Shown one piece after another: positions 1 to 64,000 of a DNA stretch of 64,000 bases (the first letter of the stretch is position 1; each line of letters begins with the position of its first letter). Both the position numbers and the translations under genes were made by a program. The notes below the pieces were generated by a model. It was not told the DNA's origin. It did not search any database and worked only from the letters and a program-made list of their open reading frames with translations. The stretch comes from Brevundimonas sp. (GTDB lineage: Bacteria > Pseudomonadota > Alphaproteobacteria > Caulobacterales > Caulobacteraceae), in assembly GCA_027531145.1 (NCBI GenBank), contig JAPZRF010000002.1, positions 172,291 to 236,290 on the forward strand, given 5' to 3'.

Positions 1-195
1 CGGTTAAGGGAACGCGGTCGAACACCGCGGCTGTGCCCGCAACTGTAGGCGGTGAGACCGCCGTCCGCCCCGCGGCGCCTTCGGGCGAGGCGGCGTCACT
101 GGAAGGCCGACCGGGCTCTCCCGGCCGGACGACCGGGAAGGCGAGGACGACCGGTCGATGACCCGCAAGCCAGGAGACCTGGCCGCCGACGTCGC
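1..195 (+). promoter_or_regulatory. Cobalamin (B12) riboswitch, 5' edge at window border
   Basis: The leader of the btuB-like gene matches the cobalamin riboswitch class. Visible in order are the GGCTGTGCCCGCAACTGTA core segment (29-47), the TCACTGGAAGG segment (95-107), GGGAAGGC (136-143), and the closing CCCGCAAGCCAGGAGACCTG box (162-181). In this family adenosyl- or methylcobalamin binding represses translation or transcription of B12 uptake genes, which fits the TonB receptor starting at 356. The first helix may begin before base 1. Bases 196-355 are a GC-rich expression platform in which I see no convincing terminator, so control may be at translation initiation. Class assignment is firm; the exact ends are estimated. 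Confidence 0.9.
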
Positions 196-355
196 TCGTC
201 GCCTGTCCGGGACCAGACAGTGACACGGGATCGATCCGTCGAAGCGACCCGACCGTTCGCGATGTCCGCCGGAGCCCCGCTCCGGGGGGCGGGTCGGCGC
301 GCGCTTCAACCTGCCCGGACCCGCGCGAGTCCGGGCCCGAGGAGGGATCGTCCCT

Positions 356-2200
356 GTGAGACGTCTGCTGTTCGTCAGCGCCACCCTGTCGGCGCTCGCC
401 TCCCCCTGCCTGGCGTCCGGCCAGGAGCCTCACCCCGCCGAGACCACCGAGGTGGCCGAGGTGGTGGTCACCGCCACCCGCCTGCCGGCCCTGCAGCTTG
501 AAACCCCCGGCGCCCGGGTGGTCGACCGCCGAGAGATCGAGCGGCGCGGCGCGGTGCTGGCCACCGACCTGTTCGCCGCCATCCCCGGCCTGACCGTGAC
601 CCGCGCCGGCCCGTTCGGCGGCCTGGCCCAGGTGCGCATCCGCGGGGCCGCCCCGGGCAAGACCCTGGTCCTGATCGACGGCGCCCCGGTCAATGACCCG
701 GCCGAGGTCAACGGCGCCTACGACCTCGGCGGGCTCGACCTGGCCGGCGTGGCCCGGGTCGAGACCCTGTCCGGGCCGCAGTCCTCCCTGTGGGGCTCGG
801 ACGCCATCGGCGGGGTCATCGCCCTGACCACCGCCGAGGTCGACGGGATCGGCCTGGAGGCCGAGGCCGGCAGCTTCGGCACGCGCCGCGGCCGCCTCGA
901 GGCCGGCCGCCAGGGCGCGACCGGCGGCCTGTCGGTGTACGCCTCCCGCGTCGAGACCGACGGCATCTCCGCCGCCGACGAACGCGACGGCAATGTCGAG
1001 GCCGACGGCATGGTCAGCGTCACCGCCGGGCTGAAGGCGCGCCGCGCCCTCGGGCCGGTGCAGCTGGACGGCAGCCTGCGCTACAGCGAGCTGGACGCCG
1101 ACATCGACGGCTTCCCGGCCCCGCGCTTCGTGCTGGCCGACACCGCCGACCGCATCGCCAGCCGCACCTGGTCGGGCGCCGCCGGGCTCAGCTTCGCCGC
1201 CGCCGGGCTGCAGCACCGCCTCAGCGTCTCCGGCCTTGATCTGGAGCGCGACACGGTCTCGGCCTTCCCCAGCCGCTTCGTCGCCGACCGCACGATCTGG
1301 CGCTGGCAGGCGGAGGGCGGCCTCGGCGAGCGCCTCGCCGTGGTCGGCGGGGTCGAGCACGACGCCGCCACCGGCTCCATCTCCACCGGCGCGGAAGAGA
1401 CCCTGACCACCACCTCGGCCTTCGTCACCGGCCGCTGGGCCGTGCTGACCGGGTTGAACCTGACCGCCGCCCTGCGCCACGACGCCACCGACGACTTCGG
1501 CGAGGAAACCACCGGGCGAATCTCGGCCGCCTGGAGCCTGCCCGCCGGCCTCGTCCTGTCCGGGGCCTGGGGCACGGGCTTCAAGGCCCCCAGCATCAGC
1601 CAGGCCCTGTGCGACTACTGCTTCTCGTCCCAGCCCTTCCCGCGCCTGCGGCCGGAAACGGCCGAGGGCGGCGAGCTGGCGCTGGGCTGGCGGTCCGGCG
1701 ACGGCCGGCTGGAGGGGCGGATCACCGCCTACCGCCTCGAGGTCGAGGACCAGATCAGCTATGTCTTCGACCCGGTCACCTTCAACAGCGTCTACGTCAA
1801 CCTCTCCCGCACCGAGAGCGAGGGGGTGGAGCTGGAAGGCCGCGCGGTCCTGCCCGCCGGCTTCGACCTGACCCTCGCCTACGCCACGACCGACGCCGTC
1901 AACGCCGTCACCGGCGCCCGGCTGGCGCGCGTGCCGGAGCAGACCGGCTCGGTCCGCCTCGGCTGGAGCGGCGCACGCGGCGGGGTCAATCTGATCGTGC
2001 GCGGCGAGAGCGAGGCGGTCGATCCGGCCGGCCCGCGCGACGGCTTCGTGGTCGGCGACCTGACCGGCCGGCTGCGGCTGACCGAGGAGGTCGAGCTGAC
2101 CGCGCGGGTCATCAACCTGACCGACGAGGCCTGGCAGCAGGTGCGCGGCTACGGCGAGCCGGGCCGGTCGGCGTATCTCGGGGTGCGACTCGCCTTCTGA
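356..2200 (+). CDS. btuB: TonB-dependent vitamin B12 receptor (BtuB type)
   Basis: Outer-membrane gated channel that imports cobalamin using TonB energy. The 614-residue length equals that usual for BtuB. A signal peptide covers about residues 1-22 and a TonB box EVVVTATR lies at 35-42. A plug domain (about 45-155) holds IRGAAPGKTLVLIDG and DAIGGVI, followed by a beta barrel ending in a C-terminal phenylalanine, as expected for BAM-dependent outer-membrane proteins. The GTG at 356 is the start that keeps the signal peptide intact. The cobalamin riboswitch directly upstream supports the substrate; other TonB receptors share this fold, so the substrate rests mostly on the riboswitch. Its 3' end converges on the next gene with only 6 bp between. 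Confidence 0.9.
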   Translation: MRRLLFVSATLSALASPCLASGQEPHPAETTEVAEVVVTATRLPALQLETPGARVVDRREIERRGAVLATDLFAAIPGLTVTRAGPFGGLAQVRIRGAAPGKTLVLIDGAPVNDPAEVNGAYDLGGLDLAGVARVETLSGPQSSLWGSDAIGGVIALTTAEVDGIGLEAEAGSFGTRRGRLEAGRQGATGGLSVYASRVETDGISAADERDGNVEADGMVSVTAGLKARRALGPVQLDGSLRYSELDADIDGFPAPRFVLADTADRIASRTWSGAAGLSFAAAGLQHRLSVSGLDLERDTVSAFPSRFVADRTIWRWQAEGGLGERLAVVGGVEHDAATGSISTGAEETLTTTSAFVTGRWAVLTGLNLTAALRHDATDDFGEETTGRISAAWSLPAGLVLSGAWGTGFKAPSISQALCDYCFSSQPFPRLRPETAEGGELALGWRSGDGRLEGRITAYRLEVEDQISYVFDPVTFNSVYVNLSRTESEGVELEGRAVLPAGFDLTLAYATTDAVNAVTGARLARVPEQTGSVRLGWSGARGGVNLIVRGESEAVDPAGPRDGFVVGDLTGRLRLTEEVELTARVINLTDEAWQQVRGYGEPGRSAYLGVRLAF

Positions 2201-2206
2201 GACCGC

Positions 2207-3100
2207 TCAGGCGGCGTCGGCGGTCGCCAGATCCGTGAGGGTCCCGGCGGCCGCCGGCTCCAGCGCGAACTCGGCCCAGTCCGGGCCGGGGCCGCGGCCG
2301 CTGGCGTGCACCGCCGCCAGCATGGCGCGCAGCTCCGCCGCCGAGGCGCAGGACACCACCAGCACCGGGGCGCCGGGCAGGCTCAACCCGAAACCCAGCG
2401 CCGCCTGCATCGGGTCGAGGCGGGCCTCGGCCAGGCGCCGGCGCGTGCGTGACAGGCCGGGGGTCTGGCCGACCGCGGCGTCGCCGCCGGAGAAGAGGCG
2501 ACCGTGGGCGAAGACGGCGGAGACCTGCACCTCGATCCCGGCCACGGCCAGGGCTTCCAGAGCGCCGCTGCGGAGGGCGCGCTGGTCCAGCAGGTTGCAG
2601 GGCAGGCGGACCACATCCGCGGCGAAGCGGCGGCCGAGCAGTTCGGGGTCGTCCTCCGGCCCGGCGCACAGGCCGATGCGGCGGTACAGGCCCTGGGCCT
2701 TGAGCTTCTCCAGACGGTCCCACAGGGCGCGGCCCTCGGCCCCGGCCAGATCGGCGGCGCGGCTGACCAGCAGGGTCTCGCCGCGCGGCAGGCCCATGCG
2801 TTCGAGCGAGCGGCGGGCGCGGGCCTCGACCCGGTCCAGCCCCTCGGCCAGGGGGGCGGTGCGAGCGTCGACCCGGAACGGGCTGGGGAAGGGCCAGGCC
2901 TGGCCCAGCGCCCGCTCGACATCGCCGGCGGGGCGGGAGGTGACGCGCCGGATGCCGGCGGCGGCGGCGGTCTCGAGCAGCGGCCGCGCCACATCCTCGG
3001 CCAGGGCAGCACCGGCGCGGGCCCCGGTCGACGCCGGGGCGACGCACAGGCGTTCAGCGGGATTCGGGCGCGCGGACTTGCTCACCCCCGCACCGTGCAC
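2207..3100 (-). CDS. Aldo/keto-reductase-like protein
   Basis: A 297-residue protein resembling the aldo/keto reductase (TIM barrel) family. Recognisable are the segments GLYRRIGLCAG (strand plus helix), PCNLLDQRAL (the family's N-x-x-D/Q strand), GIEVQVSAVFAHGRLF and LGFGLSLPGAPVLVVSCAS near the C-terminus. The classical catalytic Tyr/Lys/His set is not obvious, so it may be a divergent or non-catalytic member. The start is uncertain: ATG at 3100 gives the full product, but GTG at 3085 is equally plausible. It lies on the same strand as the isomerase and hydrolase genes upstream, 102 bp after the isomerase, and may belong to their transcript. Confidence 0.6.
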   Translation of the reverse strand: MHGAGVSKSARPNPAERLCVAPASTGARAGAALAEDVARPLLETAAAAGIRRVTSRPAGDVERALGQAWPFPSPFRVDARTAPLAEGLDRVEARARRSLERMGLPRGETLLVSRAADLAGAEGRALWDRLEKLKAQGLYRRIGLCAGPEDDPELLGRRFAADVVRLPCNLLDQRALRSGALEALAVAGIEVQVSAVFAHGRLFSGGDAAVGQTPGLSRTRRRLAEARLDPMQAALGFGLSLPGAPVLVVSCASAAELRAMLAAVHASGRGPGPDWAEFALEPAAAGTLTDLATADAA

Positions 3101-3169
3101 GGAAAAGTTTAAGCGGAGGCTTCTGAGACCCTGACGAGAAGTTACCGAACGCCGGTCCTGCAGCCGCGG

Positions 3170-3202
3170 TCAGGTCGCTCTCAGGTCGCTCTCAGGTCGC
3201 TC
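3170..3202. repeat. 11-bp tandem repeat, three units
   Basis: The unit TCAGGTCGCTC occurs three times head to tail, and its first five bases recur at 3203-3207, which are the stop codon and last bases of the isomerase gene. It lies just past the isomerase stop and before the aldo/keto-reductase-like gene. Slippage here could move the isomerase C-terminus, because each unit contains a TCA that reads as a stop on the minus strand. Confidence 0.85.
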
Positions 3203-3859
3203 TCAGGCCGCCGGATCGGCGTCGGGCTGGCGGTCCGGATGGGCCGCGGCGAAGGCCGGATGGTCCGCCGCCCGGGCCGCGATCGCCGCCAGCCGCGGCC
3301 AGGCCTCGACCGGCACGCCGAAGCGGCCGGCGGAATAGATCTGCGGAATCAGATGGCAGTCGGCGAGGGTCGGGGCGTCCCCGAAGCACCAGGCGCCGCC
3401 GTGACGCGCCACCAGCGCCTCCAGCGCCGTGAACCCCGGCGCGATCCAGCCCGCAGCCCAGGCGTCGACGGCGGCCTGGTCGGCCCCGAAGGTCGTCCGC
3501 AGGACAGTCAGCACCCGCAGATTGTTGAGCGGATGGATGTCGCAGCCGATCAGGGCCGCCATGGCCCGGACCTGCGCCCGGTCCAGCGCCGCCGCCGGCA
3601 GCAGCGGCGGGGTCGGGAAGGCCTCTTCCAGCCACTCCAGAATGGCCGGGCTCTGGGTCAGGACGGCAGGGCCGCCGTCGTCCGCGCCGACCTCCAGCGC
3701 CGGCACGAGGCCCTGCGGATTGAGCGCCCGGAAGGCGTCCGAGCGCTGGGCCCCCGTGCGCAGGTCGACCCCGGCCTGCGCATAGGTCAGGCCCTTGAGG
3801 TTCAGCGCGATGCGCGTTCGGTAGCTCGTGCCCGAGCGCCAGTAGCCGTGCAGGATCAC
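3203..3859 (-). CDS. maiA: Maleylacetoacetate / maleylpyruvate isomerase (zeta-class GST)
   Basis: Glutathione-dependent cis-trans isomerase of the zeta GST family, acting in tyrosine/homogentisate or gentisate breakdown. The 218-residue protein opens with WRSGTSYRTRIALNLKG, the SxxxR active-site loop of zeta GSTs. It continues with NPQGLVPAL and TQSPAILEWLEE of the thioredoxin-like domain, then a helical C-domain with DIHPLNNLRVL and TLADCHLIPQ. The GTG start at 3859 overlaps the TGA of the upstream hydrolase by 3 nt (GTGA), indicating translational coupling. Pairing with a fumarylacetoacetate-hydrolase-family gene supports the pathway; sequence alone does not separate maleylacetoacetate from maleylpyruvate as substrate. 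Confidence 0.85.
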   Translation of the reverse strand: MILHGYWRSGTSYRTRIALNLKGLTYAQAGVDLRTGAQRSDAFRALNPQGLVPALEVGADDGGPAVLTQSPAILEWLEEAFPTPPLLPAAALDRAQVRAMAALIGCDIHPLNNLRVLTVLRTTFGADQAAVDAWAAGWIAPGFTALEALVARHGGAWCFGDAPTLADCHLIPQIYSAGRFGVPVEAWPRLAAIAARAADHPAFAAAHPDRQPDADPAA

Positions 3860-4515
3860 GCCCGCGCCTCCGTAATCTCCAGATCCAGCGGAGCCAGGCC
3901 GGCGATGCGGCATTCGACCCGGTCGCCGGGGCGGACGGGGCCGACGCCTTCCGGCGTCCCGGTGAAGATCAGGTCGCCCGGGGCCAGGTGCCACAGACGC
4001 CCGGCCTCGCGCACGATCTCCTCCGGGCTCCACACCATGTCCGACAGCCGGCCGGTCTGGCGGACCGCGCCGTTGACCGAGAGTCGGATCTCCCCGTCCG
4101 GGTCCGGCAGGGCTCCGAGGGTCAGCGGGCCGCACGGGGCCGAGTGGTCGAAGCCCTTGGCCGCGTCCCACGGCCGGCCTGCCGCCTTGGCCTTCGCCTG
4201 CAGGTCGCGGCGGGTCAGGTCGCAGCCGACCGCCCAGCCGGCGATGGTCCCGTCCGCGCCGACGGCGGCGACCAGCTCGACCTCATGGTGCAGATCGGCG
4301 GTGGCCGGGGCGTAGGGCACAGGCCCGCCGCCGGGAACCAGGGCGTCGGCCGGCTTGGCGAAAAAGAAGGGCTCGGCCCGGGCCGCGCCCATCTCGCGGG
4401 CGTGGGCAGCGTAGTTCTGGCCGACGCACAGGATGCGGCGCACCGGGAAGCATCGCGTCTCGCCGACGATCGGCAGGGCGGGGACGGGGGCGGGAGGGAA
4501 CAGCCAGTCGCTCAT
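3856..4515 (-). CDS. Fumarylacetoacetate hydrolase family protein
   Basis: Metal-dependent C-C hydrolase of the FAH superfamily, probably a fumarylpyruvate or fumarylacetoacetate hydrolase. The product from ATG 4515 has 219 residues and contains GQNYAAHAREMG, FFFAKPADAL, the metal-ligand segment HHEVELV, the loop GCDLTRRDLQ and IFTGTPEGVGP, all family signatures. ATG 4515 begins MSDWLFPP, the usual N-terminus of short FAH proteins; an in-frame ATG at 4554 adds 13 unlikely residues. It heads the minus-strand set with the coupled isomerase and is divergent from the stress-promoter gene at 4772. The pair would perform the last two steps after ring cleavage of an aromatic acid. Confidence 0.85.
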   Translation of the reverse strand: MSDWLFPPAPVPALPIVGETRCFPVRRILCVGQNYAAHAREMGAARAEPFFFAKPADALVPGGGPVPYAPATADLHHEVELVAAVGADGTIAGWAVGCDLTRRDLQAKAKAAGRPWDAAKGFDHSAPCGPLTLGALPDPDGEIRLSVNGAVRQTGRLSDMVWSPEEIVREAGRLWHLAPGDLIFTGTPEGVGPVRPGDRVECRIAGLAPLDLEITEARA

Positions 4516-4692
4516 GGCCAAGGCATAGAGCCTGATCGGTTGAGATGGAATCACCTCGCGATTCCATCGATCCCGTGCATCAGGCTCCCGGTTTTAACTG
4601 GACCGAGATCTGAGCCGAGCTGGACGGCGTCCAACTCAACCGATTTCGGTCTGGTGCCGGCCCCTCCGGCTGTCGATCAGCGGCGACCGGGC

Positions 4693-4718
4693 GGAACAGG
4701 CAGCCCCGGTCTGGCGTT
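4693..4718 (+). promoter_or_regulatory. Putative EcfG/SigT general-stress promoter
   Basis: GGAAC (4693-4697), 17 bp, then CGTT (4715-4718) exactly matches the alphaproteobacterial EcfG-type consensus GGAAC-N16-17-CGTT. It lies 54 bp upstream of the DUF883-like gene start at 4772, a normal distance for a promoter plus leader. Confidence 0.75.
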
Positions 4719-4771
4719 CGGCTGCGGGGTCCCCTAGATCAGGATCGAACAGCTTTATGCAGGAGCTCACC

Positions 4772-5116
4772 ATGCCCACGTCCAAGGCCCGGGAAGACGT
4801 CAAAACCGACCTGAACGCCCTGAAGGAGGACCTGAAGAGCGTCGGCCGTGAGGAGAGCGCCCGCCTGCGCGCGAAGGCCGCCGAGGCCGAGGCCGCCCTG
4901 CGCGAGAAGGCCGAGGTCGCCCGCGAGAAGGCCCGCGTCTACTATGACGAGGTGCGCGAGCGCGGCCGCGAATACTACGACGAGGCGGCCGAACGCCTCG
5001 ACGAGGCCCAGCGCTACCTGGTCGAGCGGGTACAGGAGCGCCCGGTGCAGTCGACCGCCATTGCCCTGGGCATTGGCGTGGTCATCGGCCTTCTCCTCGC
5101 CGGCCGGCGTCACTGA
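4772..5116 (+). CDS. DUF883 / YqjD-ElaB-like membrane-anchored protein
   Basis: A 114-residue protein with a highly charged helical N-terminal two-thirds, rich in Ala, Glu, Arg and Lys (likely coiled coil, about residues 5-85). It is followed by one C-terminal transmembrane helix, AIALGIGVVIGLLLAG, ending in RRH. This is the architecture of the YqjD/ElaB/DUF883 family, inner-membrane proteins that bind ribosomes in stationary phase in E. coli. ATG 4772 is preferred over 4757 because AGGAG lies at 4761-4765. It is preceded by an EcfG-type promoter and overlaps the next gene by one base (TGATG), so the two are probably co-translated under general stress control. Confidence 0.75.
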   Translation: MPTSKAREDVKTDLNALKEDLKSVGREESARLRAKAAEAEAALREKAEVAREKARVYYDEVRERGREYYDEAAERLDEAQRYLVERVQERPVQSTAIALGIGVVIGLLLAGRRH

Positions 5117-5517
5117 TGATCGGCAAGCGGCTGGTCAAACGTATGGCGGCGGCGCTGGCCGTCGCCGGCTGCGCCTTCGTCGTCATCGTCAGCCTCGGGG
5201 CGACGGTCTTCTACGCCCTGCAGCTTCTGGTCACACCACTGGCCGCCTCGGCCCTCACCGCCCTGATCTTCGCCGTCCTGGCGGGGATCATCGGCGCGGT
5301 CTTCCTCGGCAAGGCCGGGGGGTATGGCGATCCGGAGGAGGACGTCGAGCCGCTCGGCCTCGCCGCGCGCGCCGTCCAGCTGTTCCGCCATCGTCCGATC
5401 CTTGGCGTCGCCGCGGCCCTGGCGGGCGGCTTCATCTTCCTGCGCAACCCGGCGCTGGCCACCATGGTCGCCGCTGCCTTCGCCGAGCAGAGCCGGCCGA
5501 GCCGTCGTCGCCGTTAG
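5116..5517 (+). CDS. Small integral membrane protein, partner of the DUF883-like gene
   Basis: A 133-residue protein with hydrophobic segments at about residues 10-33, 40-65 and 93-112, and a basic tail ending RPSRRRR. Its start ATG shares a base with the stop of the upstream gene, implying coupled translation. E. coli yqjD is likewise followed by small membrane genes (yqjE, yqjK), so an equivalent role is plausible, but I see no diagnostic motif and do not assign a family. Probably part of the same stress transcript. Confidence 0.65.
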   Translation: MIGKRLVKRMAAALAVAGCAFVVIVSLGATVFYALQLLVTPLAASALTALIFAVLAGIIGAVFLGKAGGYGDPEEDVEPLGLAARAVQLFRHRPILGVAAALAGGFIFLRNPALATMVAAAFAEQSRPSRRRR

Positions 5518-5567
5518 GTCGTGACCCTGTAAACGCGGCGAGACATCGGGTTTGGTTCCCAGTGATC

Positions 5568-5692
5568 GTGACCTCCGGGCTTGTCCAGGGGGCCCGTCGA
5601 TCCGCCGGGCGCGATCACTGGATGTCGCCGGCGGAGACGTGAAAGCCGCGCGCGACTGCCCGTGGACCCTCGGGACGAGCCCGGGGGTGACG
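5568..5692 (-). repeat. Dispersed palindromic repeat, family 2 (copy A)
   Basis: About 125 bp with imperfect inverted ends (CTCCGGGCTTGTCC on the left, GACGAGCCCGGGGGTGAC on the right) and a core containing ACGTGAAAGCCGCG. It is the same element as at 32664-32792 and 37147-37284 but in the opposite orientation. No coding potential is evident. It sits between two convergent gene ends. Confidence 0.8.
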
Positions 5693-5752
5693 GGGTGATG
5701 GGGGCACGACAGGACCGGGCACACCCGCGACGCCACAACGGCCGCCGTCGGC

Positions 5753-6607
5753 TCACACGGCGGCGGCTGTCATGGCGGCGTCGACGTCGGGCAGCGCGGG
5801 GCGGGTCTCCACATGCCGGGTGTCCTGCCGGCGCAGCAGACGCCAACGCTCGTGATCGACGAAGCGGCCGTCGATCCAGGCCACCGCAGTTACGACAATG
5901 GCGTGGGCGTCCCACTCTACCCGGTTGAAACCCGGCGGGGCCCCGCGCTCGCGGCGCGAGAGGGTGCCGCACCCGACCGCATAGGAGCAGCCGTCGCCCC
6001 TCTGGATCGGCAGGGCGAAGGGCACATGCACATGGCCGGTCATGATCAGATCGACCCCGGCCTCGGCGAAAATGCGCGCCGCCCGGTCGCCGCGCCGAAC
6101 CTCCCCCGTCATAGGGGCCCCTGCCATCTCGATCAGCGGATGGTGACAGGCGAGGATGCGCAGATGCCCGGTCGGGGCCGCCGCCAGGGCCGCCGCGGCG
6201 CGCCGGGTCTGGTCCAGGTCGATGGCTCCCTTGGACCAGTTGAGCCGCGCCTGCCAGCCTCGCGCCGTGGTCACCCCTCGCACCATCAGGCCATCGCCCC
6301 GGTGCTCGTGGTCGTGGGCCGGGTGGCCGATGATCGTCTCGAACGCCCGCCACGGCCAGAACAGCCGCGCCAGGATGTCGGAGTAGGGCACGTCATGGTT
6401 GCCGACGGTGACGAACACCGGCCCCGGCAGGGCGGCGATCCAGCGCGCCGCCGCGGCGAACTCCGGCGGCAGGCCCTTCTGGGTGACGTCGCCGGTGACC
6501 AGCACCAGATCGGGCGCGGTAGCATGGGCGTAGTCCAGCGCCGCGGCGCAGGTGTCCGCGTGCTCGACGCCGAAATGGACGTCGGAGAACTGAAGCAGCC
6601 GGCCCAT
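5753..6607 (-). CDS. Metallophosphoesterase (calcineurin-like)
   Basis: A 284-residue dinuclear-metal phosphoesterase. The five family blocks are present in order: FSDVHFG near the N-terminus, VTGDVTQKG, TVGNHDVPYSD, LACHHPL and MTGHVHVP. The substrate cannot be read from the sequence; relatives include cyclic nucleotide phosphodiesterases and lipid phosphatases. Its ATG overlaps the stop of the upstream lipid kinase by one base (TGATG). The two are therefore almost certainly co-expressed, which hints at a phosphorylation/dephosphorylation pair acting on a lipid. Confidence 0.85.
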   Translation of the reverse strand: MGRLLQFSDVHFGVEHADTCAAALDYAHATAPDLVLVTGDVTQKGLPPEFAAAARWIAALPGPVFVTVGNHDVPYSDILARLFWPWRAFETIIGHPAHDHEHRGDGLMVRGVTTARGWQARLNWSKGAIDLDQTRRAAAALAAAPTGHLRILACHHPLIEMAGAPMTGEVRRGDRAARIFAEAGVDLIMTGHVHVPFALPIQRGDGCSYAVGCGTLSRRERGAPPGFNRVEWDAHAIVVTAVAWIDGRFVDHERWRLLRRQDTRHVETRPALPDVDAAMTAAAV

Positions 6608-7551
6608 CAGACGCTGTCCGCCGCAGCGGGTGGAGCCGGAGCCAGGGCGCGGAAGGCTCGGGGCTGGAACCGCACCCGGGCGCGCGGGCCCAGCAGCACC
6701 GACTCCCCGTCCAGCACCGCCGGGATGCGCGAGCGCGCCTCGACCCCGGCGGTCCGGACCTTGGCGGTCAGTACGGCGGGATCGTGCCGCCAGTCGCTGG
6801 TCATGGCGTGATAGGCCAGCCGGAAGGCCTCGGCTGCATCGGCAGGGCTCAGGGCCGCCGCCTCAAGGCCGTCCTCGGAGCCGTTCAGGGCGCGCGAGAT
6901 CAGCGGGCACAGCAGCGCCAGGGCCTCGGCGCGCCGCACCGGACCGCCATCGAGGCGATAGCGCACCCGGCCGCCGAAGGCACGGCGCAGGGCCTTGCGG
7001 GCGTAGGACCAGGCGAGGTCGAGGCGTCCCCTGCGCACCGCCTCGCGGGCGGGGGCCCACAGGGCCGGCGAGCCGAGAATGGCGGCGCAGTAGAAGACAT
7101 GGCCGCCGATCTTGCCGCCGCTGACGTCCCGCGGGACGCCCGCCTCCAGAGTCGCAGTCAGGGCCTCGACCCAGTCGGTGGTGCCGTACAGCGCCCTGGA
7201 CAGCATGTTCATGGTGCCCCCGGGCAGGGGGGCGATCAGCGGGCCGTCGGGGCCGGCCAGCGCGGCCGCCGTGCGCGCCGTGCCGTCCCCGGCCAGCACC
7301 GCCAGCAGGTCCGGCTTGCCCGCGAGGGCCGCCGCGATCTGCGCCTCGAAGTCCTCGCTGCCCAGGACGATGACCTGGGCCCTGACCGGCCATTCCGCCA
7401 GCAGGGCGCGTGCGCGCTCTCCCGCGCCTGGTCCGGTCGAGCCGGACCGGGGGTTGACCAGCAAGGTTACGGTGCGCACCACCGCGTGTGGCGTCAGGCG
7501 GGCCGCGGCCGGATCGACGATCGGGGCGGCCGGGTCGGCGGCAGGGCTCAT
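6607..7551 (-). CDS. Diacylglycerol/lipid kinase catalytic-domain protein
   Basis: A 314-residue member of the diacylglycerol kinase catalytic family (DgkB/YegS type). Key segments are LLVNPRSGS near residue 35, LAVLAGDGTARTAAALAG (nucleotide loop; GDGT with Ala instead of the usual first Gly) and PLPGGTMNMLSRAL. The remainder is the beta-sandwich substrate domain. It would phosphorylate a lipid or related alcohol using ATP. It is first in a two-gene operon with the metallophosphoesterase. An EcfG-type promoter on this strand (7561-7585) ends only about 10 bp before the ATG, so the mRNA may be leaderless or translation may begin at a later GTG near the HAVVRTV segment. Confidence 0.8.
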   Translation of the reverse strand: MSPAADPAAPIVDPAAARLTPHAVVRTVTLLVNPRSGSTGPGAGERARALLAEWPVRAQVIVLGSEDFEAQIAAALAGKPDLLAVLAGDGTARTAAALAGPDGPLIAPLPGGTMNMLSRALYGTTDWVEALTATLEAGVPRDVSGGKIGGHVFYCAAILGSPALWAPAREAVRRGRLDLAWSYARKALRRAFGGRVRYRLDGGPVRRAEALALLCPLISRALNGSEDGLEAAALSPADAAEAFRLAYHAMTSDWRHDPAVLTAKVRTAGVEARSRIPAVLDGESVLLGPRARVRFQPRAFRALAPAPPAAADSV

Positions 7552-7560
7552 CCGGACGGC

Positions 7561-7585
7561 AACGCCTGGGCGCCCGCCACGTTCC
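7561..7585 (-). promoter_or_regulatory. Putative EcfG/SigT general-stress promoter (minus strand)
   Basis: Read on the minus strand: GGAAC (7585-7581), 16 bp, CGTT (7564-7561). This is an exact match to the EcfG consensus. It faces the lipid kinase/metallophosphoesterase operon; the expected transcription start falls within a few bases of the annotated ATG at 7551. Confidence 0.65.
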
Positions 7586-7594
7586 CGTCGATCG

Positions 7595-7966
7595 TCACGG
7601 GGTAGTGGTCAGCTCTTCACGGGCCGCCTCGGCCCCGGCTTCTGCCGCCGACGCCGCCTTTTCCGCCGCCTCCGTCGCCGCCGCCGCCGTCTCGTCGGCG
7701 GCCTCGGTCGCCTCCTCCCCGGCCTGGCCGACCAGGCCGCGGCCGAAGTCGATCACCGACGCCAGCGCCTTGTCGAGGGTCTCGCCGGCCCCGGCGAAGG
7801 ACCGCTCCTTGATCGCCAGCCCGGCCGTGGCCGCGCCCAGCAGGGCCAGGGCTCCGACGATCAGGCCCACCACCGGCACTCCGCCGCCCTTGTGCCGCTT
7901 CGCCCGGGTCCAGACCGGGCCGCTGCCGGCGTCGTCCGCCATTCGAACAGGTTGAAGGTATCGCAT
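7595..7966 (-). CDS. Hypothetical membrane protein with Ala/Glu-rich tail
   Basis: A 123-residue protein of unknown family. One transmembrane helix, PVVGLIVGALALLGAATAGLA, lies at about residues 31-51. The C-terminal 50 residues are almost entirely Ala, Glu, Thr and Gly, likely helical or disordered. The start at 7966 is supported by a GGGAGGG ribosome site about 9 bases upstream; an internal ATG at 7942 is possible. It lies among small envelope genes with stress promoters, but no such promoter is seen directly upstream of this one. Confidence 0.6.
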   Translation of the reverse strand: MRYLQPVRMADDAGSGPVWTRAKRHKGGGVPVVGLIVGALALLGAATAGLAIKERSFAGAGETLDKALASVIDFGRGLVGQAGEEATEAADETAAAATEAAEKAASAAEAGAEAAREELTTTP

Positions 7967-8055
7967 GTCGAGGCCCTCCCGCGCTCGTGATCTCCCCCGC
8001 CCTCCCCGGCAGGGTCAAGCGATGATACACCATCGTTGTGGTGCAAACCTGCCCC

Positions 8056-8080
8056 GGAACGGCCACGCTGGTCCAGCGTT
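8056..8080 (+). promoter_or_regulatory. Putative EcfG/SigT general-stress promoter
   Basis: GGAAC (8056-8060), 16 bp, CGTT (8077-8080). This exact consensus match lies 40 bp upstream of the glycine-zipper lipoprotein start at 8120. Confidence 0.75.
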
Positions 8081-8119
8081 CTCACCACGGGGGCGAAACG
8101 CAGGGACGAGGAGTCTTAC

Positions 8120-8464
8120 ATGAAAAAGGCGATCATCGCCGTCGCGGGTGCCGGGCTGCTGGCTTCGGCCTGCGCCAGCGACCCTTACGGCGGGCCCAAT
8201 GAAACCGTGCGCCAGGGTGCCATCGGTGCCGGCATCGGCGCAGTGGCCGGGGCCATCATCGGCAACAACGTCGGCGACGGCAACGCCGCCGCCGGGGCGG
8301 CCATCGGTGCCGTGGTCGGCGGTGCCGTCGGTGCCATCCGCGGTTCACGTCAGGATCGCGCCAACCAGCAGCGCTACTACGACAACCAGCGCCGTGCCTA
8401 CTACTACTGCTATGACGGCCGTCAGACCGAGTGCTACTGGGAAGACGGCTCGCGCCGCTACTGA
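8120..8464 (+). CDS. Glycine-zipper lipoprotein (17 kDa surface antigen/OsmB-like)
   Basis: A 114-residue predicted lipoprotein. The signal peptide ends in the lipobox-like LLASACAS with Cys at residue 18. Two glycine-zipper stretches (GAIGAGIGAVAGAIIG and GAAIGAVVGGAVGAIRG, about residues 35-75) form a hairpin typical of OsmB/SlyB/17 kDa antigen-type envelope proteins. The tail is Tyr- and Arg-rich with two cysteines. The start is supported by GAGGAG upstream. An EcfG-type promoter precedes it and a strong terminator follows, so it is probably monocistronic and induced by envelope or osmotic stress. Confidence 0.75.
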   Translation: MKKAIIAVAGAGLLASACASDPYGGPNETVRQGAIGAGIGAVAGAIIGNNVGDGNAAAGAAIGAVVGGAVGAIRGSRQDRANQQRYYDNQRRAYYYCYDGRQTECYWEDGSRRY

Positions 8465-8492
8465 GCCGGTGGCGACGACACGGATCTGAAGG

Positions 8493-8523
8493 GGGGCGGC
8501 GCACGGGCGTCGCCCCTTTTCTT
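8493..8523 (+). terminator. Rho-independent terminator
   Basis: GGGGCGGCG (8493-8501) pairs with CGTCGCCCC (8508-8516), a 9-bp stem with one G-U pair and a 6-base loop. TTTTCTT follows. It lies 29 bp past the glycine-zipper gene stop. Confidence 0.85.
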
Positions 8524-8540
8524 GCAGAGGGGAGCTGAAC

Positions 8541-9005
8541 ATGAGGTCATCGACACACCGCCGCGCCCTGGCACTGGCCGGGCTCATCGCCGCGAGCGCC
8601 GGCCTCGCCGCCTGCGCCAGCGATCCGTTCGTGCGCGCCGGGTTGGTGACACCGCCTGCCGCCTGCCGCGGCCATACGTTCGAGGTCTATTTCCGCGAGG
8701 ACGAGGCGCGCCTGACCGATCCCGCCCGCGAGGCCGTCCGGCTGCACGCCCGCCTCGTCGCCCCCTGCCGTGTGCGGGCGGTCGAGGTGCTGGGCCTGGC
8801 CAGCGCCACCGGCGACGCGGCCCGCAACCTGACCCTGTCCGAGCGCCGAGCCGTCGCCGTGGCCGAGGCCCTGGTCGAGGCCGGCCTGCCGGCCCCGCGC
8901 TTCCAGCTGTTCGCGGCCGGCGACCGGGGAGCCCTGACAGACACCGGAACAGCCGAGCCCCTGCGCCGAAGGGTCGAGGTGCGCATCGAGGCCGGGACCC
9001 GATAG
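8541..9005 (+). CDS. OmpA-domain lipoprotein
   Basis: A 154-residue predicted outer-membrane lipoprotein. The signal peptide ends at LAACAS. The C-terminal part resembles the OmpA/MotB peptidoglycan-associating domain: FEVYFREDEARLTDPA at the start of the domain, VLGLASATGDAARNLTLSERRAVAVAEAL as its central region, and GDRG plus RRVEVRIE at the end. The usual GHTD motif is replaced by GLAS, so peptidoglycan binding may be altered. GAGGGG-type ribosome site just upstream. It follows the terminator at 8523 and is the likely first gene of its own transcript. Confidence 0.7.
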   Translation: MRSSTHRRALALAGLIAASAGLAACASDPFVRAGLVTPPAACRGHTFEVYFREDEARLTDPAREAVRLHARLVAPCRVRAVEVLGLASATGDAARNLTLSERRAVAVAEALVEAGLPAPRFQLFAAGDRGALTDTGTAEPLRRRVEVRIEAGTR

Positions 9006-9055
9006 CGCAGCGACCGAGGCTGGCGGACGTCTCCGCCGGGGGATAGATCAGCGCC

Positions 9056-11254
9056 ATGTCCCCGTGCCTGCGCCGCCTGCCAGCGTTCCTTTCATCGTTG
9101 CTGACCGCCCTGCTGGGCGCGCTGATCGCGGCCGTCCCGATGGCGGCGCTGGCCGGTGTCGCGCCCAGCCTGCCGACGTCGATGACCGCAGCCAGCCCGG
9201 TCGCGCCTGGCCCGCGGGAGGCCGCCAACCTCACCGCCGAGCTGGTGGCGATGAACCGCTGGGCCACGCCGGGCTCGACCGCCGTGGTCGCCCTGCGCCA
9301 GCAGATCGCGCCGGGCTGGCACACCTACTGGCGCAATCCCGGCGACTCCGGTGGCCCCACCAGCCTGAACTGGACCCTGCCGTCCGGCGTGACCGCCTCG
9401 GACATCATCTGGCCCCTGCCCGAGCGCCAGAACCTCGGACCGCTCCTCAACTACGGCTACTCCGGCGAGGTCTGGCTGCCGGTGCTGATCGCGATCCCGG
9501 CCGCCGCGCCGCCCGGCCGGACCCTGCGGATTCAGGCCCGCGCCGACCTGTTCGTCTGCAGCGACGAGCTGTGCATCCCGGTCAGCCTCGACCTGGCGCT
9601 GGACCTTCCGGTGGCCGAGGGCACCGCGCCCGAGGCCCTCCCCCACGGCCCGCGCATCACCCGCGTCCTCGCCGGCGCCCCCCGGCCGGGGCCGCTGGAG
9701 GCGCGCCTGACCCGGGCCGGCGAGACCCTGACCCTCAGCGTTGCCGGGGGCCCGCTGGCCGGGGCGAAGGCGGTCTGGTTCTATCCTTTCGTCCAGGGCG
9801 CGCTGGATCACGCCGCCTCCCAGCCGGCCGTGGCCGGACCGCAGGGCCTCAGCCTGACCCTGAAGCCGGGCCGCCGGTTCGATCCGGAGGTGCCGCTGGA
9901 GGGGGTGCTGGCCACCGACGCCGGGGCCTGGCAGATCCGGGCCGAACCCGGACCGGCGCTGGCCGGAAGCGCGGGCGGCCCCGCCCTGCGGCCGCAGGAG
10001 ACGGCCACCGTCCCGCCCGCCTCGCCCGGGCTGATCCTCAAGGCGACCCTGTTCGCCCTGTTGGGCGGGTTGATCCTCAACCTCATGCCCTGCGTCTTCC
10101 CGGTGCTGGCGATGAAGGCCGCGGCCCTCGCCGGCGGGACCCACGCGCCGGCGGAGGCCCGGCGTGACGGTCTGGCCTACACGCTCGGCGTGCTGGTCAG
10201 CTTCCTCGCCCTAGCCGGGGCCCTGCTGGCCCTCCGCGCCGGGGGCGAGGCGGTCGGCTGGGGCTTCCAGCTGCAGGTCCCGGCGGTCACCGCGACGCTG
10301 GCGCTGGTCATGCTGGCGGTCGGCCTCAACCTGTCGGGCCTGTACCGCTCCGGCAGCGGACTGCAGGCCCTCGGCGGCCGGGTGCGCGGCGGCGGGGCCT
10401 TCCTGACCGGGGTGCTGGCGGTGATCGTCGCCGCCCCCTGCACCGCCCCCTTCATGGCCTTTGCGCTGGGGGCCGCCCTGACCCTGCCGGCGGTCGCGGC
10501 GCTGGCGGTGTTCGCTGCGCTCGGGATCGGCTTCGCCCTGCCCTTCCTCGCCGTGAGCCTCAGCCCGGCCCTGCTGCGCCGCCTGCCACGGCCCGGGCCG
10601 TGGATGCTGAACCTGCAGCGCCTCCTCGCCCTGCCCATGTACGCCACGGCCCTGTGGCTGGCCTGGGTGTTCAGCCGCCAGAGCGCCCTGGCCGGCGTCG
10701 GGCTGCTGGCCCTGGCCGCCCTCGCCCTGACCGTCGCCCTCGTCCTCTGGGGCCGACGCCAGACACTCGACCCGCCGGGAACGGACCGCTCCGTCCCCCT
10801 CGCTGCCCCGCTGGTCGCCGCCCTGTCGGCGCTGGTGCTGACCGGCCTGGCCGCCCGCATCGCTCCGCCGCAGGTCGAGGCCGCCGCGCTCGACGCCCGT
10901 GCCTGGTCTCCCGCCGCGGTCGAGGCCGCCCTCGCCGCGGGCCGGCCGGTCCTGGTCAACCTGACCGCCGACTGGTGCGTCACCTGCAAGTTCAACGAGG
11001 CCACGGCGCTGGAGACCGCCCCGGTGCGCGCAGCACTGGACCGCACGGGTGCCGCCTATCTGGTCGGCGACTGGACCCGGCGCGACGCGGCCATCGCCGC
11101 CGAGCTGGAGCGTCACAGCCGTTCCGGCGTGCCCCTCTACCTGGTCCATACGCCGGGACGGACGGAGCCGGAACTGCTGCCTCAACTGTTGACTCCGGCG
11201 ATCGTCGCCCGCGCCCTCGACAGGGCGGCGGCGGACGCATCGTCCGCCCGGTGA
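9056..11254 (+). CDS. dsbD: DsbD/ScsB-type protein-disulfide reductase
   Basis: Membrane protein that passes electrons from cytosolic thioredoxin across the inner membrane to periplasmic disulfides. The 732-residue order is signal peptide (about 1-33), periplasmic alpha domain (about 50-300), an eight-helix membrane core with paired cysteines in LMPCVFPVLAMKA (Cys346) and AAPCTAPFMAF (Cys462), and a C-terminal thioredoxin domain with WCVTC (Cys641, Cys644). The large N-terminal domain is closer to ScsB-like proteins than to classical DsbD. All redox cysteines expected for the core and gamma domain are present. It lies upstream of polA with 31 bp between, possibly in the same transcript. Confidence 0.88.
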   Translation: MSPCLRRLPAFLSSLLTALLGALIAAVPMAALAGVAPSLPTSMTAASPVAPGPREAANLTAELVAMNRWATPGSTAVVALRQQIAPGWHTYWRNPGDSGGPTSLNWTLPSGVTASDIIWPLPERQNLGPLLNYGYSGEVWLPVLIAIPAAAPPGRTLRIQARADLFVCSDELCIPVSLDLALDLPVAEGTAPEALPHGPRITRVLAGAPRPGPLEARLTRAGETLTLSVAGGPLAGAKAVWFYPFVQGALDHAASQPAVAGPQGLSLTLKPGRRFDPEVPLEGVLATDAGAWQIRAEPGPALAGSAGGPALRPQETATVPPASPGLILKATLFALLGGLILNLMPCVFPVLAMKAAALAGGTHAPAEARRDGLAYTLGVLVSFLALAGALLALRAGGEAVGWGFQLQVPAVTATLALVMLAVGLNLSGLYRSGSGLQALGGRVRGGGAFLTGVLAVIVAAPCTAPFMAFALGAALTLPAVAALAVFAALGIGFALPFLAVSLSPALLRRLPRPGPWMLNLQRLLALPMYATALWLAWVFSRQSALAGVGLLALAALALTVALVLWGRRQTLDPPGTDRSVPLAAPLVAALSALVLTGLAARIAPPQVEAAALDARAWSPAAVEAALAAGRPVLVNLTADWCVTCKFNEATALETAPVRAALDRTGAAYLVGDWTRRDAAIAAELERHSRSGVPLYLVHTPGRTEPELLPQLLTPAIVARALDRAAADASSAR

Positions 11255-11285
11255 CGCGGACCGACGCCGCCCCTATGCTCCGCCC

Positions 11286-14198
11286 ATGACCGACTCCGCG
11301 ACCGACCCCGACGCCCCCGCCCCGGTGCGCGAGATGACCCGGGACGGGCCGCCGCTGCGGCTGTGGATGATCGACGCCTCGGCCTACATCTTCCGCGCCT
11401 ACCACGCCCTGCCGCCACTCACCCGCAAGTCCGACGGCCTGCCGGTCGGGGCGGTGCAGGGCTACTGCAACATGCTTTGGAAGCTGCTACGCGACCTGAA
11501 GGGCGAGGACGGTCCGACCCACCTCGTGGCCATCTTCGACCATTCGGAGAAGACCTTCCGCAACGATCTCTACGACGGCTACAAGGCCCACCGCCCGCCG
11601 CCGCCCGAGGACCTCGTGCCCCAGTTCGCCCTGGTGCGGCAGGCTACCGCCGCCTTCGGCGTGCACGGCGTCGAGCTGCCCGGCTACGAGGCCGACGACC
11701 TGATCGCCACCTATGCCTGTCAGGTGCGCGACGCCGGCGGCAAGGCGGTGATCGTCAGCTCCGACAAGGACCTGATGCAGCTGATCGGCCCCGCGGTGGT
11801 CATGTACGACCCGATGAAGGACCGGGTGCTGGCCGAGGACACCGTGATGGAGAAGTTCGGGGTCACCCCGGACAGGATGGTCGACCTGCAGGCCCTGATC
11901 GGCGACAGCGTAGACAACGTCCCCGGGGCCCCGGGCATCGGCCCCAAGACGGCGGCCCAGCTGCTGGACGAGTACGGCGACCTCGACACCCTGCTGGCCC
12001 GGGCCGGGGAGATCAGGCAGCCGAAGCGGCGCGAGACCCTGATCGCCTTCGCCGACCAGATCCGGCTGTCGCGCGAACTGGTGCGCCTGATCTGCGACGC
12101 TCCCGCCCCCGAGCCGCTGGCCGACTTCGCCGTCCGCGATCCCGACCCGGAGGCGCTGTCGGCCTTCCTCGAGCAGATGGAGTTCCGCGCGTTGGCCCGT
12201 CGGGTCGGCGACGGCAGGGCACCCGAGCGCAACGGCCCGGCCATGGCGCGCGCCCTGTCCCTGTCGGCACCGGTCGCCACGCCCCGCTACGCCCCGTCGG
12301 GCCCGGTCACGCCCGGCGACGAAACCTTCGACCTTGAGGCCTACGCCTGCGTCCAGACGGTGGAAGCGCTCGACGCCTGGATCGCCCGGGCGCGCGAGGT
12401 GGGGGTGATCGGCTTCGACACCGAGACCGACGCCCTGTCGGCCACCCACGCCGGCCTGTGCGGCGTATCGCTGGCGGTCGGGCCCAACGCCGCCTGTTAC
12501 ATTCCCCTCACCCACGAGCACGCCCCGCTGGAGGGTGCCGGCGGCCTCGACTTCGGCGGCGAGGGCGACAGTCGCGCGCCCCTGACCCAGATCGACGCCG
12601 ACACCGCGCTTGCCCGGCTCAAGGGCCTGCTGGAGGACCCGGCGGTGCTCAAGGTCGGGCAGAACATCAAGTACGACCTGGCCGTCATGGCCCGGCGCGG
12701 CATCCGGGTGGCCCCTATCGGGGACACCCTGCTGCTGTCCTATGTCGTCGACGGCGGCCTGCACGGCCACGGCATGGACGAGCTGGCCCGCCGCCACCTC
12801 GGCCACGAGCCGATCACCTTCAAGGCCGTGGCCGGGACCGGCAGGAGCCAGATCAGCTTCAGGCACGTCGAGCTCAAGATGGCGACGCGTTACGCCGCCG
12901 AGGATGCCGACGTCACCCTGAGGCTTTGGCGGGTGCTGAAGCCCCGTCTGGCCGAAGAGCGGCTGGTCACCGTGTATGAGACGCTGGAGCGCGGCATGCC
13001 GCCGGTACTGGCCGACATGGAGCTGGCCGGCATCCGCATCGACCCGGACCGCCTGCGCCGCCTGTCGTCGGAGTTCGGCCTGCGCATGGCCGAGCTGGAG
13101 GAGAAGGCCCACGGCCTCGCCGGCCGGCCCTTCAACCTCGGCAGCCCGAAGCAGATCGGCGACATCCTGTTCGGCGAGATGAACCTGCCCGGCGGCAAGA
13201 AGACCGCCACCGGCCAGTGGGGCACCGACGCCAGCGTGCTGGAAGAGCTGGCCCTTACCCACGCGCTGCCGGCCACCTTGCTGGAGTGGCGCCAGCTGTC
13301 CAAACTCAAGGGCACCTATACCGACGCCCTTGTGGCCGCCGCCGACCCGGCCACCGACCGGGTGCACACCTCCTACCAGCTGGGCGCCGCCACCACCGGC
13401 CGGCTGGCCAGCTCCGATCCCAACCTGCAGAACATCCCGATCCGCACCGAGGTCGGCCGGCAGATCCGCCAGGCCTTCATCGCCGCCCCTGGCCAAGTCC
13501 TGATCTCGGCGGACTATTCGCAGATCGAGCTTCGCCTGCTGGCCCATATCGGCGACATCGCCGAGCTGAAGCGGGCGTTCAAGGCGGGTCTGGACATCCA
13601 CGCCGCCACCGCCAGCGAGATGTTCGGCGTGCCGGTCGAGGGCATGCCGGCCGAGACCCGGCGCCGGGCCAAGGCCATCAATTTCGGCATCGTCTACGGC
13701 ATCTCTGCCTTCGGCCTGGCCAACCAGCTGGGCATCGATCAGGGCGAGGCCGCAGCCTACATCAAGACCTACTTCGAGCGCTTCCCCGGCATCAGCGCCT
13801 ACATGGACCGGACGAAGGCCGAGGTGCGCGAGGCCGGCTTTGTCTCGACCCTGTTCGGCCGGCGCATCCACATTCCGGCGATCCACTCCAAGTCAAATGC
13901 CGAGCGGGCCTTCGGCGAGCGGGCGGCGATCAACGCCCCGATCCAGGGGGCCGCCGCCGACATCATCCGCCGCGCCATGATGCGCATGCCGGGGGCCCTG
14001 ACCGACGCCGGGCTGAAGACCCGCATGCTGCTGCAGGTGCACGACGAACTGGTGTTCGAGGCACCGGAGGCCGAGGTCGACCGGGCCCTGCCGCTGATCC
14101 GCCGGGTGATGGAGAGCGCCGCCCAGCCGGCCGTGGCCCTGACCGTGCCGCTTGTGGTCGAGGCCAAGGCCGCCGGCAACTGGGACGACGCCCACTGA
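11286..14198 (+). CDS. polA: DNA polymerase I
   Basis: A 970-residue repair and Okazaki-processing polymerase with all three domains. The 5'-3' exonuclease occupies about 18-310 (LWMIDASAYIFRAYHALP, GYEADDLIATYA, GDSVDNVPGAPGIGPKTA). The 3'-5' proofreading domain occupies about 355-570 with GFDTETDALSA and NIKYDLAVM, so proofreading residues look intact. The polymerase domain from about 590 has SADYSQIELRLLAHI (motif A), RRAKAINFGIVYGIS (motif B) and LQVHDELVFE (motif C). Full length for the family. Long minus-strand open frames inside it are GC-driven shadows. Confidence 0.97.
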   Translation: MTDSATDPDAPAPVREMTRDGPPLRLWMIDASAYIFRAYHALPPLTRKSDGLPVGAVQGYCNMLWKLLRDLKGEDGPTHLVAIFDHSEKTFRNDLYDGYKAHRPPPPEDLVPQFALVRQATAAFGVHGVELPGYEADDLIATYACQVRDAGGKAVIVSSDKDLMQLIGPAVVMYDPMKDRVLAEDTVMEKFGVTPDRMVDLQALIGDSVDNVPGAPGIGPKTAAQLLDEYGDLDTLLARAGEIRQPKRRETLIAFADQIRLSRELVRLICDAPAPEPLADFAVRDPDPEALSAFLEQMEFRALARRVGDGRAPERNGPAMARALSLSAPVATPRYAPSGPVTPGDETFDLEAYACVQTVEALDAWIARAREVGVIGFDTETDALSATHAGLCGVSLAVGPNAACYIPLTHEHAPLEGAGGLDFGGEGDSRAPLTQIDADTALARLKGLLEDPAVLKVGQNIKYDLAVMARRGIRVAPIGDTLLLSYVVDGGLHGHGMDELARRHLGHEPITFKAVAGTGRSQISFRHVELKMATRYAAEDADVTLRLWRVLKPRLAEERLVTVYETLERGMPPVLADMELAGIRIDPDRLRRLSSEFGLRMAELEEKAHGLAGRPFNLGSPKQIGDILFGEMNLPGGKKTATGQWGTDASVLEELALTHALPATLLEWRQLSKLKGTYTDALVAAADPATDRVHTSYQLGAATTGRLASSDPNLQNIPIRTEVGRQIRQAFIAAPGQVLISADYSQIELRLLAHIGDIAELKRAFKAGLDIHAATASEMFGVPVEGMPAETRRRAKAINFGIVYGISAFGLANQLGIDQGEAAAYIKTYFERFPGISAYMDRTKAEVREAGFVSTLFGRRIHIPAIHSKSNAERAFGERAAINAPIQGAAADIIRRAMMRMPGALTDAGLKTRMLLQVHDELVFEAPEAEVDRALPLIRRVMESAAQPAVALTVPLVVEAKAAGNWDDAH

Positions 14199-14680
14199 GC
14201 CCCGCGCCTCCCGATCCCGGCGCAACCCTGATCCTGCACGGGCCGGTCGGGAGCGGCAAAAGCACCCGCGCGAGCGACCTGGCCCGCGCAGCCGCCCTGT
14301 CGGAGCACAGCGTCGGCGGGGTGCTGGCGCTGAAGTCCCCTGCCGGGCGGCGCTATCACGACCTGTGGACCGGGGAGGAGGTGGCCAAGGAGCCCGCCAT
14401 CGACGGCGAGCCGGTGATCGAGGTCGGACGGTTCCGCTTCCGCGCCGCCGCCTTCGCCTGGGCCGGACAGCGGATCGCCACCGCGGTCGCCGCCGGGGCG
14501 GATCTGGTGATCATCGACGAGGTCGGACCGCTGGAGCTGCGGGGCGACGGGCTGGCGGCGGCCCTGGACGCCCTGCCGCCAGGGCTCGCCCGCGTGCTGC
14601 TGGTGCGCACGGGGCTGGAGGACGCCGCCGCCGCCCGCTTCGCCGTCGGGCCGGTCGCCTTCGACCCGCCGCGCGATTGA
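14195..14680 (+). CDS. P-loop NTPase (THEP1-like), start uncertain
   Basis: About 161 residues beginning around the polA stop. Walker A GPVGSGKST lies about 13 residues in and Walker B LVIIDEVGPLEL near residue 106. The spacing resembles small THEP1-type nucleoside triphosphatases, which hydrolyse NTPs or assist nucleotide/cofactor handling. No ATG, GTG or TTG lies between polA's stop and the P-loop in this frame. CTG at 14195, overlapping the polA TGA, is the only near-cognate codon and is used here as a provisional start. Codon usage and the intact motifs argue for a real gene. It may serve the molybdoenzyme pair downstream, but that is inference. Confidence 0.6.
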   Translation: MSPAPPDPGATLILHGPVGSGKSTRASDLARAAALSEHSVGGVLALKSPAGRRYHDLWTGEEVAKEPAIDGEPVIEVGRFRFRAAAFAWAGQRIATAVAAGADLVIIDEVGPLELRGDGLAAALDALPPGLARVLLVRTGLEDAAAARFAVGPVAFDPPRD

Positions 14681-14747
14681 TCCCCGCCCCCCGCCATGAC
14701 AGGGTTCCGACCCGGGTCCGCCGCCGGAGCGGGGTCCGGAGACGCCG

Positions 14748-15560
14748 ATGACCGCCTCGCTCCTGCCAGAAGGTCCGCCCGAGGGTCTGCCGCAAGACGT
14801 CGCGCCGCCTGACGGCCCTTGCGGACGCCACGCTGACCGCCCCCTGCCGGGCGGGCGCACCGCTACTTACCGCCATCCGCCACTGGTGCGCATCACCCAC
14901 TGGATCAATGTCGCCGCCGTGGTGGTGCTGATCATGAGCGGGCTCAACATCCTGGCCGCCCACCCGCACCTCTACTGGGGCCTCGATTCCCGCTTCGACG
15001 CCCCGTGGCTGAGCTTCGACCATATCCCCCGCTGGGCCATGATCCCGCCGGCCCGCAACCTGGCCGAGGCGCGCGACTGGCACTTCTTCTTCGCCTGGCT
15101 GTTCGTGCTCAACGGGTTGATCTACCTGGCCTGGATCCTGTGGACCGGGCGGCTGCGGCGGCGCATCTGGCCGACGCGCGCCGACCTCGCCCGCCTCGGG
15201 CCGTCGATCGTCGAGCACGCCCGCCTGCGCTTCCCGAAGGACGAGGCGGCCCGCGCCTACAACGTGCTGCAAAAGCTGGCCTATCTGGCCATGATCCTGA
15301 TCGTCCTGCCGATGATGCTTGTCACCGGCCTGTCGATGTCGCCGGGCTTCAACGCCATCGGCGGCATCCTGCTGGAGCTGATGGACGGCAGGCAGTCGGC
15401 CCGCACGCTGCACTTCCTCTCCGCCGCCCTTGTCGTCGGCTTCATCATCGTCCACGTCGGACTGGTGATCTGGACCGGCCTGTACAATAACCTGCGCGCC
15501 ATGATCACCGGCTGGTTCATCCTCGAGCCCTCGCGCCCCGACCCGGAGGACCTCCGGTGA
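14748..15560 (+). CDS. Cytochrome b561-type membrane subunit
   Basis: A 270-residue di-haem-type membrane cytochrome that probably exchanges electrons with the molybdopterin enzyme encoded next. After a 40-residue cytosolic leader come four transmembrane segments (about 45-65, 110-130, 180-200, 220-245). Candidate haem ligands are in RITHWINVAAVV, RDWHFFFAWLFV, TLHFLSAALVV and IIVHVGLVIWTG, the pattern of the Ni/Fe-hydrogenase/formate dehydrogenase cytochrome b family. It overlaps the following gene by 3 nt (GTGA), so the two are translationally coupled. Confidence 0.85.
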   Translation: MTASLLPEGPPEGLPQDVAPPDGPCGRHADRPLPGGRTATYRHPPLVRITHWINVAAVVVLIMSGLNILAAHPHLYWGLDSRFDAPWLSFDHIPRWAMIPPARNLAEARDWHFFFAWLFVLNGLIYLAWILWTGRLRRRIWPTRADLARLGPSIVEHARLRFPKDEAARAYNVLQKLAYLAMILIVLPMMLVTGLSMSPGFNAIGGILLELMDGRQSARTLHFLSAALVVGFIIVHVGLVIWTGLYNNLRAMITGWFILEPSRPDPEDLR

Positions 15561-16327
15561 GGGAGCCCAGCCGCCGCCGCTGGCTGGGGGGGGGCCTGGC
15601 CGCCGCCGGGGCCGGCCTTCTGGCCGCCTGCGACCGCGTCGCCGCCAACCCCGTCGTGCAGCAGACCCTGCGCATGGCCCACGGCCTGACCTACCGCGCG
15701 CAGCGGCTGATCGTGCCGCGCGAGGCCCTGGCCCCCGAGTACACCGAGGCCGACATCTCGCCGGACTTCCGCGCCAACGGCTCTATCAATCCCATGGCCG
15801 CCGACTATGTCGCCATGCGCCAGGGCGGCTTCGCCGACTACCGGCTGGTGGTCGACGGCCTCGTCGAGCGGCCGCTCAGCCTGTCGCTGGCCGACCTCAG
15901 GGCCCGCCCGTCGCGCACCCAGATCACCAAGCACGACTGCGTCGAGGGCTGGACCTCGATCGGCAAATGGAAGGGCGCGCCCCTGTCGGTATTGCTTGAG
16001 GAGGCCGGCCTCAGGCCCGAGGCCCGCTACATCGTCTTCTACTGTTTCGACGCGCTGGATCAGCGCGAGGACGGCGACCGGTACTACGAGAGCATCGACC
16101 TGGTGGACGCCTACCATCCCCAGACCATCCTCGCCTACGAGATGAACGACCACATCCTGCCGGTACCGCACGGGGCCCCGCTGCGCCTGCGGGTCGAGCG
16201 CCAGATCGGCTACAAGCACGCCAAATACATCCGCCGCATCGAGGCCGTGGACAGCTTCGCCCACATCGGCCGCGGCGAGGGCGGCTACTGGCCCGACCGC
16301 GGCTACCAGTGGTATGCGGGGATCTAG
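15557..16327 (+). CDS. Sulfite-oxidase-family molybdopterin oxidoreductase (YedY/MsrP-like)
   Basis: Periplasmic molybdenum enzyme of the sulfite oxidase fold, 256 residues. The N-terminus SRRRWLGGGLAAAGAGLLAA carries a twin-arginine signal. The molybdenum-ligand cysteine is in TKHDCVEGWTSIGKW, followed by GAPLRLRVERQIGYKHAKY of the cofactor-binding region. Its GTG start overlaps the stop of the cytochrome b gene. The pair resembles MsrPQ/YedYZ in logic, but the partner is a b561-type rather than a YedZ-type protein, so the physiological substrate is unknown. A Cys near the Tat cleavage region (LLAACDR) suggests possible lipidation. Confidence 0.88.
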   Translation: MREPSRRRWLGGGLAAAGAGLLAACDRVAANPVVQQTLRMAHGLTYRAQRLIVPREALAPEYTEADISPDFRANGSINPMAADYVAMRQGGFADYRLVVDGLVERPLSLSLADLRARPSRTQITKHDCVEGWTSIGKWKGAPLSVLLEEAGLRPEARYIVFYCFDALDQREDGDRYYESIDLVDAYHPQTILAYEMNDHILPVPHGAPLRLRVERQIGYKHAKYIRRIEAVDSFAHIGRGEGGYWPDRGYQWYAGI

Positions 16328-16344
16328 GGACGGTTCGCCCCTCT

Positions 16345-16500
16345 CCCTTCCCCCTCGAGGGGGGAAGGGCCGGGGATGGGGGTGGGAGCTCTGTGCTTGA
16401 CGAGGGAGGCGCCCGAGGCAGTCCCGCCTCTCGCGCGCTTCCACAGCCCCCTGCGCGTTCACCCCCACCCAACCCTCCCCCCTCGAGGGAGAGGGCTTCG
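16345..16500. repeat. Dispersed repeat, family 4 (XhoI-palindrome element, copy 1)
   Basis: About 155 bp bounded by CCCTTCCCCCTCGAGGGGGG on the left and CCTCCCCCCTCGAGGGAGAG on the right, with GGGGATGGGGGTGGG and CACCCCCACCCAACCC just inside. The same arrangement recurs at 24893-25046 (inverted) and 29850-30005. With family 1 at 16593 it fills most of the 444-bp gap 16328-16771, in which I see no gene. Confidence 0.8.
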
Positions 16501-16517
16501 GTCGCGCTGTCCCCCAA

Positions 16518-16555
16518 CCCGTCGAAGCCGTCCACCCAGGCGCGCCGCAGGGTGT
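16518..16555 (-). repeat. Duplicated 3' end of nudC
   Basis: 38 bp matching 16775-16812, the last codons of nudC, at 36 of 38 positions. On the minus strand it still reads TLRRAWVDGFDG, against TLLRAWVDGFDG in nudC. It lies on the far side of the family 1 repeat at 16593-16758. Confidence 0.85.
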
Positions 16556-16592
16556 CAGCGCCGGCGGCGGAGGGCTGTCCTCGCCCGGGCAG

Positions 16593-16758
16593 GTTCATCA
16601 CAGAGATCACGGAGAAAGGCACGGAGGGCACGGCGGCGTCGCGGTGGCTGCGCCGCAGGCGCCTTGCCTGCCGACGGCCTCAGGGAAGGCGCTTCGCGCT
16701 CTGCGACCCGGCGGCCTCGGTGTCCTTTGTGCCTTTCTCCGTGATCTCTGTGATGAAC
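16593..16758. repeat. Dispersed inverted repeat, family 1 (copy 1)
   Basis: A 166-bp element whose ends are perfect inverted repeats of 30 bp, each beginning GTTCATCACAGAGATCACGG. The interior is GC-rich and not obviously coding. Related copies lie at 17761-17926, 18284-18447 and 47950-48103. Confidence 0.9.
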
Positions 16759-16771
16759 CCTGAACAGCCCC

Positions 16772-17704
16772 CTACCCGTCGAACCCGTCCACCCAGGCGC
16801 GCAGCAGGGTGTGGGCGATGGCGAAGGGCGGGGGGGCCAGGATGGTCGGGTGGGTCCCGTCCAGCGTCGCCCGCGCCTCGGCCCGGGTCAGCCAGGCCAC
16901 GGCCTCCAGCTCGGTCTGGTCGGGCCGGGCCTCATTCCCCGCCACCTCGGCGATCAGGCCGATCATCAGCTGGGCCGGGAAGGGCCAGGCCTGGCTGGAA
17001 TGGTAGCGCACCCGCGTCACCTCCAGCCCCGCCTCCTCGGCGATCTCGCGGGCGCAGGCCTCCTCGATGGTTTCGCCGGGCTCGAGGAAGCCGGCCAGGG
17101 CCGACATGCGCCCGGCCGGCCAGGCCGCCTGCCGCCCCAGCAGACAGAGCGGCTCCGGCCCGCCGCGCCACACCGGCAGCATGATGGTCACCGGGTCGAC
17201 GCGCGGGAAATGCTCCGCCCCGCAGGCCGGGCAGATCCGCTTCCAGCCGCCCGCCGCGTCCTCGGTGGCTCGCCCGCAGACCCCGCAGAAGCCGTGCCGG
17301 CGGCGCCAGTCGAACAGGCTGCGCCCGACCCCGGCCATGGCCAGGTCCTGCGGCGGCAGCACCGCGGCGGCGGCGCGCAGCTCCTCGAAGGCCCCCAGCC
17401 CGGCCAGCGGCCCGGTGGCTGGATCATCCGGCCCCTCGACCTCGACGGCGAAGACCGGGGCGTCCTTCCACAGGCCCAGAAAGGCCCGGCGGTCGGGCGC
17501 CACGTCGCGGGCGTGGCCATAGGCCAGCCAGGCCAGCCGCGGCCCGGCCGGGCCCGCCTCGACCAGCGGCCGTCCCTGCCAGAACACCGCCGCCAGCGCC
17601 TCCGGGTTGTCTTCCTGCGCCGCCAGCCAGGCGGGGTCGTTGCGCCGGTCCCCGGCGCGGTCGAGCGGATTGCCGGAAAAGGCGGTCTGGGCGAGGCCGA
17701 GCAT
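16772..17704 (-). CDS. nudC: NAD(+)/NADH pyrophosphatase
   Basis: Nudix hydrolase that cleaves NADH to NMNH and AMP and can remove NAD caps from RNA. The 310-residue protein has an N-terminal domain, a four-cysteine zinc ribbon (FCGVCG and CPACGAEHFPRVDP, about residues 137-170) and the Nudix box GFLEPGETIEEACAREIAEEAGL with all catalytic residues. The motif SSQAWPFPAQLMIG after the box is the NudC-specific SQPWPFPxS-type signature with Ala for Pro. Its last 12 codons are duplicated at 16518-16555 beyond a family 1 repeat. Confidence 0.95.
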   Translation of the reverse strand: MLGLAQTAFSGNPLDRAGDRRNDPAWLAAQEDNPEALAAVFWQGRPLVEAGPAGPRLAWLAYGHARDVAPDRRAFLGLWKDAPVFAVEVEGPDDPATGPLAGLGAFEELRAAAAVLPPQDLAMAGVGRSLFDWRRRHGFCGVCGRATEDAAGGWKRICPACGAEHFPRVDPVTIMLPVWRGGPEPLCLLGRQAAWPAGRMSALAGFLEPGETIEEACAREIAEEAGLEVTRVRYHSSQAWPFPAQLMIGLIAEVAGNEARPDQTELEAVAWLTRAEARATLDGTHPTILAPPPFAIAHTLLRAWVDGFDG

Positions 17705-17760
17705 CCCGCCCCATAGCGCGCCCCGGCCCCCCGCGGGAGGGGGCGGGGCCGTGCTTCAGG

Positions 17761-17926
17761 GTTCATCACGGAGAACACCAGGAAGCAAAGCCACAAAGGC
17801 CACAACGGCGTCGCATCCGCTGCGCCGCAGGTGCCTAAAACCTCGCCCGTGTTGAAAGGCGCTTCGCGCAAAGGGCGCGGAACCCTCTGTGGCCTCTGTG
17901 CTGCCTCCGTGATCTCTGTGATGAAC
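17761..17926. repeat. Dispersed inverted repeat, family 1 (copy 2)
   Basis: Begins GTTCATCACGGAGAACACCA and ends CTCCGTGATCTCTGTGATGA plus AC. Same termini and a related interior (GCGTCGCATCCGCTGCGCCGC) as copy 1, but with less perfect arms. It lies in the 797-bp gap 17705-18501 between nudC and dnaX. Confidence 0.88.
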
Positions 17927-17977
17927 CCTTCGGTGCCCCGCCCCCGCTTGATTCCGTCGGCGGGGCGGGCCATATCC

Positions 17978-18073
17978 CGCAACGGAGATCGCGGGCGAAG
18001 GCTTCGCCAACCTGGTCAGGGCCGGAAGGCAGCAGCCACAACGAATTCCCCTTCGGGTCGCGGTCTCCACCTC
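17978..18073 (+). ncRNA. ffs: Signal recognition particle RNA (4.5S type)
   Basis: The conserved SRP apical domain CAGGGCCGGAAGGCAGCAGC is at 18016-18035; it contains the GGAA tetraloop and the asymmetric loop bound by Ffh. GGAGATCGCG (17984-17993) pairs with CGCGGTCTCC (18058-18067) to close the rod-like hairpin. The RNA guides nascent membrane proteins to FtsY with Ffh. Position just upstream of dnaX is common in related genomes. The core fold is certain; exact 5' and 3' ends are estimated and no strong terminator follows. Confidence 0.92.
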
Positions 18074-18080
18074 CGTTTAT

Positions 18081-18176
18081 TGTTGCCCTACCGCTCGGCG
18101 CGCGGCGCCTCGCTGCTTGAGGGTGTTTGTTCCTGCCCTACCGCTCGCGCCGCGGGCGCTCGCTGTTTGAGGGCGT
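18081..18176. repeat. About 50-bp imperfect tandem duplication after ffs
   Basis: Two adjacent copies of a unit containing GCCCTACCGCTCG and CGCTCGCTG(C/T)TTGAGGG(T/C)GT, 50 bp apart (unit 1 from 18081, unit 2 from about 18127). It is not coding in any obvious frame. It immediately follows the SRP RNA. Confidence 0.7.
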
Positions 18177-18283
18177 GCGCGCTCTTCCTTCTCCCCTTGG
18201 GGGTGGAGGAGGATCGCATGCGATCCGACGACGGGTGGGCGCCGAAGGCGCTCGGATGAGGGGTGCCAGCGGCGACGTCGCCG

Positions 18284-18447
18284 GTTCATCACGGAGAGCA
18301 CCAAGGGGTCACAGAGGGCACAACGGCCCTGTGCCGCGGCGCGCGCAGCGCCTTCCTGTGACAGGTCGACGGGAAAAGGCGCCTCCGGCGCAGAGCCGCA
18401 ACGCCTCAGTGTCCTCCGTGCCTCTCTCCGTGCTCTCCGTGATGAAC
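18284..18447. repeat. Dispersed inverted repeat, family 1 (copy 3)
   Basis: Begins GGTTCATCACGGAGAGCACC and ends CTCTCCGTGCTCTCCGTGAT then GAAC. Arms of about 20 bp pair well. Together with a palindromic segment at about 18185-18275 (GGATCGCATGCGATCC) it fills the space up to dnaX. Confidence 0.88.
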
Positions 18448-18501
18448 CGGCGACGTCAGCCCCCGTGGCGCGACGGCCCCGCTGCGCTATAGGGTCTCCG
18501 G

Positions 18502-20451
18502 ATGAGCCACGTCGATGCCGAGTCCGGCGCGCCCCCCTGGGACGAGGACCTCCCCGCGGAGGAGGTCGTCGAGCGCGACCCCAACACCGACGACATGTTC
18601 GCCCCGGCCTCCGCCGGGGTGACGAGCCCGGCCTCCGCCGGGGTGACGAGCCCCGCGCCCGCCCCGGCCCCGACGCCTGACGCGGACCCCCTCGTCACCC
18701 CCACGAACGCGGCCGCCCCTGCCCCTGCCCCTACCCCTACCCCTACCCCTGAACAGGGCGCCGCCTACCAGGTGCTCGCCCGCAAGTACCGGCCGCGGAC
18801 GTTCGAGGACCTGATCGGCCAGGAGGCCATGGTCCGGACCCTGACCAACGCCTTCGCCACCGGCCGCATCGCCCACGCCTTCATGCTCACCGGGGTGCGG
18901 GGGGTGGGCAAGACCACCACGGCGCGGCTGCTGGCCCGGGCGCTCAACAACGCGACCGACGCCATCGACCGGCCGTCCCTGGCCCTTAGCCCCGAAGGGC
19001 GGCACGACGCCGCCATCATGGCCGGCCAGCACATGGACGTGATGGAGATGGACGCCGCCAGCCACACCGGCGTCGGCGACATCCGCGAGATCCTGGACAG
19101 CGTCCGCTACGCCCCGGTCGAGGCCCGCTACAAGGTCTATGTGCTGGACGAGGTGCACATGCTGTCGACGCAGGCGTTCAACGCCCTGCTGAAGACGCTG
19201 GAGGAGCCCCCGCCCCACGCCAAGTTCATCTTCGCCACCACCGAGATCCGCAAGGTGCCGGTGACCATCCTCAGCCGCTGCCAGCGCTTCGACCTGCGCC
19301 GGGTCGAGCCCGAGGTGCTGTCGCAGCACCTGGGCCGGGTGGCCGAACGCGAGGGGCTGCGCATCGAGGCCGAGGCCCTGGCCCTGATCGCCCGCGCCGC
19401 CGAGGGCTCGGTGCGCGACGGCCTCAGCCTGCTCGACCAGGCCCTGGTCCAGGCCGAGCGCGGCGAGACGGTCAAGGCCGAGGTGGTGCGCGACATGCTG
19501 GGCCTGGCCGACCGGGCCCGGACCATCGCCCTGTTCGAGGCGGTCATGGCCGGCCGCACCCCCGAGGCGCTGGAGGGCTTCCGCCAGCTGTACGGCTTCG
19601 GCGCCGACCCGGTTCAGGTGGTCAACGACCTCTTGGAGCACTGCCACGCCGCCTCGGTGGCCAAGATGCTGGGCCCCCAGGCCACCCGCCTGCCCAATGA
19701 CCAGGCCCGGGCCCTGGCCGCCCTGGGCGCCGCCCTGTCGGCCGCCACCCTGTCGCGGGCCTGGCAAATTCTGCTCAAGGGCCTGGACGAGGCCCGCCGC
19801 GCCCCCAACCCGGCCGAGGCGGTGGAGATGCTGCTGATCCGGCTGGCCTATGCCGCCGACCTGCCCGGGCCGGAGGAGGCGCTGAAGGCCCTGAAGGACG
19901 GCCGCCCGCTGACCGGCGGAAGCGGCGGCGGCGGCGCCCCGGCGCGCGGGCCCTCTTCAGGGGGTGGCGGCGGCGGGGCCGTGGCCCGCGCTGCCCAGTC
20001 CCTGCCCGACGCCGCGCCCCAGAGCGCTTCAGCCCTGCCCGACCCGCAGAGCTTCGAGGCCGCCGTGGCCCTGATCGGCGAGCGCCGCGACATCTCGCTC
20101 CAGCTGGACGTGCAGCGCTATGTCCGGCCGGTCTCGTTCAAGCCCGGCGCCATCGTCTTCGAGCCCGCCCCCGGCGCCCCCGCCGACCTGGCCCGGCGCC
20201 TGTCGTCGCGGCTGAAGGAGTGGACCGGCCGCACCTGGCTGATCGCCGCCAACGGCGCCGGCGGCGGCGAGACCCTGATCGAGCAGGAAAAGAAGGCCCG
20301 CGCCGCCGAACGCGCCGCCATCGAGGCCGACCCCTTCGTCCAGGCCGTCCTGACGGCCTTCCCGGGCGCCCAGATCGGGGAAGTGCGCATCACGGCCCCG
20401 GTGGTGGAGCTGCCGGCCATCCCGGACGAGGTGGAGGACGAGGAGGATTGA
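18502..20451 (+). CDS. dnaX: DNA polymerase III subunits tau/gamma
   Basis: Clamp-loader ATPase of the replicase, 649 residues. A Pro/Ala-rich N-terminal extension (1-85) contains a tandem 8-residue repeat (ASAGVTSP twice) and a PTPTPTP run. It is followed by the AAA+ core: YQVLARKYRPRTFEDLIGQ, Walker A GVRGVGKTTTA, Walker B VYVLDEVHMLS, sensor 1 FIFATTEIRKVP and SRC. The four-Cys zinc module usual between Walker A and the DVxEMDAAS segment is missing; no Cys occurs there. A glycine-rich tract (about 472-495, SGGGG and GGGGGG) precedes the tau C-terminus. No A-rich frameshift signal is seen. It is normally followed by ybaB-recR, from which it is separated here. Confidence 0.95.
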   Translation: MSHVDAESGAPPWDEDLPAEEVVERDPNTDDMFAPASAGVTSPASAGVTSPAPAPAPTPDADPLVTPTNAAAPAPAPTPTPTPEQGAAYQVLARKYRPRTFEDLIGQEAMVRTLTNAFATGRIAHAFMLTGVRGVGKTTTARLLARALNNATDAIDRPSLALSPEGRHDAAIMAGQHMDVMEMDAASHTGVGDIREILDSVRYAPVEARYKVYVLDEVHMLSTQAFNALLKTLEEPPPHAKFIFATTEIRKVPVTILSRCQRFDLRRVEPEVLSQHLGRVAEREGLRIEAEALALIARAAEGSVRDGLSLLDQALVQAERGETVKAEVVRDMLGLADRARTIALFEAVMAGRTPEALEGFRQLYGFGADPVQVVNDLLEHCHAASVAKMLGPQATRLPNDQARALAALGAALSAATLSRAWQILLKGLDEARRAPNPAEAVEMLLIRLAYAADLPGPEEALKALKDGRPLTGGSGGGGAPARGPSSGGGGGGAVARAAQSLPDAAPQSASALPDPQSFEAAVALIGERRDISLQLDVQRYVRPVSFKPGAIVFEPAPGAPADLARRLSSRLKEWTGRTWLIAANGAGGGETLIEQEKKARAAERAAIEADPFVQAVLTAFPGAQIGEVRITAPVVELPAIPDEVEDEED

Positions 20452-20557
20452 GGGGGGGGGGCGGGGATCGGCGCGAGAGGCGGACTTCGTGGTCGCAGCC
20501 AAAACACAGCAAAGCCACGGATGCCGCGAAGTGGCACCCGAGGTAGCGCGCGCGTCC

Positions 20558-21154
20558 TCAGGAGCTTGGAAATCCGTACTTGTCCAGCAGCTCATCCAGC
20601 TCTTGGACTTCGAGCGTTATCTGGTGGGCCCAGCCCCGAACTTGCTTGGCGCGCACCTGTTTGGGGGGAGGTAGTAAGCCTGTCTTCGGGTCTCGCTTCA
20701 AACTTTGAAAAAGTGTGACGCCCTTCCGGCTGCCTGCGGGGATGCAATGGGCGAGATCGTTACGACGTTGGTAGAGCTGCTGGAGGCGATCGCAGGTCCG
20801 AACGAAGATCTCGCGATCCTCTTCGCCGCCAATGACATGCGAGAGAACACGCGCAACGGCCAGCTTCACCCCGAAATCCATGCCTGCCGAGAGAGCCTGA
20901 ACGGGACGGCTGACTTGGTCACCGCTGACCATTCTGGAAAGCACGGACCCCAGCATCATGTCAGCCATGGCTGCGGTAACGATCAGACCACCAATTTCCG
21001 TGAGGAGGTCCTTGTCGATCTCCCGCTCAGCCTGAGTAGGAAAGGTCAGGGTTTCGTACGGCGACAAAATAGACCCCACTGCTGCCAGAGCTATTCCGCC
21101 GCAGTGGGGCCATAGGATCGGAAGCGGCGCAACCATTCCCAGCTGGGTCGCCAT
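20558..21154 (-). CDS. Hypothetical protein with HEPN-type RNxxxH motif (HEPN-1)
   Basis: A 198-residue protein I cannot place in a named family. Residues 131-136 read RNDLAH inside the helix QQLYQRRNDLAHC, which matches the R-x4-H signature of HEPN RNases (Arg, polar Asn, His). Upstream, EIGGLIVTAAMADMMLGSVLSRM (about 53-75) is an amphipathic helix of the sort that packs against the catalytic helix in HEPN bundles. ATG 21154 lacks a ribosome site; ATG 21136 is an alternative. Base composition is clearly lower in GC than neighbouring core genes. It is divergent from the membrane protein at 21220, with only 65 bp between. The HEPN assignment is by motif only. Confidence 0.6.
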   Translation of the reverse strand: MATQLGMVAPLPILWPHCGGIALAAVGSILSPYETLTFPTQAEREIDKDLLTEIGGLIVTAAMADMMLGSVLSRMVSGDQVSRPVQALSAGMDFGVKLAVARVLSHVIGGEEDREIFVRTCDRLQQLYQRRNDLAHCIPAGSRKGVTLFQSLKRDPKTGLLPPPKQVRAKQVRGWAHQITLEVQELDELLDKYGFPSS

Positions 21155-21219
21155 GGGTAGCGTCGGCGCGACAAGCGGGGCAGCTTGGCTGGCGGGCTAG
21201 GATAAGGGAGGAGGGGCGA

Positions 21220-22134
21220 ATGGCCGCGGCGGCTAACGAAGAGGCCGGGACCGAACTGAGAGCGCGGGATATGGTCCTGCCGGAGAGCTTTCACCGCCTG
21301 AAGCGGACCGCGCTGCTGCTCGCGACAGCCCTGATCGTGATGGGATTGGCAGAGCTTCCCGACCCGGCGGTTTTCAGGCTCACCTGGATGGATGTGCAGC
21401 TGAAGGTCGTCTGGGTCCACCTGCTGCTCACCGCTGGTGCCCTGTACTACGGTTGGGGGTTCCTCCTTGAGGTACAAGTCGCTCGACGCATCAACAGCGC
21501 TCAGATGTCGGCCGAGGACGAGGGGCAGTTTGTTGCGATGCTCGGGCGAATTCGCGACCAGTTGGAGCCTTCGATCAAGGCCGCCGCATCTCAGAGGGAC
21601 CACCTTGGACAGATCGTCACTGACCTGCAGGCAAGGATAAAGCAGGCCGGGCAAGCCGAGCACCGCGTGCGGGCGGACGTGGTTCAGGCGGTACGTAAGG
21701 CAATTGGCGATCGCGAAGCAGAGACTGGGCAGGAGCCGGTCCGCGGGCGGCAGAGCTTCAGAGATCCTGACGTGCCCGCGGGAGCAGCGGCCGACACGAT
21801 CATCAAGCTCTGGAAGGGAGAGGCGGGGGAGCCGCCTCTTGGTCCGCCGCCAGACTACGTCGAAGACCTCAGGAATGGACTCGAGAAATGGATCCGGCAA
21901 GCAGAGGTGATGTCCGTCTCGCTGGGAGATCTTCACCTTAAGCTAGAGCGGCTGGCTCCGGATATCGCGCGGGCGCGTCGTCTGAGTTTCTGGGGATTCG
22001 AATGCGCCGGTGTGGCTGCGCCGCTGGCGCTCGGTCTGGTCCTGACGTGGTTCCCCTACGTTGACCAGGTCGCTGCCGAGCTGTGGAAACCCCGGGATGA
22101 CGAAGCGGCCGCCACACTGAAGCCGCACCGGTAG
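21220..22134 (+). CDS. Hypothetical three-TM protein with central helical domain
   Basis: A 304-residue protein of unknown family. Hydrophobic segments: ALLLATALIVMGLAEL (about 31-46), VVWVHLLLTAGALYYGWGFLL (about 63-83) and a C-terminal pair-like stretch GVAAPLALGLVLTWFPY (about 262-278). The soluble middle (about 88-255) is charged and helical (QLEPSIKAAASQRDHLGQIV, DLQARIKQAGQAEHRVRADV), likely coiled coil. A strong GGGAGGAGGGG ribosome site precedes the ATG. The antisense frame 21091-21936 is also open, but the plus-strand frame has the ribosome site and membrane pattern. It lies between the two HEPN-motif genes and could act as a membrane sensor or effector; that is inference. Confidence 0.7.
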   Translation: MAAAANEEAGTELRARDMVLPESFHRLKRTALLLATALIVMGLAELPDPAVFRLTWMDVQLKVVWVHLLLTAGALYYGWGFLLEVQVARRINSAQMSAEDEGQFVAMLGRIRDQLEPSIKAAASQRDHLGQIVTDLQARIKQAGQAEHRVRADVVQAVRKAIGDREAETGQEPVRGRQSFRDPDVPAGAAADTIIKLWKGEAGEPPLGPPPDYVEDLRNGLEKWIRQAEVMSVSLGDLHLKLERLAPDIARARRLSFWGFECAGVAAPLALGLVLTWFPYVDQVAAELWKPRDDEAAATLKPHR

Positions 22135-22239
22135 CGTCAGCCGCGGAGGCGGCCAGAGCGTAGGTACGAACCAGAACGCCGCGACCAGCAGACGGCGACG
22201 GCCCGCGCCATCCCAGCCCATCACCGCCATGGCGCTCCC

Positions 22240-22338
22240 CTACATCCACCGCCACAGCACGTAGCCGAACAGCAGGGTGACCACGAGGCCGAAGCCCCAC
22301 AGCTGGGCGGGGGTGAGCCGGGGCGTCGGCGCGGACAT
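22240..22338 (-). CDS. Possible 32-residue single-TM microprotein
   Basis: A short frame encoding a Pro-rich start (MSAPTPRLTPAQLW) and one transmembrane helix (GFGLVVTLLFGYVLW) ending RWM. The helix is clean and codons are GC-rich like core genes, but there is no clear ribosome site. It is the only candidate in the 303-bp gap 22135-22437. It might be a remnant or a genuine small membrane protein. Confidence 0.35.
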   Translation of the reverse strand: MSAPTPRLTPAQLWGFGLVVTLLFGYVLWRWM

Positions 22339-22437
22339 CAGGGCGTCCAAGGGGGGCGTCCCGTGCGGTTGAGGGCTACCCGTCCGCTCAGGCGTCCGGG
22401 CTAGCGGCGGCGGCGGGATGAAGGGCGGGTCCCAATC

Positions 22438-23007
22438 ATGCCAGCACCGTGTCACTCTCTTATTATGATGACCGAAAATCCACCGCGCAAACCTCTGCCC
22501 AAGCGCCCGTATCGCATTCAGCTGGAGGACGATTACGCGATGGCGCTCGGGCGAGCAGCCTATAACTTCGCATACCTTGAGTGGGGCGTCTCTTGGATCG
22601 TCGAGTGCTTTGAGCCAGGCAGCCTCGACAAGCTTAGGAGGAAGACGTCCGGCTACACTGCGAAGGAATTCGCCCGCTTAATGAACGCACTTCCAGAAGA
22701 AGCGGCCGATCGGGCGGAGCTCGTCGCTGCGGCCGAGAGCTTCAAGAAGTTGGTAAACGACAGAAATGCTCTCTTTCACGGTGCCCCCTACACAGCCAAA
22801 AGCGGGGCTCAGCAGCTACAGCACAATGGACGACACGGGCGACGCAACTGGACCGAAAGGGCAATCGTCGACGTAGCTCTGGCCTTCGAGGGACTCGCTA
22901 TCGAGGTCAGTCGCCTGCTGCACAACGGCCCCTATCAGGCTTGGCTAGAGCGGACCGATGAGCCGCCGGATGAGCAATGGGCGGTGAAGCCAACCTTGAA
23001 AGGCTAG
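22438..23007 (+). CDS. Hypothetical protein with HEPN-type RNxxxH motif (HEPN-2)
   Basis: A 189-residue protein with RNALFH at residues 109-114, in the helix FKKLVNDRNALFHG, matching the HEPN R-x4-H catalytic signature. The N-terminal helix GRAAYNFAYLEWGVSWIVE (about 38-56) resembles the first helix of small HEPN families. A helix after the motif (IVDVALAFEGLAIEVSRLL) would complete a four-helix bundle. Start choice is open: ATG 22438, or the ATGATG at 22465-22470. Codon usage has many A/T third positions, unlike the flanking core genes. It shares no close sequence with HEPN-1 outside the motif but has the same layout. Function is unknown; many HEPN proteins are RNases in toxin-antitoxin or phage-defence loci. 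Confidence 0.62.
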   Translation: MPAPCHSLIMMTENPPRKPLPKRPYRIQLEDDYAMALGRAAYNFAYLEWGVSWIVECFEPGSLDKLRRKTSGYTAKEFARLMNALPEEAADRAELVAAAESFKKLVNDRNALFHGAPYTAKSGAQQLQHNGRHGRRNWTERAIVDVALAFEGLAIEVSRLLHNGPYQAWLERTDEPPDEQWAVKPTLKG

Positions 23008-23047
23008 TCGGACAGACTCCGCGCCGCCCGGGATGACAAGACGCCAC

Positions 23048-23110
23048 GCCCCGCTCACCCCTCGCTCACCAGCACTCTTCACTCCTCACTCGCGACTCAC
23101 CCCTCCCCCC
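23048..23110. repeat. 63-bp direct repeat, left of nitroreductase
   Basis: GCCCCGCTCAC, then CTCACCAGCACTCTTCACTC and a C-rich tail. It recurs at 23826-23888 in the same orientation with a few substitutions. The two copies bracket the nitroreductase gene, 778 bp apart. Confidence 0.85.
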
Positions 23111-23725
23111 TCACACGATCTCCGCCGCCTCCTCAAACCCCAGCCGCGGCGAGCGCGGAAACAGGTTCTCGTCGCTGCCATAGCCGAGGTTGACGATGAA
23201 GTTGGGCTCGATGGCCGTGCCGGCGAAGAACTCGGCCTGCACCCCGGCGGCGTCGAAGCCGGACATGGGGCCGACGTCGAGGCCGAGGGCGCGGGCGGCC
23301 AGCAGGACATAGCCGCCCTGCAGCGAGCTGTTGCGGAAGGCGGTCTCGCGCCGGGCGGCGGGGTCGGCGAACCAGTCTTTCGCCCCCGGGGCGTGGGGGA
23401 ACAGGGTCGGCAGGGTCTCGGGGAAGTCCAGGTCCATGCCGACGATCAGGGTGACCGGCGCCGCGGCGGTCTTGGCGCGGTTGCCCTCGCTCATCAGCGG
23501 CAGCAGGCGGGCTTTCGCCGCTTCGGAGGTGACGAAGACGAACCGGGCCGGGGTGCTGTTGGCAGCGGTCGGGCCGAACTTCGTCAGCTCGTACAGCTGG
23601 CGCAGCAGGGCCTCGGGCACCGGCCGGTCGGTCCAGCCGTTGCGGGTGCGGGCCTCACTGAACAGCTGCGCCAGGGCGGCGTCGGCCAGCGGAACATCAC
23701 GGGCGGGGAGCGTATCAAGAGCCAT
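23111..23725 (-). CDS. Nitroreductase family protein (RutE/malonic semialdehyde reductase-like)
   Basis: FMN-dependent NAD(P)H reductase of 204 residues, closest in pattern to the RutE/HadB-type subgroup. Markers are [30 protein letters not shown] (split cofactor loop with [15 protein letters not shown]), [27 protein letters not shown] and [12 protein letters not shown] 23725 is chosen because a GGAAAGG ribosome site lies upstream and the family N-terminus begins here; the longer frame to 23860 is spurious. It is GC-rich like core genes but sits between 63-bp direct repeats in a region that interrupts the dnaX-ybaB-recR order. The true substrate is unknown without rut neighbours. Confidence 0.85.
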
Positions 23726-23825
23726 GGCGGTGCCTTTCCGGAGAGAACAGCAACAGGTCTCGTTCCAGATAGGCGCCCCCGCGCCCGGCGCCAGTGGCCC
23801 GGCCTGCGACATCCGCCCGCGCCCC

Positions 23826-23888
23826 GCCCCGCTCACTCCTTGCTCACCAGCACTCTTCACTCACCACTCGCCCCTCGCCACTCCCCCC
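23826..23888. repeat. 63-bp direct repeat, right of nitroreductase
   Basis: Second copy of the repeat at 23048-23110. It contains CTCACCAGCACTCTTCACTC and ends in a CTCCCCCC tail shortly before ybaB. Confidence 0.85.
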
Positions 23889-23924
23889 TACCCCCCCGCC
23901 CCCGAACCCCCTATCTAACCCCTC

Positions 23925-24254
23925 ATGAAAGACCTCAACGCCCTGATGCAGCAGGCCCAGGCGATGCAGCAGAAGCTGCAGGACGCCCAGGCCAGGATGG
24001 CCGAAACCACCGCCGAGGGGACCTCGGGCGGAGGCATGGTGAGCGTGACCCTGAAGGGCCCGGGCGAGATCACCCGGGTGGGGATCGACGACAGCCTGAT
24101 GGTCCCCGGCGAGGGCGAGATCCTCGCCGACCTGATCGTCGCGGCGCACGCCGACGCCAAGCGCAAGCTGGATGAAGAGAACGGCCGGCTGATGCGCGAG
24201 GTGGCCGGGCCGCTGGGCGGGATGAACATCCCGGGCATGCCCAAGCTGTTCTGA
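23925..24254 (+). CDS. ybaB: YbaB/EbfC nucleoid-associated protein
   Basis: A 109-residue DNA-binding protein of the YbaB/EbfC family. It has [20 protein letters not shown] as the N-terminal helix, [21 protein letters not shown] as the central sheet, and [20 protein letters not shown]. It forms dimers that bind and bridge DNA in other bacteria. The gene ends 13 bp before recR, and normally follows dnaX directly; here a 3.4-kb insertion separates it from dnaX. Confidence 0.93.
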
Positions 24255-24267
24255 TCACGCCGCAGTT

Positions 24268-24873
24268 ATGGCCGCCGCCGCCGGACCCGAGATCGAGCGC
24301 CTGATCGGCCTCCTGGCCAAGCTGCCCGGCATGGGGCCGCGCTCGGCCCGGCGCGCCGCCCTGGCCCTGCTGAAGCGGCGCGAACAACTGCTGGAGCCGC
24401 TGGCCCAGGCCCTGCGCGACACCGCCGACCGGGTGGTGTCCTGCTCCGTCTGCGGCGCGCCGGACACCCGCGACCCCTGCTCCGTCTGCGCCGACGAGGC
24501 CCGCGACAACGGGCTGGTGTGCGTGGTCGAGGAGGCCGGGGCGCTTTGGGCCATGGAGCGGTCGGGAGCGTTCCGCGGCAAGTACCATGTGCTGGGCGGC
24601 CTGCTGTCGGCGCTGGACGGGATCGGGCCGGAGGCCCTGCGCATCGGCGAGCTGGTCGGCCGGGCCCGCTCGGGCGCGGTGCGCGAGGTGGTGCTGGCCC
24701 TGCCCGCCACCGTCGACGGCCAGACCACCGCCCACTACCTGGCCGAGCGGCTGAAGGAGACGGGGGTGGAGCTCACCTCGTTGGCCCGCGGCGTCCCGGT
24801 CGGCGGCGAGCTGGACTGGCTCGACGACGGCACGATCGTCCAGGCGTTGAGGGCCCGGCGGCCGGCGGGGTAG
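24268..24873 (+). CDS. recR: Recombination mediator protein RecR
   Basis: A 201-residue component of the RecFOR pathway that loads RecA at gaps. It has the helix-hairpin-helix [17 protein letters not shown], the four-cysteine zinc module [16 protein letters not shown] (about residues 54-72), the Toprim domain ([34 protein letters not shown]) and the Walker-B-like C-terminal part [15 protein letters not shown]. Full length for the family. Transcribed with ybaB. Confidence 0.97.
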
Positions 24874-24892
24874 CGGCGGCCGCGCACCCGCA

Positions 24893-25046
24893 AGCCCTCC
24901 CCCTCGAGGGGGGAGGGTTGGGTGGGGGTGGGCGGTGCAACGCGTCCGGAATGGCGCAAGAGGCGGGACCGCCTCCTGCGGGCCACTTCGGTCGACGGCG
25001 CGCCCACCCCCATCCCCGGCCCTTCCCCCCTCGAGGGGGAAGGGAG
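24893..25046. repeat. Dispersed repeat, family 4 (copy 2, inverted)
   Basis: Bounded by AGCCCTCCCCCTCGAGGGGG and CCTTCCCCCCTCGAGGGGGA, with GGGTTGGGTGGGGGTGGG and CCACCCCCATCCCCGG inside. It is inverted relative to copies 1 and 3. It is followed at 25083-25113 by a half-copy of a family 6 end (GTGATCCCTTGA). Nothing else is seen in the 305-bp gap 24874-25178. Confidence 0.8.
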
Positions 25047-25178
25047 ACGTGCGCAGCCTCCGCGACCCCGCCGTGCCCGTCGTACCTTCGCTGTGTCCGC
25101 TGTGATCCCTTGAGGCCCCTTGAGACCCATGCGCCCCCCGCCCTTTCTCCCGCAGCCGACTCCCGCTAGGAACGGAGC

Positions 25179-26429
25179 ATGAACACGCTCATGGTTGGCC
25201 TCACCCTGCTGTCGCTGCTCCTCGCCGGGGGGCTGGCGTGGGCCTTTCTGGGCTGGCAGGCGGCGAAGGCGGCCCTGGCGGCCGCCGAGCAGCGCATCGT
25301 CCTGATCGAGGAGAGCCGCAAGGAGACCGCCGAGTTCATCAAGGCCCAGTCGGCCCAGTCGGCCCAGGCCGTGGCCGAGCAGCTGGTGGCCCGGGCGACC
25401 GAAACCTTCCAGGCCCAGGACCGGGTGGCGCGCGAGCGCATGGAGGCCCAGCTCAAGCCCGTGGCCGAGACGCTGAAGGCCTTCCAGGAGAAGGTCTCGC
25501 TGCTGGAGAAGGAGCGGGCCGAACAGGCCGGCGGGCTGAAGGAACAGATCGACGCCCTGATGCGGGCCTCGGTGGAGACGCAAGGGGAGGCGCGCAAACT
25601 GTCCGCCGCCCTGCGCCGCGGGGCCGGGGTGCAGGGCCGCTGGGGCGAGCAGACCCTGCGCAATGTGCTGGAGGCCGCGGGCCTGACCAACCGCTTCGAC
25701 TTCGAGGAGCAGTTCAGCCTCGACACCGAGGAGGGCCGGCGCCGGCCGGACGTCAAGGTGCGCATGCCCGGCGGCGGGGTTTTCGCCATCGACGCCAAGG
25801 CCTCGCTCAACGCCTTCCTCGAGGCCCAGGAGGCGGCCGATGACGCCGCCCGCGAACAGGCCCTGGTGCGCCACGCCCAGTCGCTGAAGGCGCACATGAC
25901 CGGCCTGTCGGCCAAGGCCTACTGGGACCAGTTCAAGACCGAAGGCTCGCCGGACTTCGTGGCCATGTTCGTGCCCGGCGACGGCTTCCTCGCCGCGGCG
26001 CTGGAGCGCCAGCCGGACCTGCTGTCCGAGGCCATGGACAGGCGGGTGCTGATCGTCACCCCGACCACCCTGTTCGCCCTGTGCAAGGCGGTCGCCTACG
26101 GCTGGCGCGCCGAGGAGCAGACTCGCAACGCCGACAAGGTGGCCCAGCTGGGTCGCCAGCTGTACCAGCGCCTGTCGGTCATGGGCGGCCACGTCGAGGG
26201 GCTGCGCAAGGCGCTGGAAGGGGCCGTCGGCAAGTACAACCAGTTCGTCGGCTCGCTGGAGAGCCAGGTGATGGTCTCGGCCCGCCGCTTCGAGGAGCTG
26301 CAGGTCGACCACGAGGGCAAGGAGATCCCCGAGCTGGGCCCGGTCGAGCAGACCCCGCGCGCCCTCGCCCGCCCCGAGCTGACCGCCGCCGAGCCGCCGG
26401 AGCGGCCGCGCCTGATTTCGGGGGAGTAG
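25179..26429 (+). CDS. rmuC: DNA recombination protein RmuC
   Basis: A 416-residue protein of the RmuC family, which limits inversions at short inverted repeats. An N-terminal membrane helix (LTLLSLLLAGGLAWAFLGW, about 6-24) leads into a long coiled coil (about 30-140). The nuclease-like core follows, with GRWGEQTLRNVLEAAGL, RRPDVKVRMPGGGVFAIDAK (the PD-(D/E)xK-type segment), FVAMFVPGDGFLAAAL and LFALCKAVAYGWR. ATG 25179 is preceded by a GGAACGGAGC ribosome site. It is of interest here because the chromosome around it is rich in palindromic repeats. Confidence 0.93.
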   Translation: MNTLMVGLTLLSLLLAGGLAWAFLGWQAAKAALAAAEQRIVLIEESRKETAEFIKAQSAQSAQAVAEQLVARATETFQAQDRVARERMEAQLKPVAETLKAFQEKVSLLEKERAEQAGGLKEQIDALMRASVETQGEARKLSAALRRGAGVQGRWGEQTLRNVLEAAGLTNRFDFEEQFSLDTEEGRRRPDVKVRMPGGGVFAIDAKASLNAFLEAQEAADDAAREQALVRHAQSLKAHMTGLSAKAYWDQFKTEGSPDFVAMFVPGDGFLAAALERQPDLLSEAMDRRVLIVTPTTLFALCKAVAYGWRAEEQTRNADKVAQLGRQLYQRLSVMGGHVEGLRKALEGAVGKYNQFVGSLESQVMVSARRFEELQVDHEGKEIPELGPVEQTPRALARPELTAAEPPERPRLISGE

Positions 26430-26518
26430 TCTCCGGGGAGTGACGCGGCCCGGACGATTACCCCAGCTCGGCGGTCGGAAATCTTGACCCGGCGGCCCCC
26501 CGGGCTTACCTGCCGATC

Positions 26519-27082
26519 ATGACCGTGCGCCGTATCCTGACCATCGACAATCCCGCCGATCTGGCGGTGCTCAAGCAGGTCTCGGCCCCCGTGGCCGTCG
26601 TCGACGACGGCGTTCGGGCGCTGATGGATGACATGCTGGAGACCATGTACGGCGCCCCCGGCATCGGCCTGGCGGCGGTGCAGATCGGCGAGCTGAAGCG
26701 CGTCGTGGTCATGGACCTCGGCGACGGCGAACCGGACCCGGAGGCGAAGGAGGGCGAGGACGCCCGCCGGCCCAAGCCGCGCCATTTCGTCAATCCCGAG
26801 GTGCTGTGGGCCTCCGACGAGCTGTTCCCCTATGAGGAAGGCTGCCTGTCGATCCCGGAATACTTCGACGAGGTGAAGCGCCCGGCCCGGGTGCGCGTCG
26901 CCTACCTCGACCGCGAGGGCCGCCGCGTCGAGGAGGACATCGAGGGCCTCTACGCCGTCTGTTTCCAGCACGAGCTGGACCACCTCAACGGCGTGCTGTT
27001 CATTGATCACCTGTCCCGACTGCGCCGCGAGCGGGCGGTGGCCAGGGTCAAGAAGGTGGCGCGCGAGAGGGCGGCGGCATGA
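26519..27082 (+). CDS. def: Peptide deformylase
   Basis: A 187-residue Fe/Zn enzyme that removes the N-formyl group from nascent proteins. All three motifs are present: [10 protein letters not shown] (motif 1), EEGCLSIPE (motif 2, metal Cys) and [16 protein letters not shown] (motif 3, HExxH). It overlaps the following small gene by 4 nt. The usual partner fmt lies 0.8 kb downstream, separated by the small membrane gene and a toxin-antitoxin pair. Confidence 0.97.
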
Positions 27083-27306
27083 CCACGCGACGCGGCGGCA
27101 AGAGCCACATCATCGATCCGCGCGGCCGGCGCCGCCTGACCCGCTCCGAGCGCATCGGCCTGGCCGGCGTGATCACCCTCATCGGCCTGGCCGCCGTGGG
27201 CGTGGTGGCCGGGCTGCTGCTGGACCGCCTGCTCAACTTCGACGATGCGCTGGACGCCGGCGGCGAATGGGATGAGGGCGGCGGGGTCTCCACCCGCTGG
27301 CAGTAG
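27079..27306 (+). CDS. Small single-TM protein after def
   Basis: A 75-residue protein with a basic N-terminus ([20 protein letters not shown]), one transmembrane helix ([23 protein letters not shown], about 26-48) and an acidic tail. Its start overlaps the def stop (ATGA), so translation is coupled to deformylase. No family is recognised; membrane topology suggests N-in. Confidence 0.65.
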
Positions 27307-27363
27307 GTCGGGGGCCGGACGGCGCCATTCAGGCCAAGCGCCTTTCGTGTTAGGCTGTCAGCC

Positions 27364-27582
27364 ATGGCCAAGGCTGACCCCGAGCAGATGCCGTTGATGC
27401 TGCGACCAGAGCTTGTCGCAGAGGTCACCCGGCTGTCGGCCTGGTGCCGCTCGCCTGAAGGTCGTGCGGAGATCGCCGCCGAGATTGCGGCGCTGAAGGC
27501 CGCCCCGTCGGAGCCTGGGCTCCCGGAGGCTTGGGAGTCCATCGCAGACACGGCGGGCTGGACATGGACCGGGGAGCCATAG
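27364..27582 (+). CDS. Putative antitoxin of the MazF-type module
   Basis: A 72-residue acidic, helical protein (SPEGRAEIAAEIAALKAAPS in the middle, GWTWTGEP at the end). No named antitoxin family is recognised. The assignment rests on position: it directly precedes and overlaps by 19 nt a MazF-type toxin, the standard antitoxin-first order. It is somewhat lower in GC than def and fmt on either side. Confidence 0.6.
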   Translation: MAKADPEQMPLMLRPELVAEVTRLSAWCRSPEGRAEIAAEIAALKAAPSEPGLPEAWESIADTAGWTWTGEP

Positions 27583-27887
27583 TCGTAGCTGTCTTTCCGA
27601 GGGCGTTCGGCAAGCCGCGTCCGGCGCTGGTCGTCCAGGCCGAGGCCTTCAGCCCACTCGACAGCGTGACCCTGCTGCCCCTGACCTCGGACATCCGGCG
27701 TCCGAACACCTTCCGGCTCGATGTCCTGCCCACGACGTCCAACGGCCTGAGACAACGCTGCCAGGTCATGATCGACAAGATCCAGACAGTCCCGGTCGAC
27801 AAGATTGGACAGATCGTGGGGCGGCTGGACAAGACGTCGCTTGATCGCGTCGACATCGCCCTCGCCCTGTTCCTCGGGCTGGCCTGA
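27564..27887 (+). CDS. mazF: MazF/PemK-family endoribonuclease toxin
   Basis: A 107-residue toxin that would cleave mRNA at short motifs. Family features: RGAIVVAVFPRAFGKPRPAL (first strand and the KPRPA segment), VTLLPLTSDIR (T/S catalytic strand), NGLRQRCQVMIDKIQTVP and KIGQIVGRLD. ATG 27564 is chosen because it gives the family N-terminus; an upstream in-frame ATG at 27531 would lie deeper in the antitoxin. The first strand reads GAIVVAVF rather than GDIV, a slight divergence. The pair sits between def and fmt, which suggests insertion into an ancestral operon. Confidence 0.85.
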   Translation: MDRGAIVVAVFPRAFGKPRPALVVQAEAFSPLDSVTLLPLTSDIRRPNTFRLDVLPTTSNGLRQRCQVMIDKIQTVPVDKIGQIVGRLDKTSLDRVDIALALFLGLA

Positions 27888-27902
27888 GGCTAAACCGCCG
27901 CC

Positions 27903-28835
27903 ATGCGTCTCGCCTTCATGGGCACTCCCGCCTTCGCCGTTCCGTCGCTCGCCGAGCTGGTCGCCGCCGGCCACGAGGTCGTGGCCGTCTATTCGCAGCC
28001 GCCGAAGCCGCGCGGCCGCGGCCAGAAGCTGACCCCCTCCCCGGTCCACACCTTCGCCAAAGCCCTCGGCCTGACGGTCCTGACCCCGCCGTCGATGAAG
28101 GCACCGGAGGCCATGGCGGCGTTCGCCGCGCTGGACCTCGATGCCGCCTGCGTCGTCGCCTACGGCCAGATCCTGAAGCCGGAGGTGCTGGCGGCACCGC
28201 GGCTGGGCTGCCTCAACCTGCACGGCTCGCTGCTGCCGCGCTGGCGCGGGGCGGCCCCGATCCAGCGGGCGATCATGGCCGGCGACCGCCAGACCGGTGT
28301 GCAGATCATGCAGATGACCGCCGGCCTCGACGAAGGGCCGATCCTGCTGTCGGAAGTGGTGCCGATCGGGCCGGAGGAGACCGCCGGGGCGCTGGGCGAG
28401 CGCATGGCCGCCATCGGCGCCGGCCTGTGGCCGCGCGCGCTGGCGGCGCTGGACCGCGGCGGGCTGGAGCCGCAGCCGCAGGTCGGGGAGCCAACCTACG
28501 CCGCCAAGATCACCCCGGCCGAGACGCGGCTGGACTGGACCCGGCCGGCGGCCGAGGTCGATGCCCGCATCCGCGGCCTTTCGCCCCGCCCGGGGGCCTG
28601 GTTCGAGGCCCCGGGCCCGGACGGGCCGGTGCGGATGAAGGCGCTGGCCTCCCGCCTCGGCCTGAACGACGAGGGCGGCGCGCCGGGCGAGGCCCTGGAC
28701 GAGGGTCTGCGCATCGCCTGCGGCGACGGCGGGGCGGTACGCCTGCTGCGGGTCCAGCGTGAAGGACGCGGGGCCCAGGACGCGGAGGAGCTGCTGCGCG
28801 GCTTTCCCGTTCCGGCGGGGACGAGGCTGGGCTGA
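27903..28835 (+). CDS. fmt: Methionyl-tRNA formyltransferase
   Basis: A 310-residue enzyme that formylates initiator Met-tRNA using 10-formyl-THF. It carries [16 protein letters not shown], the folate and catalytic segment [35 protein letters not shown] and a C-terminal OB-like domain ([26 protein letters not shown]). Its stop overlaps the truA start by one base (TGATG). It functions with def, encoded upstream. Confidence 0.97.
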
Positions 28836-29572
28836 TGCCGCGCTACCGGCTGACGGTCGAGTACGACGGCGGTGCCTATAACGGCTTCCAGGTGCAGGAC
28901 GGCCAGCCGACCGTGCAGGGGGCGCTTGAGCGGGCGATCCTAGCCTTCAGCGGCGAGACGGTGCGCGTCGCTGCCGCCGGCCGCACCGACACCGGCGTCC
29001 ACGCCACCGGCCAGGTGGTCAGCTTCGACCTCACGCGCGACTGGCCAGCCGCCACGGTAATGAACGCACTGAACGCCCATCTGGTCGAGGCGTCGGTGGC
29101 CGTGATCGACGCCGCGGAGGCCGATCCGGGGTTTCACGCCCGCTTCTCGGCCATCGGCCGGGCCTATCTGTACCGGGTGCTGAACCGCCCGGCCCGGCCG
29201 GCGCTGGACCGGGGCCGGGTCTGGCATGTGAAGGGCGAGCTGGACGTGGCGGCCATGGCCGCGGCGGCGCAGGCGCTGGTGGGCGAGCATGACTTCACCA
29301 CCTTCCGCCACGTCGCCTGCCAGGCCGCCTCGCCGGTCAAGACGCTGGACGCGGCCACGGTCGCGCGCGCCGGGGACGAGGTGCTTCTGGTGTTCGAGGC
29401 GCGCAGCTTCCTGCATCGGCAGGTGCGCTCCATGACCGGCAGCCTGGTTCAGGTCGGACTGGGCCGCTGGAGCCCCGACGACCTCGCCGCCGCCCTCGCC
29501 GCCCGCGACCGCCAGGCCTGCGGCCCGGTCGCCCCGTCCGACGGGCTGTACCTGACCGGGGTGCGGTACTGA
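28835..29572 (+). CDS. truA: tRNA pseudouridine(38-40) synthase TruA
   Basis: A 245-residue synthase modifying the anticodon stem-loop of many tRNAs. Catalytic Asp lies in AAGRTDTGVHATGQVVSF (about residue 53), with NGFQVQDGQPTVQGALE before it and FLHRQVRSMTGSLVQVG in the C-terminal half. Translation is coupled to fmt. Full length for the family. Confidence 0.97.
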   Translation: MPRYRLTVEYDGGAYNGFQVQDGQPTVQGALERAILAFSGETVRVAAAGRTDTGVHATGQVVSFDLTRDWPAATVMNALNAHLVEASVAVIDAAEADPGFHARFSAIGRAYLYRVLNRPARPALDRGRVWHVKGELDVAAMAAAAQALVGEHDFTTFRHVACQAASPVKTLDAATVARAGDEVLLVFEARSFLHRQVRSMTGSLVQVGLGRWSPDDLAAALAARDRQACGPVAPSDGLYLTGVRY

Positions 29573-29577
29573 GCGTC

Positions 29578-29771
29578 TGCCTTCCTTCTCCCCTTGTGGG
29601 AGAAGGTGTCATGCGGAGCATGACGGATGAGGGGTGTCAGCGCCGACGCCTTGCGGCCTTCTCACCCGTCGCGGGTTCATCACAACGAACACAGAGAAGG
29701 GCACAGAGGACACGGCGGTGTCGCGCGAGCTGCGCCGGAAGCTCCATCTCCAGCCGACGTACGAGAAGAGT
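29578..29771. repeat. Composite repeat block: C-rich hairpin plus half family 1 element
   Basis: 29583-29635 holds CTTCTCCCCTTGTGGGAGAA and a GGATGAGGGGTG end also seen near 18185-18265. From 29675 a family 1 left end (GTTCATCACAACGAACACAG) and interior (GGCGGTGTCGCGCGAGCTGC) follow, without a matching right end. It is part of the gene-free gap 29573-30057 (485 bp). Confidence 0.65.
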
Positions 29772-29790
29772 GCGCTGCGCGCGCCGCATT

Positions 29791-29828
29791 CTCCGTCATC
29801 CTCGGGCCTGACCCGAGGATGACGGGGG
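29791..29828. repeat. Short palindrome, family 3 (copy 1)
   Basis: CCGTCATCCTCGGG, a 6-base loop, CCCGAGGATGACGG. Near-perfect hairpin of REP type; a second copy is at 34749-34790. Confidence 0.8.
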
Positions 29829-29849
29829 TGGGAGCGAGAACGGTTTGCG

Positions 29850-30005
29850 TCCCCCTTCCCCCTCGAGGGGGGAAGGGTCGGGGATGGGGGTGGGGGCAGG
29901 CCGCTGACGGCAGGGCTGCTGAGGCGGTCCCGCCGCCTGCGTCCATCCCGACACGTTGCGGACTTCACCCCCACCCAAACCCTCCCCCCTTGAGGGGGAG
30001 GGCTT
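29850..30005. repeat. Dispersed repeat, family 4 (copy 3)
   Basis: Bounded by CCCCCTTCCCCCTCGAGGGG and CCCTCCCCCCTTGAGGGGGA, with the same GGGGATGGGGGTGGGGG and CACCCCCACCCAAACCC inner motifs as copy 1. The right XhoI-type palindrome has drifted to CTTGAG. It ends about 50 bp before the TPP-enzyme start. Confidence 0.8.
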
Positions 30006-30057
30006 CCGGCGTCCCCCGGCATGGCCAGGCCGGGCCCGCCTCTGCTATCTCCCGCCC

Positions 30058-31737
30058 ATGACGCGCCCCGCCCCCCAGGCCCCCAACACCGCCGCCCGCC
30101 GCCTTGTCGAGACCCTGATCGTCAACGGCATCGACCGGGTCTTCTGCGTGCCCGGCGAGAGCTATCTCGCCGTGCTCGACGCCCTCGCCGACGTGCGCGA
30201 CCGCATCCAGGTGATCACCTGCCGGCACGAGGCCGGGGCCGCCAACATGGCCGAAGCGTACGGCAAGCTGACCGGCAAGCCCGGCGTCTGCATGGTCACC
30301 CGCGGGCCCGGGGCGACCCACGCGGCGATCGGCGTGCACACGGCGCACCAGGACTCCACGCCGATGCTGCTGTTCGTCGGCCAGATCGCCCTGAAGGACC
30401 GCGGCCGCGGGGCCTTCCAGGAGGTCGACTACCGCGAGGTGTTCGGGGGCCTGGCCAAGTGGGCGACCGAGCTGGAGAGCCCGGCGCGCACCGTCGAGAT
30501 CGTCGAGCGCGGCATCGCCACGGCGCTGCAGGGCCGGCGCGGGCCGGTGGTCATCGCCCTGCCCGAGGATCTGCTGGAAGAGGATGGCGGCCCGGCCCCG
30601 ACCGGCCCGGTGCAGCCGGCGCGCGCGGGCGTCGACCCGGCGGTGCTGGCTGACATCGGCGCCCGGCTGGCGCGGGCCGAGCGGCCCCTGCTGGTGGTCG
30701 GCAGCTCGGGCTGGACGGTCGAGGCGGCCCACGCCCTGGCCGACTGGGCCGAGCGGCTGGGCATCCCCGTCTCCGGCTCGTTCCGGCGCAAGGACCTCAT
30801 CGCCAACGATCGGCCGAACTATGCTGGCGACCTCGGGCTGGGCTGCAATCCGAAGCTGATCGCTCGCGCCCGGGCCGCCGATCTGGTCATCGCCGTCGGG
30901 GCCCGGCTGGGGGAGAACCCGACCCAGGGCTACACCCTGTTCGACCGGGCCCATACCGCGAGCGTGCTGGTGCATCTGCATCCGGGGCCGGAGGAGCTGG
31001 GCCGGGTCTGGCCGACCGCCGTCGCCGCCGTGGCCGACAACAGCCTCGCCGCCGAGGCCCTGGCGACGCTGCAGCCCGGCCGGATCTGGGACGAGGGCGC
31101 CGCCGCCCATGCCGACTATCTGGCCTTCTCGACCCCGGTGGCGGTGACCGGGCGGGTCAATCTGTCCGAGTGCATAGCGCATCTGAACACGGCCCTGCCG
31201 GCCGATGCGGTGATCACCAACGGGGCCGGCAACTTCGCCGCCTGGCTGCACCGCTTCTATCGGCACAGGGCCTGCCGCACCCAGCTGGCCCCCACCTCGG
31301 GCGCCATGGGCTATGGCTTCCCCGCGGCGATCGGGGCGAAGGCGGTCTATCCCGATCGCGAGGTGGTCTGCGTCGCCGGCGACGGCGACTTCCTGATGAC
31401 GGCGCAGGAGTTGGCCACGGCGGTCCAGCACGCCCTGCCGGTGGTGGTCATCGTCGTCGACAACGGCACCTACGGAACCATCCGCATGCACCAGGAGACC
31501 CACTATCCGGGCGCACCGCGGGTCATCGCCACCGATCTGAAGAACCCGGACTTCGTGACCTACGCCGAGGCCTTCGGCGCCTTCGGGGTGCGCTGCGAGA
31601 CCACCGCGGACTTCCCCGCGGCGCTGGAAGCAGCCCGGGCGGCGGCGAAGGCGGGCACGCCGGCGCTGGTGCATCTGATCGCCGACGCCGAGGACATCGC
31701 CCCGGGCCGGACCCTGACGGGGCTGCGGGGCGGGTAG
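30058..31737 (+). CDS. Thiamine-pyrophosphate-dependent enzyme (acetolactate-synthase-like)
   Basis: A 559-residue three-domain TPP enzyme. The N-terminal pyrimidine-binding domain has FCVPGESYLAVLDAL and the catalytic Glu in TCRHEAGAANMAEAYG. The central domain follows at about 205-335, and the C-terminal domain contains SGAMGYGFPAAIGAK and the TPP/Mg motif GDGDFLMTAQEL with NGTYG. ATG 30058 is chosen; the longer frame runs into a repeat. The family includes acetolactate synthase, glyoxylate carboligase, oxalyl-CoA decarboxylase and others. No regulatory subunit (ilvH) is adjacent and the FAD-type middle domain is divergent, so biosynthetic acetolactate synthase is not assumed. Confidence 0.85.
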   Translation: MTRPAPQAPNTAARRLVETLIVNGIDRVFCVPGESYLAVLDALADVRDRIQVITCRHEAGAANMAEAYGKLTGKPGVCMVTRGPGATHAAIGVHTAHQDSTPMLLFVGQIALKDRGRGAFQEVDYREVFGGLAKWATELESPARTVEIVERGIATALQGRRGPVVIALPEDLLEEDGGPAPTGPVQPARAGVDPAVLADIGARLARAERPLLVVGSSGWTVEAAHALADWAERLGIPVSGSFRRKDLIANDRPNYAGDLGLGCNPKLIARARAADLVIAVGARLGENPTQGYTLFDRAHTASVLVHLHPGPEELGRVWPTAVAAVADNSLAAEALATLQPGRIWDEGAAAHADYLAFSTPVAVTGRVNLSECIAHLNTALPADAVITNGAGNFAAWLHRFYRHRACRTQLAPTSGAMGYGFPAAIGAKAVYPDREVVCVAGDGDFLMTAQELATAVQHALPVVVIVVDNGTYGTIRMHQETHYPGAPRVIATDLKNPDFVTYAEAFGAFGVRCETTADFPAALEAARAAAKAGTPALVHLIADAEDIAPGRTLTGLRGG

Positions 31738-31960
31738 GGGTAACTCATAACATCCGTCACCCCCGGGCGGGTGTCCCCCGAGACCGACAAATTCCGGCGG
31801 TGCGATCTGAGGGTCCGCTTGCAGGCGCGATGCCTAAGCCTCCTCACGACCCTTAGCGGACATTGGAACAACGGGGCCACTTGCATCTCATCCCACGGCC
31901 TGGCGACGGTTGACCCGCGCGCCTCCAACACGGACAGTCAAGCTTTAGGCCTGAGGTTCC

Positions 31961-32557
31961 ATGCCCGACGTCTTCGCCCGTTTGCCTTGGAGCTGGCTTT
32001 GGTCCCTTTCCATCGTTCTAGTCTGGCTAGGTGTGGCCCACGCCCTCGGACAGCCGATCCCGACGCAACAACACTCCCTCGATTTGGTGCGGTTCGGGGC
32101 CTTCAAGGGCAGCGACCTCACCATCAACGAGACATGGCGCCTGATCGCGTCTCAATGGCTGCATGTGAAGTTTCTGCACATGCTGTTCAACGCCCTAATC
32201 ATAGGCCTGGTCGGCCAATCGCTCTCGGGCCGGTTTGGCGCGACCGTCATGATCGGAGCGGGCGTGATCGGTGGTGCTGCGGGTCAACTGGCCGGTGCGC
32301 TGGTAATGCCCGATGCCTACATCTCGGGCGCGTCCCAAGCCTATCTTGCGCTCGCCGGACTGGCGCTTCTGACCGTTTCCCGACGATCGGTGGGATGGTG
32401 GGCCGCGCTCGTGGGCGTCTTGGTCGCAGTCAGCCTCGACGTCTTCGTTAGCGATCATGGCTGGGTGAAGATCGGCCACGCAGTCCCCTTCGCCGTTGGC
32501 CTTCTGGGCGGCGCGGTCCTTCGCCGACCCGCCAGTGATCAGGGCAATCGCCACTGA
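31961..32557 (+). CDS. Rhomboid-family intramembrane serine protease-like
   Basis: A 198-residue polytopic membrane protein. Rhomboid signatures are HVKFLHMLFNALIIG (the HxxxxHxxxN helix), GASQAYLALAGLAL (GxSx catalytic-serine loop, with Gln in place of the usual Gly after Ser) and IGHAVPFAVGLLGG (catalytic His helix). Six hydrophobic helices are visible. A GAGG ribosome site precedes ATG 31961. The gene and the 223-bp upstream gap (31738-31960) are lower in GC than neighbours, suggesting acquisition or relaxed selection. The related rhombosortase group shares this size, but no GlyGly-CTERM partner is seen here. Confidence 0.72.
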   Translation: MPDVFARLPWSWLWSLSIVLVWLGVAHALGQPIPTQQHSLDLVRFGAFKGSDLTINETWRLIASQWLHVKFLHMLFNALIIGLVGQSLSGRFGATVMIGAGVIGGAAGQLAGALVMPDAYISGASQAYLALAGLALLTVSRRSVGWWAALVGVLVAVSLDVFVSDHGWVKIGHAVPFAVGLLGGAVLRRPASDQGNRH

Positions 32558-32663
32558 CTACCCTTCGGAGAAGAGGCCGCTTCCCACCCCGAACAGAACT
32601 TCGGCATGTCCGCTTGAGGCGACGGCGCCCGGCCTTGCCGGTCAGGGTCTCTCCTCGTTGTTG

Positions 32664-32792
32664 CAGGGCTTGTCCCCGGGGGCCCATGGCGGGTTCACGC
32701 GCAGCCGTGCGCGGCTTTCACGTCCCGCCAGCAACATCGGCGATCGCGCCTGGCGGACCGATGGGCCCCCGGGACAAGCCCGGGGGTGACGG
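32664..32792 (+). repeat. Dispersed palindromic repeat, family 2 (copy B)
   Basis: About 129 bp. It begins CAGGGCTTGTCCCCGGGGGC and ends GGGACAAGCCCGGGGGTGAC, with core GCGCGGCTTTCACGTCCCGC. Same orientation as copy C at 37147. It lies in the 325-bp gap 32558-32882, in which no gene is seen. Confidence 0.85.
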
Positions 32793-32882
32793 ATTGAGGG
32801 GAGGCAGATGCTTGCCACGCCCGCCCCCCGGCGCGAAGGTGCGGCCGAACGGTCGGCCAACGGCCGCACGGGGGAAGTGTCC

Positions 32883-34724
32883 ATGCGTATCCAGTCTCTT
32901 GCCGTTGTCTCCGCGCTGGCGCTCGGAGCGGCCCTGCCGGCCGCGCCTGTCCTGGCGCAACAGCCGCCCGCCGCCGAGGCCGCGGCGGTCCAGGACGCCG
33001 AGCTCAACGCCTTCTTCGAGCAGGCCTTCCAGGCGCGCATCGCGCTCAGCCCGCAGCAGATGACCTCGCTGGGCCTGAAGATCGACTACGACAGGCTCGA
33101 TGACGTGTCCGACGCCGCCGTGGAACGGGCCCTGGCGCTGCAGGAGGCCCAGCTGGCCGAGATGCAGGCGCGCTTCAGCCCGGACCGGCTGAGCCCGCAG
33201 GCGCAGCTGTCGTACCGGCTGTTCGCCTACGGGGTGGCGCAGGCCCGCGCCGCCGCCCGCTGGCGCGACCGCGGCTTCCAGTTCACCGCCAACGGCAATC
33301 CGACCACCGGCCTGCCGGTGTTCATGATCAACAACCACCGGGTCACCTCGGTCAGCGACGCCGAGGCCTATGTGGCCCGCCTGGCCGCGGCCGAGCGCTA
33401 CATGGGCCAGGTGGTCGACACCCTGAACGCCCGCGCCGACGCCGGGGTGATCTCGCCGCGCTTCGTCTTCGCCCCGGCGCTGGAGGCGACCCGGGCGGTG
33501 ATCACCGGCGCGCCCTTTGACGGCGGGCCGGACAATCCGGTGTGGGCCGACTTCCAGCGCAAGGTGGCGGCGCTGGGCGCACCCGAGGCCGAGAAGGCGC
33601 GGCTGATCGCGGCCGGGCGCGAGGCCCTGACCGGGTCCTTCCGGCGCGGCTATGAGCAGGTGCTGGCGGCGCTGGAGGCCGTCGGCCGGCGGGCCGATTC
33701 CGACGCCGGCGTGTGGCGCCTGCCGGACGGCGAGGCCTACTACAACGCCCGCCTGCGCTTCTCGACCACCACCGACCTGACCGCCGACCAGATCCACGAG
33801 ATCGGCCTGGCCGAGGTGGCGCGCATCCAGGCCGAGATGGAGGCGATCAAGGCCGAGGTCGGGTTCGCGGGCTCGCTGCAGGACTTCTTCACCTTCGTGA
33901 AGACCGACCCGCGCTTCCAGTATCCGAACACCGCCGAGGGCCGGGAGCAGTATCTGGCCGACGCCCGGGCCTTCGTGACCCAGGTCATGGCCGTCGGCGA
34001 CCAGTGGTTCCGCGACCTGCCGGAATCGGCGCTGGAGGTGCGCGCGGTCGAGGCCTGGCGCGAGGCGACCTCGTCGATCGCCTTCTACAACGCCCCGGCC
34101 CCGGACGGGTCGCGGCCGGGCATCTACTACGTCAACCTGTCGGACATGACCCAGGTGCTGAAGCCCCAGATCGAGGGCATCAGCTACCATGAGGGGGCGC
34201 CGGGCCATCACTTCCAGATCGCCTACGCCCAGGAGATGGAGAGCCTGCCGCGCTTCCGCCGCTTCGGCGGCTATGGCGCCTATGCCGAGGGCTGGGGCCT
34301 GTACGCCGAGCGGCTGGGCCGGGAGATGGGCTTCTACCAGGACCCGTACTCGAACTTCGGCCGGCTCTCGACCGAGCTGTGGCGCGCCGTGCGGCTGGTG
34401 ACCGACACCGGCCTGCACGCCCGGCGCTGGACCCGCGAGGAGGCCATTGAGTACTTCCGGGCCAATTCGCTGCTCAGCGAGCGCGACATCGTCAAGGAAG
34501 TCGAGCGCTACATCACCAACCCGGGCCAGGCGACCAGCTACAAGATCGGCGAGCTGAAGATCATGGAGCTGCGCGACCGGGCGCGGACGCGGCTGGGCGA
34601 CCGCTTCGACATCCGCGACTTCCACGCCGTGGTGCTGGGCTCCGGCTCCATGCCGCTGGACGTGCTGGAGGACGTGGTCGAGGCCTGGATCGCCGCCGGC
34701 GGGGGCGATCCGACGGCGGGGTGA
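32883..34724 (+). CDS. DUF885 family protein
   Basis: A 613-residue exported protein of the DUF885 family, which is widespread, metallopeptidase-like and uncharacterised. The signal peptide runs to about residue 27 (ALAAALPAAPVLAQQ region). The family signature ISYHEGAPGHHFQIAYAQE, with a candidate zinc-binding HExxxHH arrangement, lies near residue 440, followed by GYGAYAEGWGLYAERLGREM. ATG 32883 gives a proper signal peptide; the frame from 32808 adds repeat-derived residues. Most likely a periplasmic or outer-membrane-associated peptidase. Confidence 0.85.
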   Translation: MRIQSLAVVSALALGAALPAAPVLAQQPPAAEAAAVQDAELNAFFEQAFQARIALSPQQMTSLGLKIDYDRLDDVSDAAVERALALQEAQLAEMQARFSPDRLSPQAQLSYRLFAYGVAQARAAARWRDRGFQFTANGNPTTGLPVFMINNHRVTSVSDAEAYVARLAAAERYMGQVVDTLNARADAGVISPRFVFAPALEATRAVITGAPFDGGPDNPVWADFQRKVAALGAPEAEKARLIAAGREALTGSFRRGYEQVLAALEAVGRRADSDAGVWRLPDGEAYYNARLRFSTTTDLTADQIHEIGLAEVARIQAEMEAIKAEVGFAGSLQDFFTFVKTDPRFQYPNTAEGREQYLADARAFVTQVMAVGDQWFRDLPESALEVRAVEAWREATSSIAFYNAPAPDGSRPGIYYVNLSDMTQVLKPQIEGISYHEGAPGHHFQIAYAQEMESLPRFRRFGGYGAYAEGWGLYAERLGREMGFYQDPYSNFGRLSTELWRAVRLVTDTGLHARRWTREEAIEYFRANSLLSERDIVKEVERYITNPGQATSYKIGELKIMELRDRARTRLGDRFDIRDFHAVVLGSGSMPLDVLEDVVEAWIAAGGGDPTAG

Positions 34725-34748
34725 GGGGGTGCCTGACAGGGCCCCTCC

Positions 34749-34790
34749 CACACCGTCATCCTCGGGCTTGACCTGAGGATGACGGGTGTG
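34749..34790. repeat. Short palindrome, family 3 (copy 2)
   Basis: CACACCGTCATCCTCGGG, CTTGAC, CTGAGGATGACGGGTGTG: a long stem with one mismatch near the loop. It may also terminate transcription of the DUF885 gene, although no T-run follows. Confidence 0.8.
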
Positions 34791-34798
34791 TGGAGGCG

Positions 34799-34925
34799 TT
34801 CCTCCCCCACAGGGGGAGGTGGCTCGGCGGCGAAGCCGGCGAGACGGAGGGGGGATACCCACCCCCTTTTCGCCCGGCCCCCTCCACCACGCTTCGCGTG
34901 GTCCCCCTCCCCCTGCGGGGGAGGA
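34799..34925. repeat. Dispersed repeat, family 5 (copy 1)
   Basis: Begins TTCCTCCCCCACAGGGGGAG and ends CCCCTCCCCCTGCGGGGGAG, with the inner small palindromes CGGCGAAGCCGGCGAGACGG and CACGCTTCGCGTGG. A second copy is at 41623-41743. It lies directly downstream of the response regulator stop. Confidence 0.82.
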
Positions 34926-34932
34926 AAGCCCC

Positions 34933-35619
34933 CTACGGCTGCAGGCGGTACCCGCCGGCGTCGGTGAGCAGCAGCCGGGCCTGGCCGGGCTCCGGCTCGA
35001 TCTTCTGGCGCAGGCGGTAGATGTGGGTCTCGAGCGTGTGGGTGGTGACCCCGGCGTTGTAGCCCCACACCTCGGTCAGCAGCTCCTCGCGCGACACGGC
35101 CTTGGGCCCGGCGCGATAGAGGTACTTGAGGATGTTGGTTTCCTTCTCGGTCAGCCGCACCTTCCGGCCCTTGCCGTCGACCAGCATCTTGGCCGCCGGG
35201 CGGAACTCGTAGGGGCCGACGGCGAAGACCGCGTCCTCGGACTGCTCGTGGCTGCGCAGATGGGCGCGGATGCGGGCCAGCAGCACGGCGAAGCGGAAGG
35301 GCTTGGTGACATAGTCATTGGCCCCGGCGTCGAGGCCGAGGATGGCGTCGGCGTCCGAGGCCTGGCCGGTCAGCATGATCACCGGGGTCGACACCCCGGC
35401 CTTGCGCAACAGGCGGCAGGCCTCGCGCCCGTCCATGTCCGGCAGATCGACGTCGAGCAGGATCAGGTCGGCGCGGGTCTCGCGCCCGAGCTTCAGCCCC
35501 TCGGCCGCGGTCGCCGCCTGCACCGGGCGGAACTCTTCATGAAGCGCCAGCTGCTCGGCCAGGGCCTCGCGCAGGTCGTCGTCGTCGTCGATGATCAGGA
35601 GGCTCTTGGGGCTGGGCAT
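34933..35619 (-). CDS. cenR: OmpR-family response regulator, CenR-like
   Basis: A 228-residue two-component regulator. The receiver domain (1-120) has the acidic pocket IIDDDDDLREAL, phospho-acceptor Asp56 in LLDVDLPDMDGREACRL, MLTGQASD and YVTKPFR. The winged-helix DNA-binding domain (about 130-225) ends RLLLTDAGGYRLQP. Sequence and location near parAB, ntrZ and leuS match Caulobacter CenR, the essential cell-envelope regulator paired with CenK. No histidine kinase is adjacent, as for cenR in Caulobacter. The symbol is inferred from similarity and synteny, not demonstrated. Confidence 0.8.
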   Translation of the reverse strand: MPSPKSLLIIDDDDDLREALAEQLALHEEFRPVQAATAAEGLKLGRETRADLILLDVDLPDMDGREACRLLRKAGVSTPVIMLTGQASDADAILGLDAGANDYVTKPFRFAVLLARIRAHLRSHEQSEDAVFAVGPYEFRPAAKMLVDGKGRKVRLTEKETNILKYLYRAGPKAVSREELLTEVWGYNAGVTTHTLETHIYRLRQKIEPEPGQARLLLTDAGGYRLQP

Positions 35620-35702
35620 GACCACAGAATGGCGAGCCGACAGGGCCACGCCAAGGCCGGACGTGGCGAAATCTCGCCACCGGGCCGAAGAACAGCCGCC
35701 GT

Positions 35703-36422
35703 TTACCCGCGCGGGCCGAACAGGGCCGACCCCAGCCGCACATGGGTGGCCCCGAATCGGATGGCGATCTCGTAATCGTCGCTCATGCCCATCGACAAGA
35801 CCGGCAGGCCCTCGCGCGCCGCCAGCTTCGCCAGCAGGGCGAAGTGCGGCCCGGCCGCCTCGTCCACCGGCGGGATGCACATCAGCCCCTCGACGGCCAG
35901 ATCCAGCGACCGGGCGGCAGCGATCAGGGTCGGCACCTCGCCGGGCAGGACCCCGGCCTTCTGCGGCTCGGCCCCGGTGTTGACCTGCACCAGCACCCGC
36001 GGCCGACGGCCTAGCTTCATCCCGGCGTCGGCCAGCGCTCGCGCCAGTTTCTCCCGGTCCAGGGTCTCGATCACGTCGAAAAGGGCGATGGCGTCGGCCG
36101 CCTTGTTGGTCTGCAGCGGGCCAATCAGCCGCAGCTCGGGCGCGGTCCCGGCGGCGACGTCCGGTCCCCAGCGCCCCTCGCTCCAGCGTCCCTGCGCCTC
36201 CTGCACCCGATTCTCGCCGAACACAGTCAGGCCCGCGGCGCGGGCAGCGGCCACGGCTCGGGGCGGCTGGGTCTTGATCACGGCCACAAGGGTGACGGTG
36301 CCCTCGGGACGGCCGGCGGCGCGGCAGGCCCTGAGGATCCGCCGCTGCGCCGTGGCGATTCGGTCGGCGATGGCCGACGACGCGCTGGACGCCGCGAGCG
36401 GCGCGGGCGAGAGATCGGCCAT
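35703..36422 (-). CDS. YggS/PLPBP family pyridoxal-phosphate homeostasis protein
   Basis: A 239-residue single-domain PLP protein (alanine racemase-like barrel) that buffers PLP and affects amino-acid metabolism. Markers are TLVAVIKTQPP with the PLP-binding Lys, FGENRVQEAQGRW, RLIGPLQTNKA, VLVQVNTGAEPQKAG and SMGMSDDYEIAIRFGATHVRLGSALFG. The ATG at 36422-36420 overlaps the ATG of the plus-strand ThiE-like gene in the same CATG. Confidence 0.93.
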   Translation of the reverse strand: MADLSPAPLAASSASSAIADRIATAQRRILRACRAAGRPEGTVTLVAVIKTQPPRAVAAARAAGLTVFGENRVQEAQGRWSEGRWGPDVAAGTAPELRLIGPLQTNKAADAIALFDVIETLDREKLARALADAGMKLGRRPRVLVQVNTGAEPQKAGVLPGEVPTLIAAARSLDLAVEGLMCIPPVDEAAGPHFALLAKLAAREGLPVLSMGMSDDYEIAIRFGATHVRLGSALFGPRG

Positions 36423-37098
36423 GATCCTGTCTCCTCAGGCCCGAGCACTGTGGGACGCGGCCTGCGCCCTGTCGCCCGGTTCGGGGGCGGATGTAGGCGC
36501 GAACGGCACCCGCGTCAGCCCCGGCCTGCCGCCGCTGTGGTTCCTGACCGACCCGGAGCGCACGCCCGAGCCGTGGCGCACCGCCGAGCGCCTGCCGGCC
36601 GGGGCCGGGGTCATCCTGCGCCACTTCGGCCGGCCCGAGGCCCGCGACACGGCCCTGCGCCTCCGCGAGGCCACAACCTCTGCCGGAGTGCTGTTCCTGA
36701 TCGCCGCCGATCCGGAGCTTGTCGCGGCGGTCGGGGCCGACGGCCTGCATCTGCCGCATGGTTGGCTGGAGACCCCGCCAGCCATCCCGCCCGGCTGGCG
36801 GCTGAGCGCGGCCTGCCGCTCGCGCGAGGCGCTCGCCCGGGCCGAGGCGGTCGGCGTCGAGGTGGTTTTCGTCTCGCCGGTGTTCTTCCCCGGCGGCCGC
36901 TCGGGGGCGCGGCCCGGGATGACGCCGCTGGGCCGGGAGGGGCTGGCGGCGCTGGTCCGGTCGACGCGGCTTCCGGTCATCGCGCTGGGCGGGCTCGACG
37001 CGGCGCGCATACTTACGCTGCGGGGGAGCGGCGCGCGCGGGGCCGCGGCGGTGGAGGCGGTGCAGGCGGCGTTCGGCGACCAGGCTGTGCGCCCCTAG
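36421..37098 (+). CDS. Thiamine phosphate synthase (ThiE/TenI) family protein
   Basis: A 225-residue TIM-barrel protein of the ThiE/TenI superfamily. Visible strands and loops: [63 protein letters not shown] and LPVIALGGLDAARI. In the ThiE family these bind diphosphate and thiazole phosphate. Divergence and the lack of other thi genes make a TenI-like or specialised role equally possible. ATG 36421 shares two bases with the divergent YggS start, so leaders are either absent or lie inside the opposite gene. Confidence 0.8.
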   Translation: MILSPQARALWDAACALSPGSGADVGANGTRVSPGLPPLWFLTDPERTPEPWRTAERLPAGAGVILRHFGRPEARDTALRLREATTSAGVLFLIAADPELVAAVGADGLHLPHGWLETPPAIPPGWRLSAACRSREALARAEAVGVEVVFVSPVFFPGGRSGARPGMTPLGREGLAALVRSTRLPVIALGGLDAARILTLRGSGARGAAAVEAVQAAFGDQAVRP

Positions 37099-37146
37099 AC
37101 ACGACGAGACGTCGCGTCTGGCTGCAAGCGTCTGGTTTCTGGTTGC

Positions 37147-37284
37147 CGTCACCCCCCGGGCTTGTCCCGGGGGCCCATGGCGGGGTCAAGCGCAGCCGCA
37201 CGCGGCTTTCACGTTCCGCCAGCGACATCCTGCGCTCGCGCCTGGCGGATCGATTGACCCTCGGGACAAGCCCCAGGGTGACGA
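37147..37284 (+). repeat. Dispersed palindromic repeat, family 2 (copy C)
   Basis: About 138 bp. It begins CGTCACCCCCCGGGCTTGTC and ends TCGGGACAAGCCCCAGGGTG. Core ACGCGGCTTTCACGTTCCGC as in copy B. It fills the space between the ThiE-like and ntrZ gene ends. Confidence 0.85.
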
Positions 37285-37301
37285 TGTTGGGGGCTCAGAA
37301 C

Positions 37302-37700
37302 CTAGAAGCGGAAGATCGACTCGAGCCGCACGCGCGGCTGGCCCCGGCGGTCGCTCTCGGCGGCGCGGGCAGGGTCGGGCTCGGCGCGGCCGAGGCCGGC
37401 GGAGGCACCGAGACGCAGGCGCGGATTGACCCGGTAGTATGCACCCGCCTCGACATCGCCCCAGTCGGTGTCGCGGCCGACCGGCTGGCTGACGCCCAGG
37501 TCGAGGCTCCAGCGGCCGCCCTCGCGGAACTGCAGCACGCGGCGTTGCGGAGCGGAGCGCTGGGCCTCGGCGAGGCTGAGGGCCGGGCGCACGCTTTCGC
37601 GCCCGCTGGTGGCGGGCGTCTGGACAGACGTCTGGGCGGCAGCGGCACCCGCGGTCAGACCGACCACGGCGACGGCGCAAATCCAGCCGGCGAGACGCAT
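37302..37700 (-). CDS. ntrZ: NtrZ-like periplasmic regulatory protein
   Basis: A 132-residue secreted protein. Signal peptide 1-22 (WICAVAVVGLTAGAAAAQ). The mature part has VLQFREGGRWSLDLGVSQPV, GRDTDWGDVEAGAYYRVNPR and RVRLESIFRF, ending in Phe. Sequence pattern and position between the CenR region and leuS match Caulobacter NtrZ, the periplasmic inhibitor of the NtrY sensor kinase. It is divergent from the DUF3576 gene; the 309-bp gap 37701-38009 contains no further gene or clear site that I could identify. Confidence 0.75.
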   Translation of the reverse strand: MRLAGWICAVAVVGLTAGAAAAQTSVQTPATSGRESVRPALSLAEAQRSAPQRRVLQFREGGRWSLDLGVSQPVGRDTDWGDVEAGAYYRVNPRLRLGASAGLGRAEPDPARAAESDRRGQPRVRLESIFRF

Positions 37701-38009
37701 GACGCGAGCCCCTTCGAGGCGAGATGCCGACCCGTTGCCGACCCTCCGGTCGAGTTAGACTCCCGGTGGGTGAACAGTCAATGAAGGCCGCAGGGGCCGG
37801 CGCGGTTCCCCCGACGCGTGTGTCGCCGCCGTCACGTCCTGGCGATCACAAGGCTCCGCGCGCCCTGGTGCCCGCTCGATGCGGCCCGCGCTTGTCAGGG
37901 CCCCTTTCGGGCATGCTATAGACCAGGACGTGGCGCGGGGTGGCGCTTCGCGGACTTCCTGTGGCGCATGGATGCGTGGCGAGACCCGCTGACGACGGAG
38001 AAAAGACGG

Positions 38010-38453
38010 ATGGGCTTTGTTCGCGGCGCCTCGATCGCCCTCTCACTCGCCCTTGCGGCGACCGGCCTGTCGGCCTGTGGCAGCCTCGGCGGCGGCCGGG
38101 CCGCCAATGACGACGTCAGCGCCCGGCTGGGGATCGGCGTCAACGCCTTCCTGTGGCGCGCCTCGCTCGACAACCTGTCGTTCATGCCGCTGGCCAGCGC
38201 CGATCCCTGGGGCGGCATCATCAGCTATGACTGGTACGTCAATCCCCAGGCCCCGGACGAGCGCTTCAAGGCCACCGTGTTCATCCTCGACCGCCGCCTG
38301 CGCGCCGACGCCCTGAACGTCAGCATCACCAAGGAGGCGCGCGGGGCTGACGGCCAGTGGATCACGACGCCGGTCTCGGCCCAGACCGAGTCCGACCTCG
38401 AGAACGCCATCCTCACCCGGGCGCGCCAGCTGAATCTCGCCGCCGGCCGCTGA
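38010..38453 (+). CDS. DUF3576 family lipoprotein
   Basis: A 147-residue predicted lipoprotein. The signal peptide ends TGLSACGS with the lipid-attachment Cys at about residue 23. The mature domain contains GIGVNAFLWRASLDNLSFMP, DPWGGIISYDWYVNP and RFKATVFILDRRLRADAL, the DUF3576 pattern found next to leuS in many alphaproteobacteria. ATG 38010 is chosen for its CGGAG ribosome site; an upstream ATG at 37968 is less likely. Function is unknown; position beside lptE suggests an outer-membrane role. Confidence 0.85.
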   Translation: MGFVRGASIALSLALAATGLSACGSLGGGRAANDDVSARLGIGVNAFLWRASLDNLSFMPLASADPWGGIISYDWYVNPQAPDERFKATVFILDRRLRADALNVSITKEARGADGQWITTPVSAQTESDLENAILTRARQLNLAAGR

Positions 38454-38495
38454 CCCGGGTCGGCCGCCCCCTTCCGCCTTCCTTCAGGACCCGCC

Positions 38496-41084
38496 GTGGC
38501 CCGCTACGACCCCAAGACCGCCGAGCCCCGCCAGCAGGCGCGCTGGCAGGGGGCGAACGCCTTCGCAGCGCCCGTCGCCGACGACGGCCGCCCGACCTGC
38601 TATGTGCTGGAAATGTTCCCCTACCCCAGCGGGAACATCCACATGGGCCACGCCCGAAACTATGTCATGGGCGACGTGGTGGCCCGGTTCAAGCGCGCCC
38701 GGGGCTTCGCCGTCCTGCACCCGATGGGCTGGGACGCCTTCGGCATGCCAGCCGAGAACGCGGCCATGGAGCGGGGCGTCCACCCCAAGGCCTGGACGTA
38801 CGACAACATCGCCAACATGCGGGCCCAGCTGAAGCTGCTGGGCCTGTCGCTGGACTGGAGCCGCGAGTTCGCCACCTGCGACCCGGCCTATTACGGCAAG
38901 CAGCAGGCCTGGTTCCTCAAGCTGTTCGAGCGCGGCCTGGTCTACCGCAAGGACGCGGTGGTCAACTGGGACCCGGTCGACAACACCGTGCTGGCCAATG
39001 AGCAGGTCATCGACGGTCGCGGCTGGCGCTCGGGGGCGCTGGTCGAGAAGCGCAAGCTGACCCAGTGGTTCCTGCGAATCACTGACTATGCCGACGACCT
39101 GATCGACGGCTTGAAGACGCTTGACCGTTGGCCGGACAAGGTCCGGCTGATGCAGGAGAACTGGATCGGCAAGAGCCGCGGAGCCACCCTGTGGTGGGAG
39201 ATCGCCGAGGCTCCGGCCTTCCTGCCCGCCGCGCCCGGGGACGAGGCCAACCCTGCCCGCGATCCGATCGAGGTCTACACGACCCGGCCGGACACCCTCT
39301 TCGGGGCCAGCTTCCTCGCTCTGGCCGCCGACCACCCCCTGACCCGGGCTATCGCCGCCCATCGGCCGGAGGTCGCCGCCTTCGTCGCCGAATGCGCCCG
39401 TTCGGGCACCAGCGAGGCCGATCTGGAGAAGGCCGAGAAGCTGGGCGTCGACCTGGGGGTGCGGGTATGCCACCCGTTCGACCCGGCGCGGACCGTGCCG
39501 GTCTGGGCCGCCAACTTCGTGCTCTCGACCTATGGCACGGGTGCCATCTTCGGCTGCCCTGCCCACGACCAGCGGGACCTCGACTTCGCCCGCAAGTACA
39601 GCCTGCCCGTTCTGCCCGTGGTGCGGCCCGAGGGCGCCGGCGACGACTTCGCCGTGGCCGACGAGGCCTGGGTCGGGCCCGGCAAGCTGTTCAACTCCGC
39701 CTTCCTCGACGGGCTGGAAGCCGAGGCCGCAAAGGCCGAGGCCATCGCCCGGGTCGAGGCCGCCGGCCAGGGCAAGGGCGCGACCGTCTATCGCCTGCGG
39801 GACTGGGGCGTCAGCCGCCAGCGCTACTGGGGCTGCCCGATCCCGATCATCCACTGCGACAGCTGCGGGGCCGTGCGCGTGCCGGACGCCCAGCTGCCGG
39901 TCGAGCTGCCCGAAGACGTGACCTTCGACGTGCCCGGCAATCCGCTGGACCGTCACCCGACCTGGAAGCACGTCAAATGCCCCTCGTGCGGGGCGGACGC
40001 GGTGCGCGAGACTGACACCCTCGACACCTTCGTCGATTCCAGCTGGTACTTCGCCCGCTTCGCCGACCCGACGGCGGCAGAGCCGATCGGGGCCGAGGCC
40101 GCCAATCGCTGGCTGCCGGTCGACCAGTACATCGGCGGGGTCGAGCACGCGGTGCTGCACCTGCTCTACGCCCGCTTCATCAGCCGCGCGCTCAGCGACG
40201 CCGGGCTGATGGAGGTACGCGAGCCCTTCGCCGGCCTGTTTACGCAAGGCATGGTGGTCCACGAGACCTACCGCCGGGCCGACGGGGCCTGGGTCGAGCC
40301 GACCGACGTGGAGATCCTGACCGAAGGCGGCGTGCGCCGCGCCCGCCAGCTGTCGACCGGCGAGGCGGTGACCATCGGCGACATCGAGAAGATGTCAAAG
40401 TCGAAGAAGAACGTGGTCGCCCCGGCCGAGATCCTCGATACCCACGGCGTCGACGCCGGCCGCCTGTTCGTCCTGTCCGACAGCCCGCCGGAGCGGGATG
40501 TGCAGTGGACCCCGGGCGGACTGGAGGGTGCCGGGCGCTTCGTCCAGCGCGTCTGGACCCTGTTTGACGGCCATGAGCCCGACAGACCGGGCGACAGGGC
40601 CGCCGACGAGGCCCTGCGCCGCGAGACGCACAAGGCCATCAGGGCCGTCACCGAGGGGGTCGAGGGCTTCCGCTTCAACTCGGCGATCGCGAAGCTCTAC
40701 GCCTTCGTGGCGGTGGTCCGTGACCATGAGTCGGCCAGCGGCCCGACCCGGGCCGAGGCCCTGTCCGCCCTGGCCCGGCTGATCGCGCCCTTCACCCCGC
40801 ACCTGGCCGAGGAAGGCTGGACCCGGCTAGGGATGGAGGGGATGGTTCTCGACGCGCCCTGGCCGGTCTATGATCCGGCCCTGGCGGCGGACGACGAGGT
40901 GGTCCTGCCGATCCAGGTCAACGGCAAGCGGCGCGCCGAGATCCGCGTCGCCCGGGGCCTGGAGCCGTCGCAGGTGGAGGCGCTGGTGCTGGCCGACGAG
41001 ACCGTGAAGGCGAAGCTGGAGGGCCAGGCCATCCGAAAGGTGGTGGTGGTCAAGGACCGCATCGTCAATCTGGTGGTGGCCTGA
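38496..41084 (+). CDS. leuS: Leucyl-tRNA synthetase
   Basis: An 862-residue class I synthetase. HIGH-type motif is HMGH in [17 protein letters not shown] (about residue 46-60), the editing domain contains [15 protein letters not shown] and [16 protein letters not shown], and the KMSKS motif is KMSKSKKN (about residue 632). The anticodon-binding and C-terminal domains are complete. GTG start at 38496. Its stop shares a base with the lptE start (TGATG). Confidence 0.97.
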
Positions 41085-41563
41085 TGCGCCGCGCCGCTGC
41101 CGTCGCGACCCTCGCCGTGGCCCTGTCGGCCCTGGCCGGCTGCGGCTTCACTCCGCTCTACGCCGAGCTGCCCGCAACCGGCCTGTCGCAGGTGGCGGTC
41201 TCGACCCCCGACGACCGGCTCGGCTACCGGGTACGCGAGCAATTGGAGGACGCCCTCGGCCGCACACCGGGCGGTGCCGTCTCGCACCGGCTGGAGATCG
41301 CCCTGGAGCCGCAGCGCCGCCCGCTGGGCCGGCGCATCGACGACACCGCCGTGCGCTATGAGCTGGTCATCACCGCCGACTGGACCCTGACGCCCGCCGC
41401 CGGCGGCGCGCCCCTGACCGGTCGCGAGATCGTCACCATCACCTACGCCACCGCCGACCAGCCCTACGCCGCCATCGCCGCCCAGCAGGACGGTGAGGAG
41501 CGCGCCGCCGCCGACCTCGCCCGCCGCCTTCGGCTGTCCCTGATGCGGGCCCTGGCGGAATGA
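41084..41563 (+). CDS. lptE: LPS assembly lipoprotein LptE
   Basis: A 159-residue outer-membrane lipoprotein that plugs the LptD channel for LPS insertion. The signal peptide ends at LAGCGFTPLYAE, where GCGFTPLY is the hallmark of alphaproteobacterial LptE. The rest is the predicted sandwich with RRIDDTAVRYELVITADWTL. Conserved order leuS-lptE-holA supports it. Translation is coupled to leuS. Confidence 0.92.
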   Translation: MRRAAAVATLAVALSALAGCGFTPLYAELPATGLSQVAVSTPDDRLGYRVREQLEDALGRTPGGAVSHRLEIALEPQRRPLGRRIDDTAVRYELVITADWTLTPAAGGAPLTGREIVTITYATADQPYAAIAAQQDGEERAAADLARRLRLSLMRALAE

Positions 41564-41622
41564 CGGGGCGCTTCCCTTCTCCCCTCGCGGGAGAAGGCGG
41601 GCCGCGTAGCCCTCACCTCATT

Positions 41623-41743
41623 CCTCCCCCACAGGGGGAGGTGGATCGACGCGCAGCGTCGAGACCGAGGGGGGGGAGCTGCGAACGTCCGGGCAGGCCC
41701 CCCTCCACCGCCTTCGGCGGTCCCCCTCCCCCTGCGGGGGAGA
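41623..41743. repeat. Dispersed repeat, family 5 (copy 2)
   Basis: Begins TTCCTCCCCCACAGGGGGAG and ends CCCCTCCCCCTGCGGGGGAG, with inner palindromes CGACGCGCAGCGTCG and CCGCCTTCGGCGG. It lies between lptE and holA. Its right end supplies a GGGGGAGAAATG that creates a possible extra start for holA at 41745. Confidence 0.82.
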
Positions 41744-41780
41744 AATGGCAGCAACTGTCCCCATCCCCCCGGATCGCCGC

Positions 41781-42836
41781 ATGATCCTGTCGAGGCGTCC
41801 GGAGATCGATCGCTTTCTCGCCAAGCCGGACCCGGCGGTGCGGGCGGTGCTGCTGCACGGCAAGGACCGGTCCGGCGTGGCCGAACGGGCGCAGTTGCTC
41901 GGCCGCACGGTGGTGGCCGACCTCAACGACCCGTTCAATGTCACCCTGCTGACCGAGGGCGACATCGACGCCGGCGACGGCCGGCTGGAGGAGGCCCTCG
42001 CCGCCATGTCGATGATGGGCGGCCGCCGGCTGGTACGGGTGCGGCTGGGCGGCTCGGTCAGGTCCGGCGTCGACAAGGCCCTGGCCGAGGCCCTCAGGCA
42101 CCACGCCGACGGCTCCTTCAACCCGGACAGCCTGCTGGTCATCGAGGCCGATGCGCTCGGCCGCGACTCCACCCTGCGCAAGGCGGCGGAGGGAGCGACG
42201 GGGGCCGCCGCCATCGCCTGCTATGAGGACGAGACCGGCGATGTGGCGCGCATGACCCGCGAGGCCCTCGCCACCGACAAGGTCGGGCTGACCGCCGACG
42301 CCCTGGATCGCTTTGTCGCCCGGCTGCCGCGCGAGCGGGGGTTGATGCGGCAGGAGATCGAGCGTCTGGCCCTCTACATCGGGCCGGGCAGCGGCCGGAC
42401 GCTCGATCTGGAGGGGCTGGAGGCCCACCTCGGGGTCGAACCCGACGCCTCCCTGCAGGACGCGGCGCTGGACGCCTTCGGCGGCCGGGCGGAGAAGGCG
42501 CAGGGTGCCCTGCGCCGGGCCTTCGCCGAAGGGGAAAGCGCCGTCTCGGCCCTGCGCCAGCTCAGCCTGCAGCTTCAGAAGCTGCGCCGTATCGCCGTGC
42601 TGACGGCCAACGGGGCCGGAGCCAAGGAAGCCGCCAAGGCCGCCGGGGTGTTCTGGAAGCAGGAGGCGGAGATGCTGCGCCAGGCCCGGTCCTGGCGGCT
42701 GGAGCTTCTGGAGGAGGTGCACGAGGCCCTCTACGCCGCCGACGCCGCCGTCCGCGCCACCGGCTCCCCCGACCAGCTGCTGGCCGAACGCGCCGTGCTC
42801 GAGATCGCCGCGAAGGCGCGCCGCGCGGGGCTTTAG
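41781..42836 (+). CDS. holA: DNA polymerase III subunit delta
   Basis: Clamp-loader wrench subunit, 351 residues from ATG 41781 (start MILSRRPEIDRFLAKP). Segments AVLLHGKDRSGVAERAQLLG, MMGGRRLVRVRL, GLMRQEIERLALYIG and LSLQLQKLRRIAVL match the delta family of alphaproteobacteria. An in-frame ATG at 41745 is created at the edge of the family 5 repeat and carries a better ribosome site (GGGGGAG); it would add 12 residues (MAATVPIPPDRR). I prefer 41781 on N-terminal family similarity, but the repeat may have altered initiation. Confidence 0.92.
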   Translation: MILSRRPEIDRFLAKPDPAVRAVLLHGKDRSGVAERAQLLGRTVVADLNDPFNVTLLTEGDIDAGDGRLEEALAAMSMMGGRRLVRVRLGGSVRSGVDKALAEALRHHADGSFNPDSLLVIEADALGRDSTLRKAAEGATGAAAIACYEDETGDVARMTREALATDKVGLTADALDRFVARLPRERGLMRQEIERLALYIGPGSGRTLDLEGLEAHLGVEPDASLQDAALDAFGGRAEKAQGALRRAFAEGESAVSALRQLSLQLQKLRRIAVLTANGAGAKEAAKAAGVFWKQEAEMLRQARSWRLELLEEVHEALYAADAAVRATGSPDQLLAERAVLEIAAKARRAGL

Positions 42837-42848
42837 GGCGCTCCAGTC

Positions 42849-43016
42849 AAGGGATCACAACGGCCGCAGCGAGTTCACAGCGAACACGACGGGTCCTGTG
42901 AATTGGCGCGCGAAGCGCCTTGCCTGATGACCGGATGATGAGGCGCCTGCGGCGCAGCCCGCGCGACATCGCAGTGGCCGTGGTGGCCTCGCTGTGGCCG
43001 CCGTGATCCCTTGAAC
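42849..43016. repeat. Dispersed inverted repeat, family 6 (related to family 1)
   Basis: Begins TCAAGGGATCACAACGGCCG and ends GGCCGCCGTGATCCCTTGAA. Same size and design as family 1 but with different ends. A right-end fragment (CGCTGTGATCCCTTGAGG) recurs near 25098-25113. It lies between the convergent holA and methyltransferase ends. Confidence 0.75.
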
Positions 43017-43022
43017 CGCTTG

Positions 43023-43646
43023 CTAGGTGCCCCCCTTCCGCGCCAGCCAGATGGTGGCGTCGCCGGTGGAGGGGTCGTCGCGGACGTGGGCGGACACCGC
43101 CAGTCCGCCGGCGGCGAGCGCCGCACGGTAGCCGTCGGGGTCGAGGCTGGCATGGTAGAGGGGCGCGCCGCTCCAGTCGCCGAGGGTCTCGCCCGCCGTC
43201 CCGCCGCTGGTGAACATCAGGACCCCGCCCGGAACCAGCCAGCCACCGATCCGCGTCAGCAGGGCAGCCTGCTCGGCCGGGCGCAGGTGGAACAGGCTGT
43301 GCCAGGCGATCACCCCGGCGCCGGGCGTCTCCGGGCTCCAGCTGCGCATGTCGGCGCAGCGCCAGGTCTGGTCGGGCAGGGCCTCCGCGGCGGCGGCCAG
43401 CAGAGCCTCCGAGGCGTCGATTCCCTCCACCGACCGCCCCTGTCGCGCCATATAGGCGGCGATGGGCCGGCCCGCGCCGCAGCCCAGGTCGAGGACGCGG
43501 CCGGGCGGGGTCAGGGCCAGCATCCGGTCCAGCCAGGGCCGCTCGAACAGGCCGAGGCTGCGCCGGGCGATGAAATCCTCCGCCCCGGCGCGATAGAGGT
43601 CGACGACCGCCGCGGCGGCCCGACTCAGCGCATCAGGCGTCGGCAC
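43023..43646 (-). CDS. Class I SAM-dependent methyltransferase
   Basis: A 207-residue methyltransferase. SAM-binding motif I is RVLDLGCGAGRPIAAYMARQ, followed by VEGIDASEALLAAA (motif II acidic residue) and GVIAWHSLFHLRP. The substrate is unknown. The start ATG 43646 lies within parB; the coding regions overlap by 22 nt on the same strand, so it probably belongs to the mnmG-rsmG-parA-parB transcript. Confidence 0.85.
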   Translation of the reverse strand: MPTPDALSRAAAAVVDLYRAGAEDFIARRSLGLFERPWLDRMLALTPPGRVLDLGCGAGRPIAAYMARQGRSVEGIDASEALLAAAAEALPDQTWRCADMRSWSPETPGAGVIAWHSLFHLRPAEQAALLTRIGGWLVPGGVLMFTSGGTAGETLGDWSGAPLYHASLDPDGYRAALAAGGLAVSAHVRDDPSTGDATIWLARKGGT

Positions 43647-44524
43647 AGGTCGTCGAGCTGCTCGAGCGTGCCGAACCTGATCGTCAGATCGCCGCGGCCG
43701 TCGCGATAGGCGAGCTGCACCTTGAGCCCCAGCACATCGGCCAGATCCTGCTCGAGAGCAGCGATGTCGGGGGAGGCCTCGCCGGCACCGCCCCTGCGCG
43801 CCGGACGGGGGGCACCGGGCCCCTGCACCGCTTGACGGGCGAGGGCCTCGGTCTGGCGCACGTTCAGCCCCTTGGCGAGCACCTCATGGGCCAGGGCCCC
43901 GGGGTCCGGAGCGGTGATCAGGGCGCGGGCGTGGCCGGCGCTGAGGCGGCCGTCGGCGACCATGCCGCGCACCTCCTCCGGCAGCTGCAGCAGGCGCAGG
44001 ACGTTGGCCACATGGCTGCGGCTCTTGCCGACCACGCCGGCGAGGGCGTCCTGGGTGCGACCGAACCGCTCCATCAACTGCCGATAGGCCTCGGCCTCGT
44101 CGATCGGATTGAGGTCGGCGCGCTGGACGTTCTCGATGATGGCGACCTCGAGCACCTCGATGTCGTCCATCTCGCGCGCGATCACCGGCACCTCGGTCAG
44201 GCGGGCCGCCTGCGCCGCGCGCCAGCGCCGCTCGCCGGCGATGATCTGCCACATCCCCGGCTCGCCCGGCCGGGGGCGCACGAGGATGGGCTGCAGCACG
44301 CCCTTGTCGCGGATCGAGGCGGCCAGTTCGTCCAGCTCCACCAGACTGAAGGAGCGGCGGGGCTGGTCGGGGTTGGGCCGGAGGGTCTCGATCGGCGCGT
44401 AGCGCACGCCGCCGGAGCCCGGCTCGACCGGCCCGGCCACCGGGGCTTCGACCGAGATGTCCTCGCCCAGCAGCGCCGACAGACCGCGCCCCAGACCCCG
44501 CTGGCGTTCACTCACCACGTTCAC
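43625..44524 (-). CDS. parB: Chromosome partition protein ParB
   Basis: CTP-dependent DNA clamp that loads at parS and spreads, directing origin segregation. The 299-residue protein has an N-terminal ParA-stimulating peptide (GLGRGLSALLG), the CTPase motifs PNPDQPRRSF, IIAGERRWRAAQAA and IIENVQRADLNPIDEAEAY, the helix-turn-helix VVGKSRSHVANVLRLLQLP, and a C-terminal dimerisation domain. Three parS-like sites lie within 6 kb upstream. It is preceded by parA. Confidence 0.97.
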   Translation of the reverse strand: MNVVSERQRGLGRGLSALLGEDISVEAPVAGPVEPGSGGVRYAPIETLRPNPDQPRRSFSLVELDELAASIRDKGVLQPILVRPRPGEPGMWQIIAGERRWRAAQAARLTEVPVIAREMDDIEVLEVAIIENVQRADLNPIDEAEAYRQLMERFGRTQDALAGVVGKSRSHVANVLRLLQLPEEVRGMVADGRLSAGHARALITAPDPGALAHEVLAKGLNVRQTEALARQAVQGPGAPRPARRGGAGEASPDIAALEQDLADVLGLKVQLAYRDGRGDLTIRFGTLEQLDDLCRRLMR

Positions 44525-44559
44525 TCACCCCTCTTGAGAATCAGCCCGGACAGGGCAGG

Positions 44560-45378
44560 TCAGGCCGCCGCCGCCTGACGACGCTGGCGTTCGCGCATCA
44601 CCACCTCTCGGGCCAGCCTGAGATAGGCCTGGCTGCCGGCACAGTTGAGGTCATAGATCAGGGCCGGCTTGCCGAACGACGGTGCCTCCGAGACCCGCAC
44701 ATTCCGGGGGATCACCGCGTCATAGACCTTGTCGCCGAAGTGGGCCCGCACATCGTTGGCCACCTGGCCGGAAAGGGCGTTGCGGCGGTCGAACATGGTC
44801 AGGACCAGGCCCTGGATCTCCAGCGCCGGATTGAGACTCCGCTTGACCATGTCGACGGTGCGCATCAGCTGGGTCAGCCCCTCCAGGGCAAAGAATTCGC
44901 ACTGCAGCGGCACCAGCACCGCGTCCGCGGCGGCCATGGCGTTCAGCGTCAACAGGTTGAGCGAGGGCGGACAGTCGATCAACACATAGTCATACCGGGT
45001 CTGCCCGGGCACGTCCCCCTGTTTCGCCAGCCCGTCGCGCAGCCGGAAGGAGCGACGGTCGGCATTGGCCAGCTCGATCTCGATGCCGGCCATGTCAGCG
45101 TCGGCGGGAATGATGTCGAGCCCGGGCACCGAGGTGTGCACGGCGGCGTCAGCCACGGCGCGGCCGTCGACGACCACGTCATAGATGGTCACCCGCCGCG
45201 TTTCACGTGGAACGCCCAGCCCCGTCGAGGCATTGCCCTGGGGATCCATGTCGACGATAAGCACCCGCTCACCGATGGCGGCGAGGGCCGTGCCGAGATT
45301 TATGGCCGTGGTCGTCTTGCCGACCCCGCCCTTCTGGTTGGACACGGCGAGGACGCGGGGGGAACGCTCAGCGGACAC
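44560..45378 (-). CDS. parA: Chromosome partition ATPase ParA
   Basis: Deviant Walker ATPase of 272 residues that moves ParB-parS complexes. The P-loop KGGVGKTT, LIVDMDPQGNAS and DYVLIDCPPSLN are intact. The GTG start at 45378 is chosen because a GGAG site lies upstream and the protein then begins a few residues before VLAVSNQKGG; the longer frame to 45519 is antisense-free but lies inside rsmG. It overlaps the rsmG 3' end by 11 nt. A parS-type site lies within codons 55-60 (45199-45214). Confidence 0.96.
   Translation of the reverse strand: MSAERSPRVLAVSNQKGGVGKTTTAINLGTALAAIGERVLIVDMDPQGNASTGLGVPRETRRVTIYDVVVDGRAVADAAVHTSVPGLDIIPADADMAGIEIELANADRRSFRLRDGLAKQGDVPGQTRYDYVLIDCPPSLNLLTLNAMAAADAVLVPLQCEFFALEGLTQLMRTVDMVKRSLNPALEIQGLVLTMFDRRNALSGQVANDVRAHFGDKVYDAVIPRNVRVSEAPSFGKPALIYDLNCAGSQAYLRLAREVVMRERQRRQAAAA
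45199..45214. promoter_or_regulatory. parS-like site inside parA
   Basis: CGTTTCACGTGGAACG. The inner 14 bases GTTTCACGTGGAAC equal the core of the Bacillus-type parS (read on the other strand). It lies within the parA coding sequence. Confidence 0.75.
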
Positions 45379-45982
45379 GGCGAAGTCTCCGGACGAGAAC
45401 AAGCCGGCCGCGAGGATCGCTGGCCGACGGCAGAAGCTCGGCATCGATCTGCCAGGATTTTCGGGCCTCGCGCAACTCGTCCGCCGCCCGCTGTCCCTTG
45501 AGGAACAGGCCTTGTCCACCGGCAGCGATGTACGGCTGTGCGTAACTGAGCAGCTTCTCCAGCGGTGCCACGGCGCGGGCGGTCACCACCTCGACCTTGA
45601 GCCGCTGGTCCTCGGCCCGGCCGTGGACCACCGTGGCCGGCAGACCCAGCTCGTCAACGATGGACGCTAGGAAGCGACAGCGCTTGGCCAGGCTCTCGAC
45701 CAGCCAGACATGGGCCCCGGGGCGCCCTTTCAGGAGTATGGCCAGAACCACCCCGGGAAGGCCCGCCCCGGCGCCCAGGTCGGCCCATGTCAGGGCCCCG
45801 GGCCTCTCGTGCAGAAGTTGGGCACTGTCCCAGGCGTGACGGTTCCAGAAGTCCAGCAGGGTGTCCGGGCCAACGAGGTTCATCACCGCATTGCCCTCGG
45901 TCAGACACCCGAGGAAGCGGTCGAGGTCGGCCATGGCCGCATCGCCGGCGAGGGTGCGCGCCTGAAACGCCTCGCGGGTCAT
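45368..45982 (-). CDS. rsmG: 16S rRNA (guanine527-N7)-methyltransferase
   Basis: A 204-residue rRNA methyltransferase (GidB). SAM motif WADLGAGAGLPGVVLAILL, then VWLVESLAKRCRFLASI, HGRAEDQ and VVTARAVAPLEKLL match RsmG. Its ATG shares one base with the mnmG stop (TGATG). Conserved mnmG-rsmG-parA-parB order near the origin. Confidence 0.96.
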   Translation of the reverse strand: MTREAFQARTLAGDAAMADLDRFLGCLTEGNAVMNLVGPDTLLDFWNRHAWDSAQLLHERPGALTWADLGAGAGLPGVVLAILLKGRPGAHVWLVESLAKRCRFLASIVDELGLPATVVHGRAEDQRLKVEVVTARAVAPLEKLLSYAQPYIAAGGQGLFLKGQRAADELREARKSWQIDAELLPSASDPRGRLVLVRRLRRVR

Positions 45983-47877
45983 CAGGCGGCGGCGTCGCGG
46001 TCGCGGCGGCGCACATGGGCCAGCAGGGCGGTCAGGGCCCCGGGGGTCAGCCCCTCGATGCGGCCGGCCTGGCCGAGGGTGCGCGGCCGCACCCGGCCAA
46101 GCTTCTCGCGGGCCTCGGCCGACAGGCCGCCGATGGCGGCATAGTCCAGATCCTCTGGCAGACGCAGGGCCTCGTCGCGGCGCAGGGCCTCGGCGTCGAC
46201 CGCCTGGCGATCCAGATAGCCGGCATAGGCGGCGTCGATCTCCACCTGCTCGCGTACGGCCGGAGTCCAGTCGGCGATGGCCGGTGCCGCGGGCAGGAAC
46301 TGCTCCAGGGTCACCCCCGGACAGGCCAGCAGGTCGAGGATCGAGCGGCGCTGGCCATCGGGGTTGACAACGATGCCCAGGGCCCGGGCCTCGTTCGGCG
46401 TGAATCGGGTCTCGCGCGCCAGGGTCTGGGCCGCCGCCAACTCCCTGGCCTTGGTGGCGAAGCGCGCGGAGCGGGCTGCGCCCGCCAGGCCCAGCCCGAC
46501 CGCCAGCGGCGTCAAGCGTTGATCAGCGTTGTCGGCCCGCAGGGTCAGCCGGTATTCGGCCCGGCTGGTGAACATGCGGTAGGGCTCGGTCACACCACGG
46601 GTGACCAGATCGTCGATCATCACGCCGATGTAGGCCTGGTCGCGGCCGAGCACGACAGGATCGGCCGCGGCCGCGGCGCGGGCGGCGTTGAGCCCGGCCA
46701 TCAACCCTTGAGCACCGGCCTCCTCATAGCCCGTGGTGCCGTTGATCTGACCGGCCAGATAGAGCCCCGGCAGGGCCTTGACCTCCAGCGCAGGGGTCAG
46801 CGCGCGCGGGTCGACATAGTCATACTCGATGGCGTAGCCGAAGCGGAACACCTCGACCGCCTCCAACCCCGGGATGGTCCTCAGGAAGGCCATCTGGCTA
46901 GCCTCGGACACCGAGGTGGAGATGCCGTTGGGATAGACGGTTGGATCGTCCAGCCCCTCGGGCTCTAGGAAGATCTGGTGGCTGGTCTTGTCGGCGAAGC
47001 GCACCACCTTGTCCTCGATCGAAGGGCAGTAGCGCGGGCCCCGGCCCGACAGCCGGCCACCATAGACTGCCGACTCGCCGAGGTTCTCGGCGATGATCCG
47101 GTGCGTCTCTTCGGTCGTGTGCGTCACGCCGCAGGCGATCTGCGGCACGGTGATCCGGTCCGTCAGGAAGCTGAACGGGACCGGCGTGTCGTCCGCCGAC
47201 TGCAGCTCCAGCCGGTCCCACGCGATGGTGCGCCCGTCCAGCCGCGCCGGGGTGCCGGTCTTGAGGCGCCCCAGGACCAGGCCCGCCGCGTGCAGGTCCG
47301 CCGCGAGGCCGGTGGACGGATCCTCCCCGTAGCGCCCGGCGGGCAGGCGCAGCTCGCCCCGGTGGATCACCCCGTTGAGGAAGGTGCCCGTCGTCAGCAC
47401 CACGGCGCGGGCGGTGAGGGTGCGGCCGTCGCCGGTCACCACCCCGGCCACCCGTCCCTCGATCCTGTGCAAGCCCTCGGCCGTGCCCTCGACCAGGGTC
47501 AGGTTCGCCGTCGCGGCCAGCTCGGCCTGCATCGCCTCTCGGTACAGGTGCCGGTCGATCTGGCTGCGCGGGCCGCGGACCGCCGCCCCCCGGGAGCGGT
47601 TGAGCAGCCGGAACTGGATCCCGGACACATCTGCGAGCCGGCCCATCAGTCCATCGAGGGCGTCGATCTCGCGCACCAGATGCCCCTTGCCCAGCCCGCC
47701 GATGGCCGGATTGCAGCTCATCTCCCCGAGGGTATCGAGGCGCTGGGTCAGCAGGGCCGTTCGGGCCCCGAGACGCGCCGCCGCCGCCGCCGCCTCGCAG
47801 CCGGCGTGGCCGCCGCCGATGACGACGACGTCAAAGTCCAGAATCGGGTCGGACAGGGGCCTCATGTGGCGGGACAC
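45982..47877 (-). CDS. mnmG: tRNA uridine 5-carboxymethylaminomethyl modification enzyme MnmG
   Basis: FAD-dependent partner of MnmE that modifies wobble U34 of tRNAs. The 631-residue protein begins with the dinucleotide fold [20 protein letters not shown] and [20 protein letters not shown]. It has the second NAD site [20 protein letters not shown] and a helical C-terminal MnmE-binding domain. ATG 47877 or 47865 may be used. A parS site lies 42 bp upstream. Confidence 0.97.
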
Positions 47878-47918
47878 ATAGGCGAAACAGGCCGGACTCG
47901 CCAGTGCGAGGCGCAGGG

Positions 47919-47934
47919 TGTTTCACGTGAAACC
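47919..47934. promoter_or_regulatory. parS site upstream of mnmG
   Basis: TGTTTCACGTGAAACC, one mismatch (last base) from the consensus TGTTTCACGTGAAACA, with a perfect 14-bp palindrome core. It lies in the 258-bp gap between mnmE and mnmG. Confidence 0.9.
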
Positions 47935-47949
47935 GGGGTGCGCTCGCAA

Positions 47950-48103
47950 GTTCATCACAGAGAGCACAAAGGGGTCACAAAGGACGCGAAGGGACTCCCT
48001 GCGCGGAGCGCCCTCCGGACCTGTCGCCCGGTCGCCTCGGACGCAGAGCCGTTGCGGCCTTCGTGTCCTTGGTGGCTTCCTCTTCGTGTCCTTTGTGATG
48101 AAC
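47950..48103. repeat. Dispersed inverted repeat, family 1 (copy 4)
   Basis: Begins GTTCATCACAGAGAGCACAA and ends TCTTCGTGTCCTTTGTGATG then AAC. Interior GGCCTTCGTGTCCTTGGTGG. It starts 15 bp after the parS site. Confidence 0.87.
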
Positions 48104-48135
48104 CCATGCTCACCACGACTGGAGTTCAGGTACGC

Positions 48136-49437
48136 CTACTTCCCGATGCAGAAGCTGCTGAAGACCTCGCCCAGAATGTCCTCGACCCCGACCTCGCCGG
48201 TGACGGCGGCGAGGGCGTCGGCGGCGCGGCGCAGGTCGTCGCCGGCCAACTCCGGGGCGTCGGCCAGGTGGCAGCGGGCGGCCAGCACGGCGATGCGGGC
48301 AGCCTCCAGCCGGCGACGGTGCCGGGCCCGGGTCACCGGCGGGAAGTCAGCCCCGGCCAGATCGCGCGCCACCCTGTCGGCCAGGGCCGCGCGCAGGACC
48401 TCAAGCCCCTCCCCCGTCGCCGCGCTCACGCTGAAGCCCTGACCCACCGGGGCCGTCGCAGCCAGATCAGCCTTGCTGAACACCACCAGGTCGTCGGGCC
48501 GCACATAGGCCGCCGCGGCTCCCGCGGGATCGCCGGGCCCGCGCACCCACAAGCGCAGGTCAGCCGCCTCGGCCCGGGCCCGCGCCCGGCGCACCCCCTC
48601 GGCCTCGACCGGATCGTCGCTGTCGCGCAGGCCGGCCGTGTCTGACAGCCGCACGCGGTAGCCTCCGATCTCCAGCTCGGCGTCGAGCACGTCACGGGTG
48701 GTGCCCGGAATCGCGGTGACAATGGCCGCCTCGCGCTCGACCAGGGCGTTGAACAGGGCGCTCTTGCCGGCGTTGGTCTCGCCGATCAGCACGGCCCGAT
48801 AACCGTCGCGCACCCGCTCACCGCGCCCGGCGTCTGAGAGGGCCGCGTCCAGGGCGACGGTCAGGGCGTCCAGCTCCGGCCCGGCCTGCTGCGCCAGCTG
48901 ATCCGGCATATCCTCGTCGGGGAAGTCGATCTCGGCCTCGACCAGAGCCAGGGCCCGCAGCAGCCTGGCGCGGAAGCCGGCGTAGGTGCGGGCCAGGGCT
49001 CCGTCCAGCTGGCCAAGAGCCTGACGGGCCTGGGCCGCCGTCTCGGCGTCAATCAGATCGGCCACCGCCTCGGCCCGGGTCAGGTCCATGCGGCCATTCT
49101 GGAAGGCGCGGCGGGTGAACTCTCCGGCCTCGGCGGGCCGCAGGCCGAGCTCGAGCAGGGCGGCGCTGACCGCCTCGACCACCGCCCGGCCGCCGTGCAG
49201 ATGCAGCTCGGCCACGTCCTCGCCGGTGTAGCTGTGCGGGGCGACGAAGCGCAGGACGAGAGCCTCGTCCAGCACCTCCCCTTCATGGCGAAGCCGGCGC
49301 AGCACGGCACGGCGCGGCTCCGGCCTTCCGGCACCCAGCCCCTCCAGCGCCGCCCCGACCCCGGGCCCGGACAGCCGGATCACGGCGACCGCGCCGCGCC
49401 CCGGCGGTGTGGCGAGGGCGAACAGGGTGTCGGTCAT
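48136..49437 (-). CDS. mnmE: tRNA modification GTPase MnmE
   Basis: A 433-residue partner of MnmG. The N-terminal folate-binding domain begins DTLFALATPPGRGAVAVIRL. The G domain inserted in the helical domain has GETNAGKSALFNAL (G1), TTRDVLDAE (G2), DTAGLRDSDD (G3), and the protein ends with the active-site Cys in CIGK. ATG 49437 has a GAGGAG ribosome site; the longer frame adds six residues. Confidence 0.97.
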   Translation of the reverse strand: MTDTLFALATPPGRGAVAVIRLSGPGVGAALEGLGAGRPEPRRAVLRRLRHEGEVLDEALVLRFVAPHSYTGEDVAELHLHGGRAVVEAVSAALLELGLRPAEAGEFTRRAFQNGRMDLTRAEAVADLIDAETAAQARQALGQLDGALARTYAGFRARLLRALALVEAEIDFPDEDMPDQLAQQAGPELDALTVALDAALSDAGRGERVRDGYRAVLIGETNAGKSALFNALVEREAAIVTAIPGTTRDVLDAELEIGGYRVRLSDTAGLRDSDDPVEAEGVRRARARAEAADLRLWVRGPGDPAGAAAAYVRPDDLVVFSKADLAATAPVGQGFSVSAATGEGLEVLRAALADRVARDLAGADFPPVTRARHRRRLEAARIAVLAARCHLADAPELAGDDLRRAADALAAVTGEVGVEDILGEVFSSFCIGK

Positions 49438-49500
49438 GCGCTCCTCAATTCTCAAGGCGGCGTCGCCGCCGAGACGGAGGGACTCTTGCCCCCCCGGCCC

Positions 49501-49740
49501 CTACCCTTTCGCCCCGCCGGACACCGCCGCTTCCATCAGGCGGCGGAACTGATCCTGGGCCTGGAGACCGAATCCGGCCCAGGTCTTCATCAGCTCTTCC
49601 GGCTGCAGGGCAGCGATGTTCTCCTCCATGCGGCGCTGCATCTCCACGACCAGGGCCTCGTTGAGAGGCGACACATCGGGCAGGCCCAGAAAGGCGCGGG
49701 CCTCGACCGGGGTGCAGTCGATCTCGACCTTGATTTTCAT
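49501..49740 (-). CDS. DUF6489-like small protein
   Basis: A 79-residue protein beginning MKIKVEIDCTPVEARAFLGL and containing EALVVEMQRRMEENIAALQPEEL, an N-terminal strand and amphipathic helix pattern common next to mnmE in alphaproteobacteria. It resembles polyhydroxyalkanoate-granule-associated or phasin-like helical proteins only vaguely. Function is unknown. It is divergent from the quinone oxidoreductase gene, 64 bp away. Confidence 0.7.
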   Translation of the reverse strand: MKIKVEIDCTPVEARAFLGLPDVSPLNEALVVEMQRRMEENIAALQPEELMKTWAGFGLQAQDQFRRLMEAAVSGGAKG

Positions 49741-49804
49741 GCGGGATCTCCAACCTCCTCGGGGACCTACCTTTGCCGCAAAGCCCACGCTTAAGGAACC
49801 CGCC

Positions 49805-50797
49805 ATGCCACCGACCGACAGCCGAATACGCGCCGTGCGCCTCGACGGACCCGGCGGGCCGGAGGTGCTGCGGCTGGTCGAGACGGGGCAGCCAGAACCC
49901 GGACCGGGAGAAATCCGGGTGCGCCATGCGGCCATCGGACTCAACTTCATCGACGTCTATCAGCGCACCGGCCTCTACCCCCTCGCCTGGCCGTCGGGTC
50001 TCGGCCTCGAGGCCGCCGGCGTGGTCGAGACGACCGGCCCCGGGGTTCGCCGTTTCCGGCCCGGCGACCGGGTTGCCTACGCTAACGGCCCCGTCGGTGC
50101 CTATGCCGAAGCCCACATCGTGCCCGAAGGGCGCGCCGTCCGCGTCCCCGACGATCTGCCGCTGGAGACCGCCGCCGGGGCCCTGCTCAAGGGCATGACG
50201 GCGGAGATGCTGCTGCGTCGGGTGTTTCACGTGAAACCGGGCCAGACGATCCTGCTGCATGCGGCCGCCGGCGGGGTGGGGCTGCTGCTCGCCCAGTGGG
50301 CGCGGGCCCTCGGTGCCAGGGTGATCGGGACGGTCGGGGACGCCGTCAAGGCCGAGCTGGCCCTCGCCCGGGGCTGCGACCACGTCATCCTGTACGGCGA
50401 GGAGGATGTGGCCGAGCGGGTGCGGGCGCTGACCGACGGCGACGGGGTGGCGGTGGTCTATGACTCCGTCGGTGCCGCCACGGCCGAAGCCTCACTGGAC
50501 AGCCTGGCGCGGCGGGGCATGTACGTCAGCTTTGGCAACGCGTCCGGCCCCGCGCCGGCGGTCGCGCCCCTGCGCCTGTCGCGGGGCGGCTCGCTGTTCA
50601 TGACGCGGCCGACGCTGTTCGACTATGTGGCGACGACCGACGAGCTGGACGCCGCCGCGGCCGCCCTCTTCCGGGTGATCCGCGACGGATCGGTGCAGGT
50701 GCGGATCGGCCAGACCTTCCCCCTTGCCGAGGCCGCCGAGGCCCATCGCGCTCTGGAGGCGCGGCGCACCACAGGCTCGACCCTGCTGATCCCCTGA
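49805..50797 (+). CDS. Quinone oxidoreductase family protein (zeta-crystallin type MDR)
   Basis: A 330-residue NADPH-dependent medium-chain reductase without the structural zinc. Features: NFIDVYQRTGLYPL, GLEAAGVVETTGPGV, the nucleotide-binding LLHAAAGGVGLLLAQWARALG and YDSVGAATAEASLD, and GMYVSFGNASGP. ATG 49805 has an AAGGA ribosome site. The codons for VFHVKP (about residue 141-146) form a parS site. Confidence 0.92.
   Translation: MPPTDSRIRAVRLDGPGGPEVLRLVETGQPEPGPGEIRVRHAAIGLNFIDVYQRTGLYPLAWPSGLGLEAAGVVETTGPGVRRFRPGDRVAYANGPVGAYAEAHIVPEGRAVRVPDDLPLETAAGALLKGMTAEMLLRRVFHVKPGQTILLHAAAGGVGLLLAQWARALGARVIGTVGDAVKAELALARGCDHVILYGEEDVAERVRALTDGDGVAVVYDSVGAATAEASLDSLARRGMYVSFGNASGPAPAVAPLRLSRGGSLFMTRPTLFDYVATTDELDAAAAALFRVIRDGSVQVRIGQTFPLAEAAEAHRALEARRTTGSTLLIP
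50223..50238. promoter_or_regulatory. parS site inside quinone oxidoreductase gene
   Basis: TGTTTCACGTGAAACC, identical to the site at 47919-47934. It is embedded in coding sequence and encodes FHVK. Confidence 0.9.
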
Positions 50798-50826
50798 GCC
50801 CGCGCCGCCGGCCTGGTCGGCCCGGC

Positions 50827-52230
50827 TCAGGTATTCATGCTCTGGAAGAATTCGCCGTTCGATTTGGTCTGCCGCAGTTTGTCGAGCAGGAACTCGATGG
50901 CGTCCTGCGGCCCCATGGGGTTGAGGATACGGCGCAGGACATAGGTCTTGGCCAGCTGGTCCTTCGGGGTGATGAGGTCTTCCTTGCGCGTGCCGGACTT
51001 GAGCACGTCGATCGCAGGAAAGATGCGCTTGTCGGCGACCTTGCGGTCCAGCACGATTTCCGAATTTCCGGTGCCCTTGAACTCCTCGAAGATCACCTCG
51101 TCCATGCGGCTGCCGGTGTCGATCAGGGCCGTGGCGATGATGGTCAGGGAGCCGCCCTGCTCGACGTTGCGCGCGGCACCGAAGAAGCGCTTGGGCCGCT
51201 GCAGGGCGTTGGCGTCGACGCCGCCGGTCAGCACCTTGCCGGAGGACGGAACGGTGGCGTTGTAGGCGCGGCCCAGGCGGGTAATGGAGTCCAGCAGGAT
51301 CACCACGTCCTTCCTGTGCTCGACGAGGCGCTTTGCCTTCTCGATCACCATCTCGGCCACGGCCACGTGACGGGTCGCCGGCTCGTCGAAGGTCGAGGCC
51401 ACGACCTCGCCCTTCACGGTGCGCTGCATGTCGGTGACTTCCTCGGGCCGCTCGTCGATCAGCAGCACGATCAGGATCACCTCGGGGTGATTGCGCTCGA
51501 TCGACTTGGCGATGTTCTGCAGCATCACCGTCTTGCCGACCCGCGGAGGGGCCACGATCAGGCAACGCTGACCCTTGCCCAGCGGGGCGACGATGTCGAT
51601 GACCCGACCCGAGCGATCCTTCAGGGTCGGGTCCTGAATCTCCATGTGCAGCCGCTCTTCAGGATAGAGCGGGGTCAGGTTGTCGAACAGGACCTTGGTC
51701 TTGACCGTTTCCGGGTCTTCGAGATTGATCGTGTCGACCTTGAGCAAGGCGAAGTAACGCTCGCCCTCGCGCGGGCCGCGCACGGCCCCGTGGATGGTGT
51801 CGCCCGAGCGCAGGCCGAAGCGGCGGATCTGCGACGGCGAGACATAGATATCGTCCGGACCGGGCAGGTAGTTGGCATCGGGGCTGCGAAGGAAGCCGAA
51901 GCCGTCCGGCAGAATCTCCAGCACGCCGTCGGCAATGATCTCCACCTCCTCGTCGGCCAGGGCCTTGAGGATGGCGAACAGCAGGTCCTGCTTTCGCAAG
52001 TTCGAGGCGTTCTCGATCTCCAACTGCTCGGCGAAGGCGACCAGATCGGCCGGCGTCTTCTCGTTCAGTTCGGCCAGGGTAATGCGGCCGCTGGCGACGA
52101 TCGGCTCCCCGTCCTCCTCGTCGTCCTCGACCGTGGTGTCGACGCCGGAGTCGTCGTCTGCGGCACCCGTCCCGAGGGTGTCACGCTCGACCTCGGGGGC
52201 GGTCGGATCTGTGTCGTGGACATCGGACAT
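50827..52230 (-). CDS. rho: Transcription termination factor Rho
   Basis: A 467-residue hexameric RNA helicase. An acidic N-terminal extension (about 1-48, DDDSGVD and EDDEEDGE) precedes the Rho N-terminal helix bundle ([19 protein letters not shown]), the RNA-binding cold-shock-like domain ([20 protein letters not shown]) and the ATPase core ([59 protein letters not shown]). The 222-bp gap to hemJ contains a C-rich hairpin resembling family 5 ends. Confidence 0.97.
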
Positions 52231-52452
52231 GGTCAGGACTCTTGACGCGCGCAGGTCCGCTCGCCGGAGCGAGGCGGGGCGACTGGGATGCTAGGCCTCG
52301 CGGCCGGGGGGATGCGACGGGTCCCGGGCCCGAGGCGCAGGGGTCGCAGGGGAAAGGACCCCAGCCGAACCACAGAGGCGCAGCGCCGTCAAGCGGGGCG
52401 GGAGCGGCGGGCCCCCTCCCCCGCAGGCGGGGGAGGAGAGAAACCACATCCC

Positions 52453-52920
52453 CTACGCCCCCCACTCCAGGGTCACCGACAGGACCATGACAATGGCGAT
52501 GAGGAAGGGGATCTCGTTGGTCATGCGCCAGAAGCGGCCCGTGCGGGCCGAAGTCCCGGCCTGGATGCGGCGGTACTCGGCGGACAGGTAGCCGTGCCAG
52601 CCGCTGAGGGCGATGGCCCCGGCCAGTTTGGCGACCATCCACGGCCGGGGGACGAAGCTCCAGTCGGCACCGCCACCGCTGCGGATCCACAGCAGCCACA
52701 GGCCTAGGCCCCAGCTCACCCCCATCGCCGGGTTGAGGATGATTTTCAGCAGCCGTCGCTGCCAGATACGCAGCAGCTTGCGCATTTCGGACCTCAGAGG
52801 CCCGGCCTTCTCGGCCTGCTCGGCGTCATAGGCATAGAGGCGCGGCAGGAAAAGCAGGCCGGCCATCCAGGCGATCACCGCCAGGATGTGCAGACCTCGG
52901 GCGAGGTCGTAAAGGGTCAC
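52453..52920 (-). CDS. hemJ: Protoporphyrinogen oxidase HemJ
   Basis: A 155-residue membrane enzyme oxidising protoporphyrinogen IX. Four transmembrane helices; conserved His in LARGLHILAVIAWMAGLLFL, KLLRIWQRRLLKIILNP with AMGVSWGLGL, and LAGAIALSGWHGYL. Its start overlaps the hemH stop by 4 nt. Encoded with the steps before and after it in haem synthesis. Confidence 0.93.
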   Translation of the reverse strand: MTLYDLARGLHILAVIAWMAGLLFLPRLYAYDAEQAEKAGPLRSEMRKLLRIWQRRLLKIILNPAMGVSWGLGLWLLWIRSGGGADWSFVPRPWMVAKLAGAIALSGWHGYLSAEYRRIQAGTSARTGRFWRMTNEIPFLIAIVMVLSVTLEWGA

Positions 52921-53975
52921 GCGGGGCGCTTCCCGCGCTTCTCGGCCTGGCTGGGGCAGGCCTTCCAGCGGCCCTGGCAGCCGGGTCCGAACGGGGCCAC
53001 TCCGGTCCGGCCCAGCGCCTCTTCCACCGCCTCGGCGAGAGCGCCAATGAAGCGTGGCGCGACGCTGACGGTCGGGACCCGCAGATAGGGGCTAATGCCG
53101 TACTCATGGGCCAGCTCGCCATATTCGATGTCGAGCTCGACAAGGGTCTCGATATGCTCGGAGACGAAGGCAATCGGGACGAGGACCACGCCCTTGCCGT
53201 CGCGGCCGGCGGTCTCGATCGCGTCCGGGGTGGCCGGACCCAGCCACTTCAGCGGCCCGACCCGGCTCTGGTAGCACAGGCTCCAGTCAATCTGCCCGAG
53301 GCGGGCGGCGACGGCCGCACAGGTAGCCTCGACCTGTTCCTGATAGGGGTCGCCCTTGCCGGTGACCAGCATTTCCGGGATCCCGTGGGCTGAGAACAAA
53401 ACCCGAACTGGCCGGCTTCCGGCCTCGGTCAGCCGTTCACGGATCATCGCCGCCTGGGCCTCCAGCCAGCCCTCCGCCTGCGGATAGCAGCAGACGGTGC
53501 GGCTACGGCCCGGGCCGCGATAGACCTCGTTCCAGATCTTCAGCGACGACTGGGTCGTGGTGGTCGAGAACTGCGGATAGAGAGGCAGCTGGACAATCTC
53601 GTCCGGCGCAAAGGCGGCCACCTCTGCGGCGGTCCGAGCCGTCATCGGGTGCCAGTAGCGCATGGCGATGAAGACCCCGACCTCCGCCCGCGGAAACCGG
53701 ACCGCCAGTTCGGCCTTCAAGGCCTCGGCTTGGCGCCGGGTCTCCCCCAGCAGGGGAGAGCCCCCGCCCATGCGAGCGTAGTTCGCCTGCGCCTCACGCT
53801 CGCGGCGGCTGGAGATCAGCCGGGCCACAAGGGTGCGCAGGATACCCGGCAGACCGATGATGGCCGGGTCATTAAACAGGTTGAACAGGAACGGCTTGAC
53901 GCTGGCCTGGTCGTCCGGCCCGCCCAGGTTGAACAGGACGACGGCGATGCGCCGGCCCGCAGCTGTGTCCGTCAT
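52917..53975 (-). CDS. hemH: Ferrochelatase
   Basis: A 352-residue enzyme inserting Fe2+ into protoporphyrin IX. Segments: AVVLFNLGGPDDQASVKPFL, YARMGGGSPLLGETRRQAEAL, VFIAMRYWHPMT, PLYPQFSTTTTQSSLK, VRVLFSAHGIPEMLV (catalytic His) and IAFVSEHIETLVELDIEY. Start overlaps the hemE stop by 4 nt. Confidence 0.97.
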   Translation of the reverse strand: MTDTAAGRRIAVVLFNLGGPDDQASVKPFLFNLFNDPAIIGLPGILRTLVARLISSRREREAQANYARMGGGSPLLGETRRQAEALKAELAVRFPRAEVGVFIAMRYWHPMTARTAAEVAAFAPDEIVQLPLYPQFSTTTTQSSLKIWNEVYRGPGRSRTVCCYPQAEGWLEAQAAMIRERLTEAGSRPVRVLFSAHGIPEMLVTGKGDPYQEQVEATCAAVAARLGQIDWSLCYQSRVGPLKWLGPATPDAIETAGRDGKGVVLVPIAFVSEHIETLVELDIEYGELAHEYGISPYLRVPTVSVAPRFIGALAEAVEEALGRTGVAPFGPGCQGRWKACPSQAEKRGKRPA

Positions 53976-55012
53976 TCCGCGCCGATCCTCTTCAGCACCT
54001 GTTCCACATGGGCGATCGGCGTATCCGGAAGGATGCCGTGCCCTAGGTTGAAGACGTAGGGGCCCTGGCCCCAGGCGTCCAGCAGGACGTCAACCCTGCG
54101 GTCCAGGGCCGCGCCCCCGGCCCGCAGCAGCAGGGGGTCCAGCGCGCCCTGGATCGGCTTGATCGCCTGCACCCGCCGGCCGACCTCGAGCGGACAGGCG
54201 GTGTCCAGCGCCACGGCCTGGACGTCGCAGCCAGCGGCGTAGCGCTCGGCCAGGGCCGCCGAGCCGCGCGGGAAGCCGATCAGGGGCACAGTCACGCCCA
54301 GCTCGCGCACCCGCGCCACAAGCTTCTGATGCGGGGCCAGCACCAGCCGGTCGAACAGCTCATCCGACAGCCCCTCCGCCCAGCTCTCGAAGATTTTCAG
54401 GACCTGGGCGCCGGCCTCGGCCTGCATCTTCAGATAGTGGGCGGTGGCCTCGACCAGCACGTCCAGCACCGCCTCGACATGGGCCGCGTCGCGATAGACG
54501 AAGTCCCGGGCCAGGGCCCGCTCGCCCTTGCCGATGGTTCGGTTGGCCCCGTCGAGCATGTAGGTGGCCACGGTCCAGGGCGCGCCGGCGAAGCCGATCA
54601 GGGTGCGCTGCGAGTCCATCGCCGCCCGCACCCGCGACAGAGTCTCGCCGACCGGCGAAAGGGCGCGGCCGGCTTCTTCGGCCAGAGCCGCCATCGCCTC
54701 AACCGGCGGCAGTTCGCCAAGCACCGGCCCCTCGCCAGCCTCGAAGGCCACCTTCTGCCCCAGCGCCTGAGGGATCAGCAGGATGTCGGCGAAGACAATG
54801 GCGGCGCTGAACGGAAAACGACGCATGGGCTGCAGGGTCGCCTCTGCGGCTTTCTCCGGATCGAGGCAGAAACCCACGAAGTCAGCCGCCGTGGCCCGGA
54901 GGGCACGGTACTCGGGCAGGTAACGGCCCGCCTGGCGCATGAACCAAACCGGCGGCGTCGCCAGGGTTTCACCGTCAAGGACGCGAAGGAGGGCCGGGCG
55001 CGAAGAGCTCAT
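53972..55012 (-). CDS. hemE: Uroporphyrinogen decarboxylase
   Basis: A 346-residue enzyme of haem synthesis. N-terminal signature PPVWFMRQAGRYLPEYRALR, then FSAAIVFADILLIPQALG, GFAGAPWTVATYMLDG, IFESWAEGL and YVFNLGHGILPDTP. It heads the hemE-hemH-hemJ operon and abuts the putative origin; in Caulobacter the hemE promoter lies within the origin and is CtrA-linked. Confidence 0.97.
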   Translation of the reverse strand: MSSSRPALLRVLDGETLATPPVWFMRQAGRYLPEYRALRATAADFVGFCLDPEKAAEATLQPMRRFPFSAAIVFADILLIPQALGQKVAFEAGEGPVLGELPPVEAMAALAEEAGRALSPVGETLSRVRAAMDSQRTLIGFAGAPWTVATYMLDGANRTIGKGERALARDFVYRDAAHVEAVLDVLVEATAHYLKMQAEAGAQVLKIFESWAEGLSDELFDRLVLAPHQKLVARVRELGVTVPLIGFPRGSAALAERYAAGCDVQAVALDTACPLEVGRRVQAIKPIQGALDPLLLRAGGAALDRRVDVLLDAWGQGPYVFNLGHGILPDTPIAHVEQVLKRIGAE

Positions 55013-55202
55013 GGGGCGGCTCTAGGGCACCGGAACCGACGGCTCAATCCCCGCCCCTTGTCCCTACCCTGCCTCTCTTCTGAAATGAGATAGTGGAAGG
55101 AAGTGGCGGGGTCGAACACCGGGCACCGATCAGCCCCTGTCCCGCCCGGAGCCGGGGTTCTCCACCCTCTCGCGAGGGCCACTGTCAGCACTCCGGTCGG
55201 CC

Positions 55203-55211
55203 TGTCGATAA
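55203..55211 (-). promoter_or_regulatory. DnaA-box-like site
   Basis: TGTCGATAA on plus, that is TTATCGACA on minus: one mismatch to TTATCCACA. Within the putative origin. Confidence 0.5.
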
Positions 55212-55287
55212 CCGGGACAAATCCTGACGAAACCTGGCCCGCCGGGGTCCGGGCCGGGATCATGTCGGGGATATCGGCTGTGCGCTG

Positions 55288-55302
55288 TTAGGGATTGATT
55301 AA
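55288..55302 (+). promoter_or_regulatory. CtrA-binding-site-like sequence
   Basis: TTAGGGATTGATTAA: TTAG, 7 bp, TTAA, followed by CC. One base from the full CtrA consensus TTAA-N7-TTAA. In Caulobacter CtrA silences the origin through such sites. Confidence 0.6.
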
Positions 55303-55450
55303 CCTTCCACCGAAGCCCCTAAGGGGGCCGTCCTCCGGGGGAGAACATGCCCCGCGGAGCTTCCTCTTCTCCACTGTTGTCCCTGCTCGCCGCCGACGGA
55401 GACGCGCGCTATAGGAAACGGTGCCCCGCGGCCCCGGTCGTGTCCGGGCG

Positions 55451-55459
55451 TCATCCACA
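55451..55459 (+). promoter_or_regulatory. DnaA-box-like site
   Basis: TCATCCACA: one mismatch to TTATCCACA and one to the Caulobacter G-box TGATCCACA. Lies 48 bp before the ppsR start. Confidence 0.55.
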
Positions 55460-55506
55460 GCACGTCCAGTGTCCGACGCGAGATCACGCACGGGAATCCG
55501 CCGCTC

Positions 55507-56364
55507 ATGCATAAGCCGTACGGTCGGCTCGCCACCTACTTCCACGTTCACCTCGTGTCGGACTCCACCGGCGAGACGCTCAACGCCATGGCCAAGGCGG
55601 TCGTGGCCCGTTTCGACGGGGTCATCCCGATCGAGCACATCTATGCGCTGGTGCGCTCGCGCAAGCAGCTGGACCGGGTCCTGGAGGAGATCGCCGCCGC
55701 CCCGGGCGTGGTGCTGCACACGATTGTCGACAAGGAGCTGCGTGCGGCGCTGGAAGACGGCTGCCGGATGCTCGACACGCCCCAGATCGGAGCGCTGGAC
55801 CCCCTGGTCGGGGCCCTGTCGCGCTATCTTGGAGCCGCCCTCTCGACCCGGGTCGGAGCCCAGCACGCCCTGGACCATGACTATTTCAACCGCATCAGCG
55901 CCCTCGACTTCGCCATGGCCCATGACGACGGCCAGGGCACGGCCGAGGAGCTGGAGCGCGCCGATGTGGTTCTGTGCGGGGTCAGCCGCACCTCGAAAAC
56001 CCCGACCTGTATCTATCTGGCCCATCGCGGGGTGCGCGCCGCGAATGTCCCGCTGGTCCCGGGCCAGGAGGACGGGGAGCGGCTGGTCGGGCTGCGCAAC
56101 CCGCTGGTGGTCGGCCTGACCGTCTCACCGGACCGTCTGGTGCAGATCCGCCGAAACCGCCTCGACGCCCTCAACGCCGATCGCGCCTCGTCCTATGTCG
56201 ACCACGACGCCGTGCGCGACGAGACCGTGAAGGCGCGCCGGGCCTTCGAACGGCGCGGCTGGCCGGTGATCGACGTGACCCGCCGCTCGGTCGAAGAGAC
56301 CGCCGCCGCCATCGTCAATCTGCTCAGCGAGCGCCGCACGCACCGGCTGGGGGCCAGCTGGTGA
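55507..56364 (+). CDS. ppsR: Pyruvate,phosphate dikinase regulatory protein (DUF299, RP001 type)
   Basis: A 285-residue bifunctional kinase/phosphorylase of the PSRP/PPRP family, which phosphorylates and dephosphorylates PEP synthase or PPDK. Markers: YFHVHLVSDSTGETLNAMAK at the N-terminus, DALDHDYFNRI-type region (HALDHDYFNRISALDFAMAHDDG), the P-loop-like GVSRTSKTPTCIYLAHRG and VGLTVSPDRLVQIRRNRL. It is the first gene to the right of the putative origin, as RP001 is in Caulobacter and Rickettsia. Its stop overlaps the maf start (GTGA). Confidence 0.93.
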   Translation: MHKPYGRLATYFHVHLVSDSTGETLNAMAKAVVARFDGVIPIEHIYALVRSRKQLDRVLEEIAAAPGVVLHTIVDKELRAALEDGCRMLDTPQIGALDPLVGALSRYLGAALSTRVGAQHALDHDYFNRISALDFAMAHDDGQGTAEELERADVVLCGVSRTSKTPTCIYLAHRGVRAANVPLVPGQEDGERLVGLRNPLVVGLTVSPDRLVQIRRNRLDALNADRASSYVDHDAVRDETVKARRAFERRGWPVIDVTRRSVEETAAAIVNLLSERRTHRLGASW

Positions 56365-56957
56365 GCGCGGTCCCGCTTGTGCTGGCCTCGGCCAGCGCCA
56401 CCCGGCGCGCCCTGCTAACCGGAGCCGGGGTGCCCCATGCGGTCGAGCCGTCCGGCGTCGACGAGCCGGCGCTCAGGGCCGGCTGGCCCGACGCGACCCC
56501 GGGCGAGGTGGCGCAGCGGCTGGCCGAGGCCAAGGCGCTGGACGTCTCGGCCCGCCGGCCGGGAGTGCTTGTGCTGGGCTCGGACCAGACCCTCGACCTT
56601 GACGGCCGCACCCTCGACAAGGTCCAGGACCTGGCCGCCGCGCGGGACCGTCTGCTGGCCCTGCGTGGCCGCGCCCATCGCCTGCACAGCGGCGCGGCCC
56701 TGGCCCGGGATGGCGAGGTTCTGTGGACGGCGCTGGACAGCGCCACCTTGATTGTCCGCGACTTCTCCGATGCCTTTCTTGACACCTATCTCGCCGGCGA
56801 AGGCCTGCTGGCGCTGAGCTCGGTAGCCTGCTACCGGCTGGAGGGTCCGGGCCTGCAGCTGATGACCCGGGTTGAGGGCGACCACAGCACCATCCTCGGC
56901 CTGCCCATGCTGCCCGTTCTGGAGGCCCTGCGCCGCCACGGGGCGCTGGTGCCATGA
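56361..56957 (+). CDS. maf: Maf/Ham1-family nucleotide pyrophosphatase
   Basis: A 198-residue house-cleaning phosphatase. [19 protein letters not shown] is the Maf N-terminal signature, followed by [17 protein letters not shown] (catalytic Asp) and [29 protein letters not shown] at the C-terminus. GTG start at 56361 is coupled to ppsR; the stop overlaps the aroE start by 4 nt. Confidence 0.93.
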
Positions 56958-57778
56958 ACGGGCCGGTGACCGCCGGCGTCGCCGGCCGCCCGATCGGCCA
57001 TTCCCTCAGTCCCCTGATCCACAGCGCCTGGCTGCAGGCAGCCGGGTTCGCCGGCCAATACCTTGCATTCGAGCCGGCCGACGAGGCGGGTTTCACCCGG
57101 CTGGTCGACCGTATCCGCACCGGGGACCTGATCGGGATCAATGTCACCGCCCCGCACAAGGAGACGGCCTTGGCGCTCGCGGACTTCGCCACCGACACCG
57201 CCCGGGCGGCGGGGTCGGCCAATGTTTTGGCCCTTCTGGACGGCCACTTGCTGGCCGACAGCACGGACGGACGGGGCCTGCTCGAAACCCTGGCCGATCA
57301 GGCCCCGGGGCTCGATCTGTCGGCCCGGGCGGCTGTCATTCTCGGTGCCGGCGGCGCGGCGCGGGCGGCGGTGGCGGCGCTGCGGGCCGCCGGCGCGCCC
57401 GAAATCCGGCTGGTCAACCGCACCCGGGCCCGGGCCGAGGCCCTGGCAGAGGTGTTCGGCCCGCCGGTGCGCGCCGCCGGGCCCGAGGCACTGGACGGCG
57501 ACGCCGGGCTGGTGGTCAGTGCCGCCGTCAGCGGGGACTTCCCCGACCTGTCCCGCCTGCCCGCGGGGGCGGCGGTGATGGACATGACCTACATGCCGCT
57601 GGAGACGCCCCTGCTTGCGGCCGCGCGGGCGGCGGGGCTGACGCCGGTCGACGGCCTCGGCATGCTGATCGGCCAGGCCCGGCCGGCCTTCGCCCGCTTC
57701 TTCGGCCGCCCGGCCCCGGACCTCGATGTGCGCGCCCTCGCCCTGGCCGAGCTGGCCCGACGCGAGGCGCAGCCATGA
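56954..57778 (+). CDS. aroE: Shikimate dehydrogenase
   Basis: A 274-residue NADPH enzyme of aromatic amino-acid synthesis. [19 protein letters not shown] (substrate Ser residues), [13 protein letters not shown] (catalytic Lys), SADNT-like STDGRGLL, the nucleotide fold [29 protein letters not shown] and [13 protein letters not shown]. Overlaps maf and coaE by 4 nt each. Confidence 0.97.
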
Positions 57779-58416
57779 TCGTGCTGGGCCTGACCGGCTC
57801 GATCGGCATGGGCAAGTCGACCACGGCCGGCCTCTTCGCCGAGGCCGGCTGCCCGGTGTGGGACGCCGATGCGGCGGTGCACCGGCTCTACAGCCGCGGC
57901 GGCGCGGCGGTGGCTCCGGTGGCGGCGGTCTTCCCCGGGGTCGAGGTCGAGGGGGCCATCGACCGGACCCGGCTGGCCGAGGCCCTCGCCGCGGAGCCAG
58001 ACGGCTTCGCCCGACTGGAGCGCATCGTTCACCCGCTGGTGGCCGCTGACCGTGCCTCTGCCCTCGCCGCAGCCTTGTCGTCGGGGGCGACGGTGGCCGT
58101 GGCGGACATTCCGCTGCTGTTCGAGACGGGGGCGGAGAGGCAGGTCGACGGTGTGGTGGTGGTCACCGCACCGCCCGAGGTGCAGGCCGAGCGAGTGCTG
58201 GCCCGTCCGGATATGACGCCGGAACGTTTCGCCGCCCTGCTGGCCCGCCAGACGCCCGACGCCGAGAAGCGCCGCCGAGCCGACTTCGTCATCGACTCCA
58301 GCCTCGGGATCGAGGCCGCCCGGGCCGCGGTCGCCGACATCCTTGCCACGGTGACCCACCCGGGGTGGATATCGCGGCACCGGGGGATTCCCGGTCCGAC
58401 CGAAGCGGGCCACTAA
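57775..58416 (+). CDS. coaE: Dephospho-CoA kinase
   Basis: A 213-residue enzyme for the last step of CoA synthesis. P-loop [34 protein letters not shown], the HPL segment [11 protein letters not shown], and [10 protein letters not shown]. Coupled to aroE; dnaQ starts 5 bp after it, the order seen around the Caulobacter origin. Confidence 0.97.
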
Positions 58417-58421
58417 GGGCC

Positions 58422-59171
58422 ATGGCTCGCGAGATCGTCCTCGACACCGAAACCACCGGCCTTGACCTGCGTCAGGGTCACCGGCTGATCGAGGTCGGCG
58501 GCCTCGAGCTTGAGGACCTGATGCCGACGGGGCGGACCTTTCACCGCCTGATCAATCCCGAGCGGCTGATCGACCCGGACGCCATCCGGGTGCACGGTAT
58601 CACCGACGACAAGGTGCGCGACGCTCCGGTGTTCCGGCTGGTGGCGGCAGAATTTCTGGACTTCGTCGGCGACGCGCCGCTGATCGCCCACAACGCCGCC
58701 TTCGACCGTGGCTTCATCAACCACGAACTGGGCCTGTGCGGCCTCGGTGAACTGCCCGAGCCGCGCTGGATCGACACGCTGAAGCTGGCCCAGACCCGCT
58801 TTCCCGGCATGGCCAATACCCTCGACGCCCTGTGCCGGAGGTTCAGGATCTCGCTGGTCGAGCGTACCCTGCACGGGGCGCTGATCGACGCCCGTCTGCT
58901 GGCTGACGTCTATCTGGAGCTGAAGGGCGGGCGCGAGCGGGCGCTGGACCTGGGGGCCGGCGTGACGGCCCGGGCCCCAGCGACGGCGGCCGATGGCGCG
59001 GCGGCCGGCGCGGGCCACGGTCCCCGGCCGCGGCCGCTGACGCCGCGGCTGTCAGAGGCGGAGGCCGCACGGCACCTAGCCTTCCTCGAGGCGCAGCTCA
59101 GGGACTTGTCGCTGTGGACGGCCAACGGGCTGGAGGTGGGGCTCAGGGCCGACGCCGGGGCCCCGGCCTGA
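58422..59171 (+). CDS. dnaQ: DNA polymerase III subunit epsilon
   Basis: Proofreading exonuclease, 249 residues. ExoI EIVLDTETTGLDL, ExoII LIAHNAAFDRGFINHEL and the ExoIII region HGALIDARLLADVYLEL (H-x4-D) are intact. The C-terminal part has a low-complexity Ala/Gly/Pro linker (about 185-215) before a helical segment. ATG 58422 gives the family N-terminus. Confidence 0.96.
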   Translation: MAREIVLDTETTGLDLRQGHRLIEVGGLELEDLMPTGRTFHRLINPERLIDPDAIRVHGITDDKVRDAPVFRLVAAEFLDFVGDAPLIAHNAAFDRGFINHELGLCGLGELPEPRWIDTLKLAQTRFPGMANTLDALCRRFRISLVERTLHGALIDARLLADVYLELKGGRERALDLGAGVTARAPATAADGAAAGAGHGPRPRPLTPRLSEAEAARHLAFLEAQLRDLSLWTANGLEVGLRADAGAPA

Positions 59172-59174
59172 TGA

Positions 59175-59200
59175 TCGCCGGCTTCAAGCCTGGCCGGCGA
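59175..59200. terminator. Convergent hairpin between dnaQ and secB
   Basis: TCGCCGGC, 10-base loop, GCCGGCGA: a perfect 8-bp stem. No T-run on either side. It starts 3 bp after the dnaQ stop and includes the last codons of secB, so it may end both transcripts or merely block read-through. Confidence 0.5.
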
Positions 59201-59693
59201 CCGGACCCTCCATCCGGGCCTGCTGCTGGCGGCGGGCCAGATAGATGGCGGCGAAGTCGATCGGCTCCAGCAGCAGCGGCGGATAGAAGCCGCCGTCGGT
59301 CGTCTGCTTGCACACGATCTCGCGAGCGAAGGGGAAGAGGTAGCGGGGACACTCGACCAGCAGCATCGGCTCGATGTCCTGCTCGCGCACGCCCTGCAGC
59401 TGGAACAGGCCGCCGTAGACAAGCTCGACATGAAACAGGGCCTGCTCGCCCTGGGACGCCTTGACCGACAGCTTGATATCGACCTCGAAAAGGCCGTCCG
59501 CGCGGCCCTGGGCGCTCATCTCCACGCCCATGTCGATGGCCGGCTTGCCCTCGACGCGCAGGCTCTCCGGCGCACGCGGGTTCTCGAACGAGAGGTCGCG
59601 GACATATTGGGTCAGCACGCGGTAGGCCGGGGCAGGCGGCGCGCCCGCACCGGTCGGGGAGGGTTCAGCAGGCGGGGCGGAGGCGTCGGTCAT
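59184..59693 (-). CDS. secB: Protein-export chaperone SecB
   Basis: A 169-residue tetrameric chaperone that delivers preproteins to SecA. YVRDLSFENPRAPESL, FEVDIKLSVKASQ, FHVELVYGGLFQLQG and CPRYLFPFAREIVCKQTTDGGF are family segments. Location to the right of the origin matches related genomes. Confidence 0.96.
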   Translation of the reverse strand: MTDASAPPAEPSPTGAGAPPAPAYRVLTQYVRDLSFENPRAPESLRVEGKPAIDMGVEMSAQGRADGLFEVDIKLSVKASQGEQALFHVELVYGGLFQLQGVREQDIEPMLLVECPRYLFPFAREIVCKQTTDGGFYPPLLLEPIDFAAIYLARRQQQARMEGPVAGQA

Positions 59694-59877
59694 GGGATTC
59701 GGCCCTGTATCGGCTCGGTTAAGGCTTGGCGTTTAGGCTCTCGCGAGGGGCGGCGACTAGCACGGCGGGTCCCGTTGGGGCAACGCTGCGCCCCCCGGCG
59801 GCGATTCGCCCGGGAGCGGACTCGCGCTTGCCTCCCTATCTTGTCCTGCTAGATCGAACCGACACTAGGGAAAACCC

Positions 59878-60504
59878 GTGCCGCAACAGTTCCAGATCGT
59901 GATCTTCGCCGCCATCGCGGCCGTCGTCCTGTTCAGTCTTTATAATGTGCTGGGCAAGAAGGTCGGCCGCCAGCCGGAGGATAACGCCGCCAAGATCCCG
60001 CCCGGTATCCCGCCGGGCGAGATCGTGCAGCAGCCCAAGGCACCTCCGCCCGTCGATCCCGCGACCGCCGCCGCCGCGGCACCGCTCAAGGCCCGCGACC
60101 CGGCGTTCGACCCGCTGCGATTCCTCGAGGGTGCCCGGACCGCCTACGAGACCATCGTGCGGGCCTATGCCGCCGGCGACGCCGCGGCCCTGCGGCCACT
60201 GCTGACCGCGCCGGTGATGGCCTCGTTCGAGGCGGCCATGATCGATCGGGTCGCCCGGGGCGACCGCGAGGAGGTGGAGATCATTCACGGTCCGCGCGCC
60301 GACCTCGACGCGACCAGCACCGATGGTGACCGCGCTTCGGCCCGGGTCCGCTTCCTTGCCGAGCTGCGCAGCCGGGTGGTCCACGGCGAGGGTGAGCCGG
60401 TGGTCGAGGAGCGGCGCACCGCCGAGCACTGGACCTTCGAACGCACCCTCGGGGCCTCGGACCCGAACTGGGTGCTGGCCCGGGTCGAGCCGGCCGAGGC
60501 GTGA
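59878..60504 (+). CDS. Tim44/TimA family putative adaptor protein
   Basis: A 208-residue protein with an N-terminal transmembrane helix (IVIFAAIAAVVLFSLYNVLG, about 7-26), a Pro-rich linker and a C-terminal Tim44-like domain (about 85-205: AYETIVRAYAAGDAAALRPL, EIIHGPRADLD, ERRTAEHWTFERTL). Bacterial TimA proteins anchor partner enzymes or assist export at the membrane. GTG start at 59878. Its stop overlaps the mltA start (GTGA). Confidence 0.88.
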   Translation: MPQQFQIVIFAAIAAVVLFSLYNVLGKKVGRQPEDNAAKIPPGIPPGEIVQQPKAPPPVDPATAAAAAPLKARDPAFDPLRFLEGARTAYETIVRAYAAGDAAALRPLLTAPVMASFEAAMIDRVARGDREEVEIIHGPRADLDATSTDGDRASARVRFLAELRSRVVHGEGEPVVEERRTAEHWTFERTLGASDPNWVLARVEPAEA

Positions 60505-61631
60505 TCCGCCGGGCGACCGCGGCCGGGCTGGTGCTGGGCCTGCTGGCCGCCTGCGCCCCGCGCGTGGCCGAGGCACCCCGGCCCGGCCCGGGCCCTGCGC
60601 CTGTTCCGACCCCAGTTCCGGCACCCCCTGCCCCCCGCCCGCCGATGTCGGACGGGTCCGTCGCCGCCCTGCCCGGCTGGGCCGACGAGGACCACCGCGC
60701 CGCCCTCGTGGCCTGGGCCGCCGGCTGTCACGTGCACCCGGGTGCCCCGGAGCGGGCGGTCTGCGCCGCCGCCGCCAGCCTTGCCCCGGTGGCCACCGAT
60801 GATCTGGCCCGCGCCTTCTTCGAGACCCGCTTCACTGCGGTCCCGGCGACCACCGCTGACGGCGGACCGGGCCTGCTGACCGCCTATTTCGCGCCGGAGT
60901 ATCCGGCCCGCACCACGCCTTCAGCGGAGTTCGACGCCGCCGTGCTGGCCCGGCCGGCCGACCTGGTACGCGAGGACGGCCGGGTGCTGCGCCGCACCCC
61001 CGGCGGGTTGGTCCCCTACCCGGACCGCGCCGCCATCGAGGCCGGGGCCATCGCCACTGATATCCTCGGCTGGATGCGGACCGAGGACCTTTTCTTCATG
61101 CAGATCCAGGGTTCGGGCTACCTGACCTTCGAGGACGGTCGGCGGGTGCGCGCCGCCTATGCCGCCGACAACGGCAAGGCCTTCGTCGGCATCGCCCGCC
61201 CGATGTCCGAGCGCGGCCTGCTGCCCCGCGACGGCACCTCGGGCGAGGCCATCCGCGCCTGGCTGGCCGGCCGCCGCGGCCCCGAGGCCCGCGCCGTCAC
61301 CGCCCTGAACCCCCGCTACATCTTCTTCCGAGTCGAGCCCGATGACGGCGAGCCGGCGGGGGCTGCGGGCGTTCCCCTGATCCAGCGCCGGTCGATCGCC
61401 ATCGATCCGGCCGCCTGGCGCTATGGCGATCTGGTGTTCCTCGACGCCGACGCCGGCAATCTCAGGGGCGCGCGCCGCGGCTATCGCGGGCTTGTCACCG
61501 CGCTCGACACCGGCAGTGCCATCCGCGGCCCGGTGCGCGCCGACTTCTACATGGGTCGCGGCGACGCCGCCGGCGAGGAGGCCGGCACGGTCCGCCACCC
61601 CCTGCACATGTGGCGGCTGGTTCCGCGCTGA
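60501..61631 (+). CDS. mltA: Membrane-bound lytic murein transglycosylase A
   Basis: A 376-residue outer-membrane lipoprotein that cleaves peptidoglycan. Lipobox LLAACAPR near residue 18, then a Pro-rich linker. The MltA domain has GLLTAYFAPEYPAR, FFMQIQGSGYLTFEDG and NPRYIFFRVEP. The C-terminal 3D domain contains WRYGDLVFLDADAG with the expected catalytic Asp. GTG start coupled to the Tim44-like gene. Confidence 0.93.
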   Translation: MIRRATAAGLVLGLLAACAPRVAEAPRPGPGPAPVPTPVPAPPAPRPPMSDGSVAALPGWADEDHRAALVAWAAGCHVHPGAPERAVCAAAASLAPVATDDLARAFFETRFTAVPATTADGGPGLLTAYFAPEYPARTTPSAEFDAAVLARPADLVREDGRVLRRTPGGLVPYPDRAAIEAGAIATDILGWMRTEDLFFMQIQGSGYLTFEDGRRVRAAYAADNGKAFVGIARPMSERGLLPRDGTSGEAIRAWLAGRRGPEARAVTALNPRYIFFRVEPDDGEPAGAAGVPLIQRRSIAIDPAAWRYGDLVFLDADAGNLRGARRGYRGLVTALDTGSAIRGPVRADFYMGRGDAAGEEAGTVRHPLHMWRLVPR

Positions 61632-61853
61632 CCTGATCCCCGTTCCGGAAGCCGGTTCAATCCTGAGGCGGGCTTCCTGGCGATTCGTCGGACGCTGGCG
61701 AGTGCCAGACGAGCGATCCTGACCGGGAGCCAGCCGCTTTCGAGAGGATCAAGCCATGGATCGAGCGCGAGCGCGGGTCCGTGTGCGCCCCGGCTGCTCA
61801 TGAAGCAGGGCTCCGCATTGACGCCCTGCGCTGCGCCCCCGACAAGGGGCCGC

Positions 61854-63005
61854 ATGAAGAGCCCTGTCGCCCTGCCAGCCTCAGCCGTGACGCGCAACGC
61901 CGTGGTCCTCCTCGCCGCCGTGGCGGTGGGCGCGGCGCTCTACTGGCTGCGCGACATCCTCACGCCGCTGGCCATGGCCATCTTCCTGCTGATCATGATC
62001 GACGGGGTGAAGCGGGCGATCGAGCGGCACCTGAAGCTGCCGGCCCGCGCCGCCGGTCTGGCGGCCCTGATGCTGGTCATCCTCGGCTTCCTTGCCCTGC
62101 TCGGCATCATCGTGAACGGGGCGGCGGGCTTCTTCACCGACGCCTCGGGCGTATCGGCCAATCTCGGGCCGCGTCTCGACGCCATCCTGCGCGACGGGGC
62201 CGCCCTGTTCGGGCTCGGCGCCGCCCCGACCGCCGCCGAACTCCTGGAGGATGTCGAGTTGCGCGGCTATCTGACCAGTCTCGCCTTCCAGGTCCAAGGC
62301 ACCCTGTCGGGTGCCCTTTTCGTGCTGGTCTATCTGGGCTTCCTGCTCGCCGCCCAGGCCGGATTCCGCAAGAAACTGGTGGCCATGTTTCCCAACCGCG
62401 AACTTCGCGGCGAAGCGCTGGCGGTGTTCGAGCGGGTCCGTTCCGGGGTTCAGGGCTATCTCTGGGTCCAGACCGTCACCGGGGCGATGATCTGCGCCGT
62501 CGCCTGGGCCCTGATGCGCTTCGTGGGTCTGCACAACGCCGAGTTCTGGACCTTTGTCATCTTCATCGTGTGCTTCATTCCTGTTCTGGGCGGGGCCATC
62601 GCCGGCCTCGCCCCGCCCCTGTTCGCCCTGGTGCAGTTCGAGAGCTACTGGCCGGCCCTGATCCTGCTGATCGGGTTGCAGGTGATCCTGTCCCTCGTCG
62701 GCAATCTGGTGCAGCCGCGCATGCAGGGCGACAACCAGAACATCGATCCGGTGGTGGTGCTGCTGTCGCTGGCCCTGTGGGGCAAGCTCTGGGGCGTGAT
62801 CGGCATGTTCCTGTCGACCCCGCTGGCGGTGATGATGATGGCCATCCTCGCCGAGTTTCGCGGCTCGCGCTGGATCGCCGTGCTGCTGTCCGGCGATGGC
62901 GAGCCTGACGGGCCCCCGCGTCCCGGTTCGGGTCCGGGACAAGCGCATGGCCGCGACAAGCCGCCGCGCCGGTCGCAGCCGCAAACGCTGCCCCCGGAGC
63001 ATTGA
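61854..63005 (+). CDS. AI-2E family (TqsA/PerM-like) permease
   Basis: A 383-residue polytopic membrane protein. Hydrophobic segments at about 14-28, 33-55, 65-90, 150-175, 210-235, 240-275 and 305-335; the family signatures LWVQTVTGAMICAVAWALM, FIVCFIPVLGGAIAGL and GNLVQPRMQGDNQNIDPVVV are clear. ATG 61854 has an AAGGGG site; the ORF from 61800 adds 18 residues. Family members include autoinducer-2 exporters and Na+/H+ antiporters, so the substrate is open. The tail is Pro/Arg-rich. The 222-bp gap before it contains no recognised feature. Confidence 0.88.
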   Translation: MKSPVALPASAVTRNAVVLLAAVAVGAALYWLRDILTPLAMAIFLLIMIDGVKRAIERHLKLPARAAGLAALMLVILGFLALLGIIVNGAAGFFTDASGVSANLGPRLDAILRDGAALFGLGAAPTAAELLEDVELRGYLTSLAFQVQGTLSGALFVLVYLGFLLAAQAGFRKKLVAMFPNRELRGEALAVFERVRSGVQGYLWVQTVTGAMICAVAWALMRFVGLHNAEFWTFVIFIVCFIPVLGGAIAGLAPPLFALVQFESYWPALILLIGLQVILSLVGNLVQPRMQGDNQNIDPVVVLLSLALWGKLWGVIGMFLSTPLAVMMMAILAEFRGSRWIAVLLSGDGEPDGPPRPGSGPGQAHGRDKPPRRSQPQTLPPEH

Positions 63006-63128
63006 CGAGGGGCCAGGGGCTTCCCATTTCCCTGCCAAGGCAGGACCCCTTCCCACCCCCCTCCCGAAGGGGCCTGCCTGCAAGACAGCCGGTTCCTCCC
63101 TCCCCTCCCCCGGAACCGGTTACGAAGG

Positions 63129-63163
63129 CCGCCGGCAGCACCTGCGCCGGCGGTCTTTTCGTT
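63129..63163 (+). terminator. Rho-independent terminator
   Basis: CCGCCGGC (63129-63136) pairs with GCCGGCGG (63146-63153), a perfect 8-bp stem with a 9-base loop, followed by TCTTTTCGTTT. It lies between the AI-2E permease and the glutamate dehydrogenase. Confidence 0.85.
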
Positions 63164-63261
63164 TGCGCCGGGCGTTTGATTTTGTCCGGTTGATCGGCGC
63201 GGCCATCGGTCTAGTTTGCGCGCCAGCAGCGGCCGCAGAGCCGAATTGGTACAGGATGCCG

Positions 63262-64000
63262 ATGTCCGCCCCCACGCGCCCCGCCCTTGCCCCCGTCGCC
63301 CAGGATGCGAAGACACTGACCCGCCTGTTCGCCGCCGCCGTTGGCCGTGCGGAGGCGGACCTCGGTCCGCCGGCGACCGACTACCTGGCCCAGGCCTGGG
63401 AAGACTATGTCGCGGACGAGACTCCCGAGGTGGACGTCCCGGACCTCGCCGCCCTGCTGGCCGAGGCTTGGCAGGGGGCGCTCGGGCGCGCCCCCGGCGA
63501 GCCCCCGCGCATCGGCGTGGCACCCCTCCGTGGCGCAGATGACCGGGCCACCGGCTATGGCCTCGTGCGCATCTTCCAGGACGACGCTCCGTTCCTCGTC
63601 GACAGCGTGATGGGCGAGCTGGCCGATGCTGGTGCCTCGGTCCGGGGCCTGTTCCACCCGGTCATTACCCTGCCGCGCGACGGCGGCGGCGGGCCGCGCG
63701 AATCCATCATTCTGGTGATCATCGATCCGGTGCCCCAGGAGCGGCGCGACGCGCTCGGGGAGGGGCTGGCGGCGGCCCTGGCCGATGTGCATGCGGCGGT
63801 GGCGGATCACCTGCCTATGGCCGGGCTGATGGCCGAGGCCGTGCGCCAGCTGGAAACGGTACCCGAAGGGCTGGACCCGGCAGTGGTGGCCGAGAATCTC
63901 GCCTTCCTGCGCTGGCTCGGGGCCGACCACTTCGTCTTCCTCGGGGCCCGTGAGTATGCCTATCCGCGCACGCCCGACGGCGGCTATGAAGCCGAGGCCC
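63262..64000 (+). CDS. NAD-specific glutamate dehydrogenase, N-terminal part
   Basis: The frame is open from ATG 63262 (or 63256) to the window edge, giving 246 residues of what should be a protein of about 1600. FQDDAPFLVDSVMGELADAG, GLFHPVITLPRDG, VIIDPVPQERRDAL and ENLAFLRWLGADHFVFLGAR match the N-terminal ACT-like/helical region of the large 180-kDa GDH_NAD family (GdhZ in Caulobacter). This enzyme deaminates glutamate and in Caulobacter also restrains FtsZ. An AGGA site precedes 63262. Incomplete only because of the window end. Confidence 0.9.
   Translation, partial: MSAPTRPALAPVAQDAKTLTRLFAAAVGRAEADLGPPATDYLAQAWEDYVADETPEVDVPDLAALLAEAWQGALGRAPGEPPRIGVAPLRGADDRATGYGLVRIFQDDAPFLVDSVMGELADAGASVRGLFHPVITLPRDGGGGPRESIILVIIDPVPQERRDALGEGLAAALADVHAAVADHLPMAGLMAEAVRQLETVPEGLDPAVVAENLAFLRWLGADHFVFLGAREYAYPRTPDGGYEAEA

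Follow-up and report, generated by a model that had tools for sequence, protein, structure and literature searches.

Repression of the Caulobacter crescentus origin, Cori, by CtrA is the textbook link between development and replication, and the oriC of Escherichia coli is known for its many Dam GATC sites and for SeqA. Cori is flanked by hemE and COG1806 (RP001), as described in the available part of PMC1914354. According to the available portion of a review, removal of all five Cori CtrA sites leaves the laboratory cell cycle of C. crescentus largely normal (PMC4468827).

The locus described here, from a Brevundimonas chromosome, resembles Cori in having the same flanking genes and parS nearby, in CtrA-type sites interleaved with weak DnaA boxes, and in a box at the same place near RP001. 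It differs in possessing one recognisable CtrA site against five in the Caulobacter genome G096, in carrying no exact G-box or W-box, and in the position of dnaA, which is unlinked in the seven Brevundimonas tested but lies 5-6 kb from RP001 in G096. We consider it highly likely that the gap between hemE and RP001 is the Brevundimonas origin, homologous to Cori in place and layout, at which DnaA would start replication and which CtrA would probably still repress through one remaining site.

A comparable reduction is described for Wolbachia, Ehrlichia, Anaplasma and Rickettsia, where the origin also adjoins hemE and CtrA sites are few or absent, and where orthologs of dnaA and ctrA mostly persist (PMC1914354, available part). 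These bacteria are obligate intracellular, however, whereas Brevundimonas is a free-living genus; furthermore, the boundary genes differ in Wolbachia, Ehrlichia and Anaplasma, whereas Brevundimonas displays stepwise decay between intact neighbours. A genus with two, one or zero origin CtrA sites and, in most of the genomes examined, an intact ctrA is a natural experiment on the purpose of these sites.

Gene neighbourhood and GC skew

The DNA analysed is a 64-kb window (G000:C46:172291-236290) from a 2.85-Mb draft genome in 52 contigs. Open reading frames and profile matches delimit within it a 494-bp gap between a divergent hemE on the minus strand and RP001 on the plus strand. The principal features of the neighbourhood are as follows.

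43625..44524, minus strand: parB (open reading frame; named by eye from sequence)
44560..45519, minus strand: parA (open reading frame, start uncertain; named by eye from sequence)
47919..47934, no strand assigned: parS-like site TGTTTCACGTGAAACC (G000:C46:220209)
50223..50238, no strand assigned: parS-like site TGTTTCACGTGAAACC (G000:C46:222513)
53972..55012, minus strand: hemE, uroporphyrinogen decarboxylase, left flank (TIGR01464, 348.9 bits; cut-off 302.95)
55013..55506, no strand assigned: hemE-RP001 intergenic region, very probably a Cori-type origin (gene order, open reading frames, nearby parS, skew, genus-wide conserved blocks)
55507..56364, plus strand: RP001 gene, PpsR/DUF299 kinase-pyrophosphorylase family, right flank (NF003742, 319.1 bits; cut-off 225)

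Leftward from the gap the order is hemE, hemH, hemJ-like, rho, mnmE, mnmG, rsmG, parA, parB and holA; rightward it is RP001, maf, aroE, coaE, dnaQ and secB. Profiles name hemE, hemH, rho, mnmE, dnaQ, secB and RP001, the remainder being named by eye, and beyond the immediate flanks we take this order to agree with the Cori neighbourhood. The nearest relatives of the RP001 product are from Brevundimonas (89-90% identity). A search of 54500-56500 against Rfam returned no match at E<=1. The partitioning locus is close at hand: besides the parB and parA frames (43625-45519), the window contains two parS-like sites 5-7 kb from the gap, and in all ten genomes searched RP001 has a parS cluster no more than 12 kb away, with a few weaker sites farther off.

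Skew adds to this picture. On C46, the contig that contains the window, GC skew changes from -0.031 left of the gap to +0.006 right of it; the cumulative minimum falls approximately 19 kb beyond the gap on the right (based on 296 of the contig's 314 kb, in a genome of 52 contigs). In another Brevundimonas genome, G127, 20 stretches taken round the chromosome form two arms of opposite sign with a single exception at the start of the record. Denser sampling of G127 gave negative values in all four stretches left of or across the gap and positive values in all eight to its right, the sign turning at the hemE-RP001 gap from one 20-kb stretch to the next and the flip being placed within about 25 kb of the gap. 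The nearest sister by sequence identity, G112, was sampled in 40 stretches covering 29% of the chromosome. Its skew changes sharply on the terminus side, near 1.75-1.85 Mb, and diffusely on the origin side, where the best break lies at 1.0-1.1 Mb by 4-fold sites or at 0.64-0.68 Mb by raw skew and the gap at 0.53 Mb. Taken as a fixed hypothesis, the gap is not the best break in G112 but attains a permutation p of 0.003-0.004 and ranks third and fifth among 40 rotations; it receives no significant support from gene-strand bias in this genome (p 0.11). In G122, 12 stretches give a mixed skew around the gap.

The original prediction of a probable chromosomal origin is thus supported by the Cori gene order, the nearby parS, the change in C46 and the flip in G127, and 55013-55506 very probably represents a Brevundimonas chromosome origin of the Cori type. 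The GC-skew check proposed with it gives a mixed answer: C46 changes sign and G127 flips at the gap, but G112 and G122 fail to pinpoint it.

CtrA-type sites and DnaA boxes within the gap

The elements recognised within the gap, several by alignment with the gaps of relatives, are listed below.

55065..55104, no strand assigned: AT-richest 40 bases, hemE side, weak candidate unwinding element (55% AT)
55158..55166, plus strand: TTCTCCACC, DnaA-box-like, candidate weak box (TCC columns conserved)
55203..55211, minus strand: TTATCGACA, the other DnaA box of the original prediction (one mismatch; not conserved)
55224..55238, no strand assigned: eroded CtrA site A, CTGACGAAACCTGGC, upstream position (5 of 8 consensus bases lost; alignment)
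55288..55302, no strand assigned: CtrA-type site B, TTAGGGATTGATTAA, TTAG-N7-TTAA, conserved downstream CtrA position (scan and alignment)
55304..55312, plus strand: CTTCCACCG, degenerate counterpart of the TTTTCCACAG box found after CtrA site B in relatives (alignment)
55367..55375, plus strand: TTCTCCACT, DnaA-box-like, candidate weak box (in a conserved TCCAC block)
55408..55414, plus strand: GCTATAG block, strongly conserved (alignment of gaps)
55420..55425, no strand assigned: GGTGCC where relatives carry the first of two GGCGCC palindromes (alignment)
55440..55445, no strand assigned: GTGTCC where relatives carry the second GGCGCC palindrome (alignment)
55451..55459, plus strand: DnaA box TCATCCACA near RP001 (one mismatch; at the place of the -31 TGATCCACA box of Caulobacter G096)

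For comparison, 230 readable gaps were reduced to the 173 whose RP001 was at least 77% identical, with a minimum of 250 residues covered, and then to 124 distinct gaps from Brevundimonas and its nearest relatives, at least three rows (L108-L110) having other genus codes. Left out of the counts were L053, L081, L082 and L085 (4 of 80 loci, with hemE out of reach), L208 and L215 (outside the gap filter), L294 (101 bases, clipped at a contig end) and L216 (a 100-base extra stretch). The 124 gaps contain 77 exact CtrA sites where 0.1 are expected, and 192 with at most one mismatch against about 5.5 (5.45) expected; as a control, the identical scan returns five of the latter in Caulobacter G096, the number expected of Cori. 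Twenty-one gaps have no site, 19 have one, 79 have two and five have three. Spacing within the two-site gaps is 50-70 bp in 77 of 79, with a median of 64.

Against this background the CtrA-type TTAG-N7-TTAA at 55288-55302, put forward in the original prediction, proves to be real. With one mismatch to TTAA-N7-TTAA, it is the sole match of at most one mismatch in 64 kb (expected 0.10; at least one in 7 of 100 shuffles), such a site arises in 36 cases when the gap by itself is shuffled 5000 times, and it aligns with the site conserved in relatives. Site A lies 64 bp upstream, equal to the median spacing of relatives; the CtrA consensus is represented in the gap by one imperfect site and an eroded second. 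As a statement about sequence, the predicted sparseness of the CtrA set likewise stands: one recognisable site, where G096 has five and 84 of the 124 gaps compared have at least two. We infer that the upstream member of an ancestral CtrA pair has decayed and that CtrA probably still represses the origin through the downstream member, placed between DnaA boxes. The window's genome has an intact ctrA (227 residues, 89% identity). Genome-wide counts of exact CtrA sites were discarded as a sign of a kept CtrA regulon, being small and, in many genomes, near those of a backward-pattern control; in locus L004 of the window's genome, another exact site lies within an open reading frame and not at a promoter.

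On a tree of RP001 DNA (quick IQ-TREE, SH-aLRT support only), the 21 siteless gaps consist of the single rows L087 and L232 and a 19-member clade (support 99), which amounts to at least three changes.

Two further readings of the window must be weighed against a Cori-type origin under residual CtrA control. The origin may have moved, for instance to the dnaA locus on another contig, leaving the gap as a relict with the hemE and RP001 promoters. Indeed, dnaA of the window's genome is on a separate contig (G000:C38:116288-116770) and is unlinked to the gap in all seven Brevundimonas tested (G000, G112, G122, G127, G139, G233 and G255), several conserved gap elements are altered in the window, and the skew of C46 is weak. 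We nevertheless regard such a move as very improbable, for parS clusters adjoin the gap, the G127 skew flips there, and the window agrees at 107 of 137 strongly conserved columns, against 102-112 in the five nearest rows listed and 125 in the median row. Moreover, an origin at dnaA is ruled out by the skew of G112, G122 and G127, which keeps the same sign across this gene: in G127, dnaA is 195 kb from the gap and within the positive-skew part, and in G122 both sides of it are negative. Alternatively, the gap may be an origin that is CtrA-independent, its CtrA-type site being a chance survivor or a flanking promoter element to which CtrA no longer binds there. This appears unlikely to us, if deserving of serious thought. 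Site B does have one mismatch and a lost partner, L087 (G112) has TTAG-N7-TTAG with two mismatches at the same place, and loss has occurred elsewhere in the set. Yet the TTAG-N7-TTAA form of site B is common to four tree neighbours (L247, L252, L255 and L281), each with a better site A. Furthermore, TTAG half-sites can work, because sciP expression in B. subvibrioides depends on a CtrA site whose half-sites are TAAA and TTAG (PMC7987155, available part). Under the residual control that we favour, CtrA input to the origin looks reduced, not absent.

With respect to DnaA, we take the G-box TGATCCACA and the W-box TCCCCA to be the motifs of Cori. The window gap has no exact copy of either, and the one-mismatch TCATCCACA occupies the G-box position; this lowers the case for identity with Cori, but not for working like Cori, because relatives vary there too. 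Both DnaA-box-like sites of the original prediction exist with one mismatch, and they are two of only four such sites in the window. The one at 55451-55459 is conserved, falling in a strongly conserved TCCACAG block, and 69 of the 105 gaps outside the CtrA-less clade contain an exact TCCACA within their final 110 bp. The other, TTATCGACA at 55203-55211, occurs among the 124 gaps only in that of the window; it was rejected as a conserved DnaA box and is probably not a true one. In relatives, a conserved GGGGATAA-type (W-box-like) block comes after this position, and the GGGGAT-type (W-box-like) blocks that they keep are altered in the window gap. Across the window, boxes with at most two mismatches are not enriched (43 against 34.3 expected; 7 of 100 shuffles reach 43). 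Whether C. crescentus has more DnaA boxes, as had been claimed, depends on the counting of weak ones: in the available parts of the two sources, Cori has five DnaA boxes (PMC1914354) or only two moderate G-boxes with very weak W-boxes (PMC4468827). In this Brevundimonas, DnaA would start replication from one moderate box near RP001 (55451-55459) together with several weak boxes.

The AT-richer patch that had been predicted exists but is weak. The richest 40-mer, whose median place across the 124 gaps is -436 from RP001, lies here within a gap of 33% AT in a window of 28% AT.

Two minor observations concern this region. The GCTATAG at 55408-55414, among the best-kept gap blocks across relatives, may be the -10 element of the promoter of RP001. 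An exact TGATCCACA lies inside aroE at 57015-57023, 1.5 kb right of the gap, probably by chance.

Gaps without a CtrA site and the GGCGCC array

The clade of 19 includes B. diminuta (L040), B. bullata (L042), B. terrae (L046) and B. guildfordensis (L037), as well as the siteless rows L039, L041, L043, L105 and L107. The best CtrA matches in its gaps have two to three mismatches, the same as in shuffles, and a search of 60 bp of each flank adds no CtrA site. A near-full-length ctrA is nonetheless present in 18 of the 19 genomes, 88-90% identical to the Caulobacter query, the one in which none is listed being a 66%-complete draft (G186). Two rows are taxonomically odd: L041, titled Bordetella, has a Brevundimonas-like RP001 and gap, and L079, titled Brevundimonas vancanneytii, has an RP001 that is only 70% identical.

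The most enriched hexamer in the gaps of this clade is GGCGCC, at 6-11 copies per gap. GGCGCC is also in excess outside the clade, with 236 copies in 105 gaps against 51 expected (at most seven in one gap) and 81 against 21 expected in 54 further Caulobacteraceae gaps; for this reason, a few GGCGCC sites are taken as ancestral, mostly those near RP001 and adjoining CtrA site B, and as amplified in the CtrA-less clade. Gain does not accompany every loss of CtrA sites, because the siteless singletons L087 and L232 have three and two copies, without gain. The window gap has none. In the 316 kb sampled, the window's genome avoids this hexamer (observed/expected 0.37, against 0.92-0.97 in G112, G122 and G127), so that its loss at this origin may follow a genome-wide trend. 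Among the papers listed in literature searches, largely openly accessible ones, we found no report of CtrA-site loss or of GGCGCC arrays in Brevundimonas origins.

We hypothesise that origin control in the 19-member clade is CtrA-independent and perhaps methylation-based. It is tempting to speculate further, in a joint reading that we ourselves hold to be rather improbable, that CtrA is losing its hold on the Brevundimonas origin and that in the 19 species its sites were replaced by the 6-11 GGCGCC, the reported motif of a solitary cytosine methyltransferase family found in 19 of 19 genomes. A GGCGCC-binding factor would then have taken over origin control from the CtrA phosphorelay, possibly via cytosine methylation in a manner like that of Dam and SeqA; the species of the window would represent an intermediate stage, in which a single CtrA site persists and the GGCGCC sites have likewise decayed. 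The CtrA-less clade alone shares with E. coli oriC many copies of a short methyltransferase palindrome within the origin, but its motif is that of a putative cytosine, not adenine, methyltransferase. If the array is functional, a solitary cytosine methyltransferase would gain a candidate role in replication control.

The array may instead be non-regulatory, the product of codon-like composition, biased mutation or a locally methylated hexamer protected by repair, and this we regard as a real possibility, though we lean against it. Triple GGCGCC clusters are common, at 43-55 per genome in G127, G171 and G174 (25-55 with G112 included), and those listed for two of the former three are spread over the chromosome; G139 has none. 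Such clusters, being common elsewhere in genomes, were ruled out as an origin marker. Helical phasing of the array is also weak (resultant 0.28). In addition, CtrA-site loss and GGCGCC gain are one event in the clade, so their pairing has no independent replication. Against a non-regulatory origin of the array stand its abundance, 162 copies in 19 gaps against 10-11 expected, with other GC palindromes at or below expectation, and its local density: in a sample of G127, 15.6 per kb in the gap against 2.2 per kb over 127 intergenic stretches, only one of which, of 126 bp, was denser. Conservation points the same way, the columns of the seven GGCGCC of L105 being 1.00 conserved in 19 rows against a mean of 0.78 elsewhere, among pairs down to 54% identity.

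GGCGCC is the m5C motif of Caulobacter CCNA_03741 and the predicted motif of its B. subvibrioides ortholog Bresu_0174, for which methylation was not detected in that study; neither has a partner nuclease, according to the available part of the 2021 paper (PMC7987155). CCNA_03741 is one of two solitary cytosine methyltransferases in Caulobacter, the other, CCNA_01085 (ScmA), methylating YGCCGGCR, and the role of such enzymes is usually elusive, in the words available from this 2026 paper (PMC12907096). Brevundimonas homologs are approximately 47-56% identical to the CCNA_03741-like relative at 4.012 Mb of G096 and form two subfamilies about equally distant from it (L346, L348, L350, L338, L331, L334 and L344). 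Searched with the window's copy, 126 of the 131 genomes of the genus give a match at E<=0.001, a few of these being weak, and all 19 genomes of the CtrA-less clade give one with E below 1e-94. The family is not restricted to this clade, and its members are candidate players at the clade's GGCGCC sites. Both subfamilies co-occur in G174, G156 and G189.
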